NCBI RefSeq assembly: GCF_018219155.1
Contig: NZ_CP056124.1
Location: 1 to 64,000, forward strand
Reading direction: 5' to 3'
Source of the DNA: Moritella sp. 24
Lineage (GTDB): Bacteria; Pseudomonadota; Gammaproteobacteria; Enterobacterales; Moritellaceae
DNA length: 64,000 nt
Shown here: piece by piece, positions 1 through 64,000 of the stretch
Numbering within the stretch: position 1 is the stretch's first letter
How the letters are laid out: every line of letters starts with the position of its first letter
The notes under the pieces: model-generated
Database searches by the model: none
Told to the model about the DNA's origin: nothing
The model's input: only the letters and a program-made list of their open reading frames with translations
Program-made: the position numbers and the translations under genes

Positions 1-1
1 T

Positions 2-304
2 ACCGCTGTCAGCGCCATGACTGAGGCTCGGCCAGCTATCGTATATGTTGACGTAAACAAGCCGACCATCAGTAATCAGATTAAATTCTATGACGCGCCA
101 GTTATTCACGACAGGCTTGCTTTTGATGCTGAGTGTCTTGATATGGTGCCTATCGACACCGACGAGTTACGCGGCTATTTAATACCAAAAACATTATATG
201 TTGGCGGCAGTCACAAAAAAACACTTCATCACATGATCACGTTTGATGACCTTTCTTTCGATCTGGTCCCAATCGACACCAACTCACTAAAAGGAAATGG
301 GTAA
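2..304 (+). CDS. 3' end of a tail or baseplate protein, cut by the window edge
   Basis: The frame is open from base 2, so the ATG at 17 is probably internal and the gene continues to the left. The visible part contains two copies of a short unit with the pattern FDxxxxDxVPIDTxxLxG (around codons 39-58 and 79-100), so the protein is at least partly built from repeats. It ends 2 nt before the next gene and is the first visible member of the tail-fibre operon. I do not recognise the family. A structural role in the distal tail is inferred from position only. Confidence 0.6.
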   Translation, partial: TAVSAMTEARPAIVYVDVNKPTISNQIKFYDAPVIHDRLAFDAECLDMVPIDTDELRGYLIPKTLYVGGSHKKTLHHMITFDDLSFDLVPIDTNSLKGNG

Positions 305-306
305 CA

Positions 307-771
307 ATGCTAAAAACCTCAATTGACGTTAAAGCTACTATCGACGGCACTACTATCACTATTTCATCATCAAAATTGATGGATCGTTTTTTTACAGCTC
401 GGGACTTATCAAGTATTGCGGAGGTCCCGTTTTTCCGTATTGCCACTGTTGAGTGGGGTTATGGATTTATTGAGCAAATTGACGGTAAGGATAGTGTTGC
501 CCCTATCCCAACAGATTCAACAGGCCTTGAAACTATCGTGTTTGAAAATACACCTGACCTTTCATATATTAACAATATCATTGGTTTACGCTGCGTATTA
601 CCGGCGGGGGCGATCCCTGACGGTCAAGTTAAAACAGTATCGGCACTCAGTGTTAAGGACGCACAGGGCAACTGTATCGCCATCAGCGCAGTGCTTCCTA
701 TCCCCGTAACGTCAGACCGCCTGTTGCAGTTTGATATTGAAATTCACGTAGATGTAGACGAGGACGCGTAG
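307..771 (+). CDS. Tail-fibre operon protein of unknown function
   Basis: 154 residues, no signal peptide or membrane segment. The protein is beta-rich in appearance and acidic at its C-terminus (ends in VDVDEDA). It starts 2 nt after the preceding gene and stops 2 nt before the fibre gene, so the three are probably translated together. It lies directly upstream of a protein with phage tail-repeat motifs. A baseplate-to-fibre connector is plausible from position, but no family was recognised. Confidence 0.7.
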   Translation: MLKTSIDVKATIDGTTITISSSKLMDRFFTARDLSSIAEVPFFRIATVEWGYGFIEQIDGKDSVAPIPTDSTGLETIVFENTPDLSYINNIIGLRCVLPAGAIPDGQVKTVSALSVKDAQGNCIAISAVLPIPVTSDRLLQFDIEIHVDVDEDA

Positions 772-773
772 CG

Positions 774-2150
774 ATGACAGAGCAGGCCCACTCAACACAC
801 TATCCCGATCAGGGTGCGCTGGTATTGCACAGTTCGATGCAGTACGGCGAGCCAATGGCAAGTGAGGCGATTAACCGCAACTTTCACAACGTCCTGACTC
901 ACGGCGTTTACGAAGGCTTTGATTGCACACTTGCTGGTGGATTAGCTGTCACTATTGCTGGCACTGGTAAACAGCATACGTTGGTAGCGCGACACGAAAA
1001 AATATCACTGACAATCCACGCGCAGCACCCTGCTAGTATCGTGGTCCCAGTGGGTAGAAGTACCTTGGTTGTGGATTCATTTTACCAGTACGGGGTGCAA
1101 ACCAAGCAAACCAAATCGTCATCTAGTATTAATGCGGCAGAATATAAGATTATCGCCATTGATGCAGTGTTGCCGCATCATGTTATCTTGGCTGAATTTG
1201 ATGTACCAGCCGGTGCGACAGCACTGACAGATCTCATGATTGATTACTCTACCCGTAGTACGGGCGGAATAGGCATCGCGGAGCATCTTAATCAGTATGA
1301 CCCTCACTCCCAATACGCCCGTTTAGAATCGCTAATCTCTGCATCGGCGCTTGCCACTCGCGGCAATGCAATGGCAATAGAGAATGCCGGTAAGGCGCAG
1401 CAGGCAAAGGCCGAAAGAGATAGCCACCTTAGCGATGGCAACCCTCACGATCAATACGAACTTGGTACTAACCAAGCCTCTGATTTAGACGTAAAAGAAA
1501 AAAGTAACGTCAAGAAGCATGTGAAACTGCCGCAGCTATGGAAGGCCATTCAGCAAGAGATTGCGAGCCACCTAAATAAGACGCAGCCACATACTCAGTA
1601 CGAGCGAGTTGATAATGAGGCCACTGATAAAGACATTGGCGACGTATCGACAGCTAAAAAGCATGTGAAGTTACCACAACTTTGGAAAGCAATAACCAAC
1701 AAAATAAAGGCCCACCAGAGCGAGGAGGATCCTCACTCCCAATACTCGCGCCTGGAATCGCTCATATCGACAGCTGCGCTCGCTACTCGCGGCAATTCAG
1801 AGGCCGTACTAAGCATGGGTAAGATACTCGGCATTGAAGAGCAGCTGCGCACGGCAGAGAAAAAAGTGGTTACGCTAATGGCTGGGGAAGTGTTCACTGG
1901 TGTAGTCGAGCTGCCAGGTGGTCATGTCGCTAGTGATTTTGATGTGTTTATCATATCGGGCGCAGATCTTGGCGGTGTATTCTCATCGCCCCACGGCGTT
2001 CAAGGTATGCTTGACTTCCCATCGAAGACATTTTGCGCGGGTGCAACGCAGTACCCTTGTGGAATTAAAAACGTCACCGAAAAAACATTCACAGTAGCCT
2101 CAACTCACAGTCGCGCACCGCTGCTTAAAGTTGTTGGCATTAAATATTAA
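774..2150 (+). CDS. Tail fibre protein with DPHxQY repeats
   Basis: 458 residues. Four copies of the tail-fibre repeat Hx(5-6)(D/N/Q)PHxQY occur at roughly residues 170-182, 222-232, 266-276 and 317-328. Each is followed by RLESLIS..ALATRGN or by KKHVKLPQLWKAI segments, which themselves occur twice each. These repeats are common in trimeric phage fibres and suggest a long shaft built by duplication; the duplication is visible at DNA level around 1300-1370 and 1725-1800. The C-terminal 100 residues look like a separate tip domain. It precedes the DGR adhesin by 18 nt and probably forms the fibre to which that adhesin attaches. Confidence 0.8.
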   Translation: MTEQAHSTHYPDQGALVLHSSMQYGEPMASEAINRNFHNVLTHGVYEGFDCTLAGGLAVTIAGTGKQHTLVARHEKISLTIHAQHPASIVVPVGRSTLVVDSFYQYGVQTKQTKSSSSINAAEYKIIAIDAVLPHHVILAEFDVPAGATALTDLMIDYSTRSTGGIGIAEHLNQYDPHSQYARLESLISASALATRGNAMAIENAGKAQQAKAERDSHLSDGNPHDQYELGTNQASDLDVKEKSNVKKHVKLPQLWKAIQQEIASHLNKTQPHTQYERVDNEATDKDIGDVSTAKKHVKLPQLWKAITNKIKAHQSEEDPHSQYSRLESLISTAALATRGNSEAVLSMGKILGIEEQLRTAEKKVVTLMAGEVFTGVVELPGGHVASDFDVFIISGADLGGVFSSPHGVQGMLDFPSKTFCAGATQYPCGIKNVTEKTFTVASTHSRAPLLKVVGIKY

Positions 2151-2168
2151 TTAAAAGGAAAAATTAAA

Positions 2169-3422
2169 ATGAGCGTAGCAGACCTAGAAAAGGCGGTTAA
2201 CGAACTTACCGCATCATCGAATGAACAAACACAGGCATCAGCAGCCCTTTCAACTACGGTATCTGAAAAAATTGCAGATATTGACAAGAAAGTAGATTTA
2301 TCAATCTCGCAGCTAGAGACTGAATTTGAAGATCACTCGTCAAAGTTGACCATCATTTCAACAGATGGTTATCGAAAGGCCATTGAAGATGCAAGTGGTG
2401 GTTTAAATACGGTCATTTACGACGCGCAAGGTAATCCGAACGTAATGTATGTGCAGCAGCGTTTTAATCTTGAAGATGCTAACGCAGCGCTTTTGGCTCG
2501 CACTGGCATTGATTTTAAATTGGGTGTGGGTACGCCAACAGCATTTCTAACGAATGGTGTGCCACGTTCTGAAATCTTCATTGGTCGATTTTTAGCGTCA
2601 TCAATGGGTGCAGGTACCGCCGTCGTTGGTGGCGTGCAGCCTAAAACGTCTGTTAACTTTGATGCTGCCCGTGAGCTATGCACGAGAAAAGGCGATGGCT
2701 GGCACTTAATGTCGATCCATGAGCAAGCGGCGCTAGCGCTGTACGCATTCATTAATAACACAATCCCACGCGGCAACACTAATTACGGTCGAAGCCATGA
2801 GTGCAAATGGGAATCTGCTCGACGCTCCGATAACGGCGTACCTGGTGAAGCATCAGGTACAGGCCGTTCAGATACAGGTAAGGGGCCTGCATCGTGGAAT
2901 CATGACGGTTCGCCTTTCGGTGTTGCAGACTTAGTGGGTAATACATGGGAGCACGTTGATCAACTCTTGCTTGATGATGGGCAATTCCTTGTAACACCTG
3001 ATAACAACCCTGGCATGGCAGAGGCGGAGTGGAGTCGATTGGCTGCGTTCTTGGATTCTACCTCTGACTCGCAATCTGGCAATGTAGGTTCACCAATATT
3101 TAATAGCTCGGTGACTAAGCGAAACGGCCCTGTTGATGATGATGGTACAGCTCATGCTTATATGCACAATGCCAATTTTGCCGCAATGTTAAAAACAGAG
3201 AGTTACGCGGGTAATGAATTACTGCGACAGCTGCTCATTGAATCTGAAGATCCAGCGAGCGTTGGTGGCTCTATCTATGCACGAAATCACGGTGCGCGCT
3301 CCCCGCGGCGAGGCGGCAGCTGGAACAATGGCTCTAGCGCCGGTCTGGGTGCTCTCGACCTCTATCTTGCTCGCACGGGTGCGTACAGCAACATCGGGTT
3401 TCGCCCTGCTTTCTTTGGGTAG
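2169..3422 (+). CDS. DGR-diversified tail adhesin with C-type-lectin/FGE-sulfatase fold
   Basis: 417 residues. The N-terminal ~70 residues are heptad-like and probably trimerise; the rest resembles a formylglycine-generating-enzyme type C-lectin domain, with GNTWEH near residue 258 and the terminal RGGSWNN...IGFRPAF signature. The last ~40 residues (VR, about 375-414) match the template repeat near base 3852 except mostly at template adenines, so this is the target of adenine-specific retromutagenesis. It is the expected receptor-binding protein at the fibre tip. RBS AAAGGAAA lies upstream of the ATG. Order adhesin-avd-TR-RT matches the Bordetella phage BPP-1 cassette (mtd-avd-TR-brt). Confidence 0.93.
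   Translation: MSVADLEKAVNELTASSNEQTQASAALSTTVSEKIADIDKKVDLSISQLETEFEDHSSKLTIISTDGYRKAIEDASGGLNTVIYDAQGNPNVMYVQQRFNLEDANAALLARTGIDFKLGVGTPTAFLTNGVPRSEIFIGRFLASSMGAGTAVVGGVQPKTSVNFDAARELCTRKGDGWHLMSIHEQAALALYAFINNTIPRGNTNYGRSHECKWESARRSDNGVPGEASGTGRSDTGKGPASWNHDGSPFGVADLVGNTWEHVDQLLLDDGQFLVTPDNNPGMAEAEWSRLAAFLDSTSDSQSGNVGSPIFNSSVTKRNGPVDDDGTAHAYMHNANFAAMLKTESYAGNELLRQLLIESEDPASVGGSIYARNHGARSPRRGGSWNNGSSAGLGALDLYLARTGAYSNIGFRPAFFG
3293..3410 (+). repeat. DGR variable region (VR)
   Basis: 118 bp at the 3' end of the adhesin gene, aligned without gaps to the template 559 bp downstream. I count 12 differences at template adenines (to G, T or C) and only two at other bases (template T3866 reads G3307, template C3903 reads T3344). 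The last ~18 bp (ATCGGGTTTCGCCCTGCT) are identical in both copies and form the expected initiation-of-mutagenic-homing end. The stop codon is 9 nt after the repeat. Confidence 0.95.
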
Positions 3423-3443
3423 TGGTTACTGTTATTTGGTTTC

Positions 3444-3459
3444 GTGCGCGATAGCGCAC
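3444..3459 (+). other. Hairpin downstream of VR (candidate DGR target-recognition element)
   Basis: A perfect 6-bp inverted repeat, GTGCGC-GATA-GCGCAC, lies 33 nt after the VR and in the gap before avd. In BPP-1 and other DGRs a short GC-rich hairpin or cruciform with a 4-nt loop just after the VR is needed for efficient homing. The stem and loop size fit that role. A following CTTTTA tract is short, so an intrinsic terminator or attenuator is an alternative reading. Confidence 0.6.
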
Positions 3460-3493
3460 TTTTAGAATTTTAAATTAAACGTGAGTGTGACAA

Positions 3494-3850
3494 GTGAGTA
3501 AAAATCTAATTATAGACGAGAAGTGCCGAGAAATGATTATGTATGGGTACGTCGCTATTCGACAATTCCCCAAGCATGAAAAGCACGTTCTTGGCGCTGA
3601 GATTAGAATGTCTATGTTACAGGTTCAGCGCCTTATCATTACAGCGCTGAAACGCTACCACAAAAAGACCACGCTCACGGATTTAGACATTGAGTTATCC
3701 ATCCTGCGTCGCCGCGTGAGGCTAGCCAAGGACCTAAAGTACATCGACCTCAAGCGCTATGAAATTTGGGCTGGTTACATGGTAGAAATAGGTCGCATGG
3801 TTGGCGGCTGGATACGCTCAGTAAATGGTAAAAAGGTATCGGCATTATGA
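3494..3850 (+). CDS. avd: Avd-like DGR accessory protein
   Basis: 118 residues, basic and helical, with the pattern FPKHEKHVLGAEIR near residues 25-38 followed by long amphipathic helices, as in the Avd/S23-like four-helix-bundle family. Avd forms a pentamer that binds the reverse transcriptase and template RNA and is needed for mutagenic cDNA synthesis. It sits between the adhesin and the RT, the canonical place. GTG start preceded by GTGTGACAAGT. Its stop codon overlaps the first possible start of the RT frame (ATGA at 3847). Confidence 0.9.
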   Translation: MSKNLIIDEKCREMIMYGYVAIRQFPKHEKHVLGAEIRMSMLQVQRLIITALKRYHKKTTLTDLDIELSILRRRVRLAKDLKYIDLKRYEIWAGYMVEIGRMVGGWIRSVNGKKVSAL

Positions 3851-5115
3851 TTACGCGCTCCCCGCTACGAGGCGGCAACTGGAACAATGGCTCTAACGCC
3901 GGCCTGGGTGCTCTCAACCTCAATAATGCTCGCACGAATGCGAACAACAACATCGGGTTTCGCCCTGCTCTTGATTACGCCAGAAGCAGTTTTCCTACGG
4001 GAGGCTGCCAGTGCAAGTTTGAAAAGGATGCAGGTACCTCAGCAATTGCTGAAACATTGTATACATCTATTGATGCGTCAATAGAATGCGCTTACGAAGA
4101 GATTTATGCTTTTGAAAACCTACTTTCAGCGGCGTATTCATGCCGAAAGGGTAAATCTAAAAATCAATCTGTAATGAAATTTTTCGATAACTTAGAAGAA
4201 AATATCATACAGATACAAAACGAGCTTATGTGGTGTGAGTACGCCCCGTCGCCGTACCATCAATTTTTCGTCTTTGAGCCTAAGCGCCGGTTAATATCAG
4301 CGCCAAACTTCAAGGATAGAGTTGTTCACAGGGCTATATATAATATTATCGAGCCACATTTCGACAAGACGTATATTTACGATTCATACGCCTGCCGCCG
4401 TGGAAAAGGAACGCATAAAGGAGCTGATAGAGCGCAAGCGTTCATACGCAACGTAGAGCGTAAAAGTAACAAGGCCTACGCGTTAAAGGCCGATATATAT
4501 CATTATTTTTCAAGTATCGACCACGGTATTTTAAAGCAGATATTGTCTAAAAAGATCAAGTGCCAAAAAACATTAAGCTTACTTGGTTTTATTATTGATA
4601 CTAGCCCTGCTGATGAGGTGGGGGTCGGTATTCCCCTGGGTAACCTTACAAGCCAAATGTTTGCCAATATCTACCTTAACGAGCTGGATAGATATGCAAA
4701 GCATTACCTAAAAGAAAAGTATTACATACGCTACATGGATGACTTTGTTTTTATCGGACCAGATAAGGATAAGCTGCATGGAATACGCGTAGATGTTGAG
4801 AAATTCCTATGGGAACAGCTGAGATTAAAGACAAACTCAAAGACGCAGGTATTCCCGATCGCAAAAGAGAGGGGTCGCGCCCTGGACTTCTTAGGATTCA
4901 GAATATACGCAACACACCGCTTACTAAGAAAAAGCAGTGTTAAGCGCATAAAATCAAACCTAAAAAAATTACGAAAAGGTTACGCCGCAGGTAGCGTCAC
5001 AATACGTGAGATGCAGCAATCGGTGCAATCATGGCTTGGACACGCCAAGCACGCGCAGACATATAATTTACGACGCACCCTATTTTCGGTGCCTTTTATT
5101 AAAAAACCGGAGTGA
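3847..5115 (+). CDS. DGR reverse transcriptase
   Basis: 422 residues in the open frame; the recognised RT part begins about residue 80. Visible motifs are RLISAPNFKDRVVHRA, YACRRGKGTHKG (around 180-190), the DGR hallmark GIPLGNLTSQ (261-270) and the catalytic YMDD (296-299). It copies the TR RNA with misincorporation at adenines and supplies cDNA for replacement of the VR. The frame opens at an ATG overlapping the avd stop with AAAGG about 12 nt upstream, so translational coupling is possible and residues 2-41 would then be TR-encoded. A shorter product from the in-frame TTG at 4057 cannot be excluded. Confidence 0.95.
   Translation: MITRSPLRGGNWNNGSNAGLGALNLNNARTNANNNIGFRPALDYARSSFPTGGCQCKFEKDAGTSAIAETLYTSIDASIECAYEEIYAFENLLSAAYSCRKGKSKNQSVMKFFDNLEENIIQIQNELMWCEYAPSPYHQFFVFEPKRRLISAPNFKDRVVHRAIYNIIEPHFDKTYIYDSYACRRGKGTHKGADRAQAFIRNVERKSNKAYALKADIYHYFSSIDHGILKQILSKKIKCQKTLSLLGFIIDTSPADEVGVGIPLGNLTSQMFANIYLNELDRYAKHYLKEKYYIRYMDDFVFIGPDKDKLHGIRVDVEKFLWEQLRLKTNSKTQVFPIAKERGRALDFLGFRIYATHRLLRKSSVKRIKSNLKKLRKGYAAGSVTIREMQQSVQSWLGHAKHAQTYNLRRTLFSVPFIKKPE
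3852..3969 (+). repeat. DGR template repeat (TR)
   Basis: 118 bp matching the VR. Its sense strand is rich in AAC and AAT codons at positions where the adhesin varies, the usual arrangement for adenine mutagenesis that creates diverse residues without stops. It lies wholly inside the open frame of the RT and in the same reading frame as the VR, so it would encode a lectin-like peptide at the RT N-terminus if translated. The 3' 18 bp are identical to the VR. Confidence 0.95.
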
Positions 5116-5121
5116 AAAACA

Positions 5122-5475
5122 ATGACATTTACTTATATTTTTGGTGGTGAACGCCACCACGATACAACCAATGGGTACATGGCCGCACTTGGCATGAGTG
5201 AAGAACAAATTAAATCAACATTGCTACAGCAGCAATTTGAAATCAAACAGCTTAAAGCGGCGTGCGTAAAGTGGCGCGATGGCAAATTAAAGTCGGTAAT
5301 TGACCGCATTGAGCAGCACGAGCGAGATAGTGTTATTGATGAGCAATATAAAACGTCAGCAACAACAGGTGAGCAGTATTTACTTTTACTTGAAGACAGA
5401 AAGGCACTCTGCGACTACCCTTCATCCCCTCTATTCCCGTACTGCGAGCGACCAGTGCTAATTGCAAGCGCTTAA
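5122..5475 (+). CDS. Putative tail-fibre assembly chaperone
   Basis: 117 residues with a helical centre and a C-terminal segment YLLLLEDRKALCDYP....FPYCERPV that resembles the C-termini of phage fibre-assembly chaperones (RxxLRDxP..FPxCERP). Position straight after fibre and adhesin genes, 6 nt after the RT, supports this role. It is the last gene of the fibre operon: a terminator follows within 35 nt. Confidence 0.6.
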   Translation: MTFTYIFGGERHHDTTNGYMAALGMSEEQIKSTLLQQQFEIKQLKAACVKWRDGKLKSVIDRIEQHERDSVIDEQYKTSATTGEQYLLLLEDRKALCDYPSSPLFPYCERPVLIASA

Positions 5476-5507
5476 GAAAGCGGTTAGGCACTCAAATTAA
5501 TTCCACC

Positions 5508-5536
5508 AGCCCTGCTTTTTAAGTAGGGCTTTTTTC
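5508..5536 (+). terminator. Intrinsic terminator after the tail-fibre/DGR operon
   Basis: AGCCCT and AGGGCT (5508-5513, 5525-5530) form a stem, followed by six T. It separates the DGR operon from the next late promoter. Confidence 0.85.
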
Positions 5537-5553
5537 GTTCTAACGCACCGTCT

Positions 5554-5574
5554 TTTTATCGCTCCTCATACAAT
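5554..5574 (+). promoter_or_regulatory. Late-type phage promoter before the holin/Dar operon
   Basis: TTTTATCGCTC at 5554-5564, 4-nt spacer, then TACAAT at 5569-5574. This is one of six copies of the same 11-mer plus N4 plus TANNNT architecture in the window. The 11-mer would be centred near -22, where P1 late-activator sites lie, and there is no canonical -35. Confidence 0.75.
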
Positions 5575-5598
5575 GCAATTTAATTATGAGGAAAGCAC

Positions 5599-5928
5599 AT
5601 GCAAGAAGTGGCAAATATTATCGGAAGTACCGAGTTGATAGCGGTTGCCTTAGCAATTGTGGGTGGCCTTGGTTCATTTTTGCAAGGCTGTCGAAATGGT
5701 GAGTTAAAGCGCACGTTCTTCAACTTACTTACTGAGTTAATCCTGGCAGTGATTGCAGGACTTGCCATTTTGAACTTGGGCCTATGGCAAAACTGGCAAC
5801 CAGCGTTAACCAACTCATTAATTTTAATTTTAACGAACAATGGTGGGGATACGTTGGCAACCGCTAAAACGCTATTAGCCAAGGCCCTGAAACGAAAATT
5901 CAACTTAGGAGAAATAAATAATGGGTGA
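5599..5928 (+). CDS. Holin-like small membrane protein
   Basis: 109 residues with hydrophobic segments at about 10-27 and 44-63, a third weaker one at 70-83, and a basic C-terminus. Size and topology resemble LydA/holin family 2 proteins. Start preceded by ATGAGGAAAG. It is the first gene after a late-type promoter and overlaps the next by 8 nt. A holin-like protein is also found at 58443, so one of the two may have another role. Confidence 0.6.
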   Translation: MQEVANIIGSTELIAVALAIVGGLGSFLQGCRNGELKRTFFNLLTELILAVIAGLAILNLGLWQNWQPALTNSLILILTNNGGDTLATAKTLLAKALKRKFNLGEINNG

Positions 5929-6373
5929 TCTATACAGTCAAATCATAAGTGGACTACACAACCCATATGTAATTTCTGGTGCTGCACTCCTGCTTATCGC
6001 ACTGGCCGACCGTTACATCATTCGCCGTGGCTGCGTAAAACTGTTAGATGTGAAAAAAGGTGAATCCAATAAGGACTACGCCCGTTTCGAACTGTCATTT
6101 CAGTCTAGCCAACGCTTTATTCGCAGTGAGTTAACTTACACGGTACGTGATAAAGAAGAGCCGACAACCGTTATCCACGGAAAAGATGGTTCGCTCGACT
6201 TTTCACACAAAGGCCTTAACCGTGAATACTTACTTGTTGATAAAAAACTACTTCATTCCGGTACTTGGGTGGTTGATGTAAAAGTGACAACAACGGGTAG
6301 CCGCATCAATCCATTTCATAAGATATTCGCCATTGAAACACATATTAAAAAAGAGGTTGAAATAACACTATGA
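5921..6373 (+). CDS. Membrane-anchored protein of unknown function
   Basis: 150 residues: one hydrophobic segment at about 13-30, then a soluble beta-rich domain ending in VEITL. Overlaps the preceding and following genes by 8 and 4 nt, so it is tightly coupled between the holin-like gene and the DarA-type genes. No family recognised. A periplasmic or outer-leaflet role in lysis or superinfection exclusion would be guesswork. Confidence 0.65.
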   Translation: MGDLYSQIISGLHNPYVISGAALLLIALADRYIIRRGCVKLLDVKKGESNKDYARFELSFQSSQRFIRSELTYTVRDKEEPTTVIHGKDGSLDFSHKGLNREYLLVDKKLLHSGTWVVDVKVTTTGSRINPFHKIFAIETHIKKEVEITL

Positions 6374-6978
6374 GCTCTCTGAATAAAAAGTCATATGCTG
6401 TTTTTGAGTTTGATAACTTTTCCACTGCAGGTCTTAAAAAGTTTGCCGCGCAGCTTGCGCAAAAGGATGCTGCAGTAGCGAGCATTACCGCCACGAATCG
6501 CGCCACCAAAAAAGATGGCCTACCAACTAAGCGTGCAACGTTCTTTTTTGATAACCAACAAAAAGCGGAGATCACAATCGGTGAAAAAGGCGACATCATC
6601 ACTTTGAAAGTGAATGGCAAGCCACAGCCTACCGGTTCACCCGCTAACCTTGCTAGCTTTGCCAAACACATAGCGGGTGTACTGACTGCCGCGCAACCCG
6701 CCTTTGATAAATCACTCAAGCGCCGCCTGGATAAAATCAAAGTCGATACACCGCAAAAGAAACCGGCTAGCCGCACAAACAAGGTCCGTATTGAAGAGGC
6801 TAAATCTTTGCTTGCACAGGCGAAGAAAAACCTCAGTCAATTACGTGTGACATCAAATGAACAACTCGAAATGTTAAGAACAGGGAAGGAAAAAGAAACC
6901 CAGTTACAAAGCGAGTTCAGCGCCGAAAAAACACGTAACAAAGAACTCAAAGCAACCCTAGCGGCGTTAACTAAATAA
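6370..6978 (+). CDS. DarA N-terminal-domain protein (antirestriction, polyvalent family)
   Basis: 202 residues. Residues 8-105 carry the pattern VFEFDNFS....FAAQLA...KKDGLPTKRATFFFDNQQ...GDIITLKVNGK, which matches my memory of the defence-against-restriction A N-terminal domain of P1 DarA and related polyvalent proteins. The C-terminal 60 residues form a coiled coil. In P1, DarA is packaged in the head and helps assemble DarB, protecting incoming DNA from type I restriction. Here the N-terminal domain stands alone, the C-terminal domain being in the next gene. Confidence 0.75.
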   Translation: MSSLNKKSYAVFEFDNFSTAGLKKFAAQLAQKDAAVASITATNRATKKDGLPTKRATFFFDNQQKAEITIGEKGDIITLKVNGKPQPTGSPANLASFAKHIAGVLTAAQPAFDKSLKRRLDKIKVDTPQKKPASRTNKVRIEEAKSLLAQAKKNLSQLRVTSNEQLEMLRTGKEKETQLQSEFSAEKTRNKELKATLAALTK

Positions 6979-6994
6979 CAAGTGGAGTAATTCA

Positions 6995-9736
6995 GTGAAT
7001 ACATTTAATTTAGAACAAGCGGTGAAGGTCGTTAACCGCATGGTGTTCGACCCAAAGAAACTAAACCAAGAACAAACAGCGATGCTACTGTCTGGTGTTG
7101 GCTGTGAGCTGCAGCTAGAACCAGTGTCGCTTGAAGATGTAGAGCAAACTTATTTACTTAATGCGCTAGTGGCTGATGACCACTTACTTTCAGCTATCAC
7201 AACCCGTGTAAACAAGCTTGAAAGAACTATGCGTGCTTTTGTTAAGTCATTAAATGGTTCGTTAACCGGTAGTGAGCTGGTGGCTGGTGCAGATGTAGAC
7301 CCGGATAAATCCGGTGGTAAAGCAGTTGGTAACGCGATTGTATCTAAACCACGTAAAGCGGGTGTATATGCGATCATCACAGCGTTAATCCCAATTTCAG
7401 ACGGACAAAGTATTTCCATTATCTTTTATGCACCGGATGATGACCCTCTTAAGATCACAGCGAACGATACGCTTATTGCCTTTCGATTCTTGCTGAACAA
7501 GCGAGACATTACCCACATTGTCGCGCCGAACAACGGAAAAGATATTTCTTTACGCATGACCACTACCTCACTTGCTGATGCTCTAAATAAAAACAGTGCT
7601 AAGTTTGCCGCTAACCAAGAAAAAGTAACCGGTGAAAAAGCAGCCCTGGAAGAAACCCAAGCAGCCCTAGAAGATGCAGTGAGTGAAACCGAGTCACTGT
7701 CTGACAGTATCGAACTGACAACCCCTGATGCAAAGCGTATCGAATCATCTAATCAACGACTAGCAGCGAAGGTGGATAACCTTAAAAACAGCAACCAGTT
7801 GCTTGAAGATGAAATTGCAGCGTTTAATGCTCAACGCTCTAGTGCTGATACGGTTGATGTTGATGCTGGTGGTGCAGGCGATGATATTGATAAAGAACTT
7901 GCGCGAAAAGCTGACACAGCAAAAGTATTAGGCGGCGCTAACTTCTGGTATGGCTTACGCGCTAGACCATTACAAGGTGGCGCTCAACCTAAAGATAATA
8001 CTGCAGCTCTGACAAAAGAAGAGGCAGAGCGTAAATTCAGTGATACAAATAAAACAAATGTACGTTGGGGTGCGGTTGCATACAGTAAAGAGCTATCTGA
8101 TAAAGAAGTTTCAGATTATGAGCTAATTAAACTTGGTCCTGATAGTAACTACATACCAGAAACGCCACCAGCCCAAGACGCACCGACAGAAGATGACCTG
8201 GTTGCTGAAATCCATGAGGCGATGGATGATAACAAAATCTTCCCGCAGCTAGGTAATCGTTCAATCGGCACCAATCCAAACGGTACATTCAGTTTTTCTA
8301 CATTAGATGATGTGATGGACGTTATTTCTATCTTACGTGCAGAGGAGCGCTACGCTGGATTAACAGTGGTTCCTATGCAAGTAGCCAATCGCATTAAAGC
8401 AGAACGTGAAGATAGAGCTGTAGCAACACGCGAGCAGGCTGATGATGAAAGAAATGAAACACGTTTCAATGAGCTAGTGCCATTATTTAAAGCATTAAAA
8501 GGCGATGCCTCAGTGCCGTTAGGCTGGGAACAGTACGATATTACAGATCATGTTGATGCTTTTAATGAAAGTGATGTACCAGTACCGTTTAGTATTGTCA
8601 CATCACCTGCAGGCCTTATCGATGATGGTGGTGAATTTACTTATAAGCTGACACTTGATCCAAATGATTCAAGTAAGTTTTCATTATCACCGGTTAACGG
8701 CCTTAGAATAGCCGATAACATTAATAGCTTTGCTGATGCTCTTCAATTAATGCAAGTCGAGTACAAAAAGCGCTTACATTCATTTGTTGAATCTTACGGT
8801 GAAGAAAACCCTGATTACTCAGCGCAGTTAAACGCAGATATTCAAGCCCATCTAGTCGAAGTCGAAAAAGAGACACCTAAGCCTCGCGCTAAAAAGTCGT
8901 CATCATGGCAGGAATTCTTTAATGAAAGTGACACGGCTAAAATTGAAGGCGCGATTAAAGATGGCCTGGACGTATCTTTCTTTGCCAGTGACAACAACGG
9001 GAAACCAAGCCTTAACTTCGATACGCCACGCGGCTATTTCTCAATTGACCTAACGATTGAAGATGAACGTGACAACGCATTAACCGCTATCGACAAGTGG
9101 ATTGCCGATGCACCGGTTCGAGCTCGAAAGGTCGAGTCTGACGCGTTATCGGATTTACTTAGAAATAAGCGCTCACCTAAAGGCTGGAAGTTAAAACAAG
9201 ATCACAGCATGGACATTGAAAGTACGCCCAAGTGGACACTTGATTCACCTGCAGGCGCTATCGATGTTAACGGCGTAATGGATTACTTGATTCAAATGGA
9301 CCCAACTAGCCCAGGTAAAATGCGCTTACTGCACGGTGAAGGCGGCATTATCGCAGAAGGTTTAATGTCATTTAATGATGTGAAGACTGCAGCGAAAGAC
9401 CAATACATCAAAGACCTGCCAAACTTTGTTGCTGAATACAGTGATGATAGTGGATCTTTTTCAGCACAGCTAACCGCCGACATTGAACAGTATGCACCTG
9501 TCCAGGACGAGCAACCAATCGAACCAGAGAGTGATCCAGTGTTAGACAAACACCTTGATACATTAAAGCGTATCACCAATAAAGAAATGGGTATGCAAGA
9601 GTCCTCTGCAGCGCTTGAAGAAATTGGCGCTTACTTTGAGCAGACCGATAAAGTGGATGAATTTGAAGGTGAGTTAACACAAGCCGTCAATGTCGTAACT
9701 GAAATGGTGAAAGCCGAATTCTCTAAAGTAAACTAG
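6995..9736 (+). CDS. Large polyvalent protein with DarA C-terminal-type domain
   Basis: 913 residues, GTG start with GTGGAG upstream. Residues ~130-205 contain Y-AIITALIPISDGQSISIIFYAPDDDPLKI..NDTLIAFRFLLNKRDITHIVAP, the pattern I associate with the DarA C-terminal domain, followed by a coiled coil (205-280). The rest consists of acidic modules, two of which look related: both carry W-x-FNESD/SP-type segments and a PAG-I-D strand (about 525-560 and 725-765). Probably injected with DNA together with the DarB-like protein. Length rules out a simple scaffold; a tape measure is unlikely given the neighbours. Confidence 0.7.
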   Translation: MNTFNLEQAVKVVNRMVFDPKKLNQEQTAMLLSGVGCELQLEPVSLEDVEQTYLLNALVADDHLLSAITTRVNKLERTMRAFVKSLNGSLTGSELVAGADVDPDKSGGKAVGNAIVSKPRKAGVYAIITALIPISDGQSISIIFYAPDDDPLKITANDTLIAFRFLLNKRDITHIVAPNNGKDISLRMTTTSLADALNKNSAKFAANQEKVTGEKAALEETQAALEDAVSETESLSDSIELTTPDAKRIESSNQRLAAKVDNLKNSNQLLEDEIAAFNAQRSSADTVDVDAGGAGDDIDKELARKADTAKVLGGANFWYGLRARPLQGGAQPKDNTAALTKEEAERKFSDTNKTNVRWGAVAYSKELSDKEVSDYELIKLGPDSNYIPETPPAQDAPTEDDLVAEIHEAMDDNKIFPQLGNRSIGTNPNGTFSFSTLDDVMDVISILRAEERYAGLTVVPMQVANRIKAEREDRAVATREQADDERNETRFNELVPLFKALKGDASVPLGWEQYDITDHVDAFNESDVPVPFSIVTSPAGLIDDGGEFTYKLTLDPNDSSKFSLSPVNGLRIADNINSFADALQLMQVEYKKRLHSFVESYGEENPDYSAQLNADIQAHLVEVEKETPKPRAKKSSSWQEFFNESDTAKIEGAIKDGLDVSFFASDNNGKPSLNFDTPRGYFSIDLTIEDERDNALTAIDKWIADAPVRARKVESDALSDLLRNKRSPKGWKLKQDHSMDIESTPKWTLDSPAGAIDVNGVMDYLIQMDPTSPGKMRLLHGEGGIIAEGLMSFNDVKTAAKDQYIKDLPNFVAEYSDDSGSFSAQLTADIEQYAPVQDEQPIEPESDPVLDKHLDTLKRITNKEMGMQESSAALEEIGAYFEQTDKVDEFEGELTQAVNVVTEMVKAEFSKVN

Positions 9737-9745
9737 GTAGGTCGA

Positions 9746-10612
9746 ATGAAACCAAATGATAAGATCAAGCTACAGTCGGAGGCTGTAGCTCTTTTTGGTC
9801 GCTTAACAGGGTTAAGTATCATTAAGAAAGTACCGGTTATTAGTCGCCTGACTGATATTGTCGTATTACTAACAAAAACGATTGTTGCGTATGTAGCGCC
9901 AATTTTTGAACGTGCAAAAACGATTGCTAAATTTCACGTTAACTCAAAATCCTTTGCAGAGGGGAGTGATTCAGTCAAAGGCGTGTCACTTGATGTATTA
10001 AATGATTCTGGTGAAGTGTTACTTGAAGTGCAAGAACGGTTTAGCCTGCCTAAGATTAAATTCTTTGGCAGTGGAGCAAGAGCGCCAAATAAACACCGCT
10101 TATCCGGTAGAGCGAAGGCTTGCTACCTTCATTCACGGGATAACGACTTTAGCCGCCCTGGTTACACAGATCAAATATTAATAAATACAACAATAAAGGC
10201 TGATTTAACGCATGTTGAAAGACAAGGTGTAGCAATGGCCATGTCTCGTCAATTCCCACTTGATGCCCACCAGCGTAAATCAAACAAGTCAGTGAAAGAC
10301 CCTGATGCACTAGCCGTCATCATGGCACTTACCGAATGGCCTTGGAGTCATAGCCAATCAGCAAAAAACATAATGAGTCACGAGGCTGGTCATCGCTTGC
10401 ACTCATATCTTGATTCACAAGGTGTCGCTATTAACCAGCTATTAAGACGCGGCTATGATAAAGGTTGGCATTATTGCTTAAGCCAGTATGGAACGACAAA
10501 TATAAATGAATTTATGGCCGAGGCATTTAGCTGTTACATGCAGGACAAGCATGAGCTTATCTATCCCGAACTACTTCAATTATTTAAAGAACATGACAAG
10601 GCGGTTGCATGA
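9746..10612 (+). CDS. HExxH metallopeptidase-like polyvalent protein
   Basis: 288 residues. HEAGH at 212-216 with a downstream INEFMAEAFSC segment (about 256-266) gives the two His and the third acidic ligand expected of a gluzincin zinc peptidase. The first 45 residues (K-DKIKLQSEAVALFG.L...SIIKKVPVIS.LT) closely match the N-terminus of the gene at 10797, although the rest does not. Such a shared leader on unrelated cargo suggests a head-targeting or cleavage signal. A virion-delivered protease is a reasonable inference; the substrate is unknown. Confidence 0.75.
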   Translation: MKPNDKIKLQSEAVALFGRLTGLSIIKKVPVISRLTDIVVLLTKTIVAYVAPIFERAKTIAKFHVNSKSFAEGSDSVKGVSLDVLNDSGEVLLEVQERFSLPKIKFFGSGARAPNKHRLSGRAKACYLHSRDNDFSRPGYTDQILINTTIKADLTHVERQGVAMAMSRQFPLDAHQRKSNKSVKDPDALAVIMALTEWPWSHSQSAKNIMSHEAGHRLHSYLDSQGVAINQLLRRGYDKGWHYCLSQYGTTNINEFMAEAFSCYMQDKHELIYPELLQLFKEHDKAVA

Positions 10613-10797
10613 GTAATGTAATAACGAAAGCTCAAAAGCTATGTAATGAACGCAGACCCACAGCTAAAACATGGGAAACGTTCCAGGCACTTTATGAACG
10701 CGCTGATGACTCAGCAGAAAAGATGATGCTTGATGACCTTAGTTCTACGTTAGAACGTAATTTGATAACGTTAAATGTGATTTACGGGGGGAGCTAA
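10609..10797 (+). CDS. Small protein between polyvalent genes
   Basis: 62 residues, overlapping the previous gene by 4 nt (ATGA) and the next by 1 nt (TAATG), so clearly part of the operon. Helical, no motif recognised. GGGGGGAG just before its stop is the RBS of the following gene. Confidence 0.7.
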   Translation: MSNVITKAQKLCNERRPTAKTWETFQALYERADDSAEKMMLDDLSSTLERNLITLNVIYGGS

Positions 10798-11600
10798 TGT
10801 TAAAGCCATTAGAAAAAATCAAACTTAATAGCCAAGCCGTAGCACTACTTGGCCAGTTAGAATCTGCAAGTATTCTAAAACGTATCCCGTTACTCACCGA
10901 GCTAACATCAATTATCGTTAAGCTTGGGGGTGATGCTGGTGGCGATGGTGCTTATGCTGCAAACACAAACCCGACCCAGGCGCAGAAACAAGCGGGGAAC
11001 TACAAGAAGGGGCGCATTACCTTTGGTCCATTTAACATTGCGATTGAAAACCCGAAAGGTTCAACCCGTAGCGGTACGGATGAAAACGGTGATGATTGGT
11101 CTATCACACTAAAGAACCATTACGGCGACATAATGAAAACTATCGGTGCAGATGGCGATCCTGTTGATGTGTTCTTGGGTGATAACACCGATGCTGAGTC
11201 TGTATTCATCGTTGATCAAATAGACCCAGCTACGCGTAAGTTTGACGAGCACAAAGTAATGCTTGGATTTAATAGCCTGGCTGACGCAAAGAAAGCGTAC
11301 TTTGCTAACTACGCGGATAACTGGCAAGGGCTTGGTGAAATCACGGCATTTAAGATGGCCAAATTCGAGCAATGGATTAACGGCGGAAACACCAAGGCCG
11401 CAGTTAGCTATACCGATGGTTCATTTCAAAAAGTAGATGCACCAGCTCCGGCCAGTTCATTAACGCCAAGTGATTATGTCCACATGTCGGCAGTTGAATT
11501 GAAAATGGCAATGTTCAAAGCGAGCAATGAAGATAACCATTCTTTAGACAATATCGCGCTTGTTTTTGACCATTGGTTAACGATAAACCAAGCCGCATAA
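10797..11600 (+). CDS. Pyrophosphatase-like-domain polyvalent protein
   Basis: 267 residues. Residues 1-45 are the same leader as in the metallopeptidase gene at 9746. Residues ~75-195 carry the pattern GPFNIAIENPKGSTR...W...L..HYGDI..T.GADGDPVDVFLGD.....VFIVDQIDP.T.KFDEHKVMLGF, typical of the inorganic-pyrophosphatase-like domain found in large phage and plasmid polyvalent proteins. Acidic residues DGDPVD could bind metal. Last gene of the dar-like operon, followed by the 52-bp hairpin element. Confidence 0.75.
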   Translation: MLKPLEKIKLNSQAVALLGQLESASILKRIPLLTELTSIIVKLGGDAGGDGAYAANTNPTQAQKQAGNYKKGRITFGPFNIAIENPKGSTRSGTDENGDDWSITLKNHYGDIMKTIGADGDPVDVFLGDNTDAESVFIVDQIDPATRKFDEHKVMLGFNSLADAKKAYFANYADNWQGLGEITAFKMAKFEQWINGGNTKAAVSYTDGSFQKVDAPAPASSLTPSDYVHMSAVELKMAMFKASNEDNHSLDNIALVFDHWLTINQAA

Positions 11601-11614
11601 CCAATACATAACGG

Positions 11615-11666
11615 GAGGTGGTCGCCATGCGACCACTCTATAAAACAATAACTTAAAAACTTTAGG
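11615..11666 (+). repeat. 52-bp hairpin element, copy 1
   Basis: Contains the perfect hairpin GTGGTCGC-CAT-GCGACCAC and then TCTATAAAACAA and ACTTTAGG. It recurs as an almost exact inverted copy at 14252-14303. Both copies follow the stop of a Dar-type gene and directly precede the next gene, whose RBS they may supply (TTTAGG). Confidence 0.8.
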
Positions 11667-11674
11667 CTTTTTAC

Positions 11675-12409
11675 ATGGACCAAAAAACAAAGGACCTCAT
11701 AACCGCGATACGCTCAGGACCGGCTTATGAAAATCCGACCAAAGATGTATTACCACAAGTCGCTAGCCAGGTATCACTCAACAGCAGTAAAGTCGCTACG
11801 CTTATCGTTGCCATTGACGCATCAATTCCCGAACCACCACCAGCACCAGGCCCATCGTCATTAACTGAAAAGGTTATCCCGCCATTAGAACAGAGCTGGA
11901 TGGATAGGCTTAACGCAGTCAGTGCTTATTGCGCAACTGTTAATGCCGGTTGTTCAGTGTGTAACTCTCATGTTGCTCACCTTGCGAGTACGTTCTCAGA
12001 AAACATTGGACTACACAATATGGGTGCATCCGTTCTTGAAGAGATGGACGGTGACGGCATTGATAAGTTTAATCAGGCGTATGACTTAGTAAAATACACA
12101 GCGCTATCATCGATGAACGATGCTGTTATCTTGCTTAACGATATTCACGGTAAAATACCATCGCGTTATAGCAAGGATGATATGGAGAGAGAATTAATTG
12201 AACTAGAGCAGATAGTTAGCAGTGGGTTAAATTATAATCAATATTACGATAACCTGATAAAAAATGAAAAAAATATTAAAGGAGTGTTGGTTCAAGCCGC
12301 CAAGGACTCATTATTGGCAAGTCAATCACAGACCTGGGCAAGCTCAGAGCATACAGCTGAGATCGTAGCGATGACGGGCAGTACAGCATTAAAAGATGCT
12401 CTGAAATAG
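11675..12409 (+). CDS. Conserved-looking phage protein of unknown function
   Basis: 244 residues, soluble, mostly helical after a proline-rich linker (PEPPPAPGPSS, about 51-61). A Cys cluster (C-x-(9)-C-x-x-C) lies at about 89-102. Starts 9 nt after the first 52-bp element. It follows the dar-type operon and may still be transcribed with it. No family recognised with confidence. Confidence 0.75.
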   Translation: MDQKTKDLITAIRSGPAYENPTKDVLPQVASQVSLNSSKVATLIVAIDASIPEPPPAPGPSSLTEKVIPPLEQSWMDRLNAVSAYCATVNAGCSVCNSHVAHLASTFSENIGLHNMGASVLEEMDGDGIDKFNQAYDLVKYTALSSMNDAVILLNDIHGKIPSRYSKDDMERELIELEQIVSSGLNYNQYYDNLIKNEKNIKGVLVQAAKDSLLASQSQTWASSEHTAEIVAMTGSTALKDALK

Positions 12410-12476
12410 GTATTTAAAAGTGGGTACCAAAGGGACATTTTAGGGCTTTTTTTTGTTATGAAAATGGCACTAAATC

Positions 12477-12494
12477 GTCCTAACAATGAGGTTA
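12477..12494 (-). promoter_or_regulatory. Dispersed 18-bp box (TTGTTAGGA type)
   Basis: Read on the minus strand it is TAACCTCATTGTTAGGAC, 16 of 18 like the best copies. Located in the gap after the 11675 gene. See the dispersed-operator finding. Confidence 0.6.
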
Positions 12495-12578
12495 TATTCT
12501 ATCAAGTGAGAGCGTTCGAAGATCTTTATACCTTGACTAATGATCGTTTGTGATCAAAACTTACGCCCAGATACAAAA

Positions 12579-12605
12579 AAACCACCCGGCAAGGTGGTTC
12601 TTTTG
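12579..12605 (-). terminator. Bidirectional intrinsic terminator
   Basis: AACCACC-CGGCAA-GGTGGTT. On the minus strand the hairpin is followed by seven T, a strong terminator; on the plus strand by CTTTTGTT, a weaker one. It lies immediately below the structured region, so a minus-strand RNA would end here. Confidence 0.8.
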
Positions 12606-12607
12606 TT

Positions 12608-13222
12608 GGAATGACCAAGGGAAGAGAAACACTTAGCAGTCCGGAACTATTGCTAATTATAGGGAAACACCCCTAGAAGTCAAATATTCTCTTCCCAAAG
12701 CCATTCCATTATCTCTGTTTTATATATCTGTCATGTCTCGACCGCGTTTACCGTGGGGCAAAATGACGCGCTAGCTAACCACACGAATGTTTGAAAAATC
12801 GTGCGGGTGTTGGTTCGTGGTACTAGGGCATCCCTGTTGGATAAAGCAGTAAAACCGTCTATAAAATAGAGCATTTAACACATGTATCGGTTAGCGAGTA
12901 CAAGAGGTTTTTACCACAGCTCGCAATGAAAGAGGCAGCGCAATACAGACCTACGGTTTAATAGACCGATTAAGTCGAACAACGTGAATATATTGGGGTA
13001 AACCCTTGTTTGCAGTGTAAAAGTGCGCGAGAGAACTCAGGTAAAAGTACAGTGAAAATGTACGAATCTCTCAGTTTTGGACGTTCCACCGATCCAAGCC
13101 AGTTGTGTGATCTCCGAGTTGGCTATACGTCATGTATGTCGATTTAAAACACGCTGTTAAAGCCTAACCTGAATTTTTAAAACTGTCTTTTTTAAAGGGC
13201 AATTTTAAAAATTTGGGTTAGG
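12608..13222 (-). ncRNA. Candidate large structured non-coding RNA
   Basis: This 0.6-kb stretch has no credible reading frame but many consecutive stems. At 12608-12707 the arms GGAATG/CATTCC and GGGAAGAGAA/TTCTCTTCCC enclose two hairpins (TTAGCA/TGCTAA and TAGGG/CCCTA), giving a three-way junction. Further stems include AACCA-CACGA with TCGTG...TGGTT (12777-12814), GCGAG/CTCGC inside ATCGGT/ACCGAT (12886-12970), GTACA/TGTAC inside GAGAGA/TCTCTC (13030-13072), TTGGA/TCCAA, and a 20-bp stem at 13163-13182/13203-13222. Strand is inferred from the terminator at 12579. Giant phage RNAs such as GOLLD or ROOL are comparable in setting; identity with them is not claimed. Confidence 0.5.
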
Positions 13223-13377
13223 GTTAGCTATGCAGTAGGAATGAAGCAACCGGATAGCAACCATCATGTATCTAAAGACAAAAAAAATTAAATAGATAAG
13301 TTAAAATTGTTTATTTTTTAGTTAATATGGCTGAGTATTAGCACTGAAACTATAATTGAGAGGGGAGATTAATACAT

Positions 13378-13731
13378 ATGACAATTGAAAATAAGATAGA
13401 AAACATCATTATTTACAACAAGAAGTCAGAGGTTCCTGCCCACTTGGTAGGTCATGCTGCTTTCAATGGTTGGCAAAAGAAACTGATTCAACCCTGCGCG
13501 AAATTGGTCACGAAGAAACAAACAAGATCCTTTTATGATCATGACGCTGAATTGGTAAGATTGAAGAATGAGTACCCATTGCGATTCAATGAGGACCCTA
13601 ATTTGTATGATAGAACTGAATTAAAACGTTTAGGCTTTGCAGATTCAGAGATTCAAAACCCGCAAGCGGAACGTGTAACCAGCTATGGCAATTGGTATTA
13701 CTTGTACGCCATGCCAAAAGCAATGTATTAA
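13378..13731 (+). CDS. Unknown protein
   Basis: 117 residues, start with a strong RBS (GAGAGGGGAG). Polar, slightly basic N-terminal half, aromatic-rich C-terminus (YGNWYYLYAMP). No family recognised. It stands alone, with a strong hairpin after its stop, between the candidate RNA and the convergent gene at 13818. A possible -10 (TATAAT, near 13351) lies upstream. Confidence 0.7.
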   Translation: MTIENKIENIIIYNKKSEVPAHLVGHAAFNGWQKKLIQPCAKLVTKKQTRSFYDHDAELVRLKNEYPLRFNEDPNLYDRTELKRLGFADSEIQNPQAERVTSYGNWYYLYAMPKAMY

Positions 13732-13734
13732 GTT

Positions 13735-13769
13735 GAGCACCGTGTACTGATAACCCGTACACGGTGTTC
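13735..13769. terminator. Hairpin between convergent genes
   Basis: GAGCACCGTGTAC pairs with GTACACGGTGTTC around a 9-nt loop, about 13 bp with one wobble. There is no T-tract, so it may act as an RNA-stability element instead of an intrinsic terminator. Confidence 0.5.
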
Positions 13770-13817
13770 AATTGGTATCAAAGAGGCATTGATAGGCCCT
13801 TCAAGTAGAGTGAGAGC

Positions 13818-14240
13818 CTAGATATTAAACGTAGCCCCAAATATCTGTGACTCCATTTCTTCATCTTCAAGCGTTAGCTCTACAGGCTCATTATCAGCCG
13901 TGTAGTAAACATGCTTGTTAGAATAGGTGTAACCGGAGGCAAGGTTACTCTCTTGAGCTAAAAACGCAGCACAGACCGTTACAGCATCATTTGCATAGCT
14001 AAATTGGTTATCAAGCTCAGTATCATAAAGCTCGCCTGACTCTACGTTGTCAGTAGCTAAGATCAAGCGTTTCAATGGCCACCAGAAACCACCAAACGAG
14101 CGATACAGCTTTTTATCTTTGCGTAATGATTCAATGACACCGGCAATGTAGCGCTGGGTAAAGACTTCATCATTTACACCACCTCTATTTTCTTCTAAAA
14201 AAGTAGCAACCTGGGTAACACTTGGCTTTTCAATTTGCAT
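13818..14240 (-). CDS. Unknown protein downstream of the DarB-like gene
   Basis: 140 residues, acidic, with an N-terminal helical part and a C-terminus DEEMESQIFG. Minus strand, starting 12 nt after the second 52-bp element, with TTTAGGA as RBS. Likely the second gene of the DarB operon. No family recognised. Confidence 0.7.
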   Translation of the reverse strand: MQIEKPSVTQVATFLEENRGGVNDEVFTQRYIAGVIESLRKDKKLYRSFGGFWWPLKRLILATDNVESGELYDTELDNQFSYANDAVTVCAAFLAQESNLASGYTYSNKHVYYTADNEPVELTLEDEEMESQIFGATFNI

Positions 14241-14251
14241 TTTTAATAATT

Positions 14252-14303
14252 CCTAAAGTTTGTAAGTCGTTGTTTTATAGAGTGGTCGCCATGCGACCAC
14301 CTC
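14252..14303 (-). repeat. 52-bp hairpin element, copy 2 (inverted)
   Basis: Inverted near-copy of 11615-11666. The hairpin arms and the flanks (CTCTATAAAACAA, ACTTAxAAACTTTAGG) are conserved; the centre is CATGG versus CCATG and two or three other bases differ. It lies between the stop of the DarB-like gene and the start of the gene at 13818. Confidence 0.8.
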
Positions 14304-14315
14304 TGTTAACTCGCG

Positions 14316-17300
14316 TTATAAATCAAACGCATCTAAAACTGTTTGAGTGTCTAAGTCTGCTTTGACAAACCACCAAAAACCATCGAACTCACTAGACGCA
14401 TCAGCACCATTTACGGCTTTTTTACGGCGCTTAATTGGTGATAGAGCATCATGTAGAGCGCCGCCTTTACCTGCAGGATCATAGAACCCGATATATTCAT
14501 ACGGTTCACCACTTGCGAACACTTTACCTCGGAATGATTTTAATTCCATATCTAATGTGTTTCGCTTACAGACAATATTAAACTTCTCTTTCAAAATTGC
14601 CGCGTAAGGAATGGCTGACGCATCTAAGTTGTCACCGTCACTTTCAATTGCTGGTGCTGGTGGCTGTTCTGCCTTAACCGGCTCGGTTGATTCATCTTTA
14701 GGTAAGTAAGGCTGCAGCAAGCTAATATCGCGTCCCACTTCATTGTGAATTTTTGCGTAGGCCTCCTGTAATATTTCTGGCGTGGCAAGGTCCGTTGATA
14801 TTTGCGTTCTATAACCAATACGTCTTAAATCAGTGATCATGGTTTCAACGTGATCGGCATATGCTGTTTTCGGTAATGTTTCTTCAATGAACTCTAACGT
14901 ATATTGTTTCATATAGAGCGAATTACCAATAAACATACTTTCATCAAGTGTAAGCAAGCGTTTAGCTACGTCATCAATAGCACTGCCTTCTGCAGCACTA
15001 AAACGCTGCTTAATGTTGGCCATTGCCGAATCTCGCTTGCTTGTTGATTCACTTTCAAATAGCGCGAGCTCTTCAACAATACGATCTGAAATGGCCGTTT
15101 TAAGTGCGTCCTTTCTGAAAATATCACCAGGTACTTTATTTAAAGCATTAAGCTCACCTTTCAGTTTCAATGCAGGATAAGCAATCTTACCGGTGTGAAC
15201 GGCCTCATTTAAGTTGAGTTGATACGACTCACTGAATAAAGGCACTATCTCACGCTCTACAAATTGAGCGAGTTCTTCATTCGTTTCAGCATCAGGATTG
15301 TACTTAACAATGGATTCTACATAGTGCTCGCCGAATAAGAACTTAAGCGCCTCTGTTACCAGGTGTTCTTGAGTGCTGCCCGTTTTAGCGCTTTCGATGT
15401 AGATAAGAGCTAATTGCTCTTTTATCACTGAGTCTGATTTATCCAGGAATATGACTGTCGATTTATCTGACACGTATTGATACGCTTTCACGTTATATTT
15501 CCCGTTACTCAGCGTTAGCACTGGTAACTTCTCAGGAACTATATTGTTTTCAACTAAGCTGTTAAATAAATTACGGTCTAATAAGTTATAGCAATTAGAT
15601 AGGCCGTAAGTTGTTTTAAGTTCCAAAGAGAGTGCCGTGATCGTTTTACTAATGATGACTTCATCCTGCAAGCGACTTACAGGGTGAACACCGTAAAGAT
15701 AAGGACCTGCCGATAACGCCTCAATTTTAACACCACCTTCTTCGGGTAATACGTCAGTGACTATCACGGCGAAGTTACCGTAATCATAATCCGCAATAAA
15801 GTAAGTATTACCGATTCGAATAGCGCGACTGTTTACTTTGTCGTGGATAAAGCTAGTTGGGTTATCAATTAACTCAGGATCCAGTTTTAAAACACCGTTA
15901 TCAATTGCCGCTTGTACCTGGGGCTTTAAGCGTAAAACCTGCTGTTTTGCTTTGATTGCACCTTTCAATTTATTCTGTGCACGCTTTAATGCTGAGTTTT
16001 TTTCACGATTATTTTTCTTCGCTTTAGCTACATCACGCTTATTGCGATCAACAAGCCACCGGTGCGAATATTCGTCTTGTGATTCATCAAGTGTTTTTTG
16101 AGCATCTTGAAGGTGAACCTCTTCACGTTGAAGTCGTGCTTGGCTATTGACCAAGGCATCTGCAGCATCCCTTTCGTTACCTTCTAAGTGACCAATATTT
16201 TGTTTAGCCAGCGCTGCAGAGAGTAAATATTTTTCTAACGTGTAATTGGCCGACTCAACTTTAGACTTCTGCAGCTTTTCTTCTAACTCACGTTTGCGAA
16301 TTTCAAGCATTGCCGCGTATTCTTCGGGATTGTTAGCGAGTAATAAACCTGTGTCGTTATCATCATCAGCATCGCCATTATCTGCGCGTGACGCTGTGCC
16401 ATCGATAAGATCGTTCTGCCATTTACGCTTACGATTGATGGTATCGAGTCGGAATTGGTCAAAGGAACCTTTAGCAAGATAAAAATGGCTGTTCACATGA
16501 GACTGTGGCGCACCAACGCGAGCGCCGCGTCCGTTTCGCTGGTCGATTGAGGCCGGAGTCCAAGGCAAACTAAGGTGATGAATATCCGTAGTCTGAATGT
16601 GCAGGTTTACACCTACCTCGGCTTTCTTGTTGCAGATTAAAACACGGAACTGACCTTGATTGTAACGTTTGGCAATTGTCTCTAAACCTTCCTGGTCCAC
16701 ATCAGAAGTATCAAGCCCTTGCGCCTCAAGCTCTTCGCGTTTTTTCTTCGCTGCAGCCGCGCCCATTTTCTTAAAGCTATCTTCATTAATCGCGGATTCA
16801 TCACCGGTTACTGTCGAGCCGTTTAAGATACCCACTTGGTTTGGTTTTAAGCCCAGGTGGTGACAGATAATGCGGTGTAATTTTTTGTGCTGTGATTTTT
16901 CCTCAGTGAAAATGATTTGCTTGCCACCAGCCTCGAATGATTCTTTTAAGTTAGCAAGTAAACGGGCGTACTTAGGTGATACAGGGTGTGACACATCACC
17001 TTGGGTTAGCTTTTGTTTATTAAGACCGGCGATAAGTGCTGATTCAAACTTATCATTGATTGATACAACGAATAGGCCATCATCATTAATTGTAATTTCA
17101 GCGTTTAAATCGACCTTACGTTTAACGTTCTCCATTTCGCCATGCTGGTTTCGCTCACGAACCTGGATGGTTATCGGTGTTTTGATGTTATCGATAAGCG
17201 CTTGAGCTTGTTTTGCTTTCTCTTTAGGGAAAACAAATGTCATGCGTTGGTTGTAAAGCTCAATATCAGAAGTAACACGCTCCATATCTCGCATGACCGA

Positions 17301-20300
17301 AAAGATTTGGTCATCAGGGTATGTTTCAATAATCTGTTCAATTAATTGCTGCTCTGCAGGCGACTTGCCACTAAAGTTAAGTAGCGTTTCAATTCCGCCC
17401 TCAGAGCTGCTTGCGCGAATAATTTCAGCACGTAAACGTAACAGGTCATAAGCGTCTTGCTGTTCTTCGTTCATATCAACAACAGTATTACTATTGATAA
17501 TCTCGGGTACCGTAGTATCACTGGCTACATCTTTAATGTTTTTACGGTTACAGTAAGTATCAAAGAGTGAGCGTAGGCCATCTAAGTTTTTAAAGCCGGT
17601 TAAGCCCTGCGCCATTGCTTGAGAACCATCAAGGCGACCGATTTGAACTTCACTTGTTTCACCAAAGACGTTAATAAAGTCATCTTGGTTGGCAATACCC
17701 ATCGCTAGCCATTCTTCCGGCGTTAATACGTGTGAGAGCATGTTGTAAATATCAAGTGGACTATTTGGCGTTGGTGTTGCGGTTAGTAGTACAGCGCCAC
17801 GGCCATTCTGTTTACGTCCTAAGAATTGCATTTTTTGGCGCATGTCTGCAGCGACTTTAGCCTCGCCACCAGCCGACAAATAAACTAATTGGCGAGAGTT
17901 CTTACCTGCCTCTTGGCTATTGCGGTAGTTATGCCCTTCGTCCACGATAACAGTGTCAAAGTGCATATCTTCAAAGAATGGGTAATCGTATTCTTTCTCG
18001 GAGCCTTCTTTTACCAACTTGGCAAGTGCGGCCTCTTTTGCTTGCTGTTTTTTGTATGAGTCAGCAAAAACATCAATTTTACCCGTAGCAGATAAGTTAC
18101 CCATGTGTTCTGCAGCATTATCTTGAATGGTTGCAGGTTTCATTGGGATACGTGCAAACTGTTCCTTGCTCATAATAACCAGGTTGCAATTAGAGTGCGG
18201 GATCTTGTGCATCTTAGTGGCGATGTCTTCTGCACTTGATTCTTTTAGTACCGGTGTTGTTTTTGGGTTGTCCGTGGTTTTATGTAGTTTCGGGGTGCCG
18301 TCTTCATTCAAGATTGGCTGTGTTTGTACTACGCCTTCCTCATTCTTCACAAAATCAAAACCAACAAAGACCGTTTTAGATATGTTGTCGTAGCCGTAAA
18401 AATCGATTGTTTCGTTGATCCAGTTTTCAGTAACCGATTTAGGTACCACGATACATGTCCGCTTACTGCGTTTCTCTTTGGTGTTATATGCAACAAGACC
18501 AAGTGCGGTGAATGTCTTACCTAGACCGGTCCCAAAACCTAAGATACCGCGTCCTTCTTCTGAAAGTCGGCGGATACCACTGTTCTGATAACCCATGTTT
18601 ACGATATTACCTGACACGCCATCAAGGTTTAACGGGCTATCATCATGGTCAAATTGAATATTGCCGTTAAAGGAATCGTTATATCGTTCGGTAATCAATT
18701 TAACGTCAGGGTGTTGTTGCGCCCATAGCTGAAACTCTGATTCCATTTGTCGAACTTGTTCACGGTACTTACTCGATTCAACGCCGTTCTTGCCCTGGAC
18801 TGTTTGGCCGTTTAAGTATTTCTCTACTTGGCGAATAAAACGGTTGTCATCGTTTGAGGGTACTTTTTTGCCGTCTTTAGAGAAGTAACCAGTAAATAAA
18901 CCGTCCGAACCTTCGTATCCGGGCTGTTCTGTTACATTGCCGTCATCATCCACTTTAATGTCGGAGTAACTAAAATCGTCATAGCCGTTTTCTTGTAAGA
19001 ACTCGACAACCATTTGTCGTGGTAGCCATTTGCCACGTAAATCAAAATGAATATCTTCGGTCTTGGTCCATTTACGGTTTTTAGTGATCGCGTCTAGTTG
19101 GCGGTTGGCGTTGGCTTTTTGCTTGTCCGTGGCATGTTCATTCGCCAGGGTGTGCATGATGGCCGCTTTACGTTTGGTGATGTTCCCGCTGGTGGCGCGA
19201 TCAAGTGGTGATAATTGTCCGTTGTTATCAATGGCGATGTTGTCAAAGTCTGACAAGTAATCTAATAAGCTATTGTCATCATCGATGTCTACGTGTTCTG
19301 GTAATTCGCCGGTGAATGATTCACGAAAAGCATCAAGTGGCACTGAGGCGTGACCAATTGCATGAGATAGCATATCAATAGTGCGCTGTGCATTGGTTGT
19401 ATCAAAGGCCACTGTGCTCGATGTATCTAACTCGCCTTTCATTAAGTCTGAGAAAGTCCCATCACTGTTCATGGCATTAACAAAGCTTTGGTAATAACTC
19501 GCCGTTTGGTCGCCCTTGACGCGCTTTAAACCTTTTACATCGTGTGAGGTACCCAATCGGTCGAAGGTTGCATTAAGTTGCGCCTGTATCTCGATACGGG
19601 TTGTCTCTGCTCCCACGGGATCCAGTACACGTTGCATTGTGTAGTTCTCGATCATGGTCCCGATTAAGGCACCTTTAACGATTCGCTCTTGATGTCCTGC
19701 AGGGTGCTTTGATGCAAGCGTAAAGGCATTGGCAATAACGCCACTTGTTTTATCACCAAAGTTTTCGTGAATGTTTTTGAGGTGCTTAAAGTTTAATGCT
19801 AAAGCGTTTTCGGGGGTAGAGACTAACTCGGTTACATTATTAATTGAGTTGGTACCGAACTTATCAGCATCAATAAGGCCATTACTATTACTGAGTTTAA
19901 TCGGTAGCCATTCACTATCGATGTATTCATGCCAGCGACCGTTAATTTGGCGTTGGTCGCCTTCAATATAATTAATGGGTGCTTGCTCTGTTAGGTTTAA
20001 GCGGTCCCAATCAATGCGGCTTTCAAACTTTTTGCTAAGGCTTTTAGCGGTGGCCTGATTATGAGTATCAATCATATCTGACTTAACTTGGCCTTGTTCT
20101 GCAGTGAGTTGCTTGCCGTTCTCACCTTTAGGCAGATTAGGGATAGCTACCAGGTCACGATCAAAGTTAGCCGCGCCCTTAACTACTTCACCGTTGATAA
20201 AGCGCTTACCGTCTTTATCAAACCACTTACCTGTAATGAATTGAGCCCACAGTACGTTAGACTCACGTAATGTCTTCGTGTCACCATTGGCCACCAGCTC

Positions 20301-21152
20301 GGCCAGTTCTTCACTGTGTTTACGCATAATTAATACGTCAGTAACAACACTTTCAGACCCTTGGTTGCTAAATGCACCGGCGGCAATTTTATGTGCACCT
20401 AAGAACTCAGCTTTGCGGGATATTGTGGCGCGGAATTTACTGAGTGATGCAGCGCCAACGATGTTTTGCGGCACGACTAATGTAATGTAAGCACCAGGCT
20501 TGGCTTTATCGATTGCACGACTAACAAAGTAAGTCTCTTTCGTTTTAAGGTGTGCGTAGCTTGGATCATCATTTGCCAGGTTGCCACGGGCTGAACCGAA
20601 AGGCACATTACCCACTACGGCATCAAAGGTACCGTCTGTGCTACTGTCTGCAGCGAACTTTTCAAAGTTAGTATTTTTAACTTCATCTTCGGGGTGTAAA
20701 ATTTGGTTGATCTTAGAAGAGGTACTTGATAACTCAGTGGCCGTCATGATCACGCCCGTTGGTTTCGAGCCATTGAACACGCCGGTACCCGCGCTTGGTT
20801 CTAAGATATTACCCTGGGCTCCGCCATATTCTTTCAGCATATCCCACATGCCACTCGCTAACCAGGTAGGCGTATAATATTCGTCAGTGGACCCGCCGAT
20901 ATTACCTTCACCGGTATAACCACGTAAGATTTCTTTTTGCTCATTAGTGACAAGGAGAGGGTTATCTATTTGCTTAAGAACAGCCAAGGCTTTTCGGTTG
21001 GCCTCTCTGCGTGTCTTATCGATACTGACACGGAATGATTTAGTTACACCGAATTCGTTCTCTGGCTTTACTAAAAAGCCATCAAAGATACGAATCAGTT
21101 CACTAATATCATTAGCACGCGGCGCTTTAGATAAAAATTTAGTTTTACTCAT
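14316..21152 (-). CDS. darB: DarB-like antirestriction protein: N6-adenine methyltransferase plus SNF2-type helicase
   Basis: 2,278 residues, close to P1 DarB. Methyltransferase: YYTP at 92-95, motif I ILEPSAGTGVF around 116-126, motif IV as GNVPFG at 181-186 (the NxPF variant usual in this family). Helicase: Walker A GFGTGLGKT near 873, DEGH box (VDEGHNYRN) near 1070, and the C-terminal arginine-finger segment IDQRNGRGARVG near 1540. A long coiled coil (about 1590-1720) and a divergent C-terminal part follow. DarB protects phage DNA against type I restriction after co-injection. It is preceded by its own late-type promoter, matching virion genes. Confidence 0.9.
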   Translation of the reverse strand: MSKTKFLSKAPRANDISELIRIFDGFLVKPENEFGVTKSFRVSIDKTRREANRKALAVLKQIDNPLLVTNEQKEILRGYTGEGNIGGSTDEYYTPTWLASGMWDMLKEYGGAQGNILEPSAGTGVFNGSKPTGVIMTATELSSTSSKINQILHPEDEVKNTNFEKFAADSSTDGTFDAVVGNVPFGSARGNLANDDPSYAHLKTKETYFVSRAIDKAKPGAYITLVVPQNIVGAASLSKFRATISRKAEFLGAHKIAAGAFSNQGSESVVTDVLIMRKHSEELAELVANGDTKTLRESNVLWAQFITGKWFDKDGKRFINGEVVKGAANFDRDLVAIPNLPKGENGKQLTAEQGQVKSDMIDTHNQATAKSLSKKFESRIDWDRLNLTEQAPINYIEGDQRQINGRWHEYIDSEWLPIKLSNSNGLIDADKFGTNSINNVTELVSTPENALALNFKHLKNIHENFGDKTSGVIANAFTLASKHPAGHQERIVKGALIGTMIENYTMQRVLDPVGAETTRIEIQAQLNATFDRLGTSHDVKGLKRVKGDQTASYYQSFVNAMNSDGTFSDLMKGELDTSSTVAFDTTNAQRTIDMLSHAIGHASVPLDAFRESFTGELPEHVDIDDDNSLLDYLSDFDNIAIDNNGQLSPLDRATSGNITKRKAAIMHTLANEHATDKQKANANRQLDAITKNRKWTKTEDIHFDLRGKWLPRQMVVEFLQENGYDDFSYSDIKVDDDGNVTEQPGYEGSDGLFTGYFSKDGKKVPSNDDNRFIRQVEKYLNGQTVQGKNGVESSKYREQVRQMESEFQLWAQQHPDVKLITERYNDSFNGNIQFDHDDSPLNLDGVSGNIVNMGYQNSGIRRLSEEGRGILGFGTGLGKTFTALGLVAYNTKEKRSKRTCIVVPKSVTENWINETIDFYGYDNISKTVFVGFDFVKNEEGVVQTQPILNEDGTPKLHKTTDNPKTTPVLKESSAEDIATKMHKIPHSNCNLVIMSKEQFARIPMKPATIQDNAAEHMGNLSATGKIDVFADSYKKQQAKEAALAKLVKEGSEKEYDYPFFEDMHFDTVIVDEGHNYRNSQEAGKNSRQLVYLSAGGEAKVAADMRQKMQFLGRKQNGRGAVLLTATPTPNSPLDIYNMLSHVLTPEEWLAMGIANQDDFINVFGETSEVQIGRLDGSQAMAQGLTGFKNLDGLRSLFDTYCNRKNIKDVASDTTVPEIINSNTVVDMNEEQQDAYDLLRLRAEIIRASSSEGGIETLLNFSGKSPAEQQLIEQIIETYPDDQIFSVMRDMERVTSDIELYNQRMTFVFPKEKAKQAQALIDNIKTPITIQVRERNQHGEMENVKRKVDLNAEITINDDGLFVVSINDKFESALIAGLNKQKLTQGDVSHPVSPKYARLLANLKESFEAGGKQIIFTEEKSQHKKLHRIICHHLGLKPNQVGILNGSTVTGDESAINEDSFKKMGAAAAKKKREELEAQGLDTSDVDQEGLETIAKRYNQGQFRVLICNKKAEVGVNLHIQTTDIHHLSLPWTPASIDQRNGRGARVGAPQSHVNSHFYLAKGSFDQFRLDTINRKRKWQNDLIDGTASRADNGDADDDNDTGLLLANNPEEYAAMLEIRKRELEEKLQKSKVESANYTLEKYLLSAALAKQNIGHLEGNERDAADALVNSQARLQREEVHLQDAQKTLDESQDEYSHRWLVDRNKRDVAKAKKNNREKNSALKRAQNKLKGAIKAKQQVLRLKPQVQAAIDNGVLKLDPELIDNPTSFIHDKVNSRAIRIGNTYFIADYDYGNFAVIVTDVLPEEGGVKIEALSAGPYLYGVHPVSRLQDEVIISKTITALSLELKTTYGLSNCYNLLDRNLFNSLVENNIVPEKLPVLTLSNGKYNVKAYQYVSDKSTVIFLDKSDSVIKEQLALIYIESAKTGSTQEHLVTEALKFLFGEHYVESIVKYNPDAETNEELAQFVEREIVPLFSESYQLNLNEAVHTGKIAYPALKLKGELNALNKVPGDIFRKDALKTAISDRIVEELALFESESTSKRDSAMANIKQRFSAAEGSAIDDVAKRLLTLDESMFIGNSLYMKQYTLEFIEETLPKTAYADHVETMITDLRRIGYRTQISTDLATPEILQEAYAKIHNEVGRDISLLQPYLPKDESTEPVKAEQPPAPAIESDGDNLDASAIPYAAILKEKFNIVCKRNTLDMELKSFRGKVFASGEPYEYIGFYDPAGKGGALHDALSPIKRRKKAVNGADASSEFDGFWWFVKADLDTQTVLDAFDL

Positions 21153-21195
21153 TATTTATCGCTCTTCGTCTAGTTAAAATTATCGTACAAGAGCG

Positions 21196-21216
21196 ATGTT
21201 AATAGGAGCGATAAAA
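21196..21216 (-). promoter_or_regulatory. Late-type phage promoter for the DarB-like gene
   Basis: On the minus strand TTTTATCGCTC (21216-21206), 4-nt spacer, TAACAT (21201-21196), 44 nt before the start codon. Two further ATCGCTC/GAGCGAT copies lie at about 21157 and 21190, so the activator may bind several times here. Confidence 0.7.
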
Positions 21217-21378
21217 TAATCGTTTATTATCCAACTTTAATATATCAACCATCCTTGGTGTTATATAATTCAGCAACTAAAGATAATTTTTATTTTAGTA
21301 AAGAGTCGTATCTTGTCGGGGCTAACACCTGGACTTTCCATCGTTAGTTAAGCGATTTTAAAAATGGGGAACTGAATT

Positions 21379-21567
21379 GTGACGATAAAAGTAATGTACT
21401 GTGACCAATGTGATGAAGACACTGAGCATGATGAATTAGAGGGGTACGATCATACAGATGACGATGATGACGATCTAGATACTTCCGGCCTTATCTCAAA
21501 GATGAATGGCGACATCGTTTACACGTACACTTGTCAAAAATGTTTCAACCAATTCGAAGAAATTTAA
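21379..21567 (+). CDS. Small zinc-ribbon-like protein
   Basis: 62 residues, GTG start with GGGGAACT upstream. CxxC at 8-11 and CxxC at 53-56 could hold one zinc ion; the middle is very acidic (DDDDDD). First of a run of small plus-strand genes divergent from the DarB-like gene. Function unknown. Confidence 0.65.
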   Translation: MTIKVMYCDQCDEDTEHDELEGYDHTDDDDDDLDTSGLISKMNGDIVYTYTCQKCFNQFEEI

Positions 21568-21583
21568 CAAATAGGAAGGTTCG

Positions 21584-21844
21584 ATGAAATTTAAAAACGG
21601 TAAAGCTGCAGAAAATGTAAATAACATTGGTCAGCTAATAGCTCTTTTACAACAACTGCCACCTGAGACTGCAATTGAACAAGAAATGTCTAAGAGTGTC
21701 GATGTTGTTATCTGCAATCCTCAAGGTTGTAATGCTTATGTGTGTTTCGATGAAGGTTTTTCACGCGTTAATTTAAAATGGGTAACTTTTAATGTTCAAG
21801 AAATTTCAGAAAGTACACGTTTACATTCCCGACCAATGCAATAA
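21584..21844 (+). CDS. Small unknown protein
   Basis: 86 residues, 16 nt after the preceding gene with AGGAAGG as RBS. It has the outline N-terminal helix (IGQLIALLQQLPPETAI) followed by beta strands that is common in small phage proteins controlling early expression. Overlaps the next small gene. No family recognised. Confidence 0.65.
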   Translation: MKFKNGKAAENVNNIGQLIALLQQLPPETAIEQEMSKSVDVVICNPQGCNAYVCFDEGFSRVNLKWVTFNVQEISESTRLHSRPMQ

Positions 21845-21962
21845 AAACGCAGTTGTTTTGGAGTGTATTAAGCGTGATTATGGTGTGGTTTATAATGTTC
21901 AATTCATAGGCTCAACAGAAACGAAGATTGTCAACGAATCACACTTAACTGAGTCGATTTAA
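21792..21962 (+). CDS. Small unknown protein overlapping its neighbour
   Basis: 56 residues in another frame, starting 53 nt before the end of the previous gene. Beta-rich, two cysteines. The frame has a proper stop just before a TAGGAAACT leader. Weak RBS (TTTTA), so expression is uncertain; a coupled translation is possible. Confidence 0.4.
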   Translation: MFKKFQKVHVYIPDQCNKNAVVLECIKRDYGVVYNVQFIGSTETKIVNESHLTESI

Positions 21963-21998
21963 TTAGCCTAAAACGATATAGGAAACTGGGGGGGATTA

Positions 21999-22244
21999 TT
22001 GGACTTAAATCATGATCTTGTTTGTAAAAAAACAATAGAAATCACTAACAATTTATTGCGAGCAATCAAATTAAGGGATTTTGATTCTATAGAGCATTTT
22101 TGGAAAGAATTATTAGATTTTAGAGATACTGTTTCAGCCATTGAAAGTAGCGCCTCTGATAGAACAAGCTACATAGAAGTATTAGATAAATACATTGCTG
22201 ATATTCGACCCGTTTATGAATCTTGGCACAACAACAGACCATAG
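21999..22244 (+). CDS. Small helical protein, TAGGAAACT leader
   Basis: 81 residues, predicted start TTG at 21999 after TATAGGAAACTGGGGGGG. Mostly helical. One of about ten small genes with the same leader in two clusters. Function unknown. Confidence 0.55.
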   Translation: MDLNHDLVCKKTIEITNNLLRAIKLRDFDSIEHFWKELLDFRDTVSAIESSASDRTSYIEVLDKYIADIRPVYESWHNNRP

Positions 22245-22255
22245 GAAACTGTGTT

Positions 22256-22501
22256 ATGGAAGTAAGAGCCGATACAGCAATGAAAATCATCGAGGCAATT
22301 CAAGAGCTGGTTCGCAAAGACGAACCTAACGCCTCGGCCAGTCGCACGTTTGATTATGCTGTTGTGGCCATGTCTGCAATGGCTGCAGATATAGCAAGAC
22401 AACAACCAGATCCAGAGCGACAGCTTGAAATATTCGCGCAATCAATGAAGGGAAACGCTCAGATATTAATGCGTGGTAATTCAACTGAAAAACCTAATTA
22501 A
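22256..22501 (+). CDS. Small helical protein, TAGGAAACT leader
   Basis: 81 residues from the ATG at 22256, chosen because it follows ATAGGAAACTGTGTT; the open frame extends 33 nt further upstream. Two amphipathic helices (AMKIIEAIQELV and VVAMSAMAADIAR). No family recognised. Confidence 0.6.
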   Translation: MEVRADTAMKIIEAIQELVRKDEPNASASRTFDYAVVAMSAMAADIARQQPDPERQLEIFAQSMKGNAQILMRGNSTEKPN

Positions 22502-22516
22502 CTTAATGGTGCTGTG

Positions 22517-22690
22517 ATGTCAAAAATAGTTAGCTATGAGGAATTTTGTCTGCACTACGAACTAGATTCAAGTGTCACCGACAGTCGAACTCAGTACAAC
22601 GAATACTGTAATAACTTAACTGTATTTAATAATGCTGCTGCAGATAACATAACCAAAAAAGCAATTAAAAAAGCAAGAAATACAAAATAG
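22517..22690 (+). CDS. Very small unknown protein
   Basis: 57 residues, ATG start with GGTGCTGTG upstream, basic C-terminus (KKAIKKARNTK). Fits neatly between neighbours with 15-nt and 6-nt gaps. Function unknown. Confidence 0.5.
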   Translation: MSKIVSYEEFCLHYELDSSVTDSRTQYNEYCNNLTVFNNAAADNITKKAIKKARNTK

Positions 22691-22696
22691 GACACT

Positions 22697-22909
22697 ATGA
22701 GTAATAATTTAAGAGGTTGTGTATCCGAACCGTTAGAAGTGGTTTTAGAGTTGATGGGGGTTAATGAATATACCCCAGAGAAGTTAGTACATTCAATCGT
22801 GGAGGATATTGCACTCCTCGCAATGTTGAATGATGACGATGAAATGCTAAATGCTTGTCAGGCTAAAGTCGATATTTTAAGACCTTTAATTACCAATGAA
22901 ATGGCTTAA
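22697..22909 (+). CDS. Small unknown protein
   Basis: 70 residues, acidic and helical, ATG start after TAGGACACT, a variant of the repeated leader. No family recognised. Confidence 0.55.
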   Translation: MSNNLRGCVSEPLEVVLELMGVNEYTPEKLVHSIVEDIALLAMLNDDDEMLNACQAKVDILRPLITNEMA

Positions 22910-22941
22910 ATAACACTAAATTAATATAGGAAACTAAATAG

Positions 22942-23259
22942 ATGGAATTAGTAGATAAAGTTTGGAGTGAAGTTTTAGAAAATGAAGGTTCAAAAGAAAA
23001 GCTGCTTGAACTTGTTAAGGCCAACCCGCAAGTTATTTACTTATGGAAACAATACGATCCAATTGATAAAAAAGCGTATTTCGATATAAAAATTATTGAG
23101 TGCTTAGATGGTGATATTAGGGATGATTCAGAAGATTTAATATCTCATTATCAACCAGTATCGGTGGAAGGTACACCAACAGAGATCGAAACTTTGGCTG
23201 ATGAACTTGGGGTGTCCCCGATGGATTGGGGAAATGAACCTTTTCAAAATCAAAAGTAG
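22942..23259 (+). CDS. Small acidic unknown protein
   Basis: 105 residues, ATG after TATAGGAAACTAAATAG, a full copy of the repeated leader. Strongly acidic. A further leader-like TAGGGAACTAAATTAG follows its stop but precedes no reading frame, suggesting loss of a gene before the portal promoter. Confidence 0.6.
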   Translation: MELVDKVWSEVLENEGSKEKLLELVKANPQVIYLWKQYDPIDKKAYFDIKIIECLDGDIRDDSEDLISHYQPVSVEGTPTEIETLADELGVSPMDWGNEPFQNQK

Positions 23260-23318
23260 GGAACTAAATTAGACAAAAGTAAATAATCGCAGCTCTTAGT
23301 GTTCTTATTTACTTATTG

Positions 23319-23339
23319 TTTTATCGCTCAAGCTATTCT
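23319..23339 (+). promoter_or_regulatory. Late-type phage promoter for the portal operon
   Basis: TTTTATCGCTC at 23319-23329, 4-nt spacer, TATTCT at 23334-23339, about 38 nt before the portal start. Confidence 0.8.
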
Positions 23340-23377
23340 GCAGGCTCAAGGCCAGTAGCAATTAGCGAGATAAAACA

Positions 23378-25048
23378 ATGGTGATGAATGATGGTACAGA
23401 AAAGCCCAAAAAATTAGGCGCTATTGGTAGCGTATTAAAATTGATTGGTGATCAATTCCCTGGTCACAAAGAAAATGAGAACAGTAACACTGCACTGGAA
23501 GATTCCCCTCTTGCTGGTGGCGCAGGGTTTAACCATGTAAACGATGATACACATCTAAGTAATGACAGTGGTGATGAATCGCCGCGTGATGTCATTGCTG
23601 AAAAGAAAATGCCGATAGATCGCTCGGCAAAGTACGCAATTCTTCAAGGCATGTCACAAGATCCTTCATTGAGCGAGGGCCTTGATATGCACCTTTCTCA
23701 TGCTTTATCACCAGACCGCCGAACCAATCGTTCATTTAAGTTGGTATCAACAGCGCCCGAACACGATAAGTTAGTCGCAGAACAGAACGCACGCTTAGTA
23801 CCTAAAATGAATAATGGCTTGGTTGCCTGGGCTAAGGTGATGTGCATTTTTGGTACTAACTATGTTCGCCCGTACTGTAAAGAAGGTGTGGGCATTACCC
23901 ATTTTCAATCTGATTATTGGACCATGCCTAATTTTGTACGCAAGTATGAAAAATCAGGACTGTTAGCCGGTTACACATCACAGCACATGCGAAAGGAACA
24001 AAGCTCCGCCGTCTACTTAGCGCCGCCTTGGTCATTGCTAGAATTAAAGATCCCCTTCTTTCAACCTAACTTTAATATTGAACCGAACAATTATGACGGT
24101 AAGTTGTATAGCTTATTTGATGATGTCCACCATCGAACTCCGCTTGAGTCTCAAGATTACGGTACCTCGCTATTAGAGTATTGCTATGAACCGTACTGTG
24201 ATTTTAAAGAGTCACTAGCATCGCTGTTAGCCAGTCGCCGTAACGCAAGTCGTATTGACCGTTTCATTACCACGCAACTTGATAACTTAGACCCTGTAGC
24301 TGCAGTTAACTACATCAATCTACTTTCTCAACAAATGAAGTCGGATATGGAGTACACGGAGTCAAAGCACCGTAAAGCGGGTACCCGCCCTCTAATCAAT
24401 AACTCAATCATACCGGTGCAAGGTGGTAGCAAGGGCGGCACTACGATAGATACTCAATCTACCGATCCAAACATTCAATATTTAGAAGACATCATATTAC
24501 ACCTAAAACGTATGTGTTCAGCGTTAGGTATTGACCTGTCATTACTGGGTTGGGCTGACACCATGAGTGGTGGCATCGGTGATGGCGGCTTTCTTCAAAC
24601 CTCAATCCAAGCAGCTCGGCGTGCAACTTGGATACGCCAGGCATGTGAAACGCTAATCAATAACGCTGTAGAGCTCGACTTCTGGTACCGCTATAAAAAA
24701 GTGTTACCTGCAGGTCAGGAAAAGCCGTGGCGCGTTCAATTTTACTCACTGAACAATGCAATTGAAGAGCAAGAATCTATTGCGCGAGAAGGTAAGGCTA
24801 ACTTTGCTACAACGGTCGCTACGCTGGTGGATACGATGATGCAGGGTTCAAGTAATGGCTCTGATACATTGAAACGTGTCTTACTGAGTGATGTGCTCGA
24901 CATCGATGACGGCACGCTCGATACCATCTTAAAAGAATTAAACGTTACCCCTGCAGAGGGTGACGATCTTATGTCTGAATTTAATAATTTTACAGAAACC
25001 GAAAAAGCTCAAATGATATTGAGTAAATTAATGGAGAACGCAGAATGA
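23378..25048 (+). CDS. Portal protein
   Basis: 556 residues. Features of myophage portals are a disordered polar N-terminus (1-70), a central alpha/beta body, the long helix region (LLASRRNASRIDRFITTQLDNLDP, about 290-315) and the LGIDLSLLGWADTMSGGIGDGGFLQTSIQAARR segment typical of portal stems (about 387-420). It forms the dodecameric DNA gate at the head vertex and docks the terminase. First gene after a late promoter, overlapping the next by 4 nt. The terminase lies 18 kb away, an unusually scattered arrangement. Confidence 0.85.
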   Translation: MVMNDGTEKPKKLGAIGSVLKLIGDQFPGHKENENSNTALEDSPLAGGAGFNHVNDDTHLSNDSGDESPRDVIAEKKMPIDRSAKYAILQGMSQDPSLSEGLDMHLSHALSPDRRTNRSFKLVSTAPEHDKLVAEQNARLVPKMNNGLVAWAKVMCIFGTNYVRPYCKEGVGITHFQSDYWTMPNFVRKYEKSGLLAGYTSQHMRKEQSSAVYLAPPWSLLELKIPFFQPNFNIEPNNYDGKLYSLFDDVHHRTPLESQDYGTSLLEYCYEPYCDFKESLASLLASRRNASRIDRFITTQLDNLDPVAAVNYINLLSQQMKSDMEYTESKHRKAGTRPLINNSIIPVQGGSKGGTTIDTQSTDPNIQYLEDIILHLKRMCSALGIDLSLLGWADTMSGGIGDGGFLQTSIQAARRATWIRQACETLINNAVELDFWYRYKKVLPAGQEKPWRVQFYSLNNAIEEQESIAREGKANFATTVATLVDTMMQGSSNGSDTLKRVLLSDVLDIDDGTLDTILKELNVTPAEGDDLMSEFNNFTETEKAQMILSKLMENAE

Positions 25049-25989
25049 CATACAAAGTATTAAAAGCAGTGAAAGAAACATTCAACATTTTCAACGATGG
25101 CCGTAAGTATAATCCAGCACCACAAAAGTTTTTGTTGTCTGCGTTATCTAACGTATTGTCATCGGGTGAAACTATTGAGCGAGTTAACTTACAGGAGGCT
25201 ATTGGCTACTTTGGTCATGGGTTCCGTGAGTTGACCGGTAAAATTCGCCCTGGTGAAGTTGAAATGATTGAGAAGGGCGGGAAACTAGCGGCTGTTAATA
25301 TTGTGCCAGCTATCCGCACAAAGTCTGTTGTGGTGGATAGCGCAGGTAATGTGACGCACGAACAAGAGTTTTTAGATACAGTGCCAGGTCGTGCAGCGCT
25401 AAGTTGTTACAATTCCGGCGTAGGTGGTTTTTCTTGGGCCATGTCTGGTAGTAACGGCCATAACACTGAGCAGGGTAGTGTTACGCGTAGTTTCAGTGGG
25501 TTTGATTACGTTAAACAAGCTAACTTCATACCACTACATCGTCAGACACAATTGTTATCAAGTGTGAACGAGACTGGCCTCGATAGTATGTTGCTTTCAT
25601 CAATGACCGATAACGGCGTTGATAAAGACCTTGCAAGTGATTTATTAAACCAATTTTCAAGTGGTCCTGCTGATGTTGGAGCTGATGAAATTAATCAATT
25701 ATTACTTTCTCAGCTGGTGGAGCAAAAGCAACAGCGCGAACAATTGCTGTCAGGTGTTATTGATAACTCAGTGTTTTTTATTAACGATAGCCAGCGTAAC
25801 GCATTACTTAACTGTAATGGCAGTGATGATGTCGAAATCTTGAATTCGTTATTTAGTGCTATGCAAAATACAGAAACACATCATTTGCCAATCTCACCTA
25901 ATCAATCAGCGCAAGGGGTGAAAGTTGAACAAGTTGCACAAAATTTGAGTTACACCAGTTTTGAGAATACACCGGTGAAATTCGCATGA
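25045..25989 (+). CDS. Head morphogenesis protein, family not recognised
   Basis: 314 residues, coupled to the portal by an ATGA overlap. The first half contains beta segments and a GGFSWAMSGSNG turn; the second is helical and polar with QQREQLLSG. A capsid-assembly, scaffold or protease role is suggested only by its place behind the portal. I see no convincing Ser/His protease motif. Confidence 0.6.
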   Translation: MTYKVLKAVKETFNIFNDGRKYNPAPQKFLLSALSNVLSSGETIERVNLQEAIGYFGHGFRELTGKIRPGEVEMIEKGGKLAAVNIVPAIRTKSVVVDSAGNVTHEQEFLDTVPGRAALSCYNSGVGGFSWAMSGSNGHNTEQGSVTRSFSGFDYVKQANFIPLHRQTQLLSSVNETGLDSMLLSSMTDNGVDKDLASDLLNQFSSGPADVGADEINQLLLSQLVEQKQQREQLLSGVIDNSVFFINDSQRNALLNCNGSDDVEILNSLFSAMQNTETHHLPISPNQSAQGVKVEQVAQNLSYTSFENTPVKFA

Positions 25990-26309
25990 TCCTACTTTTA
26001 GCGTTCTCATTTGTTGCACTTGTTTTTCTTGTCGTTATGTTCGCCACTAAGGACTCAGCACAGAAAAAAGTACCCATTACTTGTCTCGCATTAGCGGCGA
26101 TTAGTATTTTTTTGGGGATCATACTTTACCCTATATCTGGTTTCTATGAGTTTGAATATGCGGATAAAACAAAGCGAATGGAATTAAAATTAAGAGCGGA
26201 ATATCTTGATTTTGAAGTGGATAAAGCGAGAGAAATGATTGAAGTTCTCGGTTCTGAAACGCATTACATCGAATATTTAAAGGCTAAATATCAAGCTGTC
26301 GATGAATAA
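25986..26309 (+). CDS. Small membrane protein
   Basis: 107 residues with two hydrophobic segments (about 2-20 and 30-50) and a charged helical tail. Overlaps the previous gene by 4 nt, so co-transcribed with the portal. Possibly a spanin-like or lysis-related protein, but no lipobox is seen. Confidence 0.6.
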   Translation: MILLLAFSFVALVFLVVMFATKDSAQKKVPITCLALAAISIFLGIILYPISGFYEFEYADKTKRMELKLRAEYLDFEVDKAREMIEVLGSETHYIEYLKAKYQAVDE

Positions 26310-26451
26310 AATGCTTTATATTTCATTATAGTTTTGTGAATACAATGAAATAATAAGGGTTAATAACTACACATTTATTTAATGTGGTGTAACCTGTGCA
26401 ACATACACCAAAGTGGTTAGTATTAATTCTGTGTACCATGCGCTACATAGT

Positions 26452-26480
26452 TGTTACTGGCTGATTTTAAGCCAGTAACA
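26452..26480. other. Perfect 11-bp inverted repeat near parB (candidate parS or terminator)
   Basis: TGTTACTGGCT and AGCCAGTAACA around GATTTTA. No T-run follows, so a terminator is not obvious. The 26310-26511 gap also has CACATT/AATGTG and ATTTCATT/AATGAAAT repeats. P1-type systems keep the centromere close to parB, so this gap is a good candidate. Confidence 0.45.
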
Positions 26481-26511
26481 GGCATCCGTATTTAATTTAA
26501 GGGCTAGTCAA

Positions 26512-26889
26512 TTGAGCAAAGAATTCAGAGTAAGTACGATGGAGTTATTAACGCATTATATGATGAATAATGTGTTGGTCGCTGGATTTGAGCAACTTGA
26601 AGTGCTTGAGTCATTTTCACTCAGTAATACTGCGCTAGAAGTATCTCCGCTAACAATTCAAGTTTGTGACGAAGGTGAATATAGTGATGAAGAAGAGCTG
26701 TTAATGTCTGTTTGTAATGAGGTTACAAATTTTATTAATGCTGACGCAGTGCAGAGTGATGTTAGAGACTCAGTGTTTCATAAAGTCTGCGATGTGGTAA
26801 ATACCATCATCGCAGATTTAAGGTTGGCTGTTAAAGAAGAATTGAAATTAGTTGAGCGTGATGTGATCACGATTGAGCCTGCATATTAA
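26512..26889 (+). CDS. Unknown acidic protein convergent with parB
   Basis: 125 residues, likely TTG start with AAGGG upstream (an ATG is available at 26539). Acidic throughout. Its stop overlaps the parB stop by 4 nt in opposite orientation. Function unknown. Confidence 0.55.
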   Translation: MSKEFRVSTMELLTHYMMNNVLVAGFEQLEVLESFSLSNTALEVSPLTIQVCDEGEYSDEEELLMSVCNEVTNFINADAVQSDVRDSVFHKVCDVVNTIIADLRLAVKEELKLVERDVITIEPAY

Positions 26890-28007
26890 GCCTCGATAAT
26901 CTCCTTAATCGCCGCGAGTATTGCGGCTTTCTTACCTTCTTCTACATGTTCAATATCTAAGTTAAAACCATTTTTAGAGGTTTTCACAAAGCAAGTTGAC
27001 TTACCTTGACTAGCCACGCTAACCCTACGAGCTGGTTTCTCTTTTTTGGGTTTGTATGCAGCCGTAAAGCTTTCAATTTGTTTAAGGAAGGCTGCGTTAA
27101 GCTTGTTTGCAGTATTGCCTCCACAGTAATCCTGCAGCTTTTCTAGCGTTAACGTTTTGATGAAATCCCACAGTTTTGATAATGAATTTTTATCTTTACA
27201 TAGCGTAATAGCATTGTTTGCTTTCGTAACCGAACCGCGCCCGAACACGTTAAGATCTGGTATGTACTCTGTTAGTTCACGCGGTAAGTTATAAGCGGCT
27301 AAACACTCGGTTACTGTTGTTGGCGGTATACCTTCTTCTCTTGCTAGCTCATTTCTGCCAGCATAAACACCTTCATCTAGCATTTCTTGATAAATTGCGC
27401 CACGCTCAAAGGCTGACAGCTCTTTTTGAACGCTAGCAATACGGGTTAAGTATCGTATGTCTTTAGGAGCTAATTGCTCCTCAGTGACATACATTCTGAA
27501 AGTAACTTTATCAAGGATACATGACTTGCGGCGGCGGGAACCATCGAACGCAAGTGCTTTACCTGTTTTTGCATCAAGATAACCAATCGCGGGGAACTGC
27601 TGCCCTTTGATTTTTAATGTAGCTAAAATATCACTTAAACTACAGCGGTTAAGGTTATGCTGAAAACGTGCATTGGCCTTTACTACGCCTGTTTCATCTT
27701 CGATCTTATCCGCTTTAAATTCGCGTAATACAAAGCTTACCGTTCGTCCGTGATCAAGGGGGAGTGTAATTCTCTCTTTACCGCTTTCTACTTCTTCATT
27801 AAAGATGCGTTGGCTCTCCGCTTTGCTTGCATCGCTCATACCTGGTGCTCTTACACCACGCGATGTTCTTGTACTCTGCGTTACAGGCTGCGGGGCTGTC
27901 GCTATAACAGGTTCAGCCTGTGCCACCGGCGCTGCATTACTACCAGCATTATTCGTCACAGTTCTTTGTGGTTTATTTTTTTTGTTTTTAGGTCTTCTAT
28001 TACTCAT
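26886..28007 (-). CDS. parB: ParB-like partition protein
   Basis: 373 residues. A basic disordered N-terminus (SNRRPKNKKNKPQR), a ParB N-terminal region with FDGSRRRKSCIL around 150-165, and a helix-turn-helix (RNELAREEGIPPTTVTECL, about 214-232) characterise it as a plasmid/phage ParB that binds a centromere. Its start overlaps the parA stop (ATGA at 28007). Together they would keep a low-copy prophage plasmid in dividing cells, as in P1. The C-terminus has unusual runs before IEHVEEGKKAAILAAIKEIIEA. Confidence 0.85.
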   Translation of the reverse strand: MSNRRPKNKKNKPQRTVTNNAGSNAAPVAQAEPVIATAPQPVTQSTRTSRGVRAPGMSDASKAESQRIFNEEVESGKERITLPLDHGRTVSFVLREFKADKIEDETGVVKANARFQHNLNRCSLSDILATLKIKGQQFPAIGYLDAKTGKALAFDGSRRRKSCILDKVTFRMYVTEEQLAPKDIRYLTRIASVQKELSAFERGAIYQEMLDEGVYAGRNELAREEGIPPTTVTECLAAYNLPRELTEYIPDLNVFGRGSVTKANNAITLCKDKNSLSKLWDFIKTLTLEKLQDYCGGNTANKLNAAFLKQIESFTAAYKPKKEKPARRVSVASQGKSTCFVKTSKNGFNLDIEHVEEGKKAAILAAIKEIIEA

Positions 28008-29212
28008 GTTCTATTTTCCAAATATTGTTTAGACTTTGATTCAATATCTCGCACAATTTGAAGGGTTAGCGTTTGCGCTCGGCGAAATGCTTGTTTGCCA
28101 CCCAGGGTGTACTCACTTGCTGATAAATCATATATCGTTGAATACTCTTTAGCGCAATGCAGCACGGCATCTGATAAAGGGAAGTCGTAAGGGCTGCAGT
28201 GTTCACGATAAGTATCTTTAATTCTCGCAATCATATCAATATGCGCAACTGTCGTACCGGTTGCGGTTGGTTGAATAACGATATTGTCGTAACCAGTGTG
28301 ACCTTGGCCAGCAAGTAGCGGGTACGTGTTAGCTAAGTGTTCTAGGTATTTTTCAGAGCTATCAATATCATTTTCACTTGGGCGCATTGGAATAATCAGA
28401 TTATTCGCCGCAAAGTGAGCTGCATACGTTGCTGATGAAAAGTAAGGTGATGTATCGATGATGATAATGTCGTAATCATCCTTAATAGCATCAATGATCT
28501 TATTTAAGTCTTTATATGATGAATAAGGTACGCCTTCTTTATTCGCCTCTATGCGTTTTGATTCTACATAGGTTTCGTAATATCTATCTTCTTCTCGGGC
28601 GCACAGTATATTTAGATTCGGTAAGTTGGTTTTATATAATGATTTACGGCAAAGGTCCTGGTAAGTCTCGCCCTCACCTAATGAGTAGTTACCCGTTAAT
28701 AAGTCACCGGCACTAAAGTCATTTTTATTGAAGTTAGGTTTTAGCGCTGCAGTGGCCGTGCCTTGTGGATCGAAATCAAGTACCGCAATTCGCCACTGGT
28801 TTAAGCACTCAGTAGAAAGGCCAGTTGCTAGTGTTACAACCATTGTCGTTTTGCCTGAGCCACCTTTCTGTTGAGTGACACACCAGATAACAGGTTCTTT
28901 ACCCTTTCCTTTTGAATTCGGCGGGTTGAACTTATTGTTAATTTTCTTAACGTCAGACGCACTTATTCTAAATGACTTCGGTGAGTCTTCACGATAGTTG
29001 ATACCGAGTTCATCGCATATTTCCTTTAATTTACGCGGATGAATTTTAGTGGCAGCGTGCGCCTCATTTGAATTGTAAGTACGCTCGTATTTACCATTCG
29101 GGCTATTTTCATCAAGTGATAGCGTCAAGCCTTTATTGTTTTCTGTTGATGCTTTTGCTAGCGCTGCTAGGTTATTTAGCGTTTTCGCTGTTTCAACTGC
29201 GTTTTTGATCAC
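28004..29212 (-). CDS. parA: ParA partition ATPase (type Ia)
   Basis: 402 residues. The N-terminal ~105 residues, with a likely DNA-binding region, mark a P1/F-type ParA that autoregulates. Deviant Walker A KGGSGKTT at 116-123, Walker A' VLDFDPQGTAT near 145-155, and Walker B IIIIDTSPYF near 250. Oriented parA-parB on the minus strand with a divergent gene at 29335. An inverted TTAGTTTT pair at 29231-29238 and around 29315 could be its operator. Confidence 0.92.
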   Translation of the reverse strand: MIKNAVETAKTLNNLAALAKASTENNKGLTLSLDENSPNGKYERTYNSNEAHAATKIHPRKLKEICDELGINYREDSPKSFRISASDVKKINNKFNPPNSKGKGKEPVIWCVTQQKGGSGKTTMVVTLATGLSTECLNQWRIAVLDFDPQGTATAALKPNFNKNDFSAGDLLTGNYSLGEGETYQDLCRKSLYKTNLPNLNILCAREEDRYYETYVESKRIEANKEGVPYSSYKDLNKIIDAIKDDYDIIIIDTSPYFSSATYAAHFAANNLIIPMRPSENDIDSSEKYLEHLANTYPLLAGQGHTGYDNIVIQPTATGTTVAHIDMIARIKDTYREHCSPYDFPLSDAVLHCAKEYSTIYDLSASEYTLGGKQAFRRAQTLTLQIVRDIESKSKQYLENRT

Positions 29213-29272
29213 GTTATAGGTCCCTTATCTTTAGTTTTGAGTGATAAATTATGATTTAAGAAGATATTAACA

Positions 29273-29299
29273 TTGATTTTTGTTTCTGTCTCCTATAAT
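29273..29299 (+). promoter_or_regulatory. Sigma70-type promoter for the small-gene run
   Basis: TTGATT at 29273-29278 and TATAAT at 29294-29299 with a 15-bp spacer, 36 nt before the 29335 gene. Confidence 0.5.
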
Positions 29300-29334
29300 C
29301 TATTGGAACTGGCTAAAACTAAGGACGCAGCGAA

Positions 29335-29589
29335 ATGGAAAATGAAATTAATAAAGCGTTACGTCAATGGTTAATCACCCGCTTTAAAGAAAGCTGGTGG
29401 ACACCTAATTTTGATCGCATGACCAGCGCTATGATCTCACATTGTAATATTCGTAATTGTGATGATGTAAAGTGCGCGATTGAATCGGGTAAGTTAGAAG
29501 AGGTTATTGATATACATCTCAATAAGATGACCGCTTTACTAAAGCATAGTAAGCGCCACTCTCGATTGAACGATGTATGTGAAGACTGA
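29335..29589 (+). CDS. Small unknown protein divergent from parA
   Basis: 84 residues, ATG start with AAGGACGCAG upstream. Helical and basic, with W-rich N-terminus (WLITRFKESWW). A partition or copy-number accessory is possible by position only. A hairpin AGGCTCC/GGAGCCT (29607-29639) follows it. Confidence 0.55.
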   Translation: MENEINKALRQWLITRFKESWWTPNFDRMTSAMISHCNIRNCDDVKCAIESGKLEEVIDIHLNKMTALLKHSKRHSRLNDVCED

Positions 29590-29665
29590 TAATGAGATAA
29601 ATTAAAGGCTCCCACCGCGACCAAACGACAAGGAGCCTAAATCACAATGCTAAAAGGAATAGATT

Positions 29666-29827
29666 ATGACCAGAGAAATACTACACCGTGAATATAAAAA
29701 TATCCAGCAACGTTACGCTCAACTGCAAACTACTTCTGAACGCCGTGCATTTTGTCGCCAAAATGCTATTAATATTGGCGCGATGAAGGTTTCTGAACTT
29801 GGTCGCCTTGTTAACGGTGGGTTATAA
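29666..29827 (+). CDS. Very small basic protein
   Basis: 53 residues, ATG after AAAGGAAT. Charged and helical. Its TAATG end overlaps the start of a 25-residue frame. Length leaves some doubt. Confidence 0.45.
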   Translation: MTREILHREYKNIQQRYAQLQTTSERRAFCRQNAINIGAMKVSELGRLVNGGL

Positions 29828-29904
29828 TGTCGTGGCTAAATCGTGATCATGCACAATCAGTGATGTTATTTACCGTGATGTTCTTAATTTGCATTCAATG
29901 GTAG
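29827..29904 (+). CDS. Possible 25-residue membrane peptide
   Basis: Starts in the TAATG overlap with the preceding gene. Polar N-terminus then a hydrophobic stretch VMLFTVMFLICIQW. Could be a coupled single-span peptide; could also be chance. Confidence 0.3.
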   Translation: MSWLNRDHAQSVMLFTVMFLICIQW

Positions 29905-29968
29905 GAATGAAAGAATAGAAGTGCGTTGATTCACTCACTTCTATTGCGTATTACCGGTTATAATATTT

Positions 29969-29986
29969 AATTGTAATTGTTAGGAT
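29969..29986 (+). promoter_or_regulatory. Dispersed 18-bp box with upstream TATAAT
   Basis: AATTGTAATTGTTAGGAT begins 4 nt after TATAAT (29959-29964), so the box covers the presumed transcription start before the 30012 gene. A half copy, ATTAGGAT, follows at about 29998. Confidence 0.6.
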
Positions 29987-30011
29987 AATCAATATTAATT
30001 AGGATGTTACT

Positions 30012-30344
30012 GTGAAAATTGAGTCAGATAAATGTTTAACCGCTTGCCCCGATGACGCTGTAGTATCAAGTGATGTTATTGCACTTGATGGTGTTCTTGC
30101 AGTTAGCCCTGGTACTGATGATGTAGTCGATTCTGGTGATGATGTATGTACTGATGAATTCATCGCATTGGATATGACCATACTCACCAAAAACGAACTA
30201 TCTAAAAAGCTTGGAGTCAGTGTTAGCACTATCTACAGATGGGCCAAACAAGGGATTCTACCCGCGCCCATTCGCCATGAATCCGGCAACAATGCCGGGT
30301 GGTTAAAGCAGACCATTAACGATTGGATCGCTAAATCCCAATAA
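30012..30344 (+). CDS. AlpA/MerR-type helix-turn-helix regulator or excisionase
   Basis: 110 residues. An acidic, poorly conserved first half is followed by LTKNELSKKLGVSVSTIYRWAKQGILPAP (about 59-86), a classic AlpA/excisionase-type winged helix. Such proteins activate or excise prophages. GTG start. Preceded by a promoter with a dispersed box, which suggests lysogenic control. Confidence 0.75.
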   Translation: MKIESDKCLTACPDDAVVSSDVIALDGVLAVSPGTDDVVDSGDDVCTDEFIALDMTILTKNELSKKLGVSVSTIYRWAKQGILPAPIRHESGNNAGWLKQTINDWIAKSQ

Positions 30345-30424
30345 TAAAATGATAAAAATCGATAGTGGTAATGAATAAATAATATTTATTGCCCCTAATT
30401 GGTTATTTTTTCACGCTCTTTTTG

Positions 30425-30480
30425 CGTTTCACGAAACGAAATGTATAATGGCTAAATTATTTAAACATCATTGTTAGGAT
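30425..30480 (+). promoter_or_regulatory. Promoter with palindrome and dispersed 18-bp box
   Basis: Palindrome CGTTTC-AC-GAAACG at 30425-30438, TATAAT at 30444-30449 and the box AAACATCATTGTTAGGAT at 30463-30480, whose AGGA also serves as RBS for the ATG at 30485. A sister promoter with the same palindrome-like element lies near 48722. Confidence 0.65.
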
Positions 30481-30484
30481 AATA

Positions 30485-30805
30485 ATGAACGTTAATAAAG
30501 AAACAGAGGAACAGGCCGAACGCGTTATTCAAACGTTACCTGAGATACCAAGGTGTAAATCTTGTCAGGGGAAAGGCACTACTAGACCAATGTTTCACGA
30601 TCTTGAGTGTGAAGATTGCAGCGCTACCGGCATCGATATTTCAGACCCTTTAGCGATTATCTTGCAGCAACAAAAATACCTAGCGAAAGCAAAGGGAATC
30701 ATCGTGTCTCAGCGCAGGACCATATACGGGTTAACAGTGTCACCTGATGAACAACTCGGTCAAGCAATGGATAAATTTTACAGTTCAATCAAGAGAATGG
30801 ATTAA
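30485..30805 (+). CDS. Small protein with DnaJ-like CxxCxGxG zinc motif
   Basis: 106 residues. CKSCQGKGTT at about 24-33 and CEDCSATG at about 43-50 make one DnaJ-type zinc centre. Followed by a helical C-terminus. Small proteins with this motif occur among phage antitermination and early regulators; a precise role is not assignable. First gene after the promoter at 30425. Confidence 0.65.
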   Translation: MNVNKETEEQAERVIQTLPEIPRCKSCQGKGTTRPMFHDLECEDCSATGIDISDPLAIILQQQKYLAKAKGIIVSQRRTIYGLTVSPDEQLGQAMDKFYSSIKRMD

Positions 30806-30808
30806 ATT

Positions 30809-32362
30809 ATGAATACAGCACCTCAAATAGCGTTAAGCAATCCTGGCATCGTGTTACCACACGGCGTTCCATTGCCAATTGGCGTTGTCAGCATCAAGAA
30901 AGCTATCTTTGATAAAGCAATTGATGTTCCTGCCATGCTGTCCTTGCAGCAATTAATTATTACTGACCTGCAGGGGAATAACTTAGCGTTAAGTAGTAAG
31001 TGTTCTAATTTTGATTCTCGATTAACTGAGCTTGCACAGCGTAATGCTGTCCTGCAGTCATGTAACAGCGAACTGAACGATCAAGTTAGCGAGATAAACA
31101 ACCAGGCTCGGTTAGCTAACTTGAAAAAAGTGAATGAAGATGAAGTTTCGCCTGATGTGGCCTTAGAAAACAAAGTCGCCGAACTTGAATCAGATTTAGT
31201 TAAAGTGCAGGTTGATCTTGATGTATCGGTAGCGAACTTAGAGTTGGCAGAAGGTAAGGTGATTACAGCCAACCGTAAAAAGAACAACGCACTAGATAGC
31301 CTCTCTACAGCAAACGCTAAAATGGATGTGATACAACGTCAATCTCACCGCGTTCATGTCGAAAATGGAAAGCTGACTACCGAATGTAGTGATTCTGCCT
31401 TGGAGTTACTCGCTACTCAAAAAGAATTGTCCTTGCTTAAAATAGAGCACGGTAAATTAGTTGAATCAAGCAAAGGCGAACCACAGCGCCGTGCTAACTT
31501 CCTCAAGCTTGAAATGAGCAAGATCAATAGTGGCGGCGCTAATGCAAGCGAACTATCTGAACGATTATCTTCTGTTGAATTGGCGCTGGTGGCCTCAAAC
31601 AATGAACGTGCTCGACTGCTAAAAGAAAATGATACGTTAATTAATATCACAAATAGCTCTATATCTGATGTTAAGAACGCGATCACTATGAGCAACAATG
31701 CTATTGAGCGATACGAGGGCCTAAAGGATACGGTTGTCGAGGGTAGCGTTAAATTAGCCTTTATGTCTGAAACTCTTCTTAAGAATGACGTTAAGATGAA
31801 TCGATATAGCCACATGAACGGTATTTTACAAAAAATGCCTGCCTATGAGCATGGTGGTTGTTTTCTTTACCTACTTTCAACCGGTACGTCTTGGTTGAAA
31901 CCGCAATATCGCAATACTGAATATCCTATTTATATGCACCTCGATCAAGATGGTTACGGCCGTATGCTGTTTATCCACGATGGCGAGCTGCTTACCCTAG
32001 ATGGCAAAGGCATTGATTTTATCGCTGCAGAGCAAGTTGAGCCGATTAAAAAATCAATCATGCGTTTCTCTCGCGTTGAATACACTCGCCGAATGAATCA
32101 TGGCGCACAGATAGCACTTGAAATGGCCGTGGTATCTGGTGACGCACCAACCTCAAAAGAGCGCTCTGAGTTGCTGTCGGAAGTTGCCGATTACATTAAG
32201 AGCAGCGCTCAACCGAAAGAAAAGAGCTTTACTGCAGCACTTGATGTGATCGAGGCAACATGCCGTGATAACCAGAACCGCATTAGCATGATGTTACGTG
32301 AAAGCAAGAAGGCTAAAAAGACCAGTAAAGCCAATAAATCTAAGCGCCGTAAGAGTAAGTAA
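30809..32362 (+). CDS. Coiled-coil protein of unknown function
   Basis: 517 residues. About 90-320 is long coiled coil with many Asn and Ser; a globular part follows (about 345-440), and the end is very basic (KKAKKTSKANKSKRRKSK), which suggests nucleic-acid binding. It lies between the zinc-motif gene and a nuclease, 3 nt apart on each side. A DNA-metabolism role is inferred. Confidence 0.6.
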   Translation: MNTAPQIALSNPGIVLPHGVPLPIGVVSIKKAIFDKAIDVPAMLSLQQLIITDLQGNNLALSSKCSNFDSRLTELAQRNAVLQSCNSELNDQVSEINNQARLANLKKVNEDEVSPDVALENKVAELESDLVKVQVDLDVSVANLELAEGKVITANRKKNNALDSLSTANAKMDVIQRQSHRVHVENGKLTTECSDSALELLATQKELSLLKIEHGKLVESSKGEPQRRANFLKLEMSKINSGGANASELSERLSSVELALVASNNERARLLKENDTLINITNSSISDVKNAITMSNNAIERYEGLKDTVVEGSVKLAFMSETLLKNDVKMNRYSHMNGILQKMPAYEHGGCFLYLLSTGTSWLKPQYRNTEYPIYMHLDQDGYGRMLFIHDGELLTLDGKGIDFIAAEQVEPIKKSIMRFSRVEYTRRMNHGAQIALEMAVVSGDAPTSKERSELLSEVADYIKSSAQPKEKSFTAALDVIEATCRDNQNRISMMLRESKKAKKTSKANKSKRRKSK

Positions 32363-32364
32363 TC

Positions 32365-32937
32365 ATGCGAATTTCAACCACTCAATACGCGGCTTACAAA
32401 GCGCGTAATTCAACGGCATCAAAAGCAGCGAAGGCAAAGCGAACCACCAAAGCTAAGAAAGTGGTTAGTTTTGCGCTATCAGCTCATGCCAAGGCGCTCG
32501 CTAAGTTATTTAAAGATCCATCACTGGGCGTTGGCAAGCAAGAGCACTTTTCCCAGGTGTCACTATTTGATTTTTTCCACGATAACCACGAAGACATATA
32601 TGACCTATTTTATGCGATCCCTAATAGTGGGAAACGACATATTAAAGTCGCTACTGAAATGAAAGCCGAAGGGCAAAAATCGGGTTATCCAGATATGGGA
32701 CTCGATGCGGCCAGGGGGATATACCACGGTTTTCGTTGTGAACTAAAAACTGAGGTAGGAACAGCCCAACCAAACCAGGTTGAGTATGCAGAAAAGTTAC
32801 GTAAGCAAGGTTATTGCGTTGTTTTCTGTTACGGCTTTGATGCGGCTGTTACTGCCATTCTTGAATATTGGAACCTAAGTATAAACGGAGTAATGAGTAA
32901 GCATGTCTATAAGCCAGAGAAGATTAGCAAAAAATAA
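32365..32937 (+). CDS. VRR-NUC domain nuclease
   Basis: 190 residues: a basic N-terminus (KAAKAKRTTKAKK) then a VRR-NUC core from ~60 with YAIPNSGKR, AEGQKSGYPDMGLD, GFRCELKTEVGTAQPNQVEYAEKLRKQGY and VVFCYGFDAA. Conserved D, E-x-K and Q of this PD-(D/E)XK clan are present. The family cuts branched or phage DNA structures. Overlaps the next gene by 35 nt. Confidence 0.85.
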   Translation: MRISTTQYAAYKARNSTASKAAKAKRTTKAKKVVSFALSAHAKALAKLFKDPSLGVGKQEHFSQVSLFDFFHDNHEDIYDLFYAIPNSGKRHIKVATEMKAEGQKSGYPDMGLDAARGIYHGFRCELKTEVGTAQPNQVEYAEKLRKQGYCVVFCYGFDAAVTAILEYWNLSINGVMSKHVYKPEKISKK

Positions 32938-33220
32938 AAGAACTGCATTAACAAATACACAGCGTTCGCAGCGCCGCCGACACTTTATGAAGAACAACGC
33001 TATCACTGAGGTTAGAGCTGAAACCAGCGTTGTTGAGAAGGAGTTAATTAAACGAGTGGTTAAAGCTGGTGGGTATGGCGGCGTTTCTGAATTCATCATT
33101 ATGAAGGCGATTGAAGAAGGTGCGAAAAACGGTATCACACCGGAGTTAATCAACAATGAATCGAAACTTGGGTATGTAGCCCAAGTTAAGACTGAAAAGG
33201 TAGTTGAAACCACGAGTTGA
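32903..33220 (+). CDS. Unknown basic protein
   Basis: 105 residues, arginine/lysine-rich start (RRLAKNKRT, RSQRRRHF). The middle resembles a short DNA-binding domain (ELIKRVVKAGGYGGVSEFIIMKAIEEG). Overlaps the nuclease by 35 nt; the ATG at 32903 has GGAGTAATGAG upstream, and 32986 is an alternative start. Confidence 0.5.
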   Translation: MSISQRRLAKNKRTALTNTQRSQRRRHFMKNNAITEVRAETSVVEKELIKRVVKAGGYGGVSEFIIMKAIEEGAKNGITPELINNESKLGYVAQVKTEKVVETTS

Positions 33221-33311
33221 TTTTCACCCTACGCGCAGGGGCGTATGAGTAAGTCAATTTACATAATCACTGGGCTATATGGTTTAAGCCCACTCGCATA
33301 GAGAGCTGAAC

Positions 33312-33923
33312 ATGATTAAAAATAAAGAAGTAAACACAAAGCATATTGATAAAGCATCGTTAACATCTTGGACTAAAGAAAGCATTGTTAATGAAGTATT
33401 CGCACCGGTACTTAATTTAACTGCAGAGCAATCAATGAACGTGCTTGAAAGTATTGTTGCATGTATCAAAGGTTCACTTGTGATGGAGCATTCAGTATTA
33501 ATCCCTCGCGCTGGCACGTTAGTCGTTAGCCATAAAAGTGAACGTCCAGGGCGTAACCCAAAAACAGGCGAACCGCATAAAATATCATCGCGTAATGTGG
33601 TCACACTGGCTAAAAAAGGTCGCGGTAAAACGTGCCGTATCAATCGCAGTGACATGTTCGCGCTTGTTTACTTAGAGCAGCCTAATGTAGATCAAAAGCA
33701 GATAGACCTTGCTGTGAGAGCGTTTTATCAATTGATTGCAGATGTAAAACAGGGTGAGCACCGCATTGAAATTAGAGACTTTGGTAGTTTCACGCCCGTT
33801 ATATCTGGTGAGCGCATGGGCCGTAATCCCAAAACAGGTGAGAAAGTCATAGTGTCAGAGCGTATGGGGATGCACTTTCAACACTCGCGACAACTTCGCT
33901 CGATGGTTAATCAATACATGTAA
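33312..33923 (+). CDS. Tandem HU/IHF-like DNA-bending protein
   Basis: 203 residues holding two HU/IHF-fold halves. Each has the minor-groove arm motif GRNPKTGE, at 80-87 and again at 170-177. The second half also shows the canonical IRDFGSF (154-160), while the first has IPRAGTLVV in that place. HU and IHF normally act as dimers of ~90 residues, so this looks like a covalent pseudo-dimer. It could bend DNA for integration, packaging or gene control. ATG start with GAGAGCTGAAC upstream; a hairpin (GGGCT/AGCCC) precedes it. Confidence 0.85.
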   Translation: MIKNKEVNTKHIDKASLTSWTKESIVNEVFAPVLNLTAEQSMNVLESIVACIKGSLVMEHSVLIPRAGTLVVSHKSERPGRNPKTGEPHKISSRNVVTLAKKGRGKTCRINRSDMFALVYLEQPNVDQKQIDLAVRAFYQLIADVKQGEHRIEIRDFGSFTPVISGERMGRNPKTGEKVIVSERMGMHFQHSRQLRSMVNQYM

Positions 33924-33930
33924 TTTTATT

Positions 33931-33950
33931 CGCCAGGCCTAATGCCTGGC
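33931..33950 (+). terminator. Hairpin after the HU/IHF gene
   Basis: GCCAGGC-CTAATG-GCCTGGC-type inverted repeat (7 bp) followed by an AT-rich tract without a clean T-run. Weak terminator or stabiliser. A degenerate TTAGTTAGGAT box follows at 33975. Confidence 0.45.
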
Positions 33951-33990
33951 AATAATACTTTATTTTATTTTAATTTAGTTAGGATTAACC

Positions 33991-34239
33991 ATGAAAAACA
34001 AACTTTTAGATTTAAACAACCATTTGTTTGAACAGTTAGAGCGCTTAAATGATGAATCATTAAAAGGTGATCGTTTAAAAGAAGAAATCAACCGAAGTAA
34101 AGCGATGGGCGGTGTGGCCACTTGTATTGTTGCAAACGCTACCTTGGCTTTGGAGGCTCAAAAGGCTATCGGTGTGTCGCTCAAAGAAGGCCAGTTACCA
34201 GGAATGATTAGCGCCCCTGCCTTGCCCCCAGCTCAATAG
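33991..34239 (+). CDS. Conserved small phage protein next to HNH gene
   Basis: 82 residues with the pattern LNNHLFEQLERLNDESLKGDRLKEEINRSKAM.GVA..IV.NA.LALEAQ, which I recognise as a widespread small phage protein without known function, often found directly before HNH or antirepressor genes. Helical. ATG 6 nt after TTAGGATTAACC. Confidence 0.7.
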   Translation: MKNKLLDLNNHLFEQLERLNDESLKGDRLKEEINRSKAMGGVATCIVANATLALEAQKAIGVSLKEGQLPGMISAPALPPAQ

Positions 34240-34247
34240 GTGGGCGT

Positions 34248-35018
34248 ATGCGATTTAAATATACCAAGCAACAATTAGCGTTCATTAGTGAGCAATATAA
34301 AAAAGTTGGCGTTCCTGAGCTAACAGTCGCATTTAACCTTGAATTTAAACTGGAAAAAACCGCACAGCAAATTAAATCAGCCATAAAAAATAACCGTTTT
34401 ACTTGTGGCCGTAAAACGGGGGCATTGAACAAGGGTAAATACAACTCGGTTACTGACGAGCAAGCCTTGTTTTTGCGAAATGGTTATAAAAGTATGAATT
34501 GTAATGATTTAACGGTGGCCTTTAATCGTGAGTTTGAATTAGAGAAAACATTCAGTCAGGTTAGAGCTTTTTTAAGAAACCATAAATGCTTATCCGGTCG
34601 AACTGGTCAATTTAATCAGGGGGATGTGAGCTGGAATACTGGCACAAAAGGCGTGATGAAGCCTAACAGTGGGAACTTTAAGAAAGGTGAGCGACCATTG
34701 AATTATCGGCCTCTTGGTTCGGAACGCGTCAGTGTTCAAGGTTATGTTGAGGTTAAAACGGCAGAGCCCAGGGTGTGGTCCTTGAAGCAACGCGTTGTTT
34801 ATGAAAAAGAGTTCGGCCCTATACCAGCAGGTCACAATATTCGCTTTCGTGATGGTGATCGTTTGAATTGTGAAATTGATAATTTGATTTTGGTTGATAA
34901 CCATGAAAACGCACTATTAAATCGAAAATACAAAGTGAACCATCAACCTTTGGAGTGCAGGGATACGCTTGTTCTACTTGCTCGCATCGATGCCAAGACA
35001 GCTGGTTTAGCGGAGTGA
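34248..35018 (+). CDS. HNH endonuclease with duplicated N-terminal helical modules
   Basis: 256 residues. Two related ~55-residue modules (about 8-55 and 68-118) each contain ELTVAFNxEFxLEKTxxQ..A..N and end in a Gly-Arg segment; they look like duplicated DNA-binding modules. The nuclease part (about 165-240) has the HNH-3 pattern VWSLKQRVVYEKEFGPIPAGHNIRFRDGDRLNCEIDNL. The expected first His of HNH is replaced by Gln (LKQRVV), which may weaken activity. Probably a homing or packaging-associated nuclease. Confidence 0.75.
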   Translation: MRFKYTKQQLAFISEQYKKVGVPELTVAFNLEFKLEKTAQQIKSAIKNNRFTCGRKTGALNKGKYNSVTDEQALFLRNGYKSMNCNDLTVAFNREFELEKTFSQVRAFLRNHKCLSGRTGQFNQGDVSWNTGTKGVMKPNSGNFKKGERPLNYRPLGSERVSVQGYVEVKTAEPRVWSLKQRVVYEKEFGPIPAGHNIRFRDGDRLNCEIDNLILVDNHENALLNRKYKVNHQPLECRDTLVLLARIDAKTAGLAE

Positions 35019-35025
35019 TAAATGT

Positions 35026-35304
35026 ATGAAATTGCCCAATGTAAAAAAGCCTTGTCGTGACTGCCCTTTCAAAAAGGACACGCTTAAAGGCTGGCTTGGT
35101 GCAGAGCGTATGCGCGAGATATTGGCGCAACGTTCCTTTGTTTGTCATAAGAAAACGCACCTTCAATGTGCTGGCCACATGCTAATAAACGAAGATGATA
35201 ATGATTTTGTAAAGCTAGCTAAAGCAATGGGCCTACCGCTTGAACTAACCGGCAGAGAACTCATTTTTAACACGAAAGAGCAGTGTATATCGCACCACAA
35301 ATAA
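35026..35304 (+). CDS. Cysteine-rich DUF6283-like small protein
   Basis: 92 residues with CRDCPFKKDT.KGWLG..R..EIL....FVCHKKT...CAGHMLI, i.e. ligands C10, C13, C41-H42, C49 and H52, and CISHH near the end. This matches a small family of phage proteins without assigned function, which I recall as DUF6283. A metal-binding role is likely. Confidence 0.65.
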   Translation: MKLPNVKKPCRDCPFKKDTLKGWLGAERMREILAQRSFVCHKKTHLQCAGHMLINEDDNDFVKLAKAMGLPLELTGRELIFNTKEQCISHHK

Positions 35305-35318
35305 TTTTAGGAATTACT

Positions 35319-35807
35319 ATGAAACCACCGTATAAAATTAATCAGCTTAAATTATCCACTTCAATCATGTCTGAATTATCTAGGCAGGTACCCAATATGC
35401 CGGTTGATTCTGAAATTTTCAATGCGTGCATTAAGGCTGCAGATCTAGTTGTTGCTGAGTGCGCGAGAGAGCGCGTTGAAGTTATGCCTGGTATGAGTAT
35501 TTCACAATGGTTTGACTGTGATGATACAGGGGCAAGCTCTCGTTACATGGCGTGCAAGATGGACGCGGGTAAAACGCGACTTCCGCTTGAGGGTTACGAG
35601 TACCCACATGATAGTGATGATTTTGGTCGGTGCTTGCGTATGGTTCGGGCTTGCGGATTTGAAGATAAGGTAACTCTACTCTATAACGCGGGTCCTGAGT
35701 GGCAACGCATCGTTAATCGTTGGGGCCGGTTGGTTAATTTGTATGACACCGCGAACGTCAGTGTTTTTAATGAGTTTCTTCGCTCTTTAATTGAAGATCA
35801 GGGCTAA
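35319..35807 (+). CDS. Unknown protein
   Basis: 162 residues from the ATG at 35319, chosen because TTTTAGGAATTACT stands just upstream; the frame extends to 35283. Contains SQWFDCDDTGASSRYMACKM and a C-terminus with helix FNEFLRSLIED. No family recognised. Confidence 0.6.
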   Translation: MKPPYKINQLKLSTSIMSELSRQVPNMPVDSEIFNACIKAADLVVAECARERVEVMPGMSISQWFDCDDTGASSRYMACKMDAGKTRLPLEGYEYPHDSDDFGRCLRMVRACGFEDKVTLLYNAGPEWQRIVNRWGRLVNLYDTANVSVFNEFLRSLIEDQG

Positions 35808-35811
35808 ATAT

Positions 35812-36063
35812 ATGAAAAAAATATCACCAGCACAGCAGGTGGCATTAGATAAGTTAATTGCTATTGGTAAACCAGCCACCAGCCAAGAAATAGGTGTTCA
35901 AGTTTCAACTATGTTTTCCCTGCAGCGTGCTGATCATGTAATAGCTGCAGAACGTGAAGAAGGTGAAACAGGTCGAGATTGTGAAGTGATTAAATGGAGC
36001 GTAACCCCTGGTTCTCGCTATGACGCAAGTAAATCTAAACCAGGCTGCGATATAGGTAATTAG
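35812..36063 (+). CDS. Small winged-helix-like protein
   Basis: 83 residues from the ATG at 35812. QQVALDKLIAIGKPATSQEIGVQVSTMFSLQRADHVIAAEREEG looks like a winged helix. Stops 1 nt before the next gene. Probably a small regulator; low certainty. Confidence 0.5.
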   Translation: MKKISPAQQVALDKLIAIGKPATSQEIGVQVSTMFSLQRADHVIAAEREEGETGRDCEVIKWSVTPGSRYDASKSKPGCDIGN

Positions 36064-36064
36064 A

Positions 36065-36262
36065 ATGGATTATTTTAAATGGTTTGAGGATTTAATTGAA
36101 TGCCCTCATTGCGAGCATAAGCATCGGCCAACCGGTTCGCACGAAGAAGATGATGGTGAATGGGAGTGCGCTAGCTGCGAGAAACCGTTTGATGTGTTAG
36201 TTGAATACACACCAACTTATTCAGTCTCTAAGCCTAAAAACTGGGCTGGCGATGACGTTTAA
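36065..36262 (+). CDS. Small zinc-ribbon protein
   Basis: 65 residues with CPHC at 13-16 and CASC at 37-40, the spacing of a zinc ribbon. Acidic between. Function unknown. Confidence 0.6.
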   Translation: MDYFKWFEDLIECPHCEHKHRPTGSHEEDDGEWECASCEKPFDVLVEYTPTYSVSKPKNWAGDDV

Positions 36263-36294
36263 ATAATAAGGTTTAATTATAGGGGATACACATC

Positions 36295-36639
36295 ATGTGT
36301 AATTATACGGGTAATGATTTTGGGGCGCATTACGATGATGCCCAGTGTATTGACGGCTATTTGTGGGATATGGATAGTGGCGGTTGTGACGATAACGGTA
36401 ATGTTTATCTTGATAGTGGCGGTGATATGCCATGCCCACAGTGTAACACAAGATTGCACACTTTAAGTTACATAGATGAAGTCGAAGAGAGTGGTTATAT
36501 GTCTGTTGACCACCCATTTGTATTTCCTAAATCATTCCCTAAATTTGAAGAGTGTAAGCCATCTGAACGTAGATTATTAAAGCGCTACTGGATGCGTGGA
36601 AGGAAACAGCGTATTAGTGAAGAACTTAAACATACTTAA
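36295..36639 (+). CDS. Cysteine-containing unknown protein
   Basis: 114 residues. CPQC near 46-49 and other Cys (2, 18, 31) may bind metal; strongly acidic N-terminus, basic C-terminus (RRLLKRYWMRGRKQR). Function unknown. Confidence 0.55.
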   Translation: MCNYTGNDFGAHYDDAQCIDGYLWDMDSGGCDDNGNVYLDSGGDMPCPQCNTRLHTLSYIDEVEESGYMSVDHPFVFPKSFPKFEECKPSERRLLKRYWMRGRKQRISEELKHT

Positions 36640-36653
36640 TGTGGAAAAATTAG

Positions 36654-36806
36654 ATGATAAAACTAGAATATTTCAATGGTGAAAGCTGGGTAAGTTGTGG
36701 TGAATTTGGTAATGAGCGAATTGCATGGATTAGCTTAGGCGGTGATGACTTCAATTACCGAACTGTTGACGATTCGGGCGTTGTTTTAACTGATAAATCA
36801 ATCTAG
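36654..36806 (+). CDS. Very small beta-rich protein
   Basis: 50 residues, ATG after GTGGAAAAATTAG. Short strands (YFNGESWVSCGEF, RIAWISLGGDDFNYRTV) suggest a small beta-sheet domain. Its stop is part of the next gene's TAGGAAACT leader. Confidence 0.5.
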   Translation: MIKLEYFNGESWVSCGEFGNERIAWISLGGDDFNYRTVDDSGVVLTDKSI

Positions 36807-36816
36807 GAAACTTAGT

Positions 36817-37110
36817 GTGACCGATATTGCTCCTGCATCGCCTCGGCATCAAAAAAACATGTATATGAGGCAAAATAAAGTCTTAAAAGACAAGGTTGAG
36901 TCGTTAGAGCTTGAGGTTCTACATTATAAAGAGCAAATCGATAAATTGACGCTCGGTGATGTTCCTCAAATAGTAAAAAATTGGATGAATGAATACAGCT
37001 TACCGTGGGAAATTTTTTGGTGTTTTGAGCATGAAAAGTGGATTGCGGAACTAGATAATTTATTTCCTTATCACATGGAAAATTGTCGATGTGATAAGTG
37101 TGAATCTTGA
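36817..37110 (+). CDS. Small coiled-coil/zinc-hook-like protein
   Basis: 97 residues, GTG start 2 nt after TAGGAAACTTA. N-terminal coiled coil (VLKDKVESLELEVLHYKEQIDKL), C-terminal H-x(3)-C-x-C-x(2)-C (HMENCRCDKC). Function unknown. Confidence 0.55.
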   Translation: MTDIAPASPRHQKNMYMRQNKVLKDKVESLELEVLHYKEQIDKLTLGDVPQIVKNWMNEYSLPWEIFWCFEHEKWIAELDNLFPYHMENCRCDKCES

Positions 37111-37127
37111 TATAGGAAATTTTGAAT

Positions 37128-37436
37128 ATGGAATATGGAAATAATTTACCTTGGTTTTTAAGTGAACTAGCTAACGCTGATGAAGATCAACTTGGTGATG
37201 GTGCAATTGAAGTTTACGGAGAGAATGACCAAGGCCAAGAGGGTAGTGTTGAAATTGAAATTACCGATTTAGCTAGCGCAGCATCAACACGTATTTTGGA
37301 GCTGGAAAGTCAATTGAACTGGCTGCTAAGTAAAGTTGGAATTGATGAAGCTGGTGTTTATTTGGCGGCGGGTAATTCTAAGTTAGATAATGAACTATCA
37401 CTCTCAAATCTATCGAAAATAATCAATAAATCGTAA
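37128..37436 (+). CDS. Small acidic protein
   Basis: 102 residues from the ATG at 37128, 8 nt after TATAGGAAATTTT. Acidic first half, helical middle (TRILELESQLNWLLSKVG). No family recognised. Confidence 0.55.
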   Translation: MEYGNNLPWFLSELANADEDQLGDGAIEVYGENDQGQEGSVEIEITDLASAASTRILELESQLNWLLSKVGIDEAGVYLAAGNSKLDNELSLSNLSKIINKS

Positions 37437-37449
37437 TGGGAAACTGCTT

Positions 37450-37779
37450 ATGGGACATGCCGAAGATATTTTGAATACTGATAAAAAAGCGTTTGTTAAG
37501 AATGTTCTTCCAATCTTTGATTGGTGTGCGAACTGCAATAATCCCTTTTATGAGTCTGTTGACGTAAAATTTAACACGAACATTAAACATGATGAATTTG
37601 ACGTTTACATTCATTTTTTTATAGATGAAAAACATGGGGGAGGAAGTGATTTTGCATTTATTTATCAGTTCCACAGTGAAGATAGGCAGATAAAGATAAA
37701 AGCTATAATTAAAGACTTATTAAAAGTTAACAACCTTGTCGATTTCAAGCGTATTTTAAGTGGGATAGAATCAATTTAA
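37450..37779 (+). CDS. Small unknown protein
   Basis: 109 residues, ATG after TGGGAAACTGCTT. Contains CANCNNPFYE and alternating strands; lysine-rich end. Function unknown. Confidence 0.55.
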   Translation: MGHAEDILNTDKKAFVKNVLPIFDWCANCNNPFYESVDVKFNTNIKHDEFDVYIHFFIDEKHGGGSDFAFIYQFHSEDRQIKIKAIIKDLLKVNNLVDFKRILSGIESI

Positions 37780-37795
37780 TAGGATGGTTTGGCTT

Positions 37796-37930
37796 ATGAA
37801 AGATCATGAATTAGCAGAGCTGGTGAACGAAGTTACAAGGCAGGTTAAAGCGGTTTGCCCTAATTCACCACAATGTTTACGTGAAGTTATAGCTAAGGCT
37901 ATTAAGTCAAAAATAAACAAATCTGAATAA
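37796..37930 (+). CDS. Very small unknown protein
   Basis: 44 residues, ATG after ATAGGATGGTTTGGCTT. Helical, two Cys. Immediately followed by the AGGAAACT leader of the next gene, so it fits the pattern of this small-gene cluster. Confidence 0.45.
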   Translation: MKDHELAELVNEVTRQVKAVCPNSPQCLREVIAKAIKSKINKSE

Positions 37931-37943
37931 AGGAAACTTTCAA

Positions 37944-38144
37944 ATGCCTTTAACCGAACTATTGCGAAAGCTGAGAGCAAACCAAAAATCGAAGTTAGAA
38001 GAAGTCGCCAAGGCAATGAACATTTCGCGTGAAGAATATTTTCAAATAGAGAAAGGGTTACTAATTCCTGACCTCTACCATCTTGACGATGTGGCTAAGT
38101 TTTACGGCATTGATGCTTCGATTTTTAACCGATATTTTAAATAG
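37944..38144 (+). CDS. Xre-family helix-turn-helix protein
   Basis: 66 residues, essentially one HTH-3 domain: LTELLRKLRANQKSKLEEVAKAMNISREEYFQIEKGLLIPDLYHLDDVAKFYGID. Minimal size suits a small repressor or Cro-like protein. ATG after AAAGGAAACTTTCAA. Confidence 0.75.
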   Translation: MPLTELLRKLRANQKSKLEEVAKAMNISREEYFQIEKGLLIPDLYHLDDVAKFYGIDASIFNRYFK

Positions 38145-38152
38145 GAAACCGA

Positions 38153-38329
38153 ATGATGCAGAAAGTACAAGATAGATTAGATTTTCAAATCGAAACACCA
38201 AGCGATGCAGAACTGGCAAGGCGATTTGCGGAACGCCAAGCGGCATCAACCGTAAAGCCAACTTCAATAAGTAAGCACAAGCAACGTTGTAAAAAGAACG
38301 CCAAGAAACTAGCTAGATTAAACCGATAA
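38153..38329 (+). CDS. Very small basic protein
   Basis: 58 residues, ATG after ATAGGAAACCGA, very basic C-terminus (KHKQRCKKNAKKLARLNR). Possible nucleic-acid binder; no family. Confidence 0.5.
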   Translation: MMQKVQDRLDFQIETPSDAELARRFAERQAASTVKPTSISKHKQRCKKNAKKLARLNR

Positions 38330-38352
38330 ATTGATAGTGGGAAACTTTGAAC

Positions 38353-38655
38353 ATGCCAATAAAGCCCAAAGAGTTACAGCTTAGTGATATGGTGCAAAAA
38401 TACAGATTGGAAGATGGTGAAATGGTGAGAACGTCAGATATTGCCCCTGACGTTTATTGCTTAGTTGAAGATGCAAACCTCTTAATTGAACCACTTTTAA
38501 ATGAACCTGATAATAAAGTATGGAAAAGCGGTGATGAATGTATCTATGACTGTATTAGCGGCACGTTAATCATAGAGCGCCGTGGGTGGTTTTTTAAACC
38601 TCACGGAATGATGCGTGTTTTTGAGGTTACTCAGGATAGGATTTTGAAATGTTAA
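38353..38655 (+). CDS. Small unknown protein
   Basis: 100 residues from the ATG at 38353, 7 nt after TGGGAAACTTTGAAC-type leader. Contains KVWKSGDECIYDC and a basic FKPHG turn. Overlaps the next gene by 7 nt. Confidence 0.55.
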   Translation: MPIKPKELQLSDMVQKYRLEDGEMVRTSDIAPDVYCLVEDANLLIEPLLNEPDNKVWKSGDECIYDCISGTLIIERRGWFFKPHGMMRVFEVTQDRILKC

Positions 38656-38876
38656 CGGTAAAATTTAGAAATGTGGGTTGGAACAATGCCTGTTTCGAAA
38701 GGCAATTCGATGGTGTTGTCAATGACATGACGGAAGAGTTTATCCTGCGTAACGTCAGAGAACATTGCGGTTCTCGCGACCTTGAGGCACTACTTCATAA
38801 AGGCGGGGATCACGGAATTATCATGGGTGGAATAAGGCAAATTGGTGAGTTTGAATTTGTCGAACTCGCCGATTAA
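38649..38876 (+). CDS. Small unknown protein
   Basis: 75 residues, coupled to the preceding gene by overlap. RNVREHCGSRDLEALLHKGGDHGIIMGG in the middle; not recognised. Last of the leader-linked cluster. Confidence 0.55.
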   Translation: MLTVKFRNVGWNNACFERQFDGVVNDMTEEFILRNVREHCGSRDLEALLHKGGDHGIIMGGIRQIGEFEFVELAD

Positions 38877-38888
38877 TTAAAATTATTA

Positions 38889-38909
38889 TTTTATCGCTGT
38901 TGTTAGGAT
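38889..38909 (+). promoter_or_regulatory. Late-type promoter overlapped by a dispersed box
   Basis: TTTTATCGCTG (38889-38899, one mismatch), 4-nt spacer, TAGGAT (38904-38909). The -10-like hexamer is itself the end of TTGTTAGGAT (38900-38909), so a protein bound to the box would block this promoter. Confidence 0.55.
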
Positions 38910-38942
38910 TAACTTCCTTTCAAATTAAAATAGAGATTGATA

Positions 38943-39548
38943 ATGATGGATTTAATGTTACTGCAGTTGAATGAAATTGGATTAAGCGCTAATGCTTTTA
39001 TTTGCTACCTAGCTGGTATCATTTTTTTGGCCTTTCGGATGTGTATGGCATGGAAGAAAGATTCTTCGGTAATGCCAGGTAAAAGCACTATTGAGGATCT
39101 ATTGATTTTCGCCGTAATGGGTACTTTTATGCAAGCGCTCCATCTTAATTTAACTGTATACGTGGTGGATTACATCGCAGTAGGGCAGTGGGTGTTAATT
39201 GCCACACTGATTTTGTCATTATTTAACGGTAAGGCGAAAGAATTCATTAACAAAACAAAGGAGATTAATGAAGGGCCGTTTAGCAAGCTAATGGATAGGA
39301 TTAAAAAAGAAAATGTAATCAATCGTTGTATGCTGATTATAATTTCAATCATTGCATGTTCTGTGGTTATATTGACGAACTTGCTTATCGTATTATTAGC
39401 ATTTATATGCCTATGGCCACTTAAGTTAAGCTACACCTTAGTTCGTTTGGTTACTTGTCCTGATTGTAATAATTTCATGTGGAAAGATAAGCGCAAACAC
39501 ATGAATTGCGACTTAAACAAACAACTTAAAGCAGCCACTAAGCAATAG
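38943..39548 (+). CDS. Polytopic membrane protein
   Basis: 201 residues from the ATG at 38943. Four hydrophobic segments (about 14-33, 51-70, 78-95 and 130-160, the last long enough for two spans). Ends with a cytosolic tail holding CPDC. Its own late-type promoter and solitary position suggest an exclusion or lysis-control function, but this is inference. Confidence 0.6.
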   Translation: MMDLMLLQLNEIGLSANAFICYLAGIIFLAFRMCMAWKKDSSVMPGKSTIEDLLIFAVMGTFMQALHLNLTVYVVDYIAVGQWVLIATLILSLFNGKAKEFINKTKEINEGPFSKLMDRIKKENVINRCMLIIISIIACSVVILTNLLIVLLAFICLWPLKLSYTLVRLVTCPDCNNFMWKDKRKHMNCDLNKQLKAATKQ

Positions 39549-39580
39549 ATATTTAGTGTGAACAAGGGGCATTCAAGCGT

Positions 39581-40780
39581 TCACGTTGCTTGTCCCTGTA
39601 GAAACGCCCCCCACTCATTTAGCATTCCAACTTGTTCATTCCAATATTTAGCCAGATTATAATGCGCCATTGTGCCTTTCATCGTGTGGTTGAATATCTT
39701 CTCTAAGATAAATTCAATACGTTCCCCTTCATGTCGGTCAACATTTCGAGAGTAAAAGGTTCGGCGTAAGTCATGTGGTGTAAAGTGCCTCATACCTAAC
39801 GCCTTAAACGCAGCTGTAAGCGCCTCGTTATAACTGTTGCCTGATACGTTGCCGAATATCAATTTAAAGCGCCTGGTACGTGAATATTGCTCTTTAAGCA
39901 AAGAAATGGCGTATTCAGACAGGTGAACAATGTGATTGTCATCTTCTTTGTCATTGTTATCGCTGGTGGCCGTCTTAACTCGCTCCTGGGGAATGGTTAA
40001 CGTTTTCCGTTCAAAGTCTATGTCCTGCCATTTTGCGTTAAGCACCTCGCTTTTACGTTGGCCTGTTGCCAATAGCAATAAACTCGCATTAACAAACGAT
40101 GGATTTAACCCGGAGTGGTCCAGCTTAGTGACAAATTGCTCAAGTTCGACAAAAGATAAGGTTCTTTTTGTCCGACCGCCACGGGTACCGTAACTTGATA
40201 CTTTACCGGCTAAAGGGTTGGCCATGTCCAAAAAACCCTTATTGATCGCATGTTGGTAGATGGATTGGAGTCGTTCCACAATTTTACGTGCCACAGTAGG
40301 TGCAATATTGGCCGTAATCTTGTGTATGTGTTTGGTCGTGATCTCGCAAGCTTGCAAACTTCCAACATTCGGTCTGATGTGCTTATTGATTATGTAAATA
40401 GGCTGCTCTGGTCGTTTGAGTTTAGATACATGTTCATCAATAAACATATCGGTAATGTCATTAATTGTTAACCGGCTCGCTAACTCTTCATCCTTAATTC
40501 GTTTCACTTCTGCAGCAGGGCAAATACCAGTGCTTAACAGCTTTCGCGCCTTGGTGTGCCTGTGTAATACATCTTCAAGTTCAGTGAATTCATAAGAGCC
40601 AATCGTAAACGTTTTGTTCTTACCTTTGTGGCTATATTTGTATTGCCAAGACTTATGGCCAGTGGATGAAACACGCAGATTTAACCCTTTCCCTACGTGT
40701 AATGAATAGGCTTTTTCACTTGGTTCAAATAGGTCAAAATTAGTTGAAAATAGTTTCAAATGTGGCATTTTGCTGGTCAT
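39581..40780 (-). CDS. int: P4-type tyrosine integrase
   Basis: 399 residues with the DUF4102-like N-terminal arm domain (LRVSSTGHKSWQYKYSHKGKNKTFTIGSY), core-binding region and catalytic domain. Visible catalytic residues are R in ATGQRKSE (about 247), the HDLRR box (about 340), the NH of IFNHT (about 368) and Tyr in MAHYNLAK (about 377). It recombines attP with a chromosomal attB. It is convergent with the membrane-protein gene; putative arm sites lie upstream at 40905-41038. Its presence with parAB means the element may have two lifestyles or recently exchanged modules. Confidence 0.93.
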   Translation of the reverse strand: MTSKMPHLKLFSTNFDLFEPSEKAYSLHVGKGLNLRVSSTGHKSWQYKYSHKGKNKTFTIGSYEFTELEDVLHRHTKARKLLSTGICPAAEVKRIKDEELASRLTINDITDMFIDEHVSKLKRPEQPIYIINKHIRPNVGSLQACEITTKHIHKITANIAPTVARKIVERLQSIYQHAINKGFLDMANPLAGKVSSYGTRGGRTKRTLSFVELEQFVTKLDHSGLNPSFVNASLLLLATGQRKSEVLNAKWQDIDFERKTLTIPQERVKTATSDNNDKEDDNHIVHLSEYAISLLKEQYSRTRRFKLIFGNVSGNSYNEALTAAFKALGMRHFTPHDLRRTFYSRNVDRHEGERIEFILEKIFNHTMKGTMAHYNLAKYWNEQVGMLNEWGAFLQGQAT

Positions 40781-41100
40781 TTCCTATTTAATGGGTGTGA
40801 AAAAATGAATTGTAGCAATAACAGTGTGTTATAAGCAAATATAAGATCGTTAGGTGTCCCGTTGGGTGAGTTTCAAAAAACGGTTATAGAACAGGTATAT
40901 GTAAATTTGGCATTTGGCACAATCCATTTGGCACGTAAATATTTTTTGTGATATTTTTTGTGACATTTTTTATAGCCTATCTCATTGTTGTGTAACGCAA
41001 CTTTTAATGGAATTTGGGCGTGCCATTTTATTTGGCAATGTTTGGCCGCGTAAAGATCAACCTGTGCAAGTTAGATCCTTAAATTTGGTGTTATAATCCA
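40781..41100. other. Intergenic region upstream of int with ATTTGGCA repeats (possible attP)
   Basis: No gene. ATTTGGCA occurs at 40905, 40912 and 40926 in direct orientation and again at 41030, next to an inverted TGCCAT (41021). TATTTTTTGTGA is repeated twice at about 40940-40963. Such short arrays beside int usually are arm-type integrase sites. A promoter with TATAAT (41092-41097) for the terminase operon ends the region. Confidence 0.5.
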
Positions 41101-41118
41101 AAACATCGTTGTTAGGAT
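41101..41118 (+). promoter_or_regulatory. Dispersed 18-bp box before the terminase operon
   Basis: AAACATCGTTGTTAGGAT, the best match to the consensus, starts 3 nt after TATAAT, covering the presumed transcription start. Confidence 0.65.
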
Positions 41119-41128
41119 GATTGGGATC

Positions 41129-42199
41129 ATGAGTAAAAAAACGGATTGGCTTAAGCACTGTAAGCGTTTCTTGCAAAATGGCTCAACACCAGCTGAGCAA
41201 AGGGATTACGCAGAACGTCACCTCTTAAATTACAACACTTTTAGAAAGCGCCTGGCCGCGTACAAGAAGAGTGATACTTACAAGCGCAGCCTTGCTGCCA
41301 CTGAGACTGTGCATGCCAAAATCAGGGGCGGTAAGGCAAAGGCCAAACGTGAAATTGCTGAAAGTCAGATTCCAAAGGAAATGACGCGCGGCGCACGCGT
41401 AGCAAAGCCCATGCCAGCAGCACACCCAGGCATTAAATATAATCAAAATGGTACCCGCTCATTTAGACCAGGTAATCGCGTAGCACTTCTACATGCTGAG
41501 TTTTTAAAAGGTGGTTTTCGCTCTCGTAATTATGAGTCTAGGGGCAAGGTTGGTATCGATGAAAACCTTGAATTGCTCAATACCCAATTCGCTACAATCC
41601 ACGACACCGGTGCAGAGTTAATACATGACTTAGAGGCGCGTTACAAAGATAACGATCCCATCGTCCTTAAAGAAATGAACGCTACAGGCAAGGTTGTTGA
41701 ACGTGAATTGTCACTAGCCGAGGCCCGTATTGAAATCGCGCAGCAAACGGCAATGCCGATGACTGAGATTTTCAAAGTGATGCTCGCGGGTGAGGTTAAA
41801 TTAGCTGAGTTAGAGCTAAAAGATCGTGATGCCCCCATGTTCAGCAAGTTTGAGCAGTACCAAATAACAAAAGAGATCATCCAACAACGCATCGATGAGA
41901 AATTAACAGCGGGTGAAACATGCAGCATGTTTCTACTTGCCGGTGTTGAGCCCCCATCCATATTATCCCGCGAATATGAAATAGAACTACGCAATGCAGA
42001 GGCCGAACCGCCTAGCGATGATGGTATTACACCAGATCAAGCGTCCGAGCTTAAAAATCATTTAGTACAACGCAATTCAGACACCCCTGATTGGTTAGCC
42101 AAGCGCCGTGCTGAAAATGCTCGCGTATACGCAGAGTCAGCCGGTGTTGGTGATGAATTGATAACTCATAGTGAAGAGGTTGAAGATAGTGAAACGTAA
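41129..42199 (+). CDS. Putative small terminase subunit
   Basis: 356 residues from the ATG at 41129 (GGGATC upstream; an ATG at 41117 overlaps the box). N-terminal helix-turn-helix (CKRFLQNGSTPAEQRDYAERHLLNYNTFRKRL) as in terminase small subunits that recognise pac/cos. Middle region helical, suited to oligomerisation. It overlaps the next gene by 29 nt and precedes the large subunit. The 19-bp palindrome GAAACATGCAGCATGTTTC lies in its coding sequence at 41915. Larger than most TerS. Confidence 0.6.
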   Translation: MSKKTDWLKHCKRFLQNGSTPAEQRDYAERHLLNYNTFRKRLAAYKKSDTYKRSLAATETVHAKIRGGKAKAKREIAESQIPKEMTRGARVAKPMPAAHPGIKYNQNGTRSFRPGNRVALLHAEFLKGGFRSRNYESRGKVGIDENLELLNTQFATIHDTGAELIHDLEARYKDNDPIVLKEMNATGKVVERELSLAEARIEIAQQTAMPMTEIFKVMLAGEVKLAELELKDRDAPMFSKFEQYQITKEIIQQRIDEKLTAGETCSMFLLAGVEPPSILSREYEIELRNAEAEPPSDDGITPDQASELKNHLVQRNSDTPDWLAKRRAENARVYAESAGVGDELITHSEEVEDSET

Positions 42200-43049
42200 T
42201 AAAAACAGCAGAAAACAGCGTAAGTCATCACGGGTAGTAAATTCTACTGACCAGGGCTTGCATATGCCTGGTTCGACAACGACTAAGACACTGGCGACAA
42301 AGTGCGTGGCTATCGACCGCGCTTTTGCTGATGTAATCAGTAACATTGATATGGGTACCTGTGTGAAAAACCTCCCCAATATTGTTAAAGATAAGCGATA
42401 TACCGAGTTATTAAGTAAGTATGGCGAGTTCTATGATCGCGTTCTGTTTGATTTTTTCGATAAAGATATGACTGGCCAAGAAATGTTGCTCGTAAATACA
42501 GTGTTCGCGGGTGATAGCACTAAGACCTGTGTTCAGCTTGATTTAGATAGTAATGATGACACTTGGATGGAACTGCAGAGCATGTTGCTTGTTAGTTATA
42601 TGGTCCTTAATCCGTTGAGTCGTATTGTCATCATTTATTCTGGTGATAACGCCCCTGCAGCTATTTATAAGCAAATGACCAATATGGTTAAGCAGATAAA
42701 AATACTCATAACGAAAATGCCGTGGATTGGTGAGTATCTGTCAATTGTGGATAGCGGCCTAAAGATTAACTTACCAGGCACTAACAATTGGCGACTTACA
42801 TTTAAGCACTACAAGGCTGGTGGAGAACTAAAGCTTACTGGTGAATCTAACCCTAAAATGCTGACGGTTCTAAACAATGCACATGACTGCACTTTAGATG
42901 CCTGGCGCGTAGTCCAGCTCGCACAAACAGGTTGTGATAATAAGGTGCTAGCAATAGGTGGTAATCCCATTGCAGGCACCGCATTTAATACCGCCATTGA
43001 AAGTCCTAACTGGGCTAAAGCACCATTGAAAACGCTCATTGAGGCGTAA
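42171..43049 (+). CDS. TerL-like ATPase paralog lacking Walker motifs (pseudo-ATPase)
   Basis: 292 residues. From about 85 onward it aligns by eye with the TerL ATPase domain encoded next door: VLFDFFDKDMTGQEMLL with MYVFFGKYPDHQQRLML, LNPLSRIVIIYSG with FNPKCRVVVVAA, KMPWIGEYLSIVD with RMPWVAHYFKITD, and DNKVLAIGGNP with DNRVVALSQPT. The P-loop GHGTGKS is replaced by DLDSNDD, and Walker B MLTVMEE by MLTVLNN. The nuclease domain is absent. GTG start, 2 nt gap to terL. It may form mixed rings with TerL or regulate it; no such terminase component is known to me. Confidence 0.75.
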   Translation: MKRLKIVKRNKNSRKQRKSSRVVNSTDQGLHMPGSTTTKTLATKCVAIDRAFADVISNIDMGTCVKNLPNIVKDKRYTELLSKYGEFYDRVLFDFFDKDMTGQEMLLVNTVFAGDSTKTCVQLDLDSNDDTWMELQSMLLVSYMVLNPLSRIVIIYSGDNAPAAIYKQMTNMVKQIKILITKMPWIGEYLSIVDSGLKINLPGTNNWRLTFKHYKAGGELKLTGESNPKMLTVLNNAHDCTLDAWRVVQLAQTGCDNKVLAIGGNPIAGTAFNTAIESPNWAKAPLKTLIEA

Positions 43050-43051
43050 CA

Positions 43052-44722
43052 ATGGCAAAGAAACGTCTTTCCTCACTCAACAGTGATTATCGCTACTTAG
43101 GCTTGTTAGAGCATTATTCCCATGATTGGGAATTGGCTATGTATGTGTTTTTTGGTAAGTACCCCGATCATCAACAAAGGCTGATGCTTAAAAGTATTTT
43201 CCAAGAAAATGCGAGAACCAGTGTGGCCAGTGGCCACGGTACCGGTAAGTCAGATTTGATTAGCATGATCATCATCATGTTTATGATCTTCAATCCTAAG
43301 TGCCGTGTTGTTGTTGTCGCCGCAAAGCTGCAGGTGGTGAAAGACTCTGTGTGGTCAAACTTAAACGCTAACTTTGAGGCACTTGAAAAGCGGATGCCCT
43401 GGGTGGCGCATTACTTTAAGATCACCGATGTTAACTTTTACGAGAAGTCACAAAAGAACGTATGGCGTGCGAGTGCGAAAGGCTATCGCATCAACAATGA
43501 ACAAACACTAGCTGGTGAGCATAGGGACGTAATGCTTACAGTAATGGAAGAGGCCAGTGTTATTACTGATGCCGCCTTTCAGACTATTTTAGGCGCCCAA
43601 ACTAGCCGAGATAATCGTGTTGTAGCACTGAGCCAGCCAACGCACAGTGGCGGTTTCTTTTATGAAACTCAGCACTCTCGCTCAAAGTTAGAGGGCGGTA
43701 TGTGGGATGCAATGACGCTGCGCTCTGATGAATCTGAGTGGGTACAGCCAAACTTCATCCTTAACTGCCTAAGTGATTATGGTGGTTATGATTCACCAGA
43801 GTTTCAAATTAAAGTGTTAGGTCGATTCCCTGCCAAGCAAAGCTTATTCTTATTAGGCCGCACAGAGGTTTTAGGCGCAGTCGGTTGTGATGTTGAACTA
43901 GGCGATGATTGGGGGTGGGTGGCTACGATTGACGTTGGTATTACGCGAGATAAATCGGTTATCAACATTAGTAAAGTAAGCGGTGATATTGGTCCTGATC
44001 GTGTAGTTAAGAATGTCATGTTAATGGAAATGGCCGCTGATTACGGTACCCAAGCATTTGCACGCCGCGTGATCGCGGAATGCTGCAGTGGACGTTTTCC
44101 TAATATTACGATAGCGATTGATGCCGATGGTCCTGGTCATCCAATTTGGGAACATATTGTCGAGCTGGTGGAAGATGGTGGTTATGATGATGTCACCGTA
44201 TTGGCTATTAGATGGGGTAAGCCACCGTTTACCAAAAAACAAAAAGATAGATTTAAAAATCTGCGTGCGATGGCGCATGTATTTGCGGCTGATGCTATCC
44301 GGGCAAAACGCATGTCTATTGATAGTCAGACTAAAACAGTTGAACAGTTCTGTAAGTTACCAGGTGGTCTGAATGGTTCTGGCCAGTGGATAATGATGTC
44401 TAAACAAGACATGAAACTTAAGATGCAAATTGCATCACCGGATAGATCTGATACTTACTGCTTTACTCAAATTATAAATTATAAGGCCGCATCAATCGAA
44501 ACTAGCTTTTTCAGTAGTGATGATGCCGATGATTATAATGAATGGTTAGGTCTTGATGCCGATGAAAAAGAATATGAACCGGCAGATGGCGATTGGGATA
44601 AAATCAATCATTCTGACGATGATGATCACGATGAAAGTTATTGGGATGATATTGAAGAGGGTGATATTGCAATTAATGAGCAAGCGAGAAAAGAGTTGGA
44701 ATTATTAAATTATACTGATTAA
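43052..44722 (+). CDS. terL: Terminase large subunit
   Basis: 556 residues. Walker A GHGTGKS at 61-67, Walker B with catalytic carboxylates VMLTVMEE at 160-167, coupling motif VALSQPT near 190-196. Nuclease domain with VATIDVGITRDKSV (about 291-304), IAIDADGPG (about 353-361) and the last acidic cluster near 410-420. Ends in an acidic tail (HSDDDDHDESYWDD). It cuts concatemers and pumps DNA through the portal. Followed by a strong terminator. Confidence 0.95.
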   Translation: MAKKRLSSLNSDYRYLGLLEHYSHDWELAMYVFFGKYPDHQQRLMLKSIFQENARTSVASGHGTGKSDLISMIIIMFMIFNPKCRVVVVAAKLQVVKDSVWSNLNANFEALEKRMPWVAHYFKITDVNFYEKSQKNVWRASAKGYRINNEQTLAGEHRDVMLTVMEEASVITDAAFQTILGAQTSRDNRVVALSQPTHSGGFFYETQHSRSKLEGGMWDAMTLRSDESEWVQPNFILNCLSDYGGYDSPEFQIKVLGRFPAKQSLFLLGRTEVLGAVGCDVELGDDWGWVATIDVGITRDKSVINISKVSGDIGPDRVVKNVMLMEMAADYGTQAFARRVIAECCSGRFPNITIAIDADGPGHPIWEHIVELVEDGGYDDVTVLAIRWGKPPFTKKQKDRFKNLRAMAHVFAADAIRAKRMSIDSQTKTVEQFCKLPGGLNGSGQWIMMSKQDMKLKMQIASPDRSDTYCFTQIINYKAASIETSFFSSDDADDYNEWLGLDADEKEYEPADGDWDKINHSDDDDHDESYWDDIEEGDIAINEQARKELELLNYTD

Positions 44723-44758
44723 AACTTTTATATTTTACAACTTTTAAAAGTTAAGTAA

Positions 44759-44795
44759 TAGAGACTCAAGAAACATTGAGTCTCTATCATTTTTT
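44759..44795 (+). terminator. Intrinsic terminator after terL
   Basis: Perfect 11-bp stem TAGAGACTCAA/TTGAGTCTCTA around GAAACA, followed by TCATTTTTTC. It also serves the convergent gene at 44796 poorly, lacking T on that side. Confidence 0.9.
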
Positions 44796-45593
44796 CTAAT
44801 TAGAATTATATGTATCTTTTTTACTTTCTATAACTGCGTGCTGACTAAATCCAGCTCTCCTCTTTGCGAGGTCTGAATCTGACTTTTTAAATAGCAGGGC
44901 GTTGGGCGCACCAGAGTAAGGTATATTCATTAAGTCTTTGTAAATACTTCTAAAGTTTATCTTTCCTTCTTTTTCAGGGCCTAATGTTGGAGTGAGTATA
45001 TTGGGCTCTTTAAAATCTTTTCCTGATATGAATACGCCTGCAGTTGTTAACCTAGTTCTTTCATCATCCATATTGTCATAGTAAATTCTGAGCGTTATAT
45101 CTTGAGCTGCTACAGATCTTAATATGTAATCTGTCTCTTCACATTCTTTGAAAAAGTTTATTTCTTCTCTGAGTTCTATCGCTTGGAGTCTATGAGAAGG
45201 AGTATCATATCTTTCTGAAACACTTAATTTTCTAGTAAGACAAGCGAGTATTTTTTCTTGGGATATAGCTCTACTAGATATGGCATCGTTAACCCATATT
45301 CGAACAAGTGCGACATTTTTTGAATATGTTGGAATTGATAAATTATTACGTTTTTTACCTGTGGCGCAAAACTCAGTAATCGCATCGTTTATTTTAGTGA
45401 TGCTTTTTATCGCAGATTTTATTTTACGCTCGGCCTCTGCGCTTTCTACAACATAAAGTCTTTTCTCTGCTTTTTGACCGTTCGCGTTCGGTGCGAAAAC
45501 TCGTCTTGATTTATTAGATTCGTGCAGATCTTCTAATTCTAGTTTGATTCTATCTTTGGCTGCTTTAAGATCAGCTAAGTTAGTTATTATCAT
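44796..45593 (-). CDS. Unknown protein, possible accessory gene
   Basis: 265 residues, minus strand, convergent with terL. N-terminal coiled coil (LKAAKDRIKLELEDLHESNKS), then mixed helical part and a C-terminal half with DDERTRLTTAGVFISGKDF. AT-rich relative to neighbours and alone on this strand, so perhaps a moron or defence gene. No family recognised. Confidence 0.6.
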   Translation of the reverse strand: MIITNLADLKAAKDRIKLELEDLHESNKSRRVFAPNANGQKAEKRLYVVESAEAERKIKSAIKSITKINDAITEFCATGKKRNNLSIPTYSKNVALVRIWVNDAISSRAISQEKILACLTRKLSVSERYDTPSHRLQAIELREEINFFKECEETDYILRSVAAQDITLRIYYDNMDDERTRLTTAGVFISGKDFKEPNILTPTLGPEKEGKINFRSIYKDLMNIPYSGAPNALLFKKSDSDLAKRRAGFSQHAVIESKKDTYNSN

Positions 45594-46222
45594 TATTTCG
45601 CACCTTGACGTTAGGGTTGTATACCGTCTTTACATTTTGTTTTCAGAATCAGCCAGGCTGGCTTTTCAACTTGTCTTTTAGTGATGACTAGGTAGTAATT
45701 TTCTATTTATTACTGAATACCTCCAAAGAGGTCAAAACCGGTCATCTTCTACTTATTGTAGCACCTCGGCACACTTTTACCCATTTTTTAGACCTAAAAT
45801 CAAAGTCACTTGTTAGGATATGTATTCTTGAACTAGATGGTGCGGTGTGTGAAATCTGAGTGTTTTCTCGGGTGATTCTAAGTAATAAATCAGTATAGTG
45901 GGCTGCTAGGTTCAAGCATACCTATTCTTGAACCTAGTGTTTACTTTATTTATCTTGTAAATAAAATTAATACCCTTTAAAATCAACATCTTAATGTCGC
46001 TTATTTTATAACAGTGGTTGAGATTGCCAACTCGTAAAACCACCTGTTTTTTTTGATGAACCCTATAAATTGACCGTTTTATCTACGCTAAAAAATTAAG
46101 TGCAACATGCAGCACTTAATATCTTGTGTTGTTGTCACTTTTGAATCATAATCACAAAGTGTAATCTGCAACATGCAGCACTTATATTTTTTGTTAATTC
46201 ACTATATTGTAAAGGGGGATAA
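45594..46222. other. AT-rich regulatory region between divergent genes
   Basis: No gene in 629 bp. Holds a dispersed 18-bp box (45802-45819, plus strand), a perfect 11-bp inverted repeat CTAGGTTCAAG/CTTGAACCTAG (45906-45916 and 45927-45937) with a related half site TTCTTGAACTAG at 45824, and two copies of the CATGCAGCA box (46098-46188). The combination of inverted repeats, AT-rich stretches and boxes fits an operator region or a replication origin. Confidence 0.5.
46098..46188 (+). repeat. CATGCAGCA boxes, pair upstream of the RHH gene
   Basis: TGCAACATGCAGCACTTA at 46101 and 46167, 66 bp apart. The first extends to a 20-bp near-palindrome (AAGTGC-AA-CATG-CA-GCACTT). Located 35-125 bp before the 46223 start, near a TATATT -10-like hexamer. 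Confidence 0.75.
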
Positions 46223-46672
46223 ATGGCCCGTTCATTTAAAATGAGTTCGTATGAGGCAATTGTTGTTTGGGGTAAGGTAAAGTCAGATCTTATTAATGCA
46301 GTTGGTTTTGGTTGTGATTTTAGCCGTGTTGCAAATGACGATATAGGAAATCAAATTGCAGGGCTTAGTGGTGATGAATTAGAGCTTTATTTAAAGGATT
46401 ATTCTATCTCGCTAGGGGAAGTATTAAAGCCGGACTACTTAAAATCATTGCGATCTACAATGCGTGCAAAACGTAGTCGTGAAAAGAAAATGCTAGGTGA
46501 AAACAAAGTAAGTAGCATGACATTGGATATAGGCTTGAAAGAAGAGATTAACTTGCTGGTGGATCACATTAACGCCGATCCTGATAATAAAAATCGAGTG
46601 TACCAAGTTGACGTTGTTCGTATGGCCATTGCTGATCTTACGGCCAAGACATTTAAAGTTGATGAAGACTAA
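46223..46672 (+). CDS. Putative ribbon-helix-helix regulator
   Basis: 149 residues, ATG after AAAGGGGGATAA. The C-terminal part (about 97-142) MTLDIGLKEEINLLVDHI....YQVDVVRMAIADLTAK fits a ribbon-helix-helix/CopG-type fold. The N-terminal domain is not recognised; RAKRSREKKM in the centre is basic. It probably binds the CATGCAGCA boxes upstream of itself and of the 47649 gene, acting as an autoregulator or copy-control protein. Confidence 0.6.
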   Translation: MARSFKMSSYEAIVVWGKVKSDLINAVGFGCDFSRVANDDIGNQIAGLSGDELELYLKDYSISLGEVLKPDYLKSLRSTMRAKRSREKKMLGENKVSSMTLDIGLKEEINLLVDHINADPDNKNRVYQVDVVRMAIADLTAKTFKVDED

Positions 46673-46752
46673 TCACCGATAAACATTTTCTGATATGCTT
46701 TGCTCGACCAATTTAATTGCGTGCATGTCAGCGCTAAAAGGAATTGTAAATT

Positions 46753-47367
46753 ATGGCTTGTATACAGTCGTATCCGCCAAGAACTATAAAAGAACTTCGA
46801 AATATATTACAACTTGTTGACAGTTCGAACCCTGTTGTAGCACTTATGTTGGAAATGAGTGCGCTTACTGGCCTTCGTTATTCTGACTGCTCAACATTAA
46901 CAATTAAAGAAGTGACCATTAACGGTGTACTTAGAGAGTCAATTTCAGTCGTACAGAAAAAAGGTTATAAAAAACGGTTGTCATCTGGCATGGCTGAACC
47001 TGCAGCGAGAAGAGCTGCGACAGTGCGGGTTAGCTTTTCTGACCAAGCGAAGGAGCTTATCGAGGAGGCTGTGAGATTAAACCCTGGTGGCACACTATTA
47101 TTTGAATCGGACAGGAAAAGAGGCTTTCCGTATTCTGCGCAGTATGTGAATAGAATACTTAAAAGTGCCGCTGTTAAATTAAAGCTTACTTATCCGTTGT
47201 CTAGCCATAGTTTTCGTAAAGCGTTTGCGTTAATGCTGATAGAGAATGGTGCAAAGTCTCACACGGTACGAGACTTACTTGGCCATGCGTCATTAGCGAG
47301 TACAGATCATTACCTAAGTACGTTCATGTCAGATAATGACGGACATGTGGCTAAGTTGAAGTTTTAA
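46753..47367 (+). CDS. Tyrosine recombinase, catalytic domain only
   Basis: 204 residues, half the usual length, lacking a core-binding domain. Catalytic motifs are present: R in TGLRYSD (about 41), K in KKGYKKR (about 76), HSFRK (about 157-161), LGHAS (about 180) and Tyr in TDHYLST (about 190). This resembles compact plasmid resolvases and phage recombinases for dimer resolution. Plausible partner of the parAB system. Confidence 0.85.
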   Translation: MACIQSYPPRTIKELRNILQLVDSSNPVVALMLEMSALTGLRYSDCSTLTIKEVTINGVLRESISVVQKKGYKKRLSSGMAEPAARRAATVRVSFSDQAKELIEEAVRLNPGGTLLFESDRKRGFPYSAQYVNRILKSAAVKLKLTYPLSSHSFRKAFALMLIENGAKSHTVRDLLGHASLASTDHYLSTFMSDNDGHVAKLKF

Positions 47368-47372
47368 TCTTA

Positions 47373-47630
47373 TTACGCAATCGATAGCTGATAGCGTATC
47401 GAATCGTATCCCGAAAATCCGTTTAAACGAGGTCTTACAATTAGGCTGTGCCAGGCACCAAACTCGGTGAAGTCAGCCATTTTGTTTTCAATGGTAGCTC
47501 CCTGCAGTGGAGTTACCATTACATCACATCTAAGATCACCCCTTTCAGATTTAAACTGAGTCCCATTTTTTGCTTGGTATTCTATTGGTTTTTCGTTCAT
47601 TATTTCTCTAGGCATTGTTGCGTCCCCCAC
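47373..47630 (-). CDS. Small unknown protein
   Basis: 85 residues, convergent with the recombinase gene, 18 nt downstream of the DUF4236-like gene. Beta-rich, with SERGDLRCDVMVTPLQGA. No family recognised. Confidence 0.5.
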   Translation of the reverse strand: MGDATMPREIMNEKPIEYQAKNGTQFKSERGDLRCDVMVTPLQGATIENKMADFTEFGAWHSLIVRPRLNGFSGYDSIRYQLSIA

Positions 47631-47648
47631 TAATGATGTCCGGTCATG

Positions 47649-47888
47649 TTAATTTTTTGCCGTGTCTTTTTTCGGGGTTATTTTTCGTCTAAATCCAAAG
47701 CCGGTACCAACTAATGAACCGCTAATATAAATGCCAGTCGAGCCAATTGATACACCTAAATATCGACCTCCCAGGCGAAATGAAAAACTCTTCTTACCAA
47801 TTCTCAACGTTAAGAATGGCAGTATTTTAATTTGTTTTCTAAATGTAATTTGAGTCTTTTTTGTCACGTTATACTCGCTTATTATCAA
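47649..47888 (-). CDS. DUF4236-like small protein
   Basis: 79 residues. KSFSFRLGGRYLGVSIGSTGIYISGSLVGTGFGFRRK resembles the glycine-rich repeated beta strands of DUF4236 proteins. Three CATGCAGCA boxes lie directly upstream of its start, so it is probably under the same regulator as the 46223 gene. Function unknown. Confidence 0.55.
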   Translation of the reverse strand: MIISEYNVTKKTQITFRKQIKILPFLTLRIGKKSFSFRLGGRYLGVSIGSTGIYISGSLVGTGFGFRRKITPKKDTAKN

Positions 47889-47897
47889 TTGTTAATG

Positions 47898-48036
47898 GTG
47901 AAACATGCAGCACCTAAATGGGTGTTTTATGGAGTTTAAACTTATGTTGTGTCATTTTAGCTAAATAAATAAATGTGAAACATGCAGCATGTTATTAATT
48001 ATGGCTATAATATTAACATGAAACATGCAGCACTTG
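47898..48036 (+). repeat. CATGCAGCA boxes, three copies
   Basis: GTGAAACATGCAGCACC (47898), GTGAAACATGCAGCATG (47975) and ATGAAACATGCAGCACTTG (48018). They fill the space upstream of the minus-strand gene at 47649 and after the methyltransferase stop. Consensus with the other group is RTGAAACATGCAGCACTT. Confidence 0.75.
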
Positions 48037-48045
48037 TCATTTTGG

Positions 48046-48639
48046 TTATTTTACATGCCCTAACTGGCTGAAAACTTCTTTAAATTTGTCACCGTTCGGT
48101 CCCATGTAAGTGATTAATGTTCCTTTGGTTACACTTTTAGTCATCTCACCGTTGGGCTTTCGGTAATTGACTCTACCATTTGGATAGCATTGTAAAAAAG
48201 GGATTAGCGGGAGCATCCAACCCTCTGACATTGAAGAGAACGTCACGATAATAGCCTCTTCGACATTACCTTCATTGAATTCATTTACCATTCTGTGAGT
48301 CCATTCTCCGGTACTTGGAATTGCCTTTTTAATGTGATGGCCGCGTCTACCCTTACCTGGCTTACAGTTCTTTTTCTTGCACTTGCTTGGCTTTAAACAA
48401 GCATTTTCGCCTTTATGAAATGGCGGGTTCATAAACATGGTGCCAAACCAAGGTTGAGCTAAACCATCCTTTTCAATGTCGTAATAAGCATTTGCCTTGA
48501 CCGTTTTATTCGCTACTTCACAACTAGCAGGGTCGAGTGATATGTGGCCAAGAACCTCTCTTGCCAGTTCTACTATGTCCTCTGGTGTGTAGTAATCGAA
48601 TGAGCCGGAGCTTTGGTTTATGAGTTGGTCTGCTGACAT
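48046..48639 (-). CDS. Phage DNA N6-adenine methyltransferase (Dam family)
   Basis: 197 residues. FDYYTPEDIVELAREVLGHISLDPASCEVANKTVKANAYY..DGL.QPWFGTMFMNPPFHKG is the PF05869-type phage Dam signature, with motif IV NPPF at about 69-72. An insert rich in Cys/Lys (CKKKNCKPGKGRRGHH, about 86-101) may bind zinc and is not usual. Methylation could protect phage DNA or mark its replication state. Confidence 0.9.
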   Translation of the reverse strand: MSADQLINQSSGSFDYYTPEDIVELAREVLGHISLDPASCEVANKTVKANAYYDIEKDGLAQPWFGTMFMNPPFHKGENACLKPSKCKKKNCKPGKGRRGHHIKKAIPSTGEWTHRMVNEFNEGNVEEAIIVTFSSMSEGWMLPLIPFLQCYPNGRVNYRKPNGEMTKSVTKGTLITYMGPNGDKFKEVFSQLGHVK

Positions 48640-48721
48640 GTTAATGTTGCCTAAATTGAGAGATAAAATGAGTCAATGCCGTGTAGTGAACGATTTAGGT
48701 GATGCAGGTCACACTAGCTAC

Positions 48722-48765
48722 CGTTGCACGAAACGAAACGCTATAACATCCTAACAACGATGTTC
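48722..48765 (-). promoter_or_regulatory. Palindrome-like element plus dispersed box between divergent genes
   Basis: CGTTGC-AC-GAAACG at 48722-48735 (plus strand), TATAAC at 48742, and the inverted box ATCCTAACAACGATGTTC at 48748-48765. The same CACGAAACGAAA plus TATAA combination stands before the 30485 gene, where the box is in the opposite orientation. Confidence 0.55.
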
Positions 48766-48821
48766 GCCTATAACAAATGTTAAACAATAATACTCCTGTC
48801 TAATTGAGTGGAGTGGTTATA

Positions 48822-49376
48822 ATGATTGAAACACGAGGTCGTATCGGCGGTTATGGTAGAACAGGTCGGTTTTTACAGGTTGCAGAGTTCGATAAATGGT
48901 ATGATTCTCAGACCATTATGAAAGTATTGAATGATAATGGTGATAATGCAAAGTACGGTAATGCTAAGACTGTGTTTGAGTCATTGGACCGCGCTAAATG
49001 CCATTCAACAAAGCGTAGATGTAGAGCTAAACGACCTCAAATCATGCTGTTAAAGCCTGTCCATAAAGTGCGTCCTGTGCCTGATGAACTGCTCAACATT
49101 TGTGGTACAAGCATAAAAGATTACCTAACAACATTCATGTTAACCAGCCACATGGGGGCAGAAGTGCAAGGAATTAGACGAGAATACCGTAAGAACGATA
49201 AGAACCTGCGTGCTATAGCAATGCAGCATAGAGATAAGATAGCGATTAATTTTGATGGTACTTATTACTCGATAGCAGGGTGGGAAATGGTGGACAACAT
49301 AGTTCGTGTACTATTTAAAGTGGTACCACACCACCAGCTATATATAGATCGTAAAGGTAAGCACCGTTTTTCGTGA
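48822..49376 (+). CDS. Unknown protein
   Basis: 184 residues from the ATG at 48822 (GAGTGGAGTGG upstream; a TTG at 48804 is in frame). Basic, with RAKCHSTKRRCRAKRPQ and a GTSIKDYLTTFML helix. Possibly DNA-binding. Divergent from the methyltransferase, sharing a regulated promoter region. Confidence 0.6.
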   Translation: MIETRGRIGGYGRTGRFLQVAEFDKWYDSQTIMKVLNDNGDNAKYGNAKTVFESLDRAKCHSTKRRCRAKRPQIMLLKPVHKVRPVPDELLNICGTSIKDYLTTFMLTSHMGAEVQGIRREYRKNDKNLRAIAMQHRDKIAINFDGTYYSIAGWEMVDNIVRVLFKVVPHHQLYIDRKGKHRFS

Positions 49377-49384
49377 TAAACATC

Positions 49385-49402
49385 ATCCTAACAACGAGGT
49401 TT
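49385..49402 (-). promoter_or_regulatory. Dispersed 18-bp box
   Basis: Inverted copy ATCCTAACAACGAGGTTT directly after the 48822 gene. Followed (49403-49565) by ~160 bp where I see no gene. Confidence 0.6.
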
Positions 49403-49565
49403 TAATATAAGTGTTTACATTTGGAGGGTAGGTGTCGTATTATGCGTTGGCTGACAGCGGTATTAGCCACGTAAGCTTGATTTAAAATGATTCTGACCCT
49501 GTATACAGCGTTATTTTAAGCTTAGTGAACAGCTCTCTATAAGTATGATTATATGTAATAAGACC

Positions 49566-49600
49566 AAAGCCACTTAAACCATATTAAGTGGCTTTTTTTT
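49566..49600 (+). terminator. Intrinsic terminator before the baseplate operon
   Basis: AAAGCCACTTAA/TTAAGTGGCTTT, a perfect 12-bp stem, with eight T in total on the plus side. Confidence 0.92.
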
Positions 49601-49607
49601 GCCCTTA

Positions 49608-49628
49608 TTTTATCGCTCAAAACATAAT
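49608..49628 (+). promoter_or_regulatory. Late-type phage promoter for the baseplate operon
   Basis: TTTTATCGCTC at 49608-49618, 4-nt spacer, CATAAT at 49623-49628, 26 nt before the start of the operon's first gene. Confidence 0.8.
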
Positions 49629-49653
49629 GGGAATTACAAAATAGGAGCTGGTA

Positions 49654-50223
49654 ATGGATAAGAAACTTCACATCGTGAGTGCTGGTAAGTCGGAAGTGAG
49701 CATCACCGCCGGTTATCGTAAGAATATACTTTTCGTGCAAAGCGTTACTGAAAAAAAGATACAGTCACAAGCTGATTTCGCTAAATTCCGCAATAACATG
49801 CAAGTATTTAAAAAGCGTGGCTTTCTAGTGTCTGTGAATGAGACTATGCCCCGTTATGCACCAGGCTTTAACAACTGCAACCTATCTGAAATAGACGCAA
49901 ACGGTCAACCGCGCCTGGTTGCAGCGTTAACAGCATATCAATACCTGCAGAGCCGTAGTGCGATCCAATTTGCAGAAGGCGTGCGTAGTATTAGCGTGCC
50001 TCACAACGTATATGACAAAGAAGTAAGCGACAAAGGTGTCGTATCTTACCGTATTGATTGGGATAGCATTTCAGAGAACGCTATCGCAATGCTAGCAACT
50101 GTCTACAACTGCTTTAATCACTCCTCAACAGAAGAAACATACCTAACAACAGTGTTCGGCCTATTGAACAAGAACCGCAGACATACAAATAGCATGGCTA
50201 AATTTACCAGGGGCAACCTATGA
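49654..50223 (+). CDS. First gene of the baseplate operon, unknown
   Basis: 189 residues, ATG after AATAGGAGCTGGTA. Basic, alpha/beta, ends in NSMAKFTRGNL and overlaps the next gene by 4 nt. Position suggests a tail-completion or baseplate component, but I recognise no family. Confidence 0.65.
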   Translation: MDKKLHIVSAGKSEVSITAGYRKNILFVQSVTEKKIQSQADFAKFRNNMQVFKKRGFLVSVNETMPRYAPGFNNCNLSEIDANGQPRLVAALTAYQYLQSRSAIQFAEGVRSISVPHNVYDKEVSDKGVVSYRIDWDSISENAIAMLATVYNCFNHSSTEETYLTTVFGLLNKNRRHTNSMAKFTRGNL

Positions 50224-50549
50224 GTAATGTTTACTCTCGGTTATCAGATATGTCTATTGAAGATGATGTACTGCGTGTCGAACTCTATAAGAAGGTATTG
50301 AACTACATAGAAAGTACGGCAAATATTGATGACATTATTTTATATGAAGTAAAGGAAGATGAACAACATCGCCCCGACTTATTAGCCTACCGCGTGTTTG
50401 GTAATGATGATTTACGTTGGTTAGTCATGCTGGTGGCTGGTATCGATGATGATTTTGAGGCTATACCTGCAGGCTATGATCTTGCCTTTCCACCACTTGC
50501 CATTGTTAGAACAATGATTCGAGAGGTGCGAGACAATGCCACCAGCTAA
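50220..50549 (+). CDS. gp53-like baseplate wedge protein
   Basis: 109 residues. The segment RPDLLAYRVFGNDDLRWLVMLVAGIDD (about 52-77) carries the Y-x-x-x-G-x-x-x-x-x-W-x-V-M signature of T4 gp53-type wedge proteins, which clamp the inner baseplate ring. Overlaps both neighbours. Confidence 0.75.
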   Translation: MSNVYSRLSDMSIEDDVLRVELYKKVLNYIESTANIDDIILYEVKEDEQHRPDLLAYRVFGNDDLRWLVMLVAGIDDDFEAIPAGYDLAFPPLAIVRTMIREVRDNATS

Positions 50550-51729
50550 ATTAGAACTCGAAAAGAAGAGTAGTGGGCGTTATCACACTGCTGGGCTTGA
50601 TTCTAAGCAGTTTATGCAAGCGTTTGAGAAAATACGCAAGCAGAACGCCAAGACGAGGCGCAGTGCCAAACGCACCATAACGCCTTCGGTACTCAAACAA
50701 AAAGGCACCAAGGACCTTGCACGGCTTGGTAAAAAAGAAGATGGCTCAAATTTTACCAGGGAAGATCTCCTCGCACTGGAAAAATCGAAGAAAGACTTTG
50801 AGCGCCGCTATGATCGCAAAACAGCCGGTATTAGTTACGCACAGATAGTGTCTGCATCACGTAGCATTGATATTAAACGAGCTAATAACCAGGTAACAGA
50901 TGGCTCCGGTATCACCAAGGCCCACGTTGTTGCTATCAAGGCTAACGTTGTAAAGTTTCGTGTTAAGGCCTCACTCAAAAATGGCGATGACGATCACATG
51001 GTCAACATACGCATAGAGTCTTGGGATGACTTCATGCAAGAGGCCGAAGTCTCAACTAAAGGTTATCAAAAAGCGACAGCCAAGGCCGTTCGTGACCGTT
51101 TATCACTCTCTTGCGACTGTGGCCGTCATCAATACTGGTATCGATACCTCGCAACCATTGGTAATTATTGCGTTGCACCACCTAAAGAGTTCTCGCCTCC
51201 TAAAGTGCGCAACCCTAACTTTACAGGCGTTGCATGTAAGCACGTATTGCATGTGGTTAATAAGCTGCAGTCACCGACTTGGGCTAACCAGCTCGCTATC
51301 CAAATGAAGAAACAAGCCAGTAAAACCGGTTACGGTGATGACAGTCGTTCTAATCATATATTCAGTGATGAAGACATCAAAAAGCAAAGCAAGACACGTA
51401 AAGGCAAGATTGACCACAAGGCAATGCAGGCTGAATTTAAGAAGTATGAGAAACGCCAAGCAGCGTTAGGTAACAAGCTTAAGCGCGATAAAAAAGAGAT
51501 CGATAAGCTGCGTAAAGGTATGACTAAACGCCTTGGCCAGCTTGAAAAAGCAAAACGCCAGGTAGCTAAAGAGAAAAAATCGAAAGGTGATCTAATTCGT
51601 TTCTCATTCCCGATGTTTAAAGACACGCATAAAGACAAGAACTGGTCGGATACTGAGTTGCGAACTCAATTCTCTAAACAGACCGGTATCAATATTAAAG
51701 TAGTGGGGGCGGTATTAGATGACAAGTGA
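50536..51729 (+). CDS. Structural protein with SWIM-type zinc finger
   Basis: 397 residues. A SWIM-like motif CDC.RH...........GVACKH (C about 193 and 195; C-x-H about 234-236) follows a central domain; the C-terminal third is a lysine-rich coiled coil. Similar proteins are common in baseplate clusters of large myophages. Zinc may help folding or DNA contact; function is unproven. Overlaps neighbours by 14 and 11 nt. Confidence 0.75.
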   Translation: MPPAKLELEKKSSGRYHTAGLDSKQFMQAFEKIRKQNAKTRRSAKRTITPSVLKQKGTKDLARLGKKEDGSNFTREDLLALEKSKKDFERRYDRKTAGISYAQIVSASRSIDIKRANNQVTDGSGITKAHVVAIKANVVKFRVKASLKNGDDDHMVNIRIESWDDFMQEAEVSTKGYQKATAKAVRDRLSLSCDCGRHQYWYRYLATIGNYCVAPPKEFSPPKVRNPNFTGVACKHVLHVVNKLQSPTWANQLAIQMKKQASKTGYGDDSRSNHIFSDEDIKKQSKTRKGKIDHKAMQAEFKKYEKRQAALGNKLKRDKKEIDKLRKGMTKRLGQLEKAKRQVAKEKKSKGDLIRFSFPMFKDTHKDKNWSDTELRTQFSKQTGINIKVVGAVLDDK

Positions 51730-52228
51730 AGTTAAGTTAAAGCCACGGTTTAATCAGCATGAAATATTAAACAAAGTAATTCGTAATGATTGGATAACAG
51801 CAATTGAAAGTAACCCTGATTCGTTCCAGGCGTTGTTATACACGCCAATTGAAGTGACAGCGCAAGTTGAAGACTCCGATTATGAAGAGGTCTTATTCAA
51901 CAAGCTTGATACAAACCAGCAGGCTCTTGAGTATGCCGACCCTGTGATCGTATCGGTATTAGATAACCCTGATGATATGGCACCGCTAGTGCTTGAATCT
52001 GGTAGTGAGGCTGTTAATAACTTTGAAGAGCCAATGGCGCTGCGAATTGGTCGTCATAACGTGCCGGTGGGTAGCGTGCTGGAATGGGAAGAAGTGGCAA
52101 CCGAAGATACAACTCGCCGTTGCTGGTGGTACGTGCATAGCGGTGTAGCACTTGGAACAACGCTATCTGCAGTGGTTCACAATGTAATTCCATGTCGGGA
52201 TTTTGAAGGAATGAATAATGGAGAATAA
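51719..52228 (+). CDS. Baseplate-operon protein, unknown
   Basis: 169 residues, beta-rich C-terminal half (RIGRHNVPVGSVLEWEEVATEDTTRRCWWYVHSGVALGTTL), resembling small tail-completion folds. No specific family. Tightly overlapped within the operon. Confidence 0.65.
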   Translation: MTSEVKLKPRFNQHEILNKVIRNDWITAIESNPDSFQALLYTPIEVTAQVEDSDYEEVLFNKLDTNQQALEYADPVIVSVLDNPDDMAPLVLESGSEAVNNFEEPMALRIGRHNVPVGSVLEWEEVATEDTTRRCWWYVHSGVALGTTLSAVVHNVIPCRDFEGMNNGE

Positions 52229-53027
52229 AAACAATGCTGGTCGTTATGTCACTCAGTCTAACAATGGTGCTGCTATACCTAGTTACTCTAATGATGACTA
52301 CTCAACTAATGAAGTGGCTTTTAATGGGCTACTGGAAGTGTCGCACCTTACAGACATCGATAACGCTATTGCGAATAAGATAGGCGCGATTATAAATCGT
52401 CTGCACATTAGCAGCCCTGACCATGTTAGAAATAAACGTTTGGCCTTATTCGCGGCCCGTCCTATTAACGAAAAGCTAGCAATGGGTGAGTTTGAATCAC
52501 CGCGCCGGTTCTTAATGACGCTATCTAAACAGCGTAGTAATAATACAGGCCAGGCAAAGACAAATAACGTACAGCTGCCTTACTTGTATGTCACTCGCGC
52601 ACCAGGTATTTACTTTGCGGAGCCCGAAAAATACAAAGATGCCAGTAACATTGCAGATGTATGTGATAGCACAGGTACCTTGATAGGCCAGCTCGACCAA
52701 TCCGTAACAGCTCTTACATACCAGTTGAATATTGTCGGTTGGCAAAACGATAATATTGACGCTATCGCCATGTTGATCATGTCCTGGTTACGCCATACAC
52801 ATGAAGATCATACGTTCACCGCTAAAACAGTGCTGGGAGGCATACCCTACGAGCTTGGTATTGAAGTGACCGACCGCCATTTAGTGACTGCAGAAAGTGC
52901 CAGCGTATCTTTTGAAGAAGATAAATTACGCGCATTGTCCGTTACGTTAACGGTCGATGCAGAAGTGGCCATCATTAGATACGGCTCAGAAAGTACCGCT
53001 AAGATTTTAGCCGGTAGTATTTTATGA
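52218..53027 (+). CDS. Baseplate-operon protein, unknown
   Basis: 269 residues, alpha/beta with a central VQLPYLYVTRAPGIYF and a long set of strands after 165. Overlaps neighbours by 11 and 4 nt. A wedge component is plausible by order (before the hub). Confidence 0.65.
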   Translation: MENKNNAGRYVTQSNNGAAIPSYSNDDYSTNEVAFNGLLEVSHLTDIDNAIANKIGAIINRLHISSPDHVRNKRLALFAARPINEKLAMGEFESPRRFLMTLSKQRSNNTGQAKTNNVQLPYLYVTRAPGIYFAEPEKYKDASNIADVCDSTGTLIGQLDQSVTALTYQLNIVGWQNDNIDAIAMLIMSWLRHTHEDHTFTAKTVLGGIPYELGIEVTDRHLVTAESASVSFEEDKLRALSVTLTVDAEVAIIRYGSESTAKILAGSIL

Positions 53028-54007
53028 GTAATCAAAGCGCCATGTTCGCGCAGTCATTAAAGATTAACGGTAATGACATCGATGTTAATCGCATAGTGTC
53101 ACTTGCTTATACTGAATATCTCGACTTAAGCGGTCCTACTATCATTCTGCAGGTACGCGATGAACAATCATTTATCGTTGATAACTATGGGCTGGTGGCT
53201 GGTACCGAAATAGAAATAGGCATGGGCGATGTGCATGGTATTGGTGATGCGCTCTTTACTGAAACATTTACGACCATGTTATACCCAGTAAAGAATGGCG
53301 TGATCACGATTGAGGCGTTCCAAAAAGATTGCTACAGCATTAAGACACCCGCCTCTCGATCTCAATTTTTCACTGATAAGTCACCCTCTGAAATAATCAG
53401 CGCCTTAATACCTGGTTTAAAAATACAAAGCAGCGTTAACGGTAAAGGTGTTTATCACTTGAACCAGGGCAAAACGCCTGCGAGGTTATTGCGTGATATG
53501 GCAAGAGACTTCGCAGCTGCGTGTTGGATATGCAGGGGAACCGTATATTTCAAGTTACTTTCAGAGATAGTCGCTACGCCTGCAGCGTTAACACTAGGGC
53601 TTAATTCTAAAACCTGTGATGTCGATATACAGCGCTTTAACAAGATAAATAACAGTGCTCTATTTGAACGTGTTGCGTATAAGAATTTTAGTAGCTGGGA
53701 TACAGAGTTAGGCCACCAGCGTTCGGGGGTATGCCAAGATAAACCCTTGGTGGTCGTTGCGTACCCGCTCACTCCCGTTCAATTAGCCAATCAATGCGTA
53801 TACATACAACCGATGTTAGATGTTGTTGTCGTTGGTGATACCAATTTCACACCAGGTATCAACGTAGGCCTAGATGTGATCAAGTTATCCCATGATGCAG
53901 AGATAGATGAATCAGTACCCGCGACATTATTCATCCATTCAGTGACGCATTACGCCCAAGAAATGAAATATAACAACCGAATGATACTAGGAGCGCTTAA
54001 TGTCTGA
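53024..54007 (+). CDS. Baseplate hub protein (gp27/GpD-like)
   Basis: 327 residues. Tandem beta domains and the segment GKTPARLLRDMARDFAAACWICRGTVYF (about 150-177), typical of hub proteins related to T4 gp27 and P2 gpD, directly precede the spike gene. It would form the trimeric adapter between tube and spike. Confidence 0.75.
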   Translation: MSNQSAMFAQSLKINGNDIDVNRIVSLAYTEYLDLSGPTIILQVRDEQSFIVDNYGLVAGTEIEIGMGDVHGIGDALFTETFTTMLYPVKNGVITIEAFQKDCYSIKTPASRSQFFTDKSPSEIISALIPGLKIQSSVNGKGVYHLNQGKTPARLLRDMARDFAAACWICRGTVYFKLLSEIVATPAALTLGLNSKTCDVDIQRFNKINNSALFERVAYKNFSSWDTELGHQRSGVCQDKPLVVVAYPLTPVQLANQCVYIQPMLDVVVVGDTNFTPGINVGLDVIKLSHDAEIDESVPATLFIHSVTHYAQEMKYNNRMILGALNV

Positions 54008-54770
54008 TGATCGTAACAATGGTGCGCTACGTGATAAATACCGCGCTAAAGTGGTGAGTATCACACATCCTAAAGGTTGGCATAAAGCCAAGGTACGCGT
54101 GCTGGTTCTATGGGACCACATTGAAGATGACGATTTACCCTGGGCAGAGTATTTATTGCCATTAGGTGCAAGGAGTAAAGAGGGCGAGGCAATGCCCTGT
54201 AAAATTGATGATCTTGTCTGGTTGGAGTTTCCTATTTCGGGCGATACACGTTCGCCACTTATTGTCGGTTCTTGCTACCGCATAATAGAAGGTGAGAGTG
54301 AATTGCCGCAAGATTTATTCAAGCCGGTGTATGAACATAAGCGAACAGGTAAACAGCCACCAGCACCAACGGCAGCTTATGGTGATAGTACCACAGACCT
54401 AAACGGGATCCTAAATCAGATAACAATGAATGGTGCCTGGTGTTTAACACACAAAGCCACGGGTACCGCGGTTAACGTTACTAAAGACGGTCAGTTAGTT
54501 TTGCACACTGAGGGGGATAGCTTTAGCTCTACAACCGGGACTCACACAGAAGAAGTGACGAAAGATTTAATCAGTAATGTGGGCGGCAAATTAAACGTGC
54601 ACGTTATTGGTGATGCGTTAATTAAGGCTGACGCGAACTTAACCGTTGAGGCTGGTGCGGATATGTTATTAAAGTCCGGTGGTAAATGTACTGTCGATGC
54701 GGGTGGTCCTCTGATGTTAAAAGGTTCTATGATAAGCGGTAAGTCGGGAGGTGGTTATGATTTCAAATAG
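54000..54770 (+). CDS. Tail spike protein (OB-fold, gpV/gp5-like)
   Basis: 256 residues. Residues 10-100 form an OB-fold (YRAKVVSITHPKGWHKAKVRVLVLWD...W-EYLLPLGA...DLVWLEFP...SPLIVGSCY); residues 160-250 are short alternating strands (GGKLNVHVIGDALIKADANLTVEAGADMLLKSGG type), the beta-helix needle. No lysozyme insert. It punctures the outer membrane with the PAAR tip. Confidence 0.88.
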   Translation: MSDDRNNGALRDKYRAKVVSITHPKGWHKAKVRVLVLWDHIEDDDLPWAEYLLPLGARSKEGEAMPCKIDDLVWLEFPISGDTRSPLIVGSCYRIIEGESELPQDLFKPVYEHKRTGKQPPAPTAAYGDSTTDLNGILNQITMNGAWCLTHKATGTAVNVTKDGQLVLHTEGDSFSSTTGTHTEEVTKDLISNVGGKLNVHVIGDALIKADANLTVEAGADMLLKSGGKCTVDAGGPLMLKGSMISGKSGGGYDFK

Positions 54771-54790
54771 CATGTTGAAAGGTGGCCATA

Positions 54791-55072
54791 ATGTCGTTTG
54801 ATAGCAATATGCGCTACTTACGCTGTGACGCTGTATTTCTTGCCAAGGTTTATATTGTGTCGCGTGATAGTGAGCTATGGGCTCAAGGCGTAAGAGTTGG
54901 CGACCTTATTCACTGTAAAAAATTAGATGTTGTTGCTGGTGGCCTTTATTCGCGTGCTAGCGTGATCTTAAAACAAGAAGATGGCACCATAAAAACAATC
55001 ATCATTACCGATGACACAGATACGCTTGTAGAGTGGTTTGTTTATGAGCGCTCAATTAAAACATTAATCTAA
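54791..55072 (+). CDS. Small baseplate-operon protein
   Basis: 93 residues from the ATG at 54791 (GGTGG upstream). Beta-rich; lies between spike and PAAR genes. Function unknown. Confidence 0.6.
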   Translation: MSFDSNMRYLRCDAVFLAKVYIVSRDSELWAQGVRVGDLIHCKKLDVVAGGLYSRASVILKQEDGTIKTIIITDDTDTLVEWFVYERSIKTLI

Positions 55073-55083
55073 GGAGAGTTATT

Positions 55084-55368
55084 ATGCCAAGTGCAGCAAT
55101 GGTAGGGTCTTTATGTGTGGGACATGGTGATTTCCCAGCGCGAGAAACCGTGGAAGGTGAGCCGAAGTTTTTAATCTATGGCGTGCCGATACACTGCACT
55201 GGTCACGCATGGTTGCCGCACACTAACTCAGTGGGTGTTACTCATGGTGGCAGTGGTATCGGGAGCAGTAAATTTATGGTGTTTGGGAAACCAGCTTGCA
55301 TGGTCGGTGATTCGGTTGATTGCGGTTCACCTATTGCTACGGGAGAAGATCGTTTCCAAATATCCTAA
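55084..55368 (+). CDS. PAAR-domain spike tip
   Basis: 94 residues with the PAAR pattern: GSLCVGHG....R...GEPKFLIYGVPIHCTGHAWLPH...GVTHGGSGIGSSKFMVFGKPACMVGDSVDCGSPIATG. Cys and His residues (C9, H12, C37, H40, C75, C82 region) can bind the tip metal. It caps the spike. Last gene of the baseplate operon. Confidence 0.9.
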   Translation: MPSAAMVGSLCVGHGDFPARETVEGEPKFLIYGVPIHCTGHAWLPHTNSVGVTHGGSGIGSSKFMVFGKPACMVGDSVDCGSPIATGEDRFQIS

Positions 55369-55463
55369 CGGATAGTGTATTTATCATCACGGACAATGGT
55401 ATGATCATAACGTATAGCACGGCGAACATAACGCATAGTGCAGAAGAGCTTAACGCATAGCGC
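55366..55463 (+). repeat. Iteron-like array of five 21-22-bp units
   Basis: TAACGGATAGTGT (55366), a degenerate TCACGGACAATGG (55387), TAACGTATAGCAC (55408), TAACGCATAGTGC (55429), TAACGCATAGCGC (55451). Spacing 21, 21, 21 and 22 bp places all on one face of the helix. Begins at the stop of the PAAR gene and ends 32 bp before the next gene. Confidence 0.75.
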
Positions 55464-55494
55464 GATGACTTAAATTGAAAGTAAGGGAGTTTTG

Positions 55495-55821
55495 ATGACA
55501 AATGTTAAACCGCCAAAAATCAGCGCCGCCACGTACCAGGCAATATTAACGTTTGTTGAAGGTCAGGATGAACCGGTGTCGGTAAGCCAAATCGCAATAG
55601 GGACTAATGTTGACGAGTCAGTAATACGCCGTGCGATAGGCCCACTATACAAGAACTCTGATTATTATTTTTTCAAAGCGAATGAGAACGGTAATTTATT
55701 TGCCCGTTATTGCTGTATCAAACGTAAAGATGGTCTTGAGCTTGATGTAGTGGCGTTGTTGTTTTCAAACAGAGCTGCAGAGGCCTTAGCTAAACATAAA
55801 GTATTAAGCAGCCGTCATTAA
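55495..55821 (+). CDS. Small winged-helix-like protein
   Basis: 108 residues from the ATG at 55495, after AAGGGAGTTTTG. YQAILTFVEGQDEPVSVSQIAIGTNVDESVIRRAIGPLYKNS looks like a winged helix; basic C-terminus. Being directly behind the 21-bp array, it is a candidate for the array-binding protein. Confidence 0.6.
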   Translation: MTNVKPPKISAATYQAILTFVEGQDEPVSVSQIAIGTNVDESVIRRAIGPLYKNSDYYFFKANENGNLFARYCCIKRKDGLELDVVALLFSNRAAEALAKHKVLSSRH

Positions 55822-55829
55822 CCTTTACC

Positions 55830-55847
55830 ATCCTAACAATTGAGTTT
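55830..55847 (-). promoter_or_regulatory. Dispersed 18-bp box
   Basis: Inverted copy ATCCTAACAATTGAGTTT, between the 55495 and 55863 genes. Confidence 0.6.
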
Positions 55848-55862
55848 AAATAAAAGGAATGT

Positions 55863-56174
55863 ATGAGTATTCATTTAAACGACATGAAGATAACCGACTT
55901 TGAAGTGTTAGAGCAACCAAACGGGACCTTTAAAGTTATTGCGATGGATACCGTGGCAAACGTGTATGAGCATAGTCATCCGTTCCTTACACGCAAGCAA
56001 GCTAATACGATGTCGATGAAGATAATTGACGCTTACACAGATTTAGCGCCGATGCACTGGCGTTACTCTGCAGAGTTAACCCACTCAGTCGCAATGGGTG
56101 TTAATACCGGTAACGTGTGGTTATTTAAAAAAAGCAGTGGGATTACAGTTAACTTTAAGAGCTGCAGACGCTAA
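55863..56174 (+). CDS. Small unknown protein
   Basis: 103 residues, ATG after AAAAGGAATGT. Beta-rich N-terminus and C-terminal VWLFKKSSGITVNFKSCRR. No family recognised. Confidence 0.6.
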   Translation: MSIHLNDMKITDFEVLEQPNGTFKVIAMDTVANVYEHSHPFLTRKQANTMSMKIIDAYTDLAPMHWRYSAELTHSVAMGVNTGNVWLFKKSSGITVNFKSCRR

Positions 56175-56229
56175 TAGTAATTGAAATAGCCGACATCAAG
56201 AGACATAATGACAATATGTATACTACAAG

Positions 56230-56502
56230 ATGGCATTATGTCGATATATGAGATTTCATAGAACCACGGAAGGTGAGTTTACACGCCTTATAGAAACAAA
56301 AACAATCCTTAAGTTGATCGCACAAGAGAGTGAAGTGGTACCGGATAAATTCTGCCTTGTTGGGATTAACCCGCATGAACGGATAGGCTACGCAATTCGT
56401 CATGGCCGAGTTGATGACTTAAGAACCTGGCGACTAGATAACCTGGTCAAGTTCCTCAAGAAACAATCTCAAATAATCCCACTCGAAGTGCAATATAAAT
56501 AG
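56230..56502 (+). CDS. Small basic unknown protein
   Basis: 90 residues. No clear RBS before the ATG at 56230, the ATG at 56248 is an alternative. Basic and helical. Followed by a strong terminator. Confidence 0.5.
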   Translation: MALCRYMRFHRTTEGEFTRLIETKTILKLIAQESEVVPDKFCLVGINPHERIGYAIRHGRVDDLRTWRLDNLVKFLKKQSQIIPLEVQYK

Positions 56503-56542
56503 TATTTTAGTAAGTGAACACATTTAATCAATATTAAGTTAT

Positions 56543-56573
56543 AAAGCCCCGGATCATGTCCGGGGCTTTTTTG
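56543..56573 (+). terminator. Intrinsic terminator
   Basis: AAGCCCCGGA/TCCGGGGCTT, 10-bp GC-rich stem with TCATG loop and six T. Confidence 0.95.
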
Positions 56574-56655
56574 TGAGCAAAATAAAATAACCAGACCTCA
56601 ACAGTGTAAAGTCTAGTGATTACACTAAATCTGACACGAGGAGCTTGCAATAAGC

Positions 56656-56692
56656 GTAAGATTTACCGTACAATCAGTGCATAAAATCTTAC
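56656..56692. promoter_or_regulatory. Inverted repeat before the recombinase gene (possible res site or operator)
   Basis: GTAAGATTT (56656-56664) and AAATCTTAC (56684-56692), centre-to-centre 28 bp, ending 13 bp before the start codon. The size fits a recombinase dimer site that also autoregulates. Confidence 0.55.
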
Positions 56693-56705
56693 AGAGTGAA
56701 TAACC

Positions 56706-57320
56706 ATGACATTTACAGCTTATATTCGAGTTTCTGACGCAAACAAAGCTGATGGCGAAAGCCAGAGAGCAGCTATCCAGTCTTACGCTGTCAAAAATGG
56801 CCTCGCTATTACAAAGTGGGTGGAAGAACATATTTCAGCGACTAAGACAGACATTCAAGATCGACAACTGATGTCTAGCATTAACAATCAAGAGAAAATC
56901 ATAGTAACCGACATTACCCGATTAGGCCGTAACAAGGTAATGGCGCTAATCGGGATCATAGGCTCAATCAAGGAATTGCACTTAGCCTATGACGATAGAG
57001 TTATAAACGATGACAATAGAGATAATGCTGAAACGATATTCTGTGTTGTAGGGCAATCATTCGCTAGTGCCGTAGAAAGTAAGAAACGTAGTGAAAGAGC
57101 TGTAGCTGGACATGCCAGAAGAAAAGCAGCAGGCCTGCAGATAGGTCGAGCCCCTGGTGCGATAATTAAATCCAAGTTAGATATTCATTCGGCTTTAATT
57201 TTAAATGAATTGTCAAAAGGCACCGCCAAAACAAAGATCGTAGACATCATTAAGGCGACAGGAACAACTTGCACGCGACAAGGGCTCTATGAATGGATAA
57301 GCAAAAGAACCATAACGTAA
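56706..57320 (+). CDS. Serine recombinase (resolvase/invertase family)
   Basis: 204 residues. Catalytic domain with YIRVS (active Ser at 10), ESQRAAI (18-24), VTDITRLGRN (about 73-82) and the long E helix (AETIFCVVGQSFASAVESKKRSERA), followed by GHARRKAAGLQIGRAPGA and a C-terminal HTH. Resolves multimers or inverts DNA. Flanked by its own inverted repeat and by terminators on both sides, so an autonomous cassette within the structural genes. Confidence 0.93.
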   Translation: MTFTAYIRVSDANKADGESQRAAIQSYAVKNGLAITKWVEEHISATKTDIQDRQLMSSINNQEKIIVTDITRLGRNKVMALIGIIGSIKELHLAYDDRVINDDNRDNAETIFCVVGQSFASAVESKKRSERAVAGHARRKAAGLQIGRAPGAIIKSKLDIHSALILNELSKGTAKTKIVDIIKATGTTCTRQGLYEWISKRTIT

Positions 57321-57338
57321 TATAACCACCTCCAAACA

Positions 57339-57367
57339 GGCCACTAATTAAGTGGTCTTTTTTTTAC
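57339..57367 (+). terminator. Intrinsic terminator after the recombinase
   Basis: GGCCACT-AATTA-AGTGGTC stem (one G-T pair) followed by eight T. Confidence 0.88.
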
Positions 57368-57469
57368 CTTTAATTTAGCACCCCACTTATAAACCCTATT
57401 CTAACGGGCTTTAACAGCCACCAGCCCATCGAAAAATAAATAAAAAAAACTGTAATCATTTTACTTTTA

Positions 57470-57490
57470 TTTTATCGCTCAAATTATGCT
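57470..57490 (+). promoter_or_regulatory. Late-type phage promoter for the lysis/capsid operon
   Basis: TTTTATCGCTC at 57470-57480, 4-nt spacer, TATGCT at 57485-57490, 41 nt before the first gene. Confidence 0.8.
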
Positions 57491-57530
57491 TTAAGCATGA
57501 ATTTATGGACCAAGTGATAGTGAGAACATT

Positions 57531-58025
57531 ATGTTTTACGGATTATCAGATAAACATCAAATCGTAGAATTAGCCCAGGCAGTATGCGCCGTACTCGGTG
57601 ACGGTAATGGTTTTGCTGTTAGCTTGCTGGTGGAGACTTGCGCTGCAGAAACACTACTAGGTAAAGCAAGAGACAATACGCTTTATGGTGCCGGTGCCGG
57701 TGTTAGCCAAGTGGACTATGGCACGTTTGCCTGGTTACAAGAAAAGTACACGCCACGCGACCTTGCTGCCCGTATCTTCGATGTATTCAACATCGACCTT
57801 GGTTTAGTGGCATACAAGGAACTTGATTTTAGCCCTCTACTATCGCTTATCTTTTGTCGCCTACGTTATATGACGGTAACAGCACCTATCCCGACAACCC
57901 TATCTCTGCGTGCCGAATACTGGAAAGAGCATTACAACACCTCTGCAGGAAAGGGAACACCAGAAGAATACATATCACGCTGCCTATCATCGGGCGCAGT
58001 TGAAGTATTAACGGACGCTAAATAG
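57531..58025 (+). CDS. Endolysin (lytic-transglycosylase-like)
   Basis: 164 residues without signal peptide. LLVETCAAETLLGKARDNTLYGAGAGVSQVDYGTFAWLQEKY (about 28-70) contains the ET-LG catalytic-Glu region of SLT-like muramidases, and LSLRAEYWKEHYNTSAGKGTPEEYI (about 122-146) is the conserved C-terminal end of this phage lysin group. First gene after the late promoter and followed by a holin-like gene. Confidence 0.75.
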   Translation: MFYGLSDKHQIVELAQAVCAVLGDGNGFAVSLLVETCAAETLLGKARDNTLYGAGAGVSQVDYGTFAWLQEKYTPRDLAARIFDVFNIDLGLVAYKELDFSPLLSLIFCRLRYMTVTAPIPTTLSLRAEYWKEHYNTSAGKGTPEEYISRCLSSGAVEVLTDAK

Positions 58026-58035
58026 GTAATCGCCA

Positions 58036-58446
58036 ATGCTGAATCCTGATCTACTTCCTACAGACGAATTAACAATGCCATCACCAATCAGTGATGCAAT
58101 TGTTCATGCTGCAGTAACCGTGCAAGGCATCATGGCCGAAATGCTCGGTGACTGCACGTATGAATTCGCTCGTTTATCAGAGCAGCAGCAAGATAGCGCA
58201 CTTATCAGCATTGTGAATTACCAAGCCTTATCTTCTCGCCTACTTACACCAGCACACTTGCACGACATCAATATGGAAAAGTTGATAAAAGCAGGATGGT
58301 CCAAAGGTGAGTTAGACATTGAGAATAAGCACACGCCTATGCTGTGTGACTTCCACCAATTACCAGGCAAGGCGCAGGCATTTATTCAAGCGATGTTCTC
58401 CGTACTTAAAACAATGGTATTTAACATCGAAGAGGCCAGCGCATGA
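58036..58446 (+). CDS. RyR-domain-like protein in the lysis cassette
   Basis: 136 residues. GWSKGELDIENKHTPMLCDFHQLPGKAQ (about 90-117) resembles the RyR-domain pattern GWxYGExxDxxxKxHPxLxxFxxLP. Such domains occur in some phage proteins, with ligand-binding proposals. Overlaps the holin-like gene by 4 nt. Confidence 0.6.
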   Translation: MLNPDLLPTDELTMPSPISDAIVHAAVTVQGIMAEMLGDCTYEFARLSEQQQDSALISIVNYQALSSRLLTPAHLHDINMEKLIKAGWSKGELDIENKHTPMLCDFHQLPGKAQAFIQAMFSVLKTMVFNIEEASA

Positions 58447-58952
58447 GTATTGCAGCAGCAGCATCCGTATTAGTGTCATTTGCACCTACCTTGATTGACT
58501 GGTTAACCGGTGATGACGATCCCGTAGCACAAAAAGCGATTGATATTGCTAAGGCCGTAACTGGTAGCCCTTCAATTAATGACGCTATCGAGGCGTTAAC
58601 AGGCGATACAACATTAAGCACTGCATTTAATGAGCGCGTTCTTGCCAATAAATTTCAGTTTGAATTGTTACTGGCTGATAGAGCCAGTGCAAGACAGAAC
58701 TACCCGAATAGTTATAAGCAAGCCGACAGCATGGCTGATCGCGTTATGCGTCAAAACTTACCCTTATCCGTACTTATGGTTGGCGTTCAAATTGGCGCGA
58801 CTTATTTCTTACGAGAAAGCCCCGCACTACTAAGCACTGCAACAGCAGCATGTACTTGGGTTATCAAGCACTTACTTGATGAACGCAAGGAAGTTGTTGG
58901 TTTTTATTTTGGTGGCGCATTGTCGCGTGACACATCAAAAAAACCCCTTTAA
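58443..58952 (+). CDS. 3TM-type holin-like protein
   Basis: 169 residues. N-terminal hydrophobic stretch (AAASVLVSFAPTLIDWL), central LLADRASARQNYPNSY, and two more hydrophobic segments (LPLSVLMVGVQIGATYFL; LLSTATAACTWVIKHLL), ending in LDERKEVVGFYFGG, which matches the 3TM holin superfamily. Coupled to the preceding genes. Ends 5 nt before a dispersed box. Confidence 0.7.
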   Translation: MSIAAAASVLVSFAPTLIDWLTGDDDPVAQKAIDIAKAVTGSPSINDAIEALTGDTTLSTAFNERVLANKFQFELLLADRASARQNYPNSYKQADSMADRVMRQNLPLSVLMVGVQIGATYFLRESPALLSTATAACTWVIKHLLDERKEVVGFYFGGALSRDTSKKPL

Positions 58953-58956
58953 AAAT

Positions 58957-58974
58957 ATCCTAACAATGGAGTTT
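58957..58974 (-). promoter_or_regulatory. Dispersed 18-bp box before the capsid gene
   Basis: Inverted copy ATCCTAACAATGGAGTTT. Its GGAG doubles as the capsid gene's RBS. Confidence 0.55.
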
Positions 58975-58979
58975 GGAAA

Positions 58980-60635
58980 ATGTCAAAAGAAGTAGAAGAA
59001 CGTTTTAACAAATCAGTCATCGACACTCAAGTTCGTGCGGGTGTAATGAAAGCCGCACTTATCGATCCTCAATTTAGCGGTAATCAAGCGTATATTTCAG
59101 ACCTAACGAAACGCGACCAAGCAATCGGTGATGCAGCAATGCAAAGCCCTCTTTACTCGTCAATGGGTGAAGAGCTAGGCCGCCGTCAAGCGTTATCTGA
59201 TGCGTCAGCTATCCGTGAATACACAGCAACCCACAATGCGTTACCAGGTGATGATCTGTTAGCCGCTGCGCACGGTGCATTAGAGAATTTATTCTCAAAC
59301 AACCAAGCACTTGCTGATTCAGCAGGGACAGGTATGTTGCTATCGTCAATGTCAGAAAGCAATCTAAGCTCTGAAAAAGGTGTCGCTATTCGCGCAACAA
59401 CAGCCGCGCTGACACTGCCAACCCTACTTGCTAACCCAATGAACGCGATTGTTTCATACCTGCCTGTGAAAAAGTATGAAACAGAGATCTTCAATATTGA
59501 GCGTATCGCGGGTAAAACCCTGGGTGACTTCAAAAAGAATCAAGTTATTGACGAACTATCATTCGGCCAATACTCAAATCAACGCCAGCGTTACATCTTC
59601 GCAGGTGATCAACTGCCAGATGGTACAAAAAAAGCATTTACATTCAGCGCCATAGCAAATACACCAGCTAAAATTGCAATGCCCGTTCGCGCAGGTTCAG
59701 TGAAGGTATACGTTAACCGCGACTGTAAAGAACCAATCAAGCAAATTGATGGTGGCGACCTGTACGGTGTAGTGACATTCGCTGATGTGAAAATTGTTAT
59801 TAGTGGCACAGTTGACGTAGAAACATGTGCAATTGCGATAGAGACAGACAAGGCACTACCAAGTGGCGTGGTACTGCACGCAGAATTTGAAGTCGACATT
59901 GAATCAAACTCAGACTTGATCCCAACCGTTAACCACCGCATGACATCACACAAATTCCGTCCTGCATCACGCGTAATTGGTGCTGACGCGTCAATCATGG
60001 CGATGTTCGCTATGAATACAGAATTTGGTGTTGATATTAACTCAACCAACCTTGCATCAATGCGTACCTGGTTAGCCAACGAACGTGCATTGAAACAACT
60101 AGACGATCTGATGTTCTTCGTTCAAGAACTCCGTGAATTTGATGCTCAAGTACCGACAGATGGTAACGAAACGTGGCAAACACGCTTTGAATACATCAAG
60201 TCGCTGTTCTTAGAGATCTCACAGCACTTTATTAACACTAATAAAGAATCAGGCCTTAAAGGTTTGTATTGCGGCACGCTGTTTTCAACGTTTATCAAAA
60301 TGTTGCCATCATCGTTATTCCAACTTACTCCTGGTTACACGCAAACAACGCAAATTCATTTTGTGGGTACGTTGCTCGGTAACATCAAAATCTTTGAAGT
60401 GCCGTTCACTAACTTGGTACCAGCAGACAAAGCCCTTGCGTATTCACGTACTGACAAACTGGGTAAAGCGCCGTACTTCACTGGTGACGTTATCTCACCA
60501 ACGCTTTATAGCCATGACGTAGATAAGTCATTGAATAAAGCCAACACACTATGGGCGCACGGTTACGACAACGCGGCTCCTGACTGTGACAAATTCCTAT
60601 GCCTGATTACGTTAAAGAACTTCGTAGCCGGTTAG
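58980..60635 (+). CDS. Major capsid protein
   Basis: 551 residues. The helical N-terminal ~150 residues, the ALTLPTLLANPMNAIVSYLPVKKYETEIF segment (about 140-170), an inserted beta-rich domain (about 215-310) and the C-terminal PYFTGDVISPTLYSHDV plus final strands fit HK97-fold major capsid proteins of myophages. Very regular codon use and a strong RBS fit high expression. The inserted domain suggests a surface decoration. Followed by a 63-nt gap. Confidence 0.85.
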   Translation: MSKEVEERFNKSVIDTQVRAGVMKAALIDPQFSGNQAYISDLTKRDQAIGDAAMQSPLYSSMGEELGRRQALSDASAIREYTATHNALPGDDLLAAAHGALENLFSNNQALADSAGTGMLLSSMSESNLSSEKGVAIRATTAALTLPTLLANPMNAIVSYLPVKKYETEIFNIERIAGKTLGDFKKNQVIDELSFGQYSNQRQRYIFAGDQLPDGTKKAFTFSAIANTPAKIAMPVRAGSVKVYVNRDCKEPIKQIDGGDLYGVVTFADVKIVISGTVDVETCAIAIETDKALPSGVVLHAEFEVDIESNSDLIPTVNHRMTSHKFRPASRVIGADASIMAMFAMNTEFGVDINSTNLASMRTWLANERALKQLDDLMFFVQELREFDAQVPTDGNETWQTRFEYIKSLFLEISQHFINTNKESGLKGLYCGTLFSTFIKMLPSSLFQLTPGYTQTTQIHFVGTLLGNIKIFEVPFTNLVPADKALAYSRTDKLGKAPYFTGDVISPTLYSHDVDKSLNKANTLWAHGYDNAAPDCDKFLCLITLKNFVAG

Positions 60636-60698
60636 TCCACCTCAAGTGCGGCTAATCATTTTTAGCTGCACTCTTTAATTAATTCTCAGGAGTTAACA

Positions 60699-61106
60699 AT
60701 GAAAAACACAGTTGTTGTGACCAATGCAAGCGGTGTTCGCGTCACGATCCAAGGTCGCCGTATCAAATCGTTACGCGAAACAATTCAAGATCAAGAGTTT
60801 CCATTCAAAAAAGACGGTGACGCAGTGCGCTTTGCCGACTCAATCAACGGCATGAATCAACGTGGTTTAAGTGCGCTTTATGCGGGTACCGAAACCGAAG
60901 AATCAAGCGTTGAGTCAGGCGTAATTGATATGTCCACCAGCTCTGATGATGCAGCAGTTATTAGCACGCTAGCACTTGAAAAAGAGCTTAAAGAACTGAC
61001 CGTAAAAGACCTTAAGGCCATGTGTAAAAGCAAAGGTTTAAGTAACTACAGTGCGCTGAATGAAGATGAACTCATTCAATTAATCATCAAAAACACTCAA
61101 GAATAG
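60699..61106 (+). CDS. Small head or neck protein with SAP/HeH-like C-terminus
   Basis: 135 residues, ATG after TCTCAGGAGTTAAC. LTVKDLKAMCKSKGLSNYSALNEDELIQLII (about 101-131) is a SAP/Rho-N-type helix-extended-helix motif that often occurs in proteins encoded just behind the capsid. A head-completion or head-tail role is inferred. Confidence 0.65.
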   Translation: MKNTVVVTNASGVRVTIQGRRIKSLRETIQDQEFPFKKDGDAVRFADSINGMNQRGLSALYAGTETEESSVESGVIDMSTSSDDAAVISTLALEKELKELTVKDLKAMCKSKGLSNYSALNEDELIQLIIKNTQE

Positions 61107-61114
61107 GAAAATAT

Positions 61115-62677
61115 ATGATCACTCGTACTGTATCCGATGTCTCTGACGTTACCTTAAATTACACTGATGTTGGCAATACACTGTCAGTTGGTGCTGGTAA
61201 CGCAATGTCTTTCGTTGCACTTGTTATCTCAAGTAAAGGTCAACCAGGCAAAGTATTACCGGTTAATGATACTAACTGGCAGAAAACACTTGGTAAGCCA
61301 TTTCACTTTCGCGCCGGTTCTCATGCTGAATCACTTCGCCATATCAGTGAGGCTGTTGTTGGCGGCACTGGTTATGTTGTTCGTGTCATGCCTGATGATG
61401 CTCGCTGCCCTGTATTAACGATTGGCGCGGTTTCTGGTGATTCAAACACTGTAACAGCTAGCGCAGCAGCTTATGGGGCAGAGCCGACACTTAGCGATGG
61501 CTCGCTTGCTGCAATCTATTTAATTGATGGTGACAATGAGTTACCCCGTTCAATTGAAATCGTAGCTGCAGATGCAGGTGAATACGGCGCTAATTTCTTT
61601 ATTCTAACGCTTACAGAGCTACAAGCTAGCGGTGATACGCTTACGTTAGATACACAGGTTATTTCGTTTGATGTAAACGCAGTAGATGGTGATAACAAAA
61701 CAGCGTTCATTGAAGATGCACTGTCTCAAAACTCAACATACATGCGTGCCGTTGCCGATGTTTCTCAGACGATCGAGTTCAAGGCCATTGCTAAAACTGC
61801 GTTTACTGGCGGTACTTCTGGTACTTACAGCGACATTACAACAGCGCATTACCAAAAAGCGTTAGATTTAATCATCTCAGAAAACCCATCGTTTGAGGCT
61901 GTGATCGCAGCTGGTTGTTACGATGACACTATCTTAGATGGCTTAACTAAGTTGGCCGATTCGAACAATGTCTCTTTCTATTACGATATTGAGCCAAACC
62001 TATCGTTTGCACAGGCAGTAACACGCCAGCGCGATCTTGCGATTGGTAGCCACTTCGCCCAGGCATACCACCTACCTTATTCAGCCATTGACCCATTCTA
62101 CAAAAGCCGTGCGAACTGGGGCTTATCTGGTTTTGTTTTCGCGTCAAAAGCAAAAGGTGTAATGAGCAAGTCACCTACTGGTGGTTGGCACTTAACACCG
62201 GCTGGTGAAACTCGCGCAACACTCTCGCGTAAAAGCGCTGAAATCAACCCTAACGCTGGTATCCCTGATTATGAGGCGTTCGTTACTGTCCGTCTAAATA
62301 AGATGGGTAAGAACAGCGCTGGTCAATTGATGATTGATGATGCGTTAACGTGTCGAACTCGTAAAGATGCCCTTCGATTTGAAAACCAAGTGTCGGTTGA
62401 TTTAGCGATTGGTCGTGCATACGTGGCGTTGGCTAACTCGTTAAAACACGAACCAGATGGCGTAACGCTAAAAGGTCTTACTTCTGGTATGGCAACTATC
62501 TGTGATGGCTTTGTAGCGTCAGAGTGCCTGGTTAAGCCACGCGATCCAAACGATGGTGACAGCCCTTACATCATCCGTGTTGAGCAGCTTGAATCCGACC
62601 TTTGGAAAGTATCTTGGGATATTTGTATCTCTGGTTCTGCACGCCGTTTCATTGGCCAACCTCGCCTACTTAAATAA
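61115..62677 (+). CDS. Contractile tail sheath protein
   Basis: 520 residues. The first 90 residues (SVGAGNAMSFVALVISSKGQPG....AESLRHISEAVVGGTGYVVRVMPDDA) and the C-terminal VRVEQLESDLWKVSWDICISGSARRFIGQP have the layout of phage sheath proteins, including the terminal strands that interlock subunits. This establishes a myovirus. Confidence 0.85.
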   Translation: MITRTVSDVSDVTLNYTDVGNTLSVGAGNAMSFVALVISSKGQPGKVLPVNDTNWQKTLGKPFHFRAGSHAESLRHISEAVVGGTGYVVRVMPDDARCPVLTIGAVSGDSNTVTASAAAYGAEPTLSDGSLAAIYLIDGDNELPRSIEIVAADAGEYGANFFILTLTELQASGDTLTLDTQVISFDVNAVDGDNKTAFIEDALSQNSTYMRAVADVSQTIEFKAIAKTAFTGGTSGTYSDITTAHYQKALDLIISENPSFEAVIAAGCYDDTILDGLTKLADSNNVSFYYDIEPNLSFAQAVTRQRDLAIGSHFAQAYHLPYSAIDPFYKSRANWGLSGFVFASKAKGVMSKSPTGGWHLTPAGETRATLSRKSAEINPNAGIPDYEAFVTVRLNKMGKNSAGQLMIDDALTCRTRKDALRFENQVSVDLAIGRAYVALANSLKHEPDGVTLKGLTSGMATICDGFVASECLVKPRDPNDGDSPYIIRVEQLESDLWKVSWDICISGSARRFIGQPRLLK

Positions 62678-62689
62678 AGGAACCTTGTT

Positions 62690-63382
62690 ATGGCAAACCC
62701 ATTTGTAATTAATGGCGTACTCCCTAGCAGTACATTTAAAAAATCAGAAATCGAAATCGCACAGGCAGCGCAGCGTAAAGCTGATGGTCAACCTATGTTG
62801 CTATCTAGCATTAGCGATGATGATGAATCAATCCTTTCGGCGATGGCCGTTACTGCAGATAAGAACCTACGCTCTTTTGCTGCCGCATTAGTCATTGAGT
62901 GGGCTAAATCAGGTGAGCACGATTACGACTCACTTGAGGCGTTAATTGTCGGCGCTGTAAATGAAGATGATGATGAACTTAGTGATGATGACAAGCAAGA
63001 AGTCGAAGAGCTGATCAACGCTGTGTCTCAATTCATCTTGGATATTACTGACATGAGCGCCAAGGACCTGCAAACGCTATTTGAAGAAGAGAACGACACG
63101 CTAGCTGAAAAAGCGGGTGATGCTATCTCTGACGCAATCAAGAGCGAACCAACGGACGAACTTATTGCTAACTATGCAGAGAAACAAGCCTTGCTGTTAT
63201 CTGCCGTTAAAAAAGTAGTTCGTGATGGTAAGACGGTCCTTATTAAAAAGCGCACTCGTAAGCGCCGTATGTCTCCGGCTCAAAAAGCGGCACTGAAAAA
63301 GGCGCGTAAAAAGTCTAACAGTTCAGCCGCAAGAGCGAACCGTAAGAAATCAAATCGCTTGCGTAAAAGCAAAGGCATGTAG
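62690..63382 (+). CDS. Unknown protein with very basic C-terminus between sheath and tube-type genes
   Basis: 230 residues. Residues 1-150 are acidic and helical with DDDELSDDDKQEVEELI; the last ~55 carry about 25 Lys/Arg (RTRKRRMSPAQKAALKKAR and following). Histone-like tail on an acidic body. Could be a tail assembly chaperone or packaged DNA-binding protein; not recognised. Confidence 0.6.
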   Translation: MANPFVINGVLPSSTFKKSEIEIAQAAQRKADGQPMLLSSISDDDESILSAMAVTADKNLRSFAAALVIEWAKSGEHDYDSLEALIVGAVNEDDDELSDDDKQEVEELINAVSQFILDITDMSAKDLQTLFEEENDTLAEKAGDAISDAIKSEPTDELIANYAEKQALLLSAVKKVVRDGKTVLIKKRTRKRRMSPAQKAALKKARKKSNSSAARANRKKSNRLRKSKGM

Positions 63383-63394
63383 GGGCTAACCACG

Positions 63395-63988
63395 ATGACT
63401 ATTCACTGCGGCGTGCGTGATGGTGACGGTATATCACCTTATTACAAAGCGTTTCTAACACAAGAGATACCCAATCTTGGTTTAGTCACTGTGGTTGGCT
63501 ATATATCCGGTGATACATCCATTGAGCTAGCCCAATTATGGTCTAGCCCATTTGAAGGTGACACAGCCGGTAATGCTGGTGGCCTTGATAAGGCCTCATC
63601 GTTAGCACAAACGCAATCGGGGATGACTTCTAAAACATTAGCCAACGGCAAGCTGGTATGGGATGGCGCAGAGGCGCTGGAAATTCCATTAACACTGCAG
63701 TTTGTTGCACATGCTGATGCAAAAATTGAAGTGAACGACCCGATTAAGTATTTGATGCAAATGTCGAGCCCGGAATTAAAGGATATAACACCGCTTGGGC
63801 GCATACCGCAACAAGTAACACTTGATTTAGGTCGGCGCTTAATTGCAAACGTCTTTATCAAGAATGTCAGTTACAACGAAAGCGCAGCAAAAACCAAGCA
63901 AGGCTATTTCACGCATAACGAAATAGTCCTGCAGTTAAGTTTAGATGGGGCCGTCAACGCCTCTAAAATTCCTAGTATTTTTAAATAA
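63395..63988 (+). CDS. Tail tube or tube-initiator protein
   Basis: 197 residues, beta-rich, with LVWDGAEALEIPLTLQFVAHADAKIEVNDPIKYLMQMSSP (about 86-126), a pattern of tube and baseplate-tube junction proteins (T4 gp54/gp48-like). Second after the sheath, as expected. The window ends 12 nt after its stop. Confidence 0.65.
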   Translation: MTIHCGVRDGDGISPYYKAFLTQEIPNLGLVTVVGYISGDTSIELAQLWSSPFEGDTAGNAGGLDKASSLAQTQSGMTSKTLANGKLVWDGAEALEIPLTLQFVAHADAKIEVNDPIKYLMQMSSPELKDITPLGRIPQQVTLDLGRRLIANVFIKNVSYNESAAKTKQGYFTHNEIVLQLSLDGAVNASKIPSIFK

Positions 63989-64000
63989 GGTAAACATTTA

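Follow-up and report, generated by a model that had tools for sequence, protein, structure and literature searches.

What does a protein related to a phage packaging ATPase do once it has lost the residues of catalysis, and why should its gene lie between pacA and pacB? These questions are raised by a P1-like phage-plasmid contig of Moritella (72,909 bases), of which the first 64,000 bases form the stretch analysed here (the window). Three genes follow one another on the forward strand, i.e. a pacA-like gene (positions 41117 to 42199), a gene that we call X (42171 to 43049) and pacB (43052 to 44722). The pacA-like product (360 aa) is of the pac-recognition, small-terminase type. It matches PHROG 1711 ('terminase'; E = 4.8e-9), it is 27% identical to the products of the genes immediately 5′ of pacB in the two nearest relatives (L027 and L028), and its gene takes the position of P1 pacA. 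PacB (556 aa; B in residue numbering) is the terminase large subunit, TerL. It matches PHROG 2 (terminase large subunit; E = 2.5e-26) and the PacB proteins of P1, D6 and Vibrio (42-45%); its Walker A motif is intact, and it has the residues that the alignment shows as conserved in the nuclease domain. In an excerpt of PMC10695390, P1 pacB is scored as essential.

X encodes 292 aa from a GTG start. The candidate start codons are GTG at 42171 and GTG at 42189, giving an overlap with pacA of 29 or 11 bases, and pacB begins 2 nt after the end of X. X therefore lies directly before TerL, as a preliminary description of this DNA had placed it.

Homology and predicted fold of X

The preliminary description had aligned X with the ATPase domain of TerL, and this is borne out. 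BLASTP aligns X residues 66-272 with B residues 4-203 at 28% identity (58 of 209 columns) and 46% positives (E = 2e-18). A PacB ATPase HMM run on the six-frame ORFs of at least 40 codons in the 72.9 kb contig matched two of them, B (E = 1.2e-129) and X (E = 1e-23). HMM-HMM comparison of X with a 7-sequence PacB profile (hhalign) gave a probability of 98.3% (E = 1.4e-14).

The Walker A motif is absent. LDLDSND (X residues 123-129, positions 42537 to 42557) lies opposite GHGTGKS (B 61-67), with a few inserted residues beside it; the loss was described earlier, with DLDSNDD placed opposite the motif, i.e. off by one residue. At the Walker B position LNN (X 234-236, positions 42870 to 42878) faces MEE (B 165-167), again as described earlier. 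The column of the catalytic glutamate is invariant in the 29 intact rows of the alignment and is asparagine in X, while residue 166 is glutamate in B and aspartate in the other 28 of the 29 intact rows. From the SQPT motif the proline alone is kept. X ends at the equivalent of approximately B 203-225, so that the linker and the nuclease are absent, the latter as had been claimed. The comparison took in 45 columns, none beyond B position 205, with conservation of 80% or more across the 29 intact rows (B included); motif columns were chosen by hand and a gap in X was scored as lost. X keeps 1 of 14 catalytic-motif columns and 12 of 31 elsewhere (Fisher P = 0.038).

X thus has the ATPase-domain homology of a TerL, and lacks the Walker A motif, the Walker B glutamate and the RNase H-like nuclease. 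It is a real derivative of TerL, catalytically dead as judged from its sequence. The P1 PacB family resembles X in its N-terminal ATPase domain, its place in the operon after pacA and its predicted fold, but has the Walker A, the Walker B acids, SQPT and the nuclease all present.

The RecA-like ASCE fold on which the preliminary description had staked its reading is predicted for X. In the AlphaFold2 model the core is RecA-like, with pLDDT of 87-96 in 15 of the 19 ten-residue blocks of residues 71-260; the six blocks of the N-terminal extension (residues 1-60) have pLDDT of 34-48. The model is not independent of the homology because the input alignment (A6; 33 rows chosen from 64) contained TerL relatives. 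Foldseek matched the model to nine PDB entries at E ≤ 0.001, comprising seven TerLs and two NAT10, and the best solved matches were to HK97 (6z6d, 4e-5), P74-26 (4znl, 6.5e-5) and T4 gp17 (3cpe, 6.1e-4). Among the 50 viral predictions listed as matching, 31 are named, including 21 terminases and 1 DNA maturase B.

Occurrence of X and of other dead PacB paralogues

One X sequence was found. There was no match in 50,697 phage records, and 13 in 72,556 plasmid records, all in terminase-annotated genes and none covering 80% of X. Short peptide patterns found close relatives only in the viral_contigs and genome_contigs sets, with nothing beyond PacB, and there was likewise nothing beyond PacB in 10 other genomes of the genus. 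With B as query 9 of 394 genomes of the order matched, and the fetched loci have no second PacB-like ORF before pacB. A PacB sublineage profile (E ≤ 1e-30) found, in 369 genomes of the class, the own genome and one distant partial match. Nor was X found at any of 103 further P1-type PacB loci whose upstream sequence runs to 1200 bases or more, a set that includes many near-copies and a few records twice.

In the relatives pacA and pacB overlap each other. This is so in L027 and L028, whose PacB is 52-53% identical to B, and nothing lies between the two genes. Each of these two records has one PacB-like place over its whole length, although the search, made in 26 relatives, overlooked the Vibrio protein V3, which tblastn afterwards detected in one of the records covered, and very diverged copies in L027 and L028 could escape it. 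Absence from these two relatives and the 103 loci makes X lineage-specific at best, and a pacA-pacB pair lacking X in L027 and L028 indicates that X is not a general need of the P1-type motor. The preliminary description had held that relatives lacking the protein with no other change would speak against its reading; L027 and L028 do lack X, but at 52-53% PacB identity other changes are possible.

The earlier statement that this was not known from other phages needs a correction, since dead, nuclease-less PacB paralogues do exist. The PHROG 5902 proteins (WP_000610386-type; 364-366 aa) of some E. coli and Salmonella P1- and D6-like phage-plasmids are, like X, ATPase-dead and nuclease-less, with a predicted TerL ATPase fold. 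Unlike X they are encoded outside the pac operon, between ssb/isaA and hxr or after genes of the dut-DUF2829-isaA type, they have an extra C-terminal segment of ~100 aa, and their changes are milder (PHGIGET or PHGIGRP). They match enterobacterial PacB at 33-38%. X matches only columns 4-190 of the 359-column PHROG 5902 profile, and its E of 3.5e-15 is weaker than those of both active B (4.6e-88) and the member P0001 (5.7e-184). The annotations and literature searched record no function for PHROG 5902, and none of the literature matches listed recognises dead PacB paralogues. A small set in Vibrio P1-like phage-plasmids (V1-V3), again outside the pac operon, shares with X the absence of Walker A, changed Walker B acids and a retained block around GNEEALAG. 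These proteins (165-297 aa) are shorter than X or have another C-terminus, and are not close to it.

The D6-like form of the dead gene matched 774 plasmid records. Of these, 163 hold at least 80% of the query and are taken as carriers, because the listed PacB-only rows cover 31-75%. Among the D6-like paralogues dN/dS is 0.10-0.38. Among the P1-type genes it is 0.24 to 1.00 (NG86), which is uninformative with so few changes (dS 0.008-0.038), and comparisons between the two types give a dS that is either saturated or undefined. Neither prototype, P1 or D6, has the gene; in P1 the DNA match picks up again to either side of the site, where IS1 and isaB stand in its place. IsaB was considered as a remnant of the dead paralogue, and has no similarity to it beyond chance (best E 0.08). 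Nor is there support for isaA as an obligate partner, since isaA-like genes occur in loci with no second PacB-like ORF (L108 and L109 in Pantoea, L111 in Serratia and L115 in Rosenbergiella). As for an isaA-type gene (PHROG 2326) immediately upstream of X, the contig contains no isaA-like ORF at E up to 10.

In trees X groups with the PacB proteins of the sublineage to which its phage belongs. The first tree was made from 167 rows reduced to 71 by leaving out locus copies, ORFs that matched over a short length or at E > 1e-20, and rows at least 88% identical; the second used 31 of the 71, and a tree from which the dead family was left out used 27. V1-V3 are in none of them. X is the exact sister of B in two trees (support 100/90 and 94/88). 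With the dead family left out, a position of X beside B alone and one beside B+L027+L028 fit equally well (lnL difference 0.17), and the duplication may therefore be older, with later loss in L027 and L028. The terminal branch of X is 4.0 in two trees and 8.1 in that lacking the dead family. PHROG 5902 forms a separate branch, and is probably an independent duplication; a joint clade with X is 9.7 lnL worse (p-AU 0.07). One old family uniting X with the P1- and D6-like dead proteins, as shared DSGL and AH residues might suggest, is thus disfavoured, though short of statistical rejection. P1-like phages seem to have derived non-catalytic proteins from PacB at least twice, perhaps three times, PHROG 5902 being a conserved family in some phage-plasmids of E. 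coli and Salmonella, and the presence of dead copies in some related phages suggests that a non-working piece of motor may do a useful job.

A possible role in the terminase of its own phage

Our best explanation, which we hold tentatively at somewhat below an even chance, is that X is a retained partial duplicate of pacB that serves as an accessory subunit, structural or regulatory, of its own phage's terminase. A partial pacB copy within the pac operon would have lost the motifs for ATP binding and hydrolysis together with the nuclease, keeping the fold of the ATPase domain. X would be co-produced with PacA and PacB, the genes overlapping or abutting one another, and might dock on PacB, PacA or both through the ATPase-like fold and the basic tail at its N-terminus. 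It would then modulate assembly, cleavage at pac or packaging initiation, and would not itself move DNA. The homology, motif loss, fold, open frame and operon position are computed, while binding to PacA or PacB and the regulatory target are what we infer. These computed features speak for the reading, as do the place of X in the trees, the opposite charges of the tails and the tolerance of the T4 motor for an ATPase-dead subunit (see below).

The N-terminal extension of X (60 aa, positions 42171 to 42350) is absent from PacB and carries a net charge of +10 (+7 from the second GTG). It has no tblastn match in the loci compared, except in copies of X. The long C-terminal tail of PacB (residues 486-556, positions 44507 to 44719) has a net charge of -24, and is a candidate partner for the basic tail; perhaps the one holds X to the other. 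From the DTYCF motif to the C-terminus there are 90 residues in this PacB, compared with 35-43 in five relatives, where the stretch has a net charge of -8 to -11; these five have neither the long acidic tail nor X before pacB. We note that the opposite charges may be a coincidence, and that both tails could serve DNA or other partners.

Against a role as terminase subunit, the divergence of X is enormous, and may reflect a new role that has nothing to do with PacB. Action in the motor of its own phage would also leave the wider pattern unexplained, because the other dead paralogues are encoded away from the pac operon.

Other readings of X

The fold may have been reused outside packaging, to bind DNA (through the basic tail) or protein in some task of the lytic or plasmid cycle that does not involve the motor. 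We consider this possible, if rather unlikely. It would accord with the very long branch, the retention of only 12 of 31 non-motif conserved columns and the basic N-terminal tail, as well as with the location of PHROG 5902 members away from pac after isaA-type and DUF2829 genes; an excerpt of PMC10695390 scores isaA and isaB as non-essential in P1. It sits less easily with X, alone among these proteins, being encoded inside pacA-pacB by overlapping and abutting genes, and with the longer acidic tail of the same phage's PacB.

Bacterial Avs-type sensors detect TerL. X, PHROG 5902 and the Vibrio set could all be decoys or poisons, binding such sensors or the terminases of competitors and blunting them; this we think unlikely. 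The multiple separate lineages of non-catalytic PacB derivatives would fit, as would their patchy, accessory distribution (163 of 774 plasmid records, with the P1-type gene in a variable region of P1-like phage-plasmids in an excerpt of PMC9603915), and Foldseek matched both the X and the PHROG 5902 model to, among others, the Avs3-TerL complex 8dgc. However, PADLOC, whose library is of defence rather than counter-defence, matches none of the three, the literature matches listed include nothing on TerL decoys, and a terminase poison in its own packaging operon would hit its own PacB.

The preliminary description saw in X a duplicated motor subunit kept without catalysis, suggesting an asymmetric or regulated motor. 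A dead, retained TerL-like copy in the packaging operon is indeed present, but its status as a motor subunit and the asymmetric motor are not supported. A hetero-oligomeric ring with X beside catalytic PacB, tethered by the tails, would be a natural asymmetric packaging motor, and seems to us decidedly improbable. The arrangement would be like that of F1-ATPase, where non-catalytic alpha subunits lie beside catalytic ones. T4 motors doped with mutant subunits have been used to ask whether all subunits of a viral packaging ring must be equal, and in an excerpt of PMC8589836 the motor tolerates an ATPase-dead subunit but works worse, so mixed rings are physically possible. The gp17 Walker A mutant Q163A of those doped motors is ATPase-dead like X and sits in a working ring; whereas X is a natural paralogue, Q163A is a mutant of the same gene made in the laboratory, and it slows the motor. 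The natural pacA-X-pacB operon would offer a direct test of whether such equality is required.

That X is a functionless, decaying duplicate is very unlikely, for although catalytic residues are lost, the protein is truncated, it occurs once and its branch is very long, the 292-codon frame is open at 28% identity, the codons are gene-like, a folded core is predicted, catalytic columns were lost preferentially and the comparable D6-like paralogues have low dN/dS among themselves. In neutral simulations to 28% identity a 200-codon segment stayed open in 1 of 2000, so with gene-like codon use X is probably no relic, and the earlier claim that a dead copy has been retained holds. The frame is neither broken nor non-coding-like, and codon scores favour it over its length, N-terminal extension included.

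The packaging operon and its TerL-like protein

The window comprises bases 1-64000 of a contig of 72,909 bases, in a genome of 4.73 Mb made up of three contigs. The contig is a P1-like phage-plasmid. It has genes for a tail sheath (61115-62677), baseplate and portal (23378-25048), and two on the minus strand: one for a protein of 2278 aa that has matches to DNA methyltransferases and DarB-like proteins (14316-21152), the other for a ParA-like protein (28004-29212). Its PacB-type TerL has 42-45% identity to PacB of P1, D6 and Vibrio phage-plasmids. Moritella is the probable host, since 46% of the third contig of the genome aligns, at about 90% identity, with a plasmid of Moritella marina.

The 292-aa protein X (42171-43049, plus strand) is encoded between a pacA-like gene (41117-42199) and pacB (43052-44722). 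It starts within the end of pacA, at GTG 42171 or at GTG 42189 (an 11-base overlap), and the pacB ATG lies 2 nt past its end, with GAGG 7 nt upstream. These overlapping and abutting genes suggest that X would be made together with PacA and PacB. Nothing separates pacA from pacB in P1, in the nearest relatives (L027 and L028) or in two plasmids of Vibrio, where the two genes overlap.

Residues 66-272 of X align with residues 4-203 of PacB (28% identity, E=2e-18; profile comparison probability 98.3%), so the homology to the TerL ATPase in the preliminary description holds, as do its dead motifs and missing nuclease. In the alignment Walker A is LDLDSND in place of GHGTGKS and Walker B is LNN in place of MEE; of the SQPT motif the P alone is retained, the conserved R146 is replaced by K, and the protein stops ahead of the nuclease domain. 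X retains 1 of 14 conserved catalytic columns, compared with 12 of 31 others (P=0.038). The residues on which TerL relies for ATP binding and hydrolysis are thus missing from X. The intact PacB itself has Glu in Walker B (MEE, 43547-43549), a position that is Asp in 28 of 29 aligned intact rows.

When 200 codons of pacB were made to drift neutrally until 28% identity was left, the simulated frames had a mean of 7 stops, and one of 2000 stayed open. By codon score the reading frame of X is preferred, at 0.18 (other forward frames -0.86 and -1.20), and so is that of its 60-residue N-terminal extension, at 0.10 (-1.10 and -0.82), with one reverse frame across the extension scoring 0.00. An AlphaFold2 model built from 33 sequences has a mean pLDDT of 72 and a pTM of 0.68. 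Within residues 71-260 the pLDDT is 87-96 in 15 of 19 ten-residue blocks and 61-77 in the remaining four, which include the lost P-loop; both ends are of low confidence. The top five Foldseek matches in the PDB are the HK97 and P74-26 TerLs, and the nine with E≤0.001 are seven TerLs (including T4 gp17) and two NAT10 structures. Of the 50 matches listed from the viral library, 31 carry a protein name, and 21 of these are terminases. The TM-scores are modest (0.37-0.45, normalised by query length with the tails counted), and since TerL relatives were in the model input the matches to TerL ATPases indicate agreement of fold, not independent proof.

Occurrence and origin

We surveyed 180 PacB-like ORFs from loci L001-L172 and the window. 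The Walker A pattern is present in 161. The 19 lacking it comprise X (five, being the window and four overlapping copies), dead paralogues of P1- and D6-like phages (ten), TerLs with an intein-like insert inside Walker A (three) and one ORF cut by a contig end. X was found in no other locus compared. For 154 Walker A-bearing ORFs the upstream sequence extends over 1200 bases or more; it contains a second PacB-like ORF in five cases, all from the window locus. The remaining ORFs include 103 of P1 type, many from near-identical E. coli phages. X was not found in L027 or L028, the nearest relatives (PacB 52-53% and PacA 27% identity to the window phage). The intein-like inserts, judged by eye, split Walker A between GHG and TGK, starting with C and ending with N, in the large terminases at L138:9374-11347, L169:9392-11221 and L170:8078-10507.

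In two trees of the ATPase domain X groups with its own PacB (support 100/90 and 94/88), and the P1/D6-like dead family (PHROG 5902) forms a separate clade inside enterobacterial PacB (100/100). Long-branch attraction should unite the two dead groups, yet they separate. Without the dead family X falls with its PacB, L027 and L028 (84/82), and fits equally well as sister of that PacB or of all three. Forcing X together with PHROG 5902 is not rejected (p-AU 0.07). From these placements X most likely arose by duplication in place within its own sublineage, separately from PHROG 5902.

Possible roles of X

The preliminary description is confirmed in what it observed and supported in part in how it read it. 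A kept, catalytically dead TerL-like protein within a packaging operon is real and unusual; that X is a subunit of an asymmetric motor stands as a hypothesis. Among papers listed on PacB, on paralogous, duplicated or inactive terminases, on isaA and on TerL decoys, mostly from outside subscription journals, none describes a natural dead TerL paralogue in its title or the opening of its abstract.

The N-terminal extension of X has a net charge of +10, or +7 if translation begins at the second GTG. Alone among six PacBs compared, that of the window phage has 90 residues from the DTYCF motif to its end, with a net charge of -24; the five others have 35-43 residues after the motif, with net charges of -8 to -11. 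The acidic tail is a candidate partner on which the basic extension may dock, a concrete and testable hypothesis drawn from charge and not evidence of binding. Membership of a mixed motor ring is no more likely than a role as regulator of assembly or of pac cutting. Such a ring is possible by analogy with T4, whose motors with an ATPase-dead subunit package, but worse (PMC8589836).

In a further reading dead TerL-like proteins would act as decoys engaging Avs sensors, which bind TerL. It is better suited to PHROG 5902 and the Vibrio proteins, with their scattered occurrence, than to X. Structure 8dgc, an Avs3-TerL complex, is among the Foldseek matches of both X and the D6-like PHROG 5902 model.

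Other dead or partial PacB copies

The PHROG 5902 gene (one member, P0001, matches with E=5.7e-184) lies between ssb/isaA and hxr in some P1-type phages and after dut-DUF2829-isaA-type genes in D6-like plasmids. In its proteins Walker A reads PHGIGET or PHGIGRP and Walker B reads INS or VDS. They lack the nuclease and have an extra C-terminal segment, which in L025:9001-10095 and L029:12163-13260 matches columns of the 511-column PHROG 17928 (E=1.7e-13 and 4.9e-13). The D6-like form is predicted with a pLDDT of 87.7, its structural matches again being TerL ATPases. At least 80% of this form is present in 163 of 774 matching plasmid records, and at least 80% of the protein in 3 of 33 matching phage records. 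The D6-like genes have a dN/dS of 0.10-0.38 among themselves; those of P1 type differ too little for an informative value. In prototype P1 the gene is replaced by IS1 and isaB, and prototype D6 has a single PacB match, so both live without the protein. In P1, isaA and isaB scored as non-essential and pacA and pacB as essential (PMC10695390).

A third dead set, in four Vibrio plasmid records, consists of small PacB-like proteins of P1-like phage-plasmids that keep the block around GNEEALAG and lack Walker A (L187:3001-3504, L188:2926-3819 and L189:2923-3420). In L189 both flanking genes contain stretches resembling the PacB nuclease, weakly and without significance, which looks like a PacB broken into pieces. 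An Aliivibrio wodanis plasmid has a PacA-like gene (L023:5989-7023, 23% to that of the window) and no PacB match anywhere in its record. Five Citrobacter P1-like plasmids carry a nuclease-only PacB relative of 265 aa (L190:3001-3798, with an identical protein in L183), 29.7% identical to residues 305-475 of P1 PacB.
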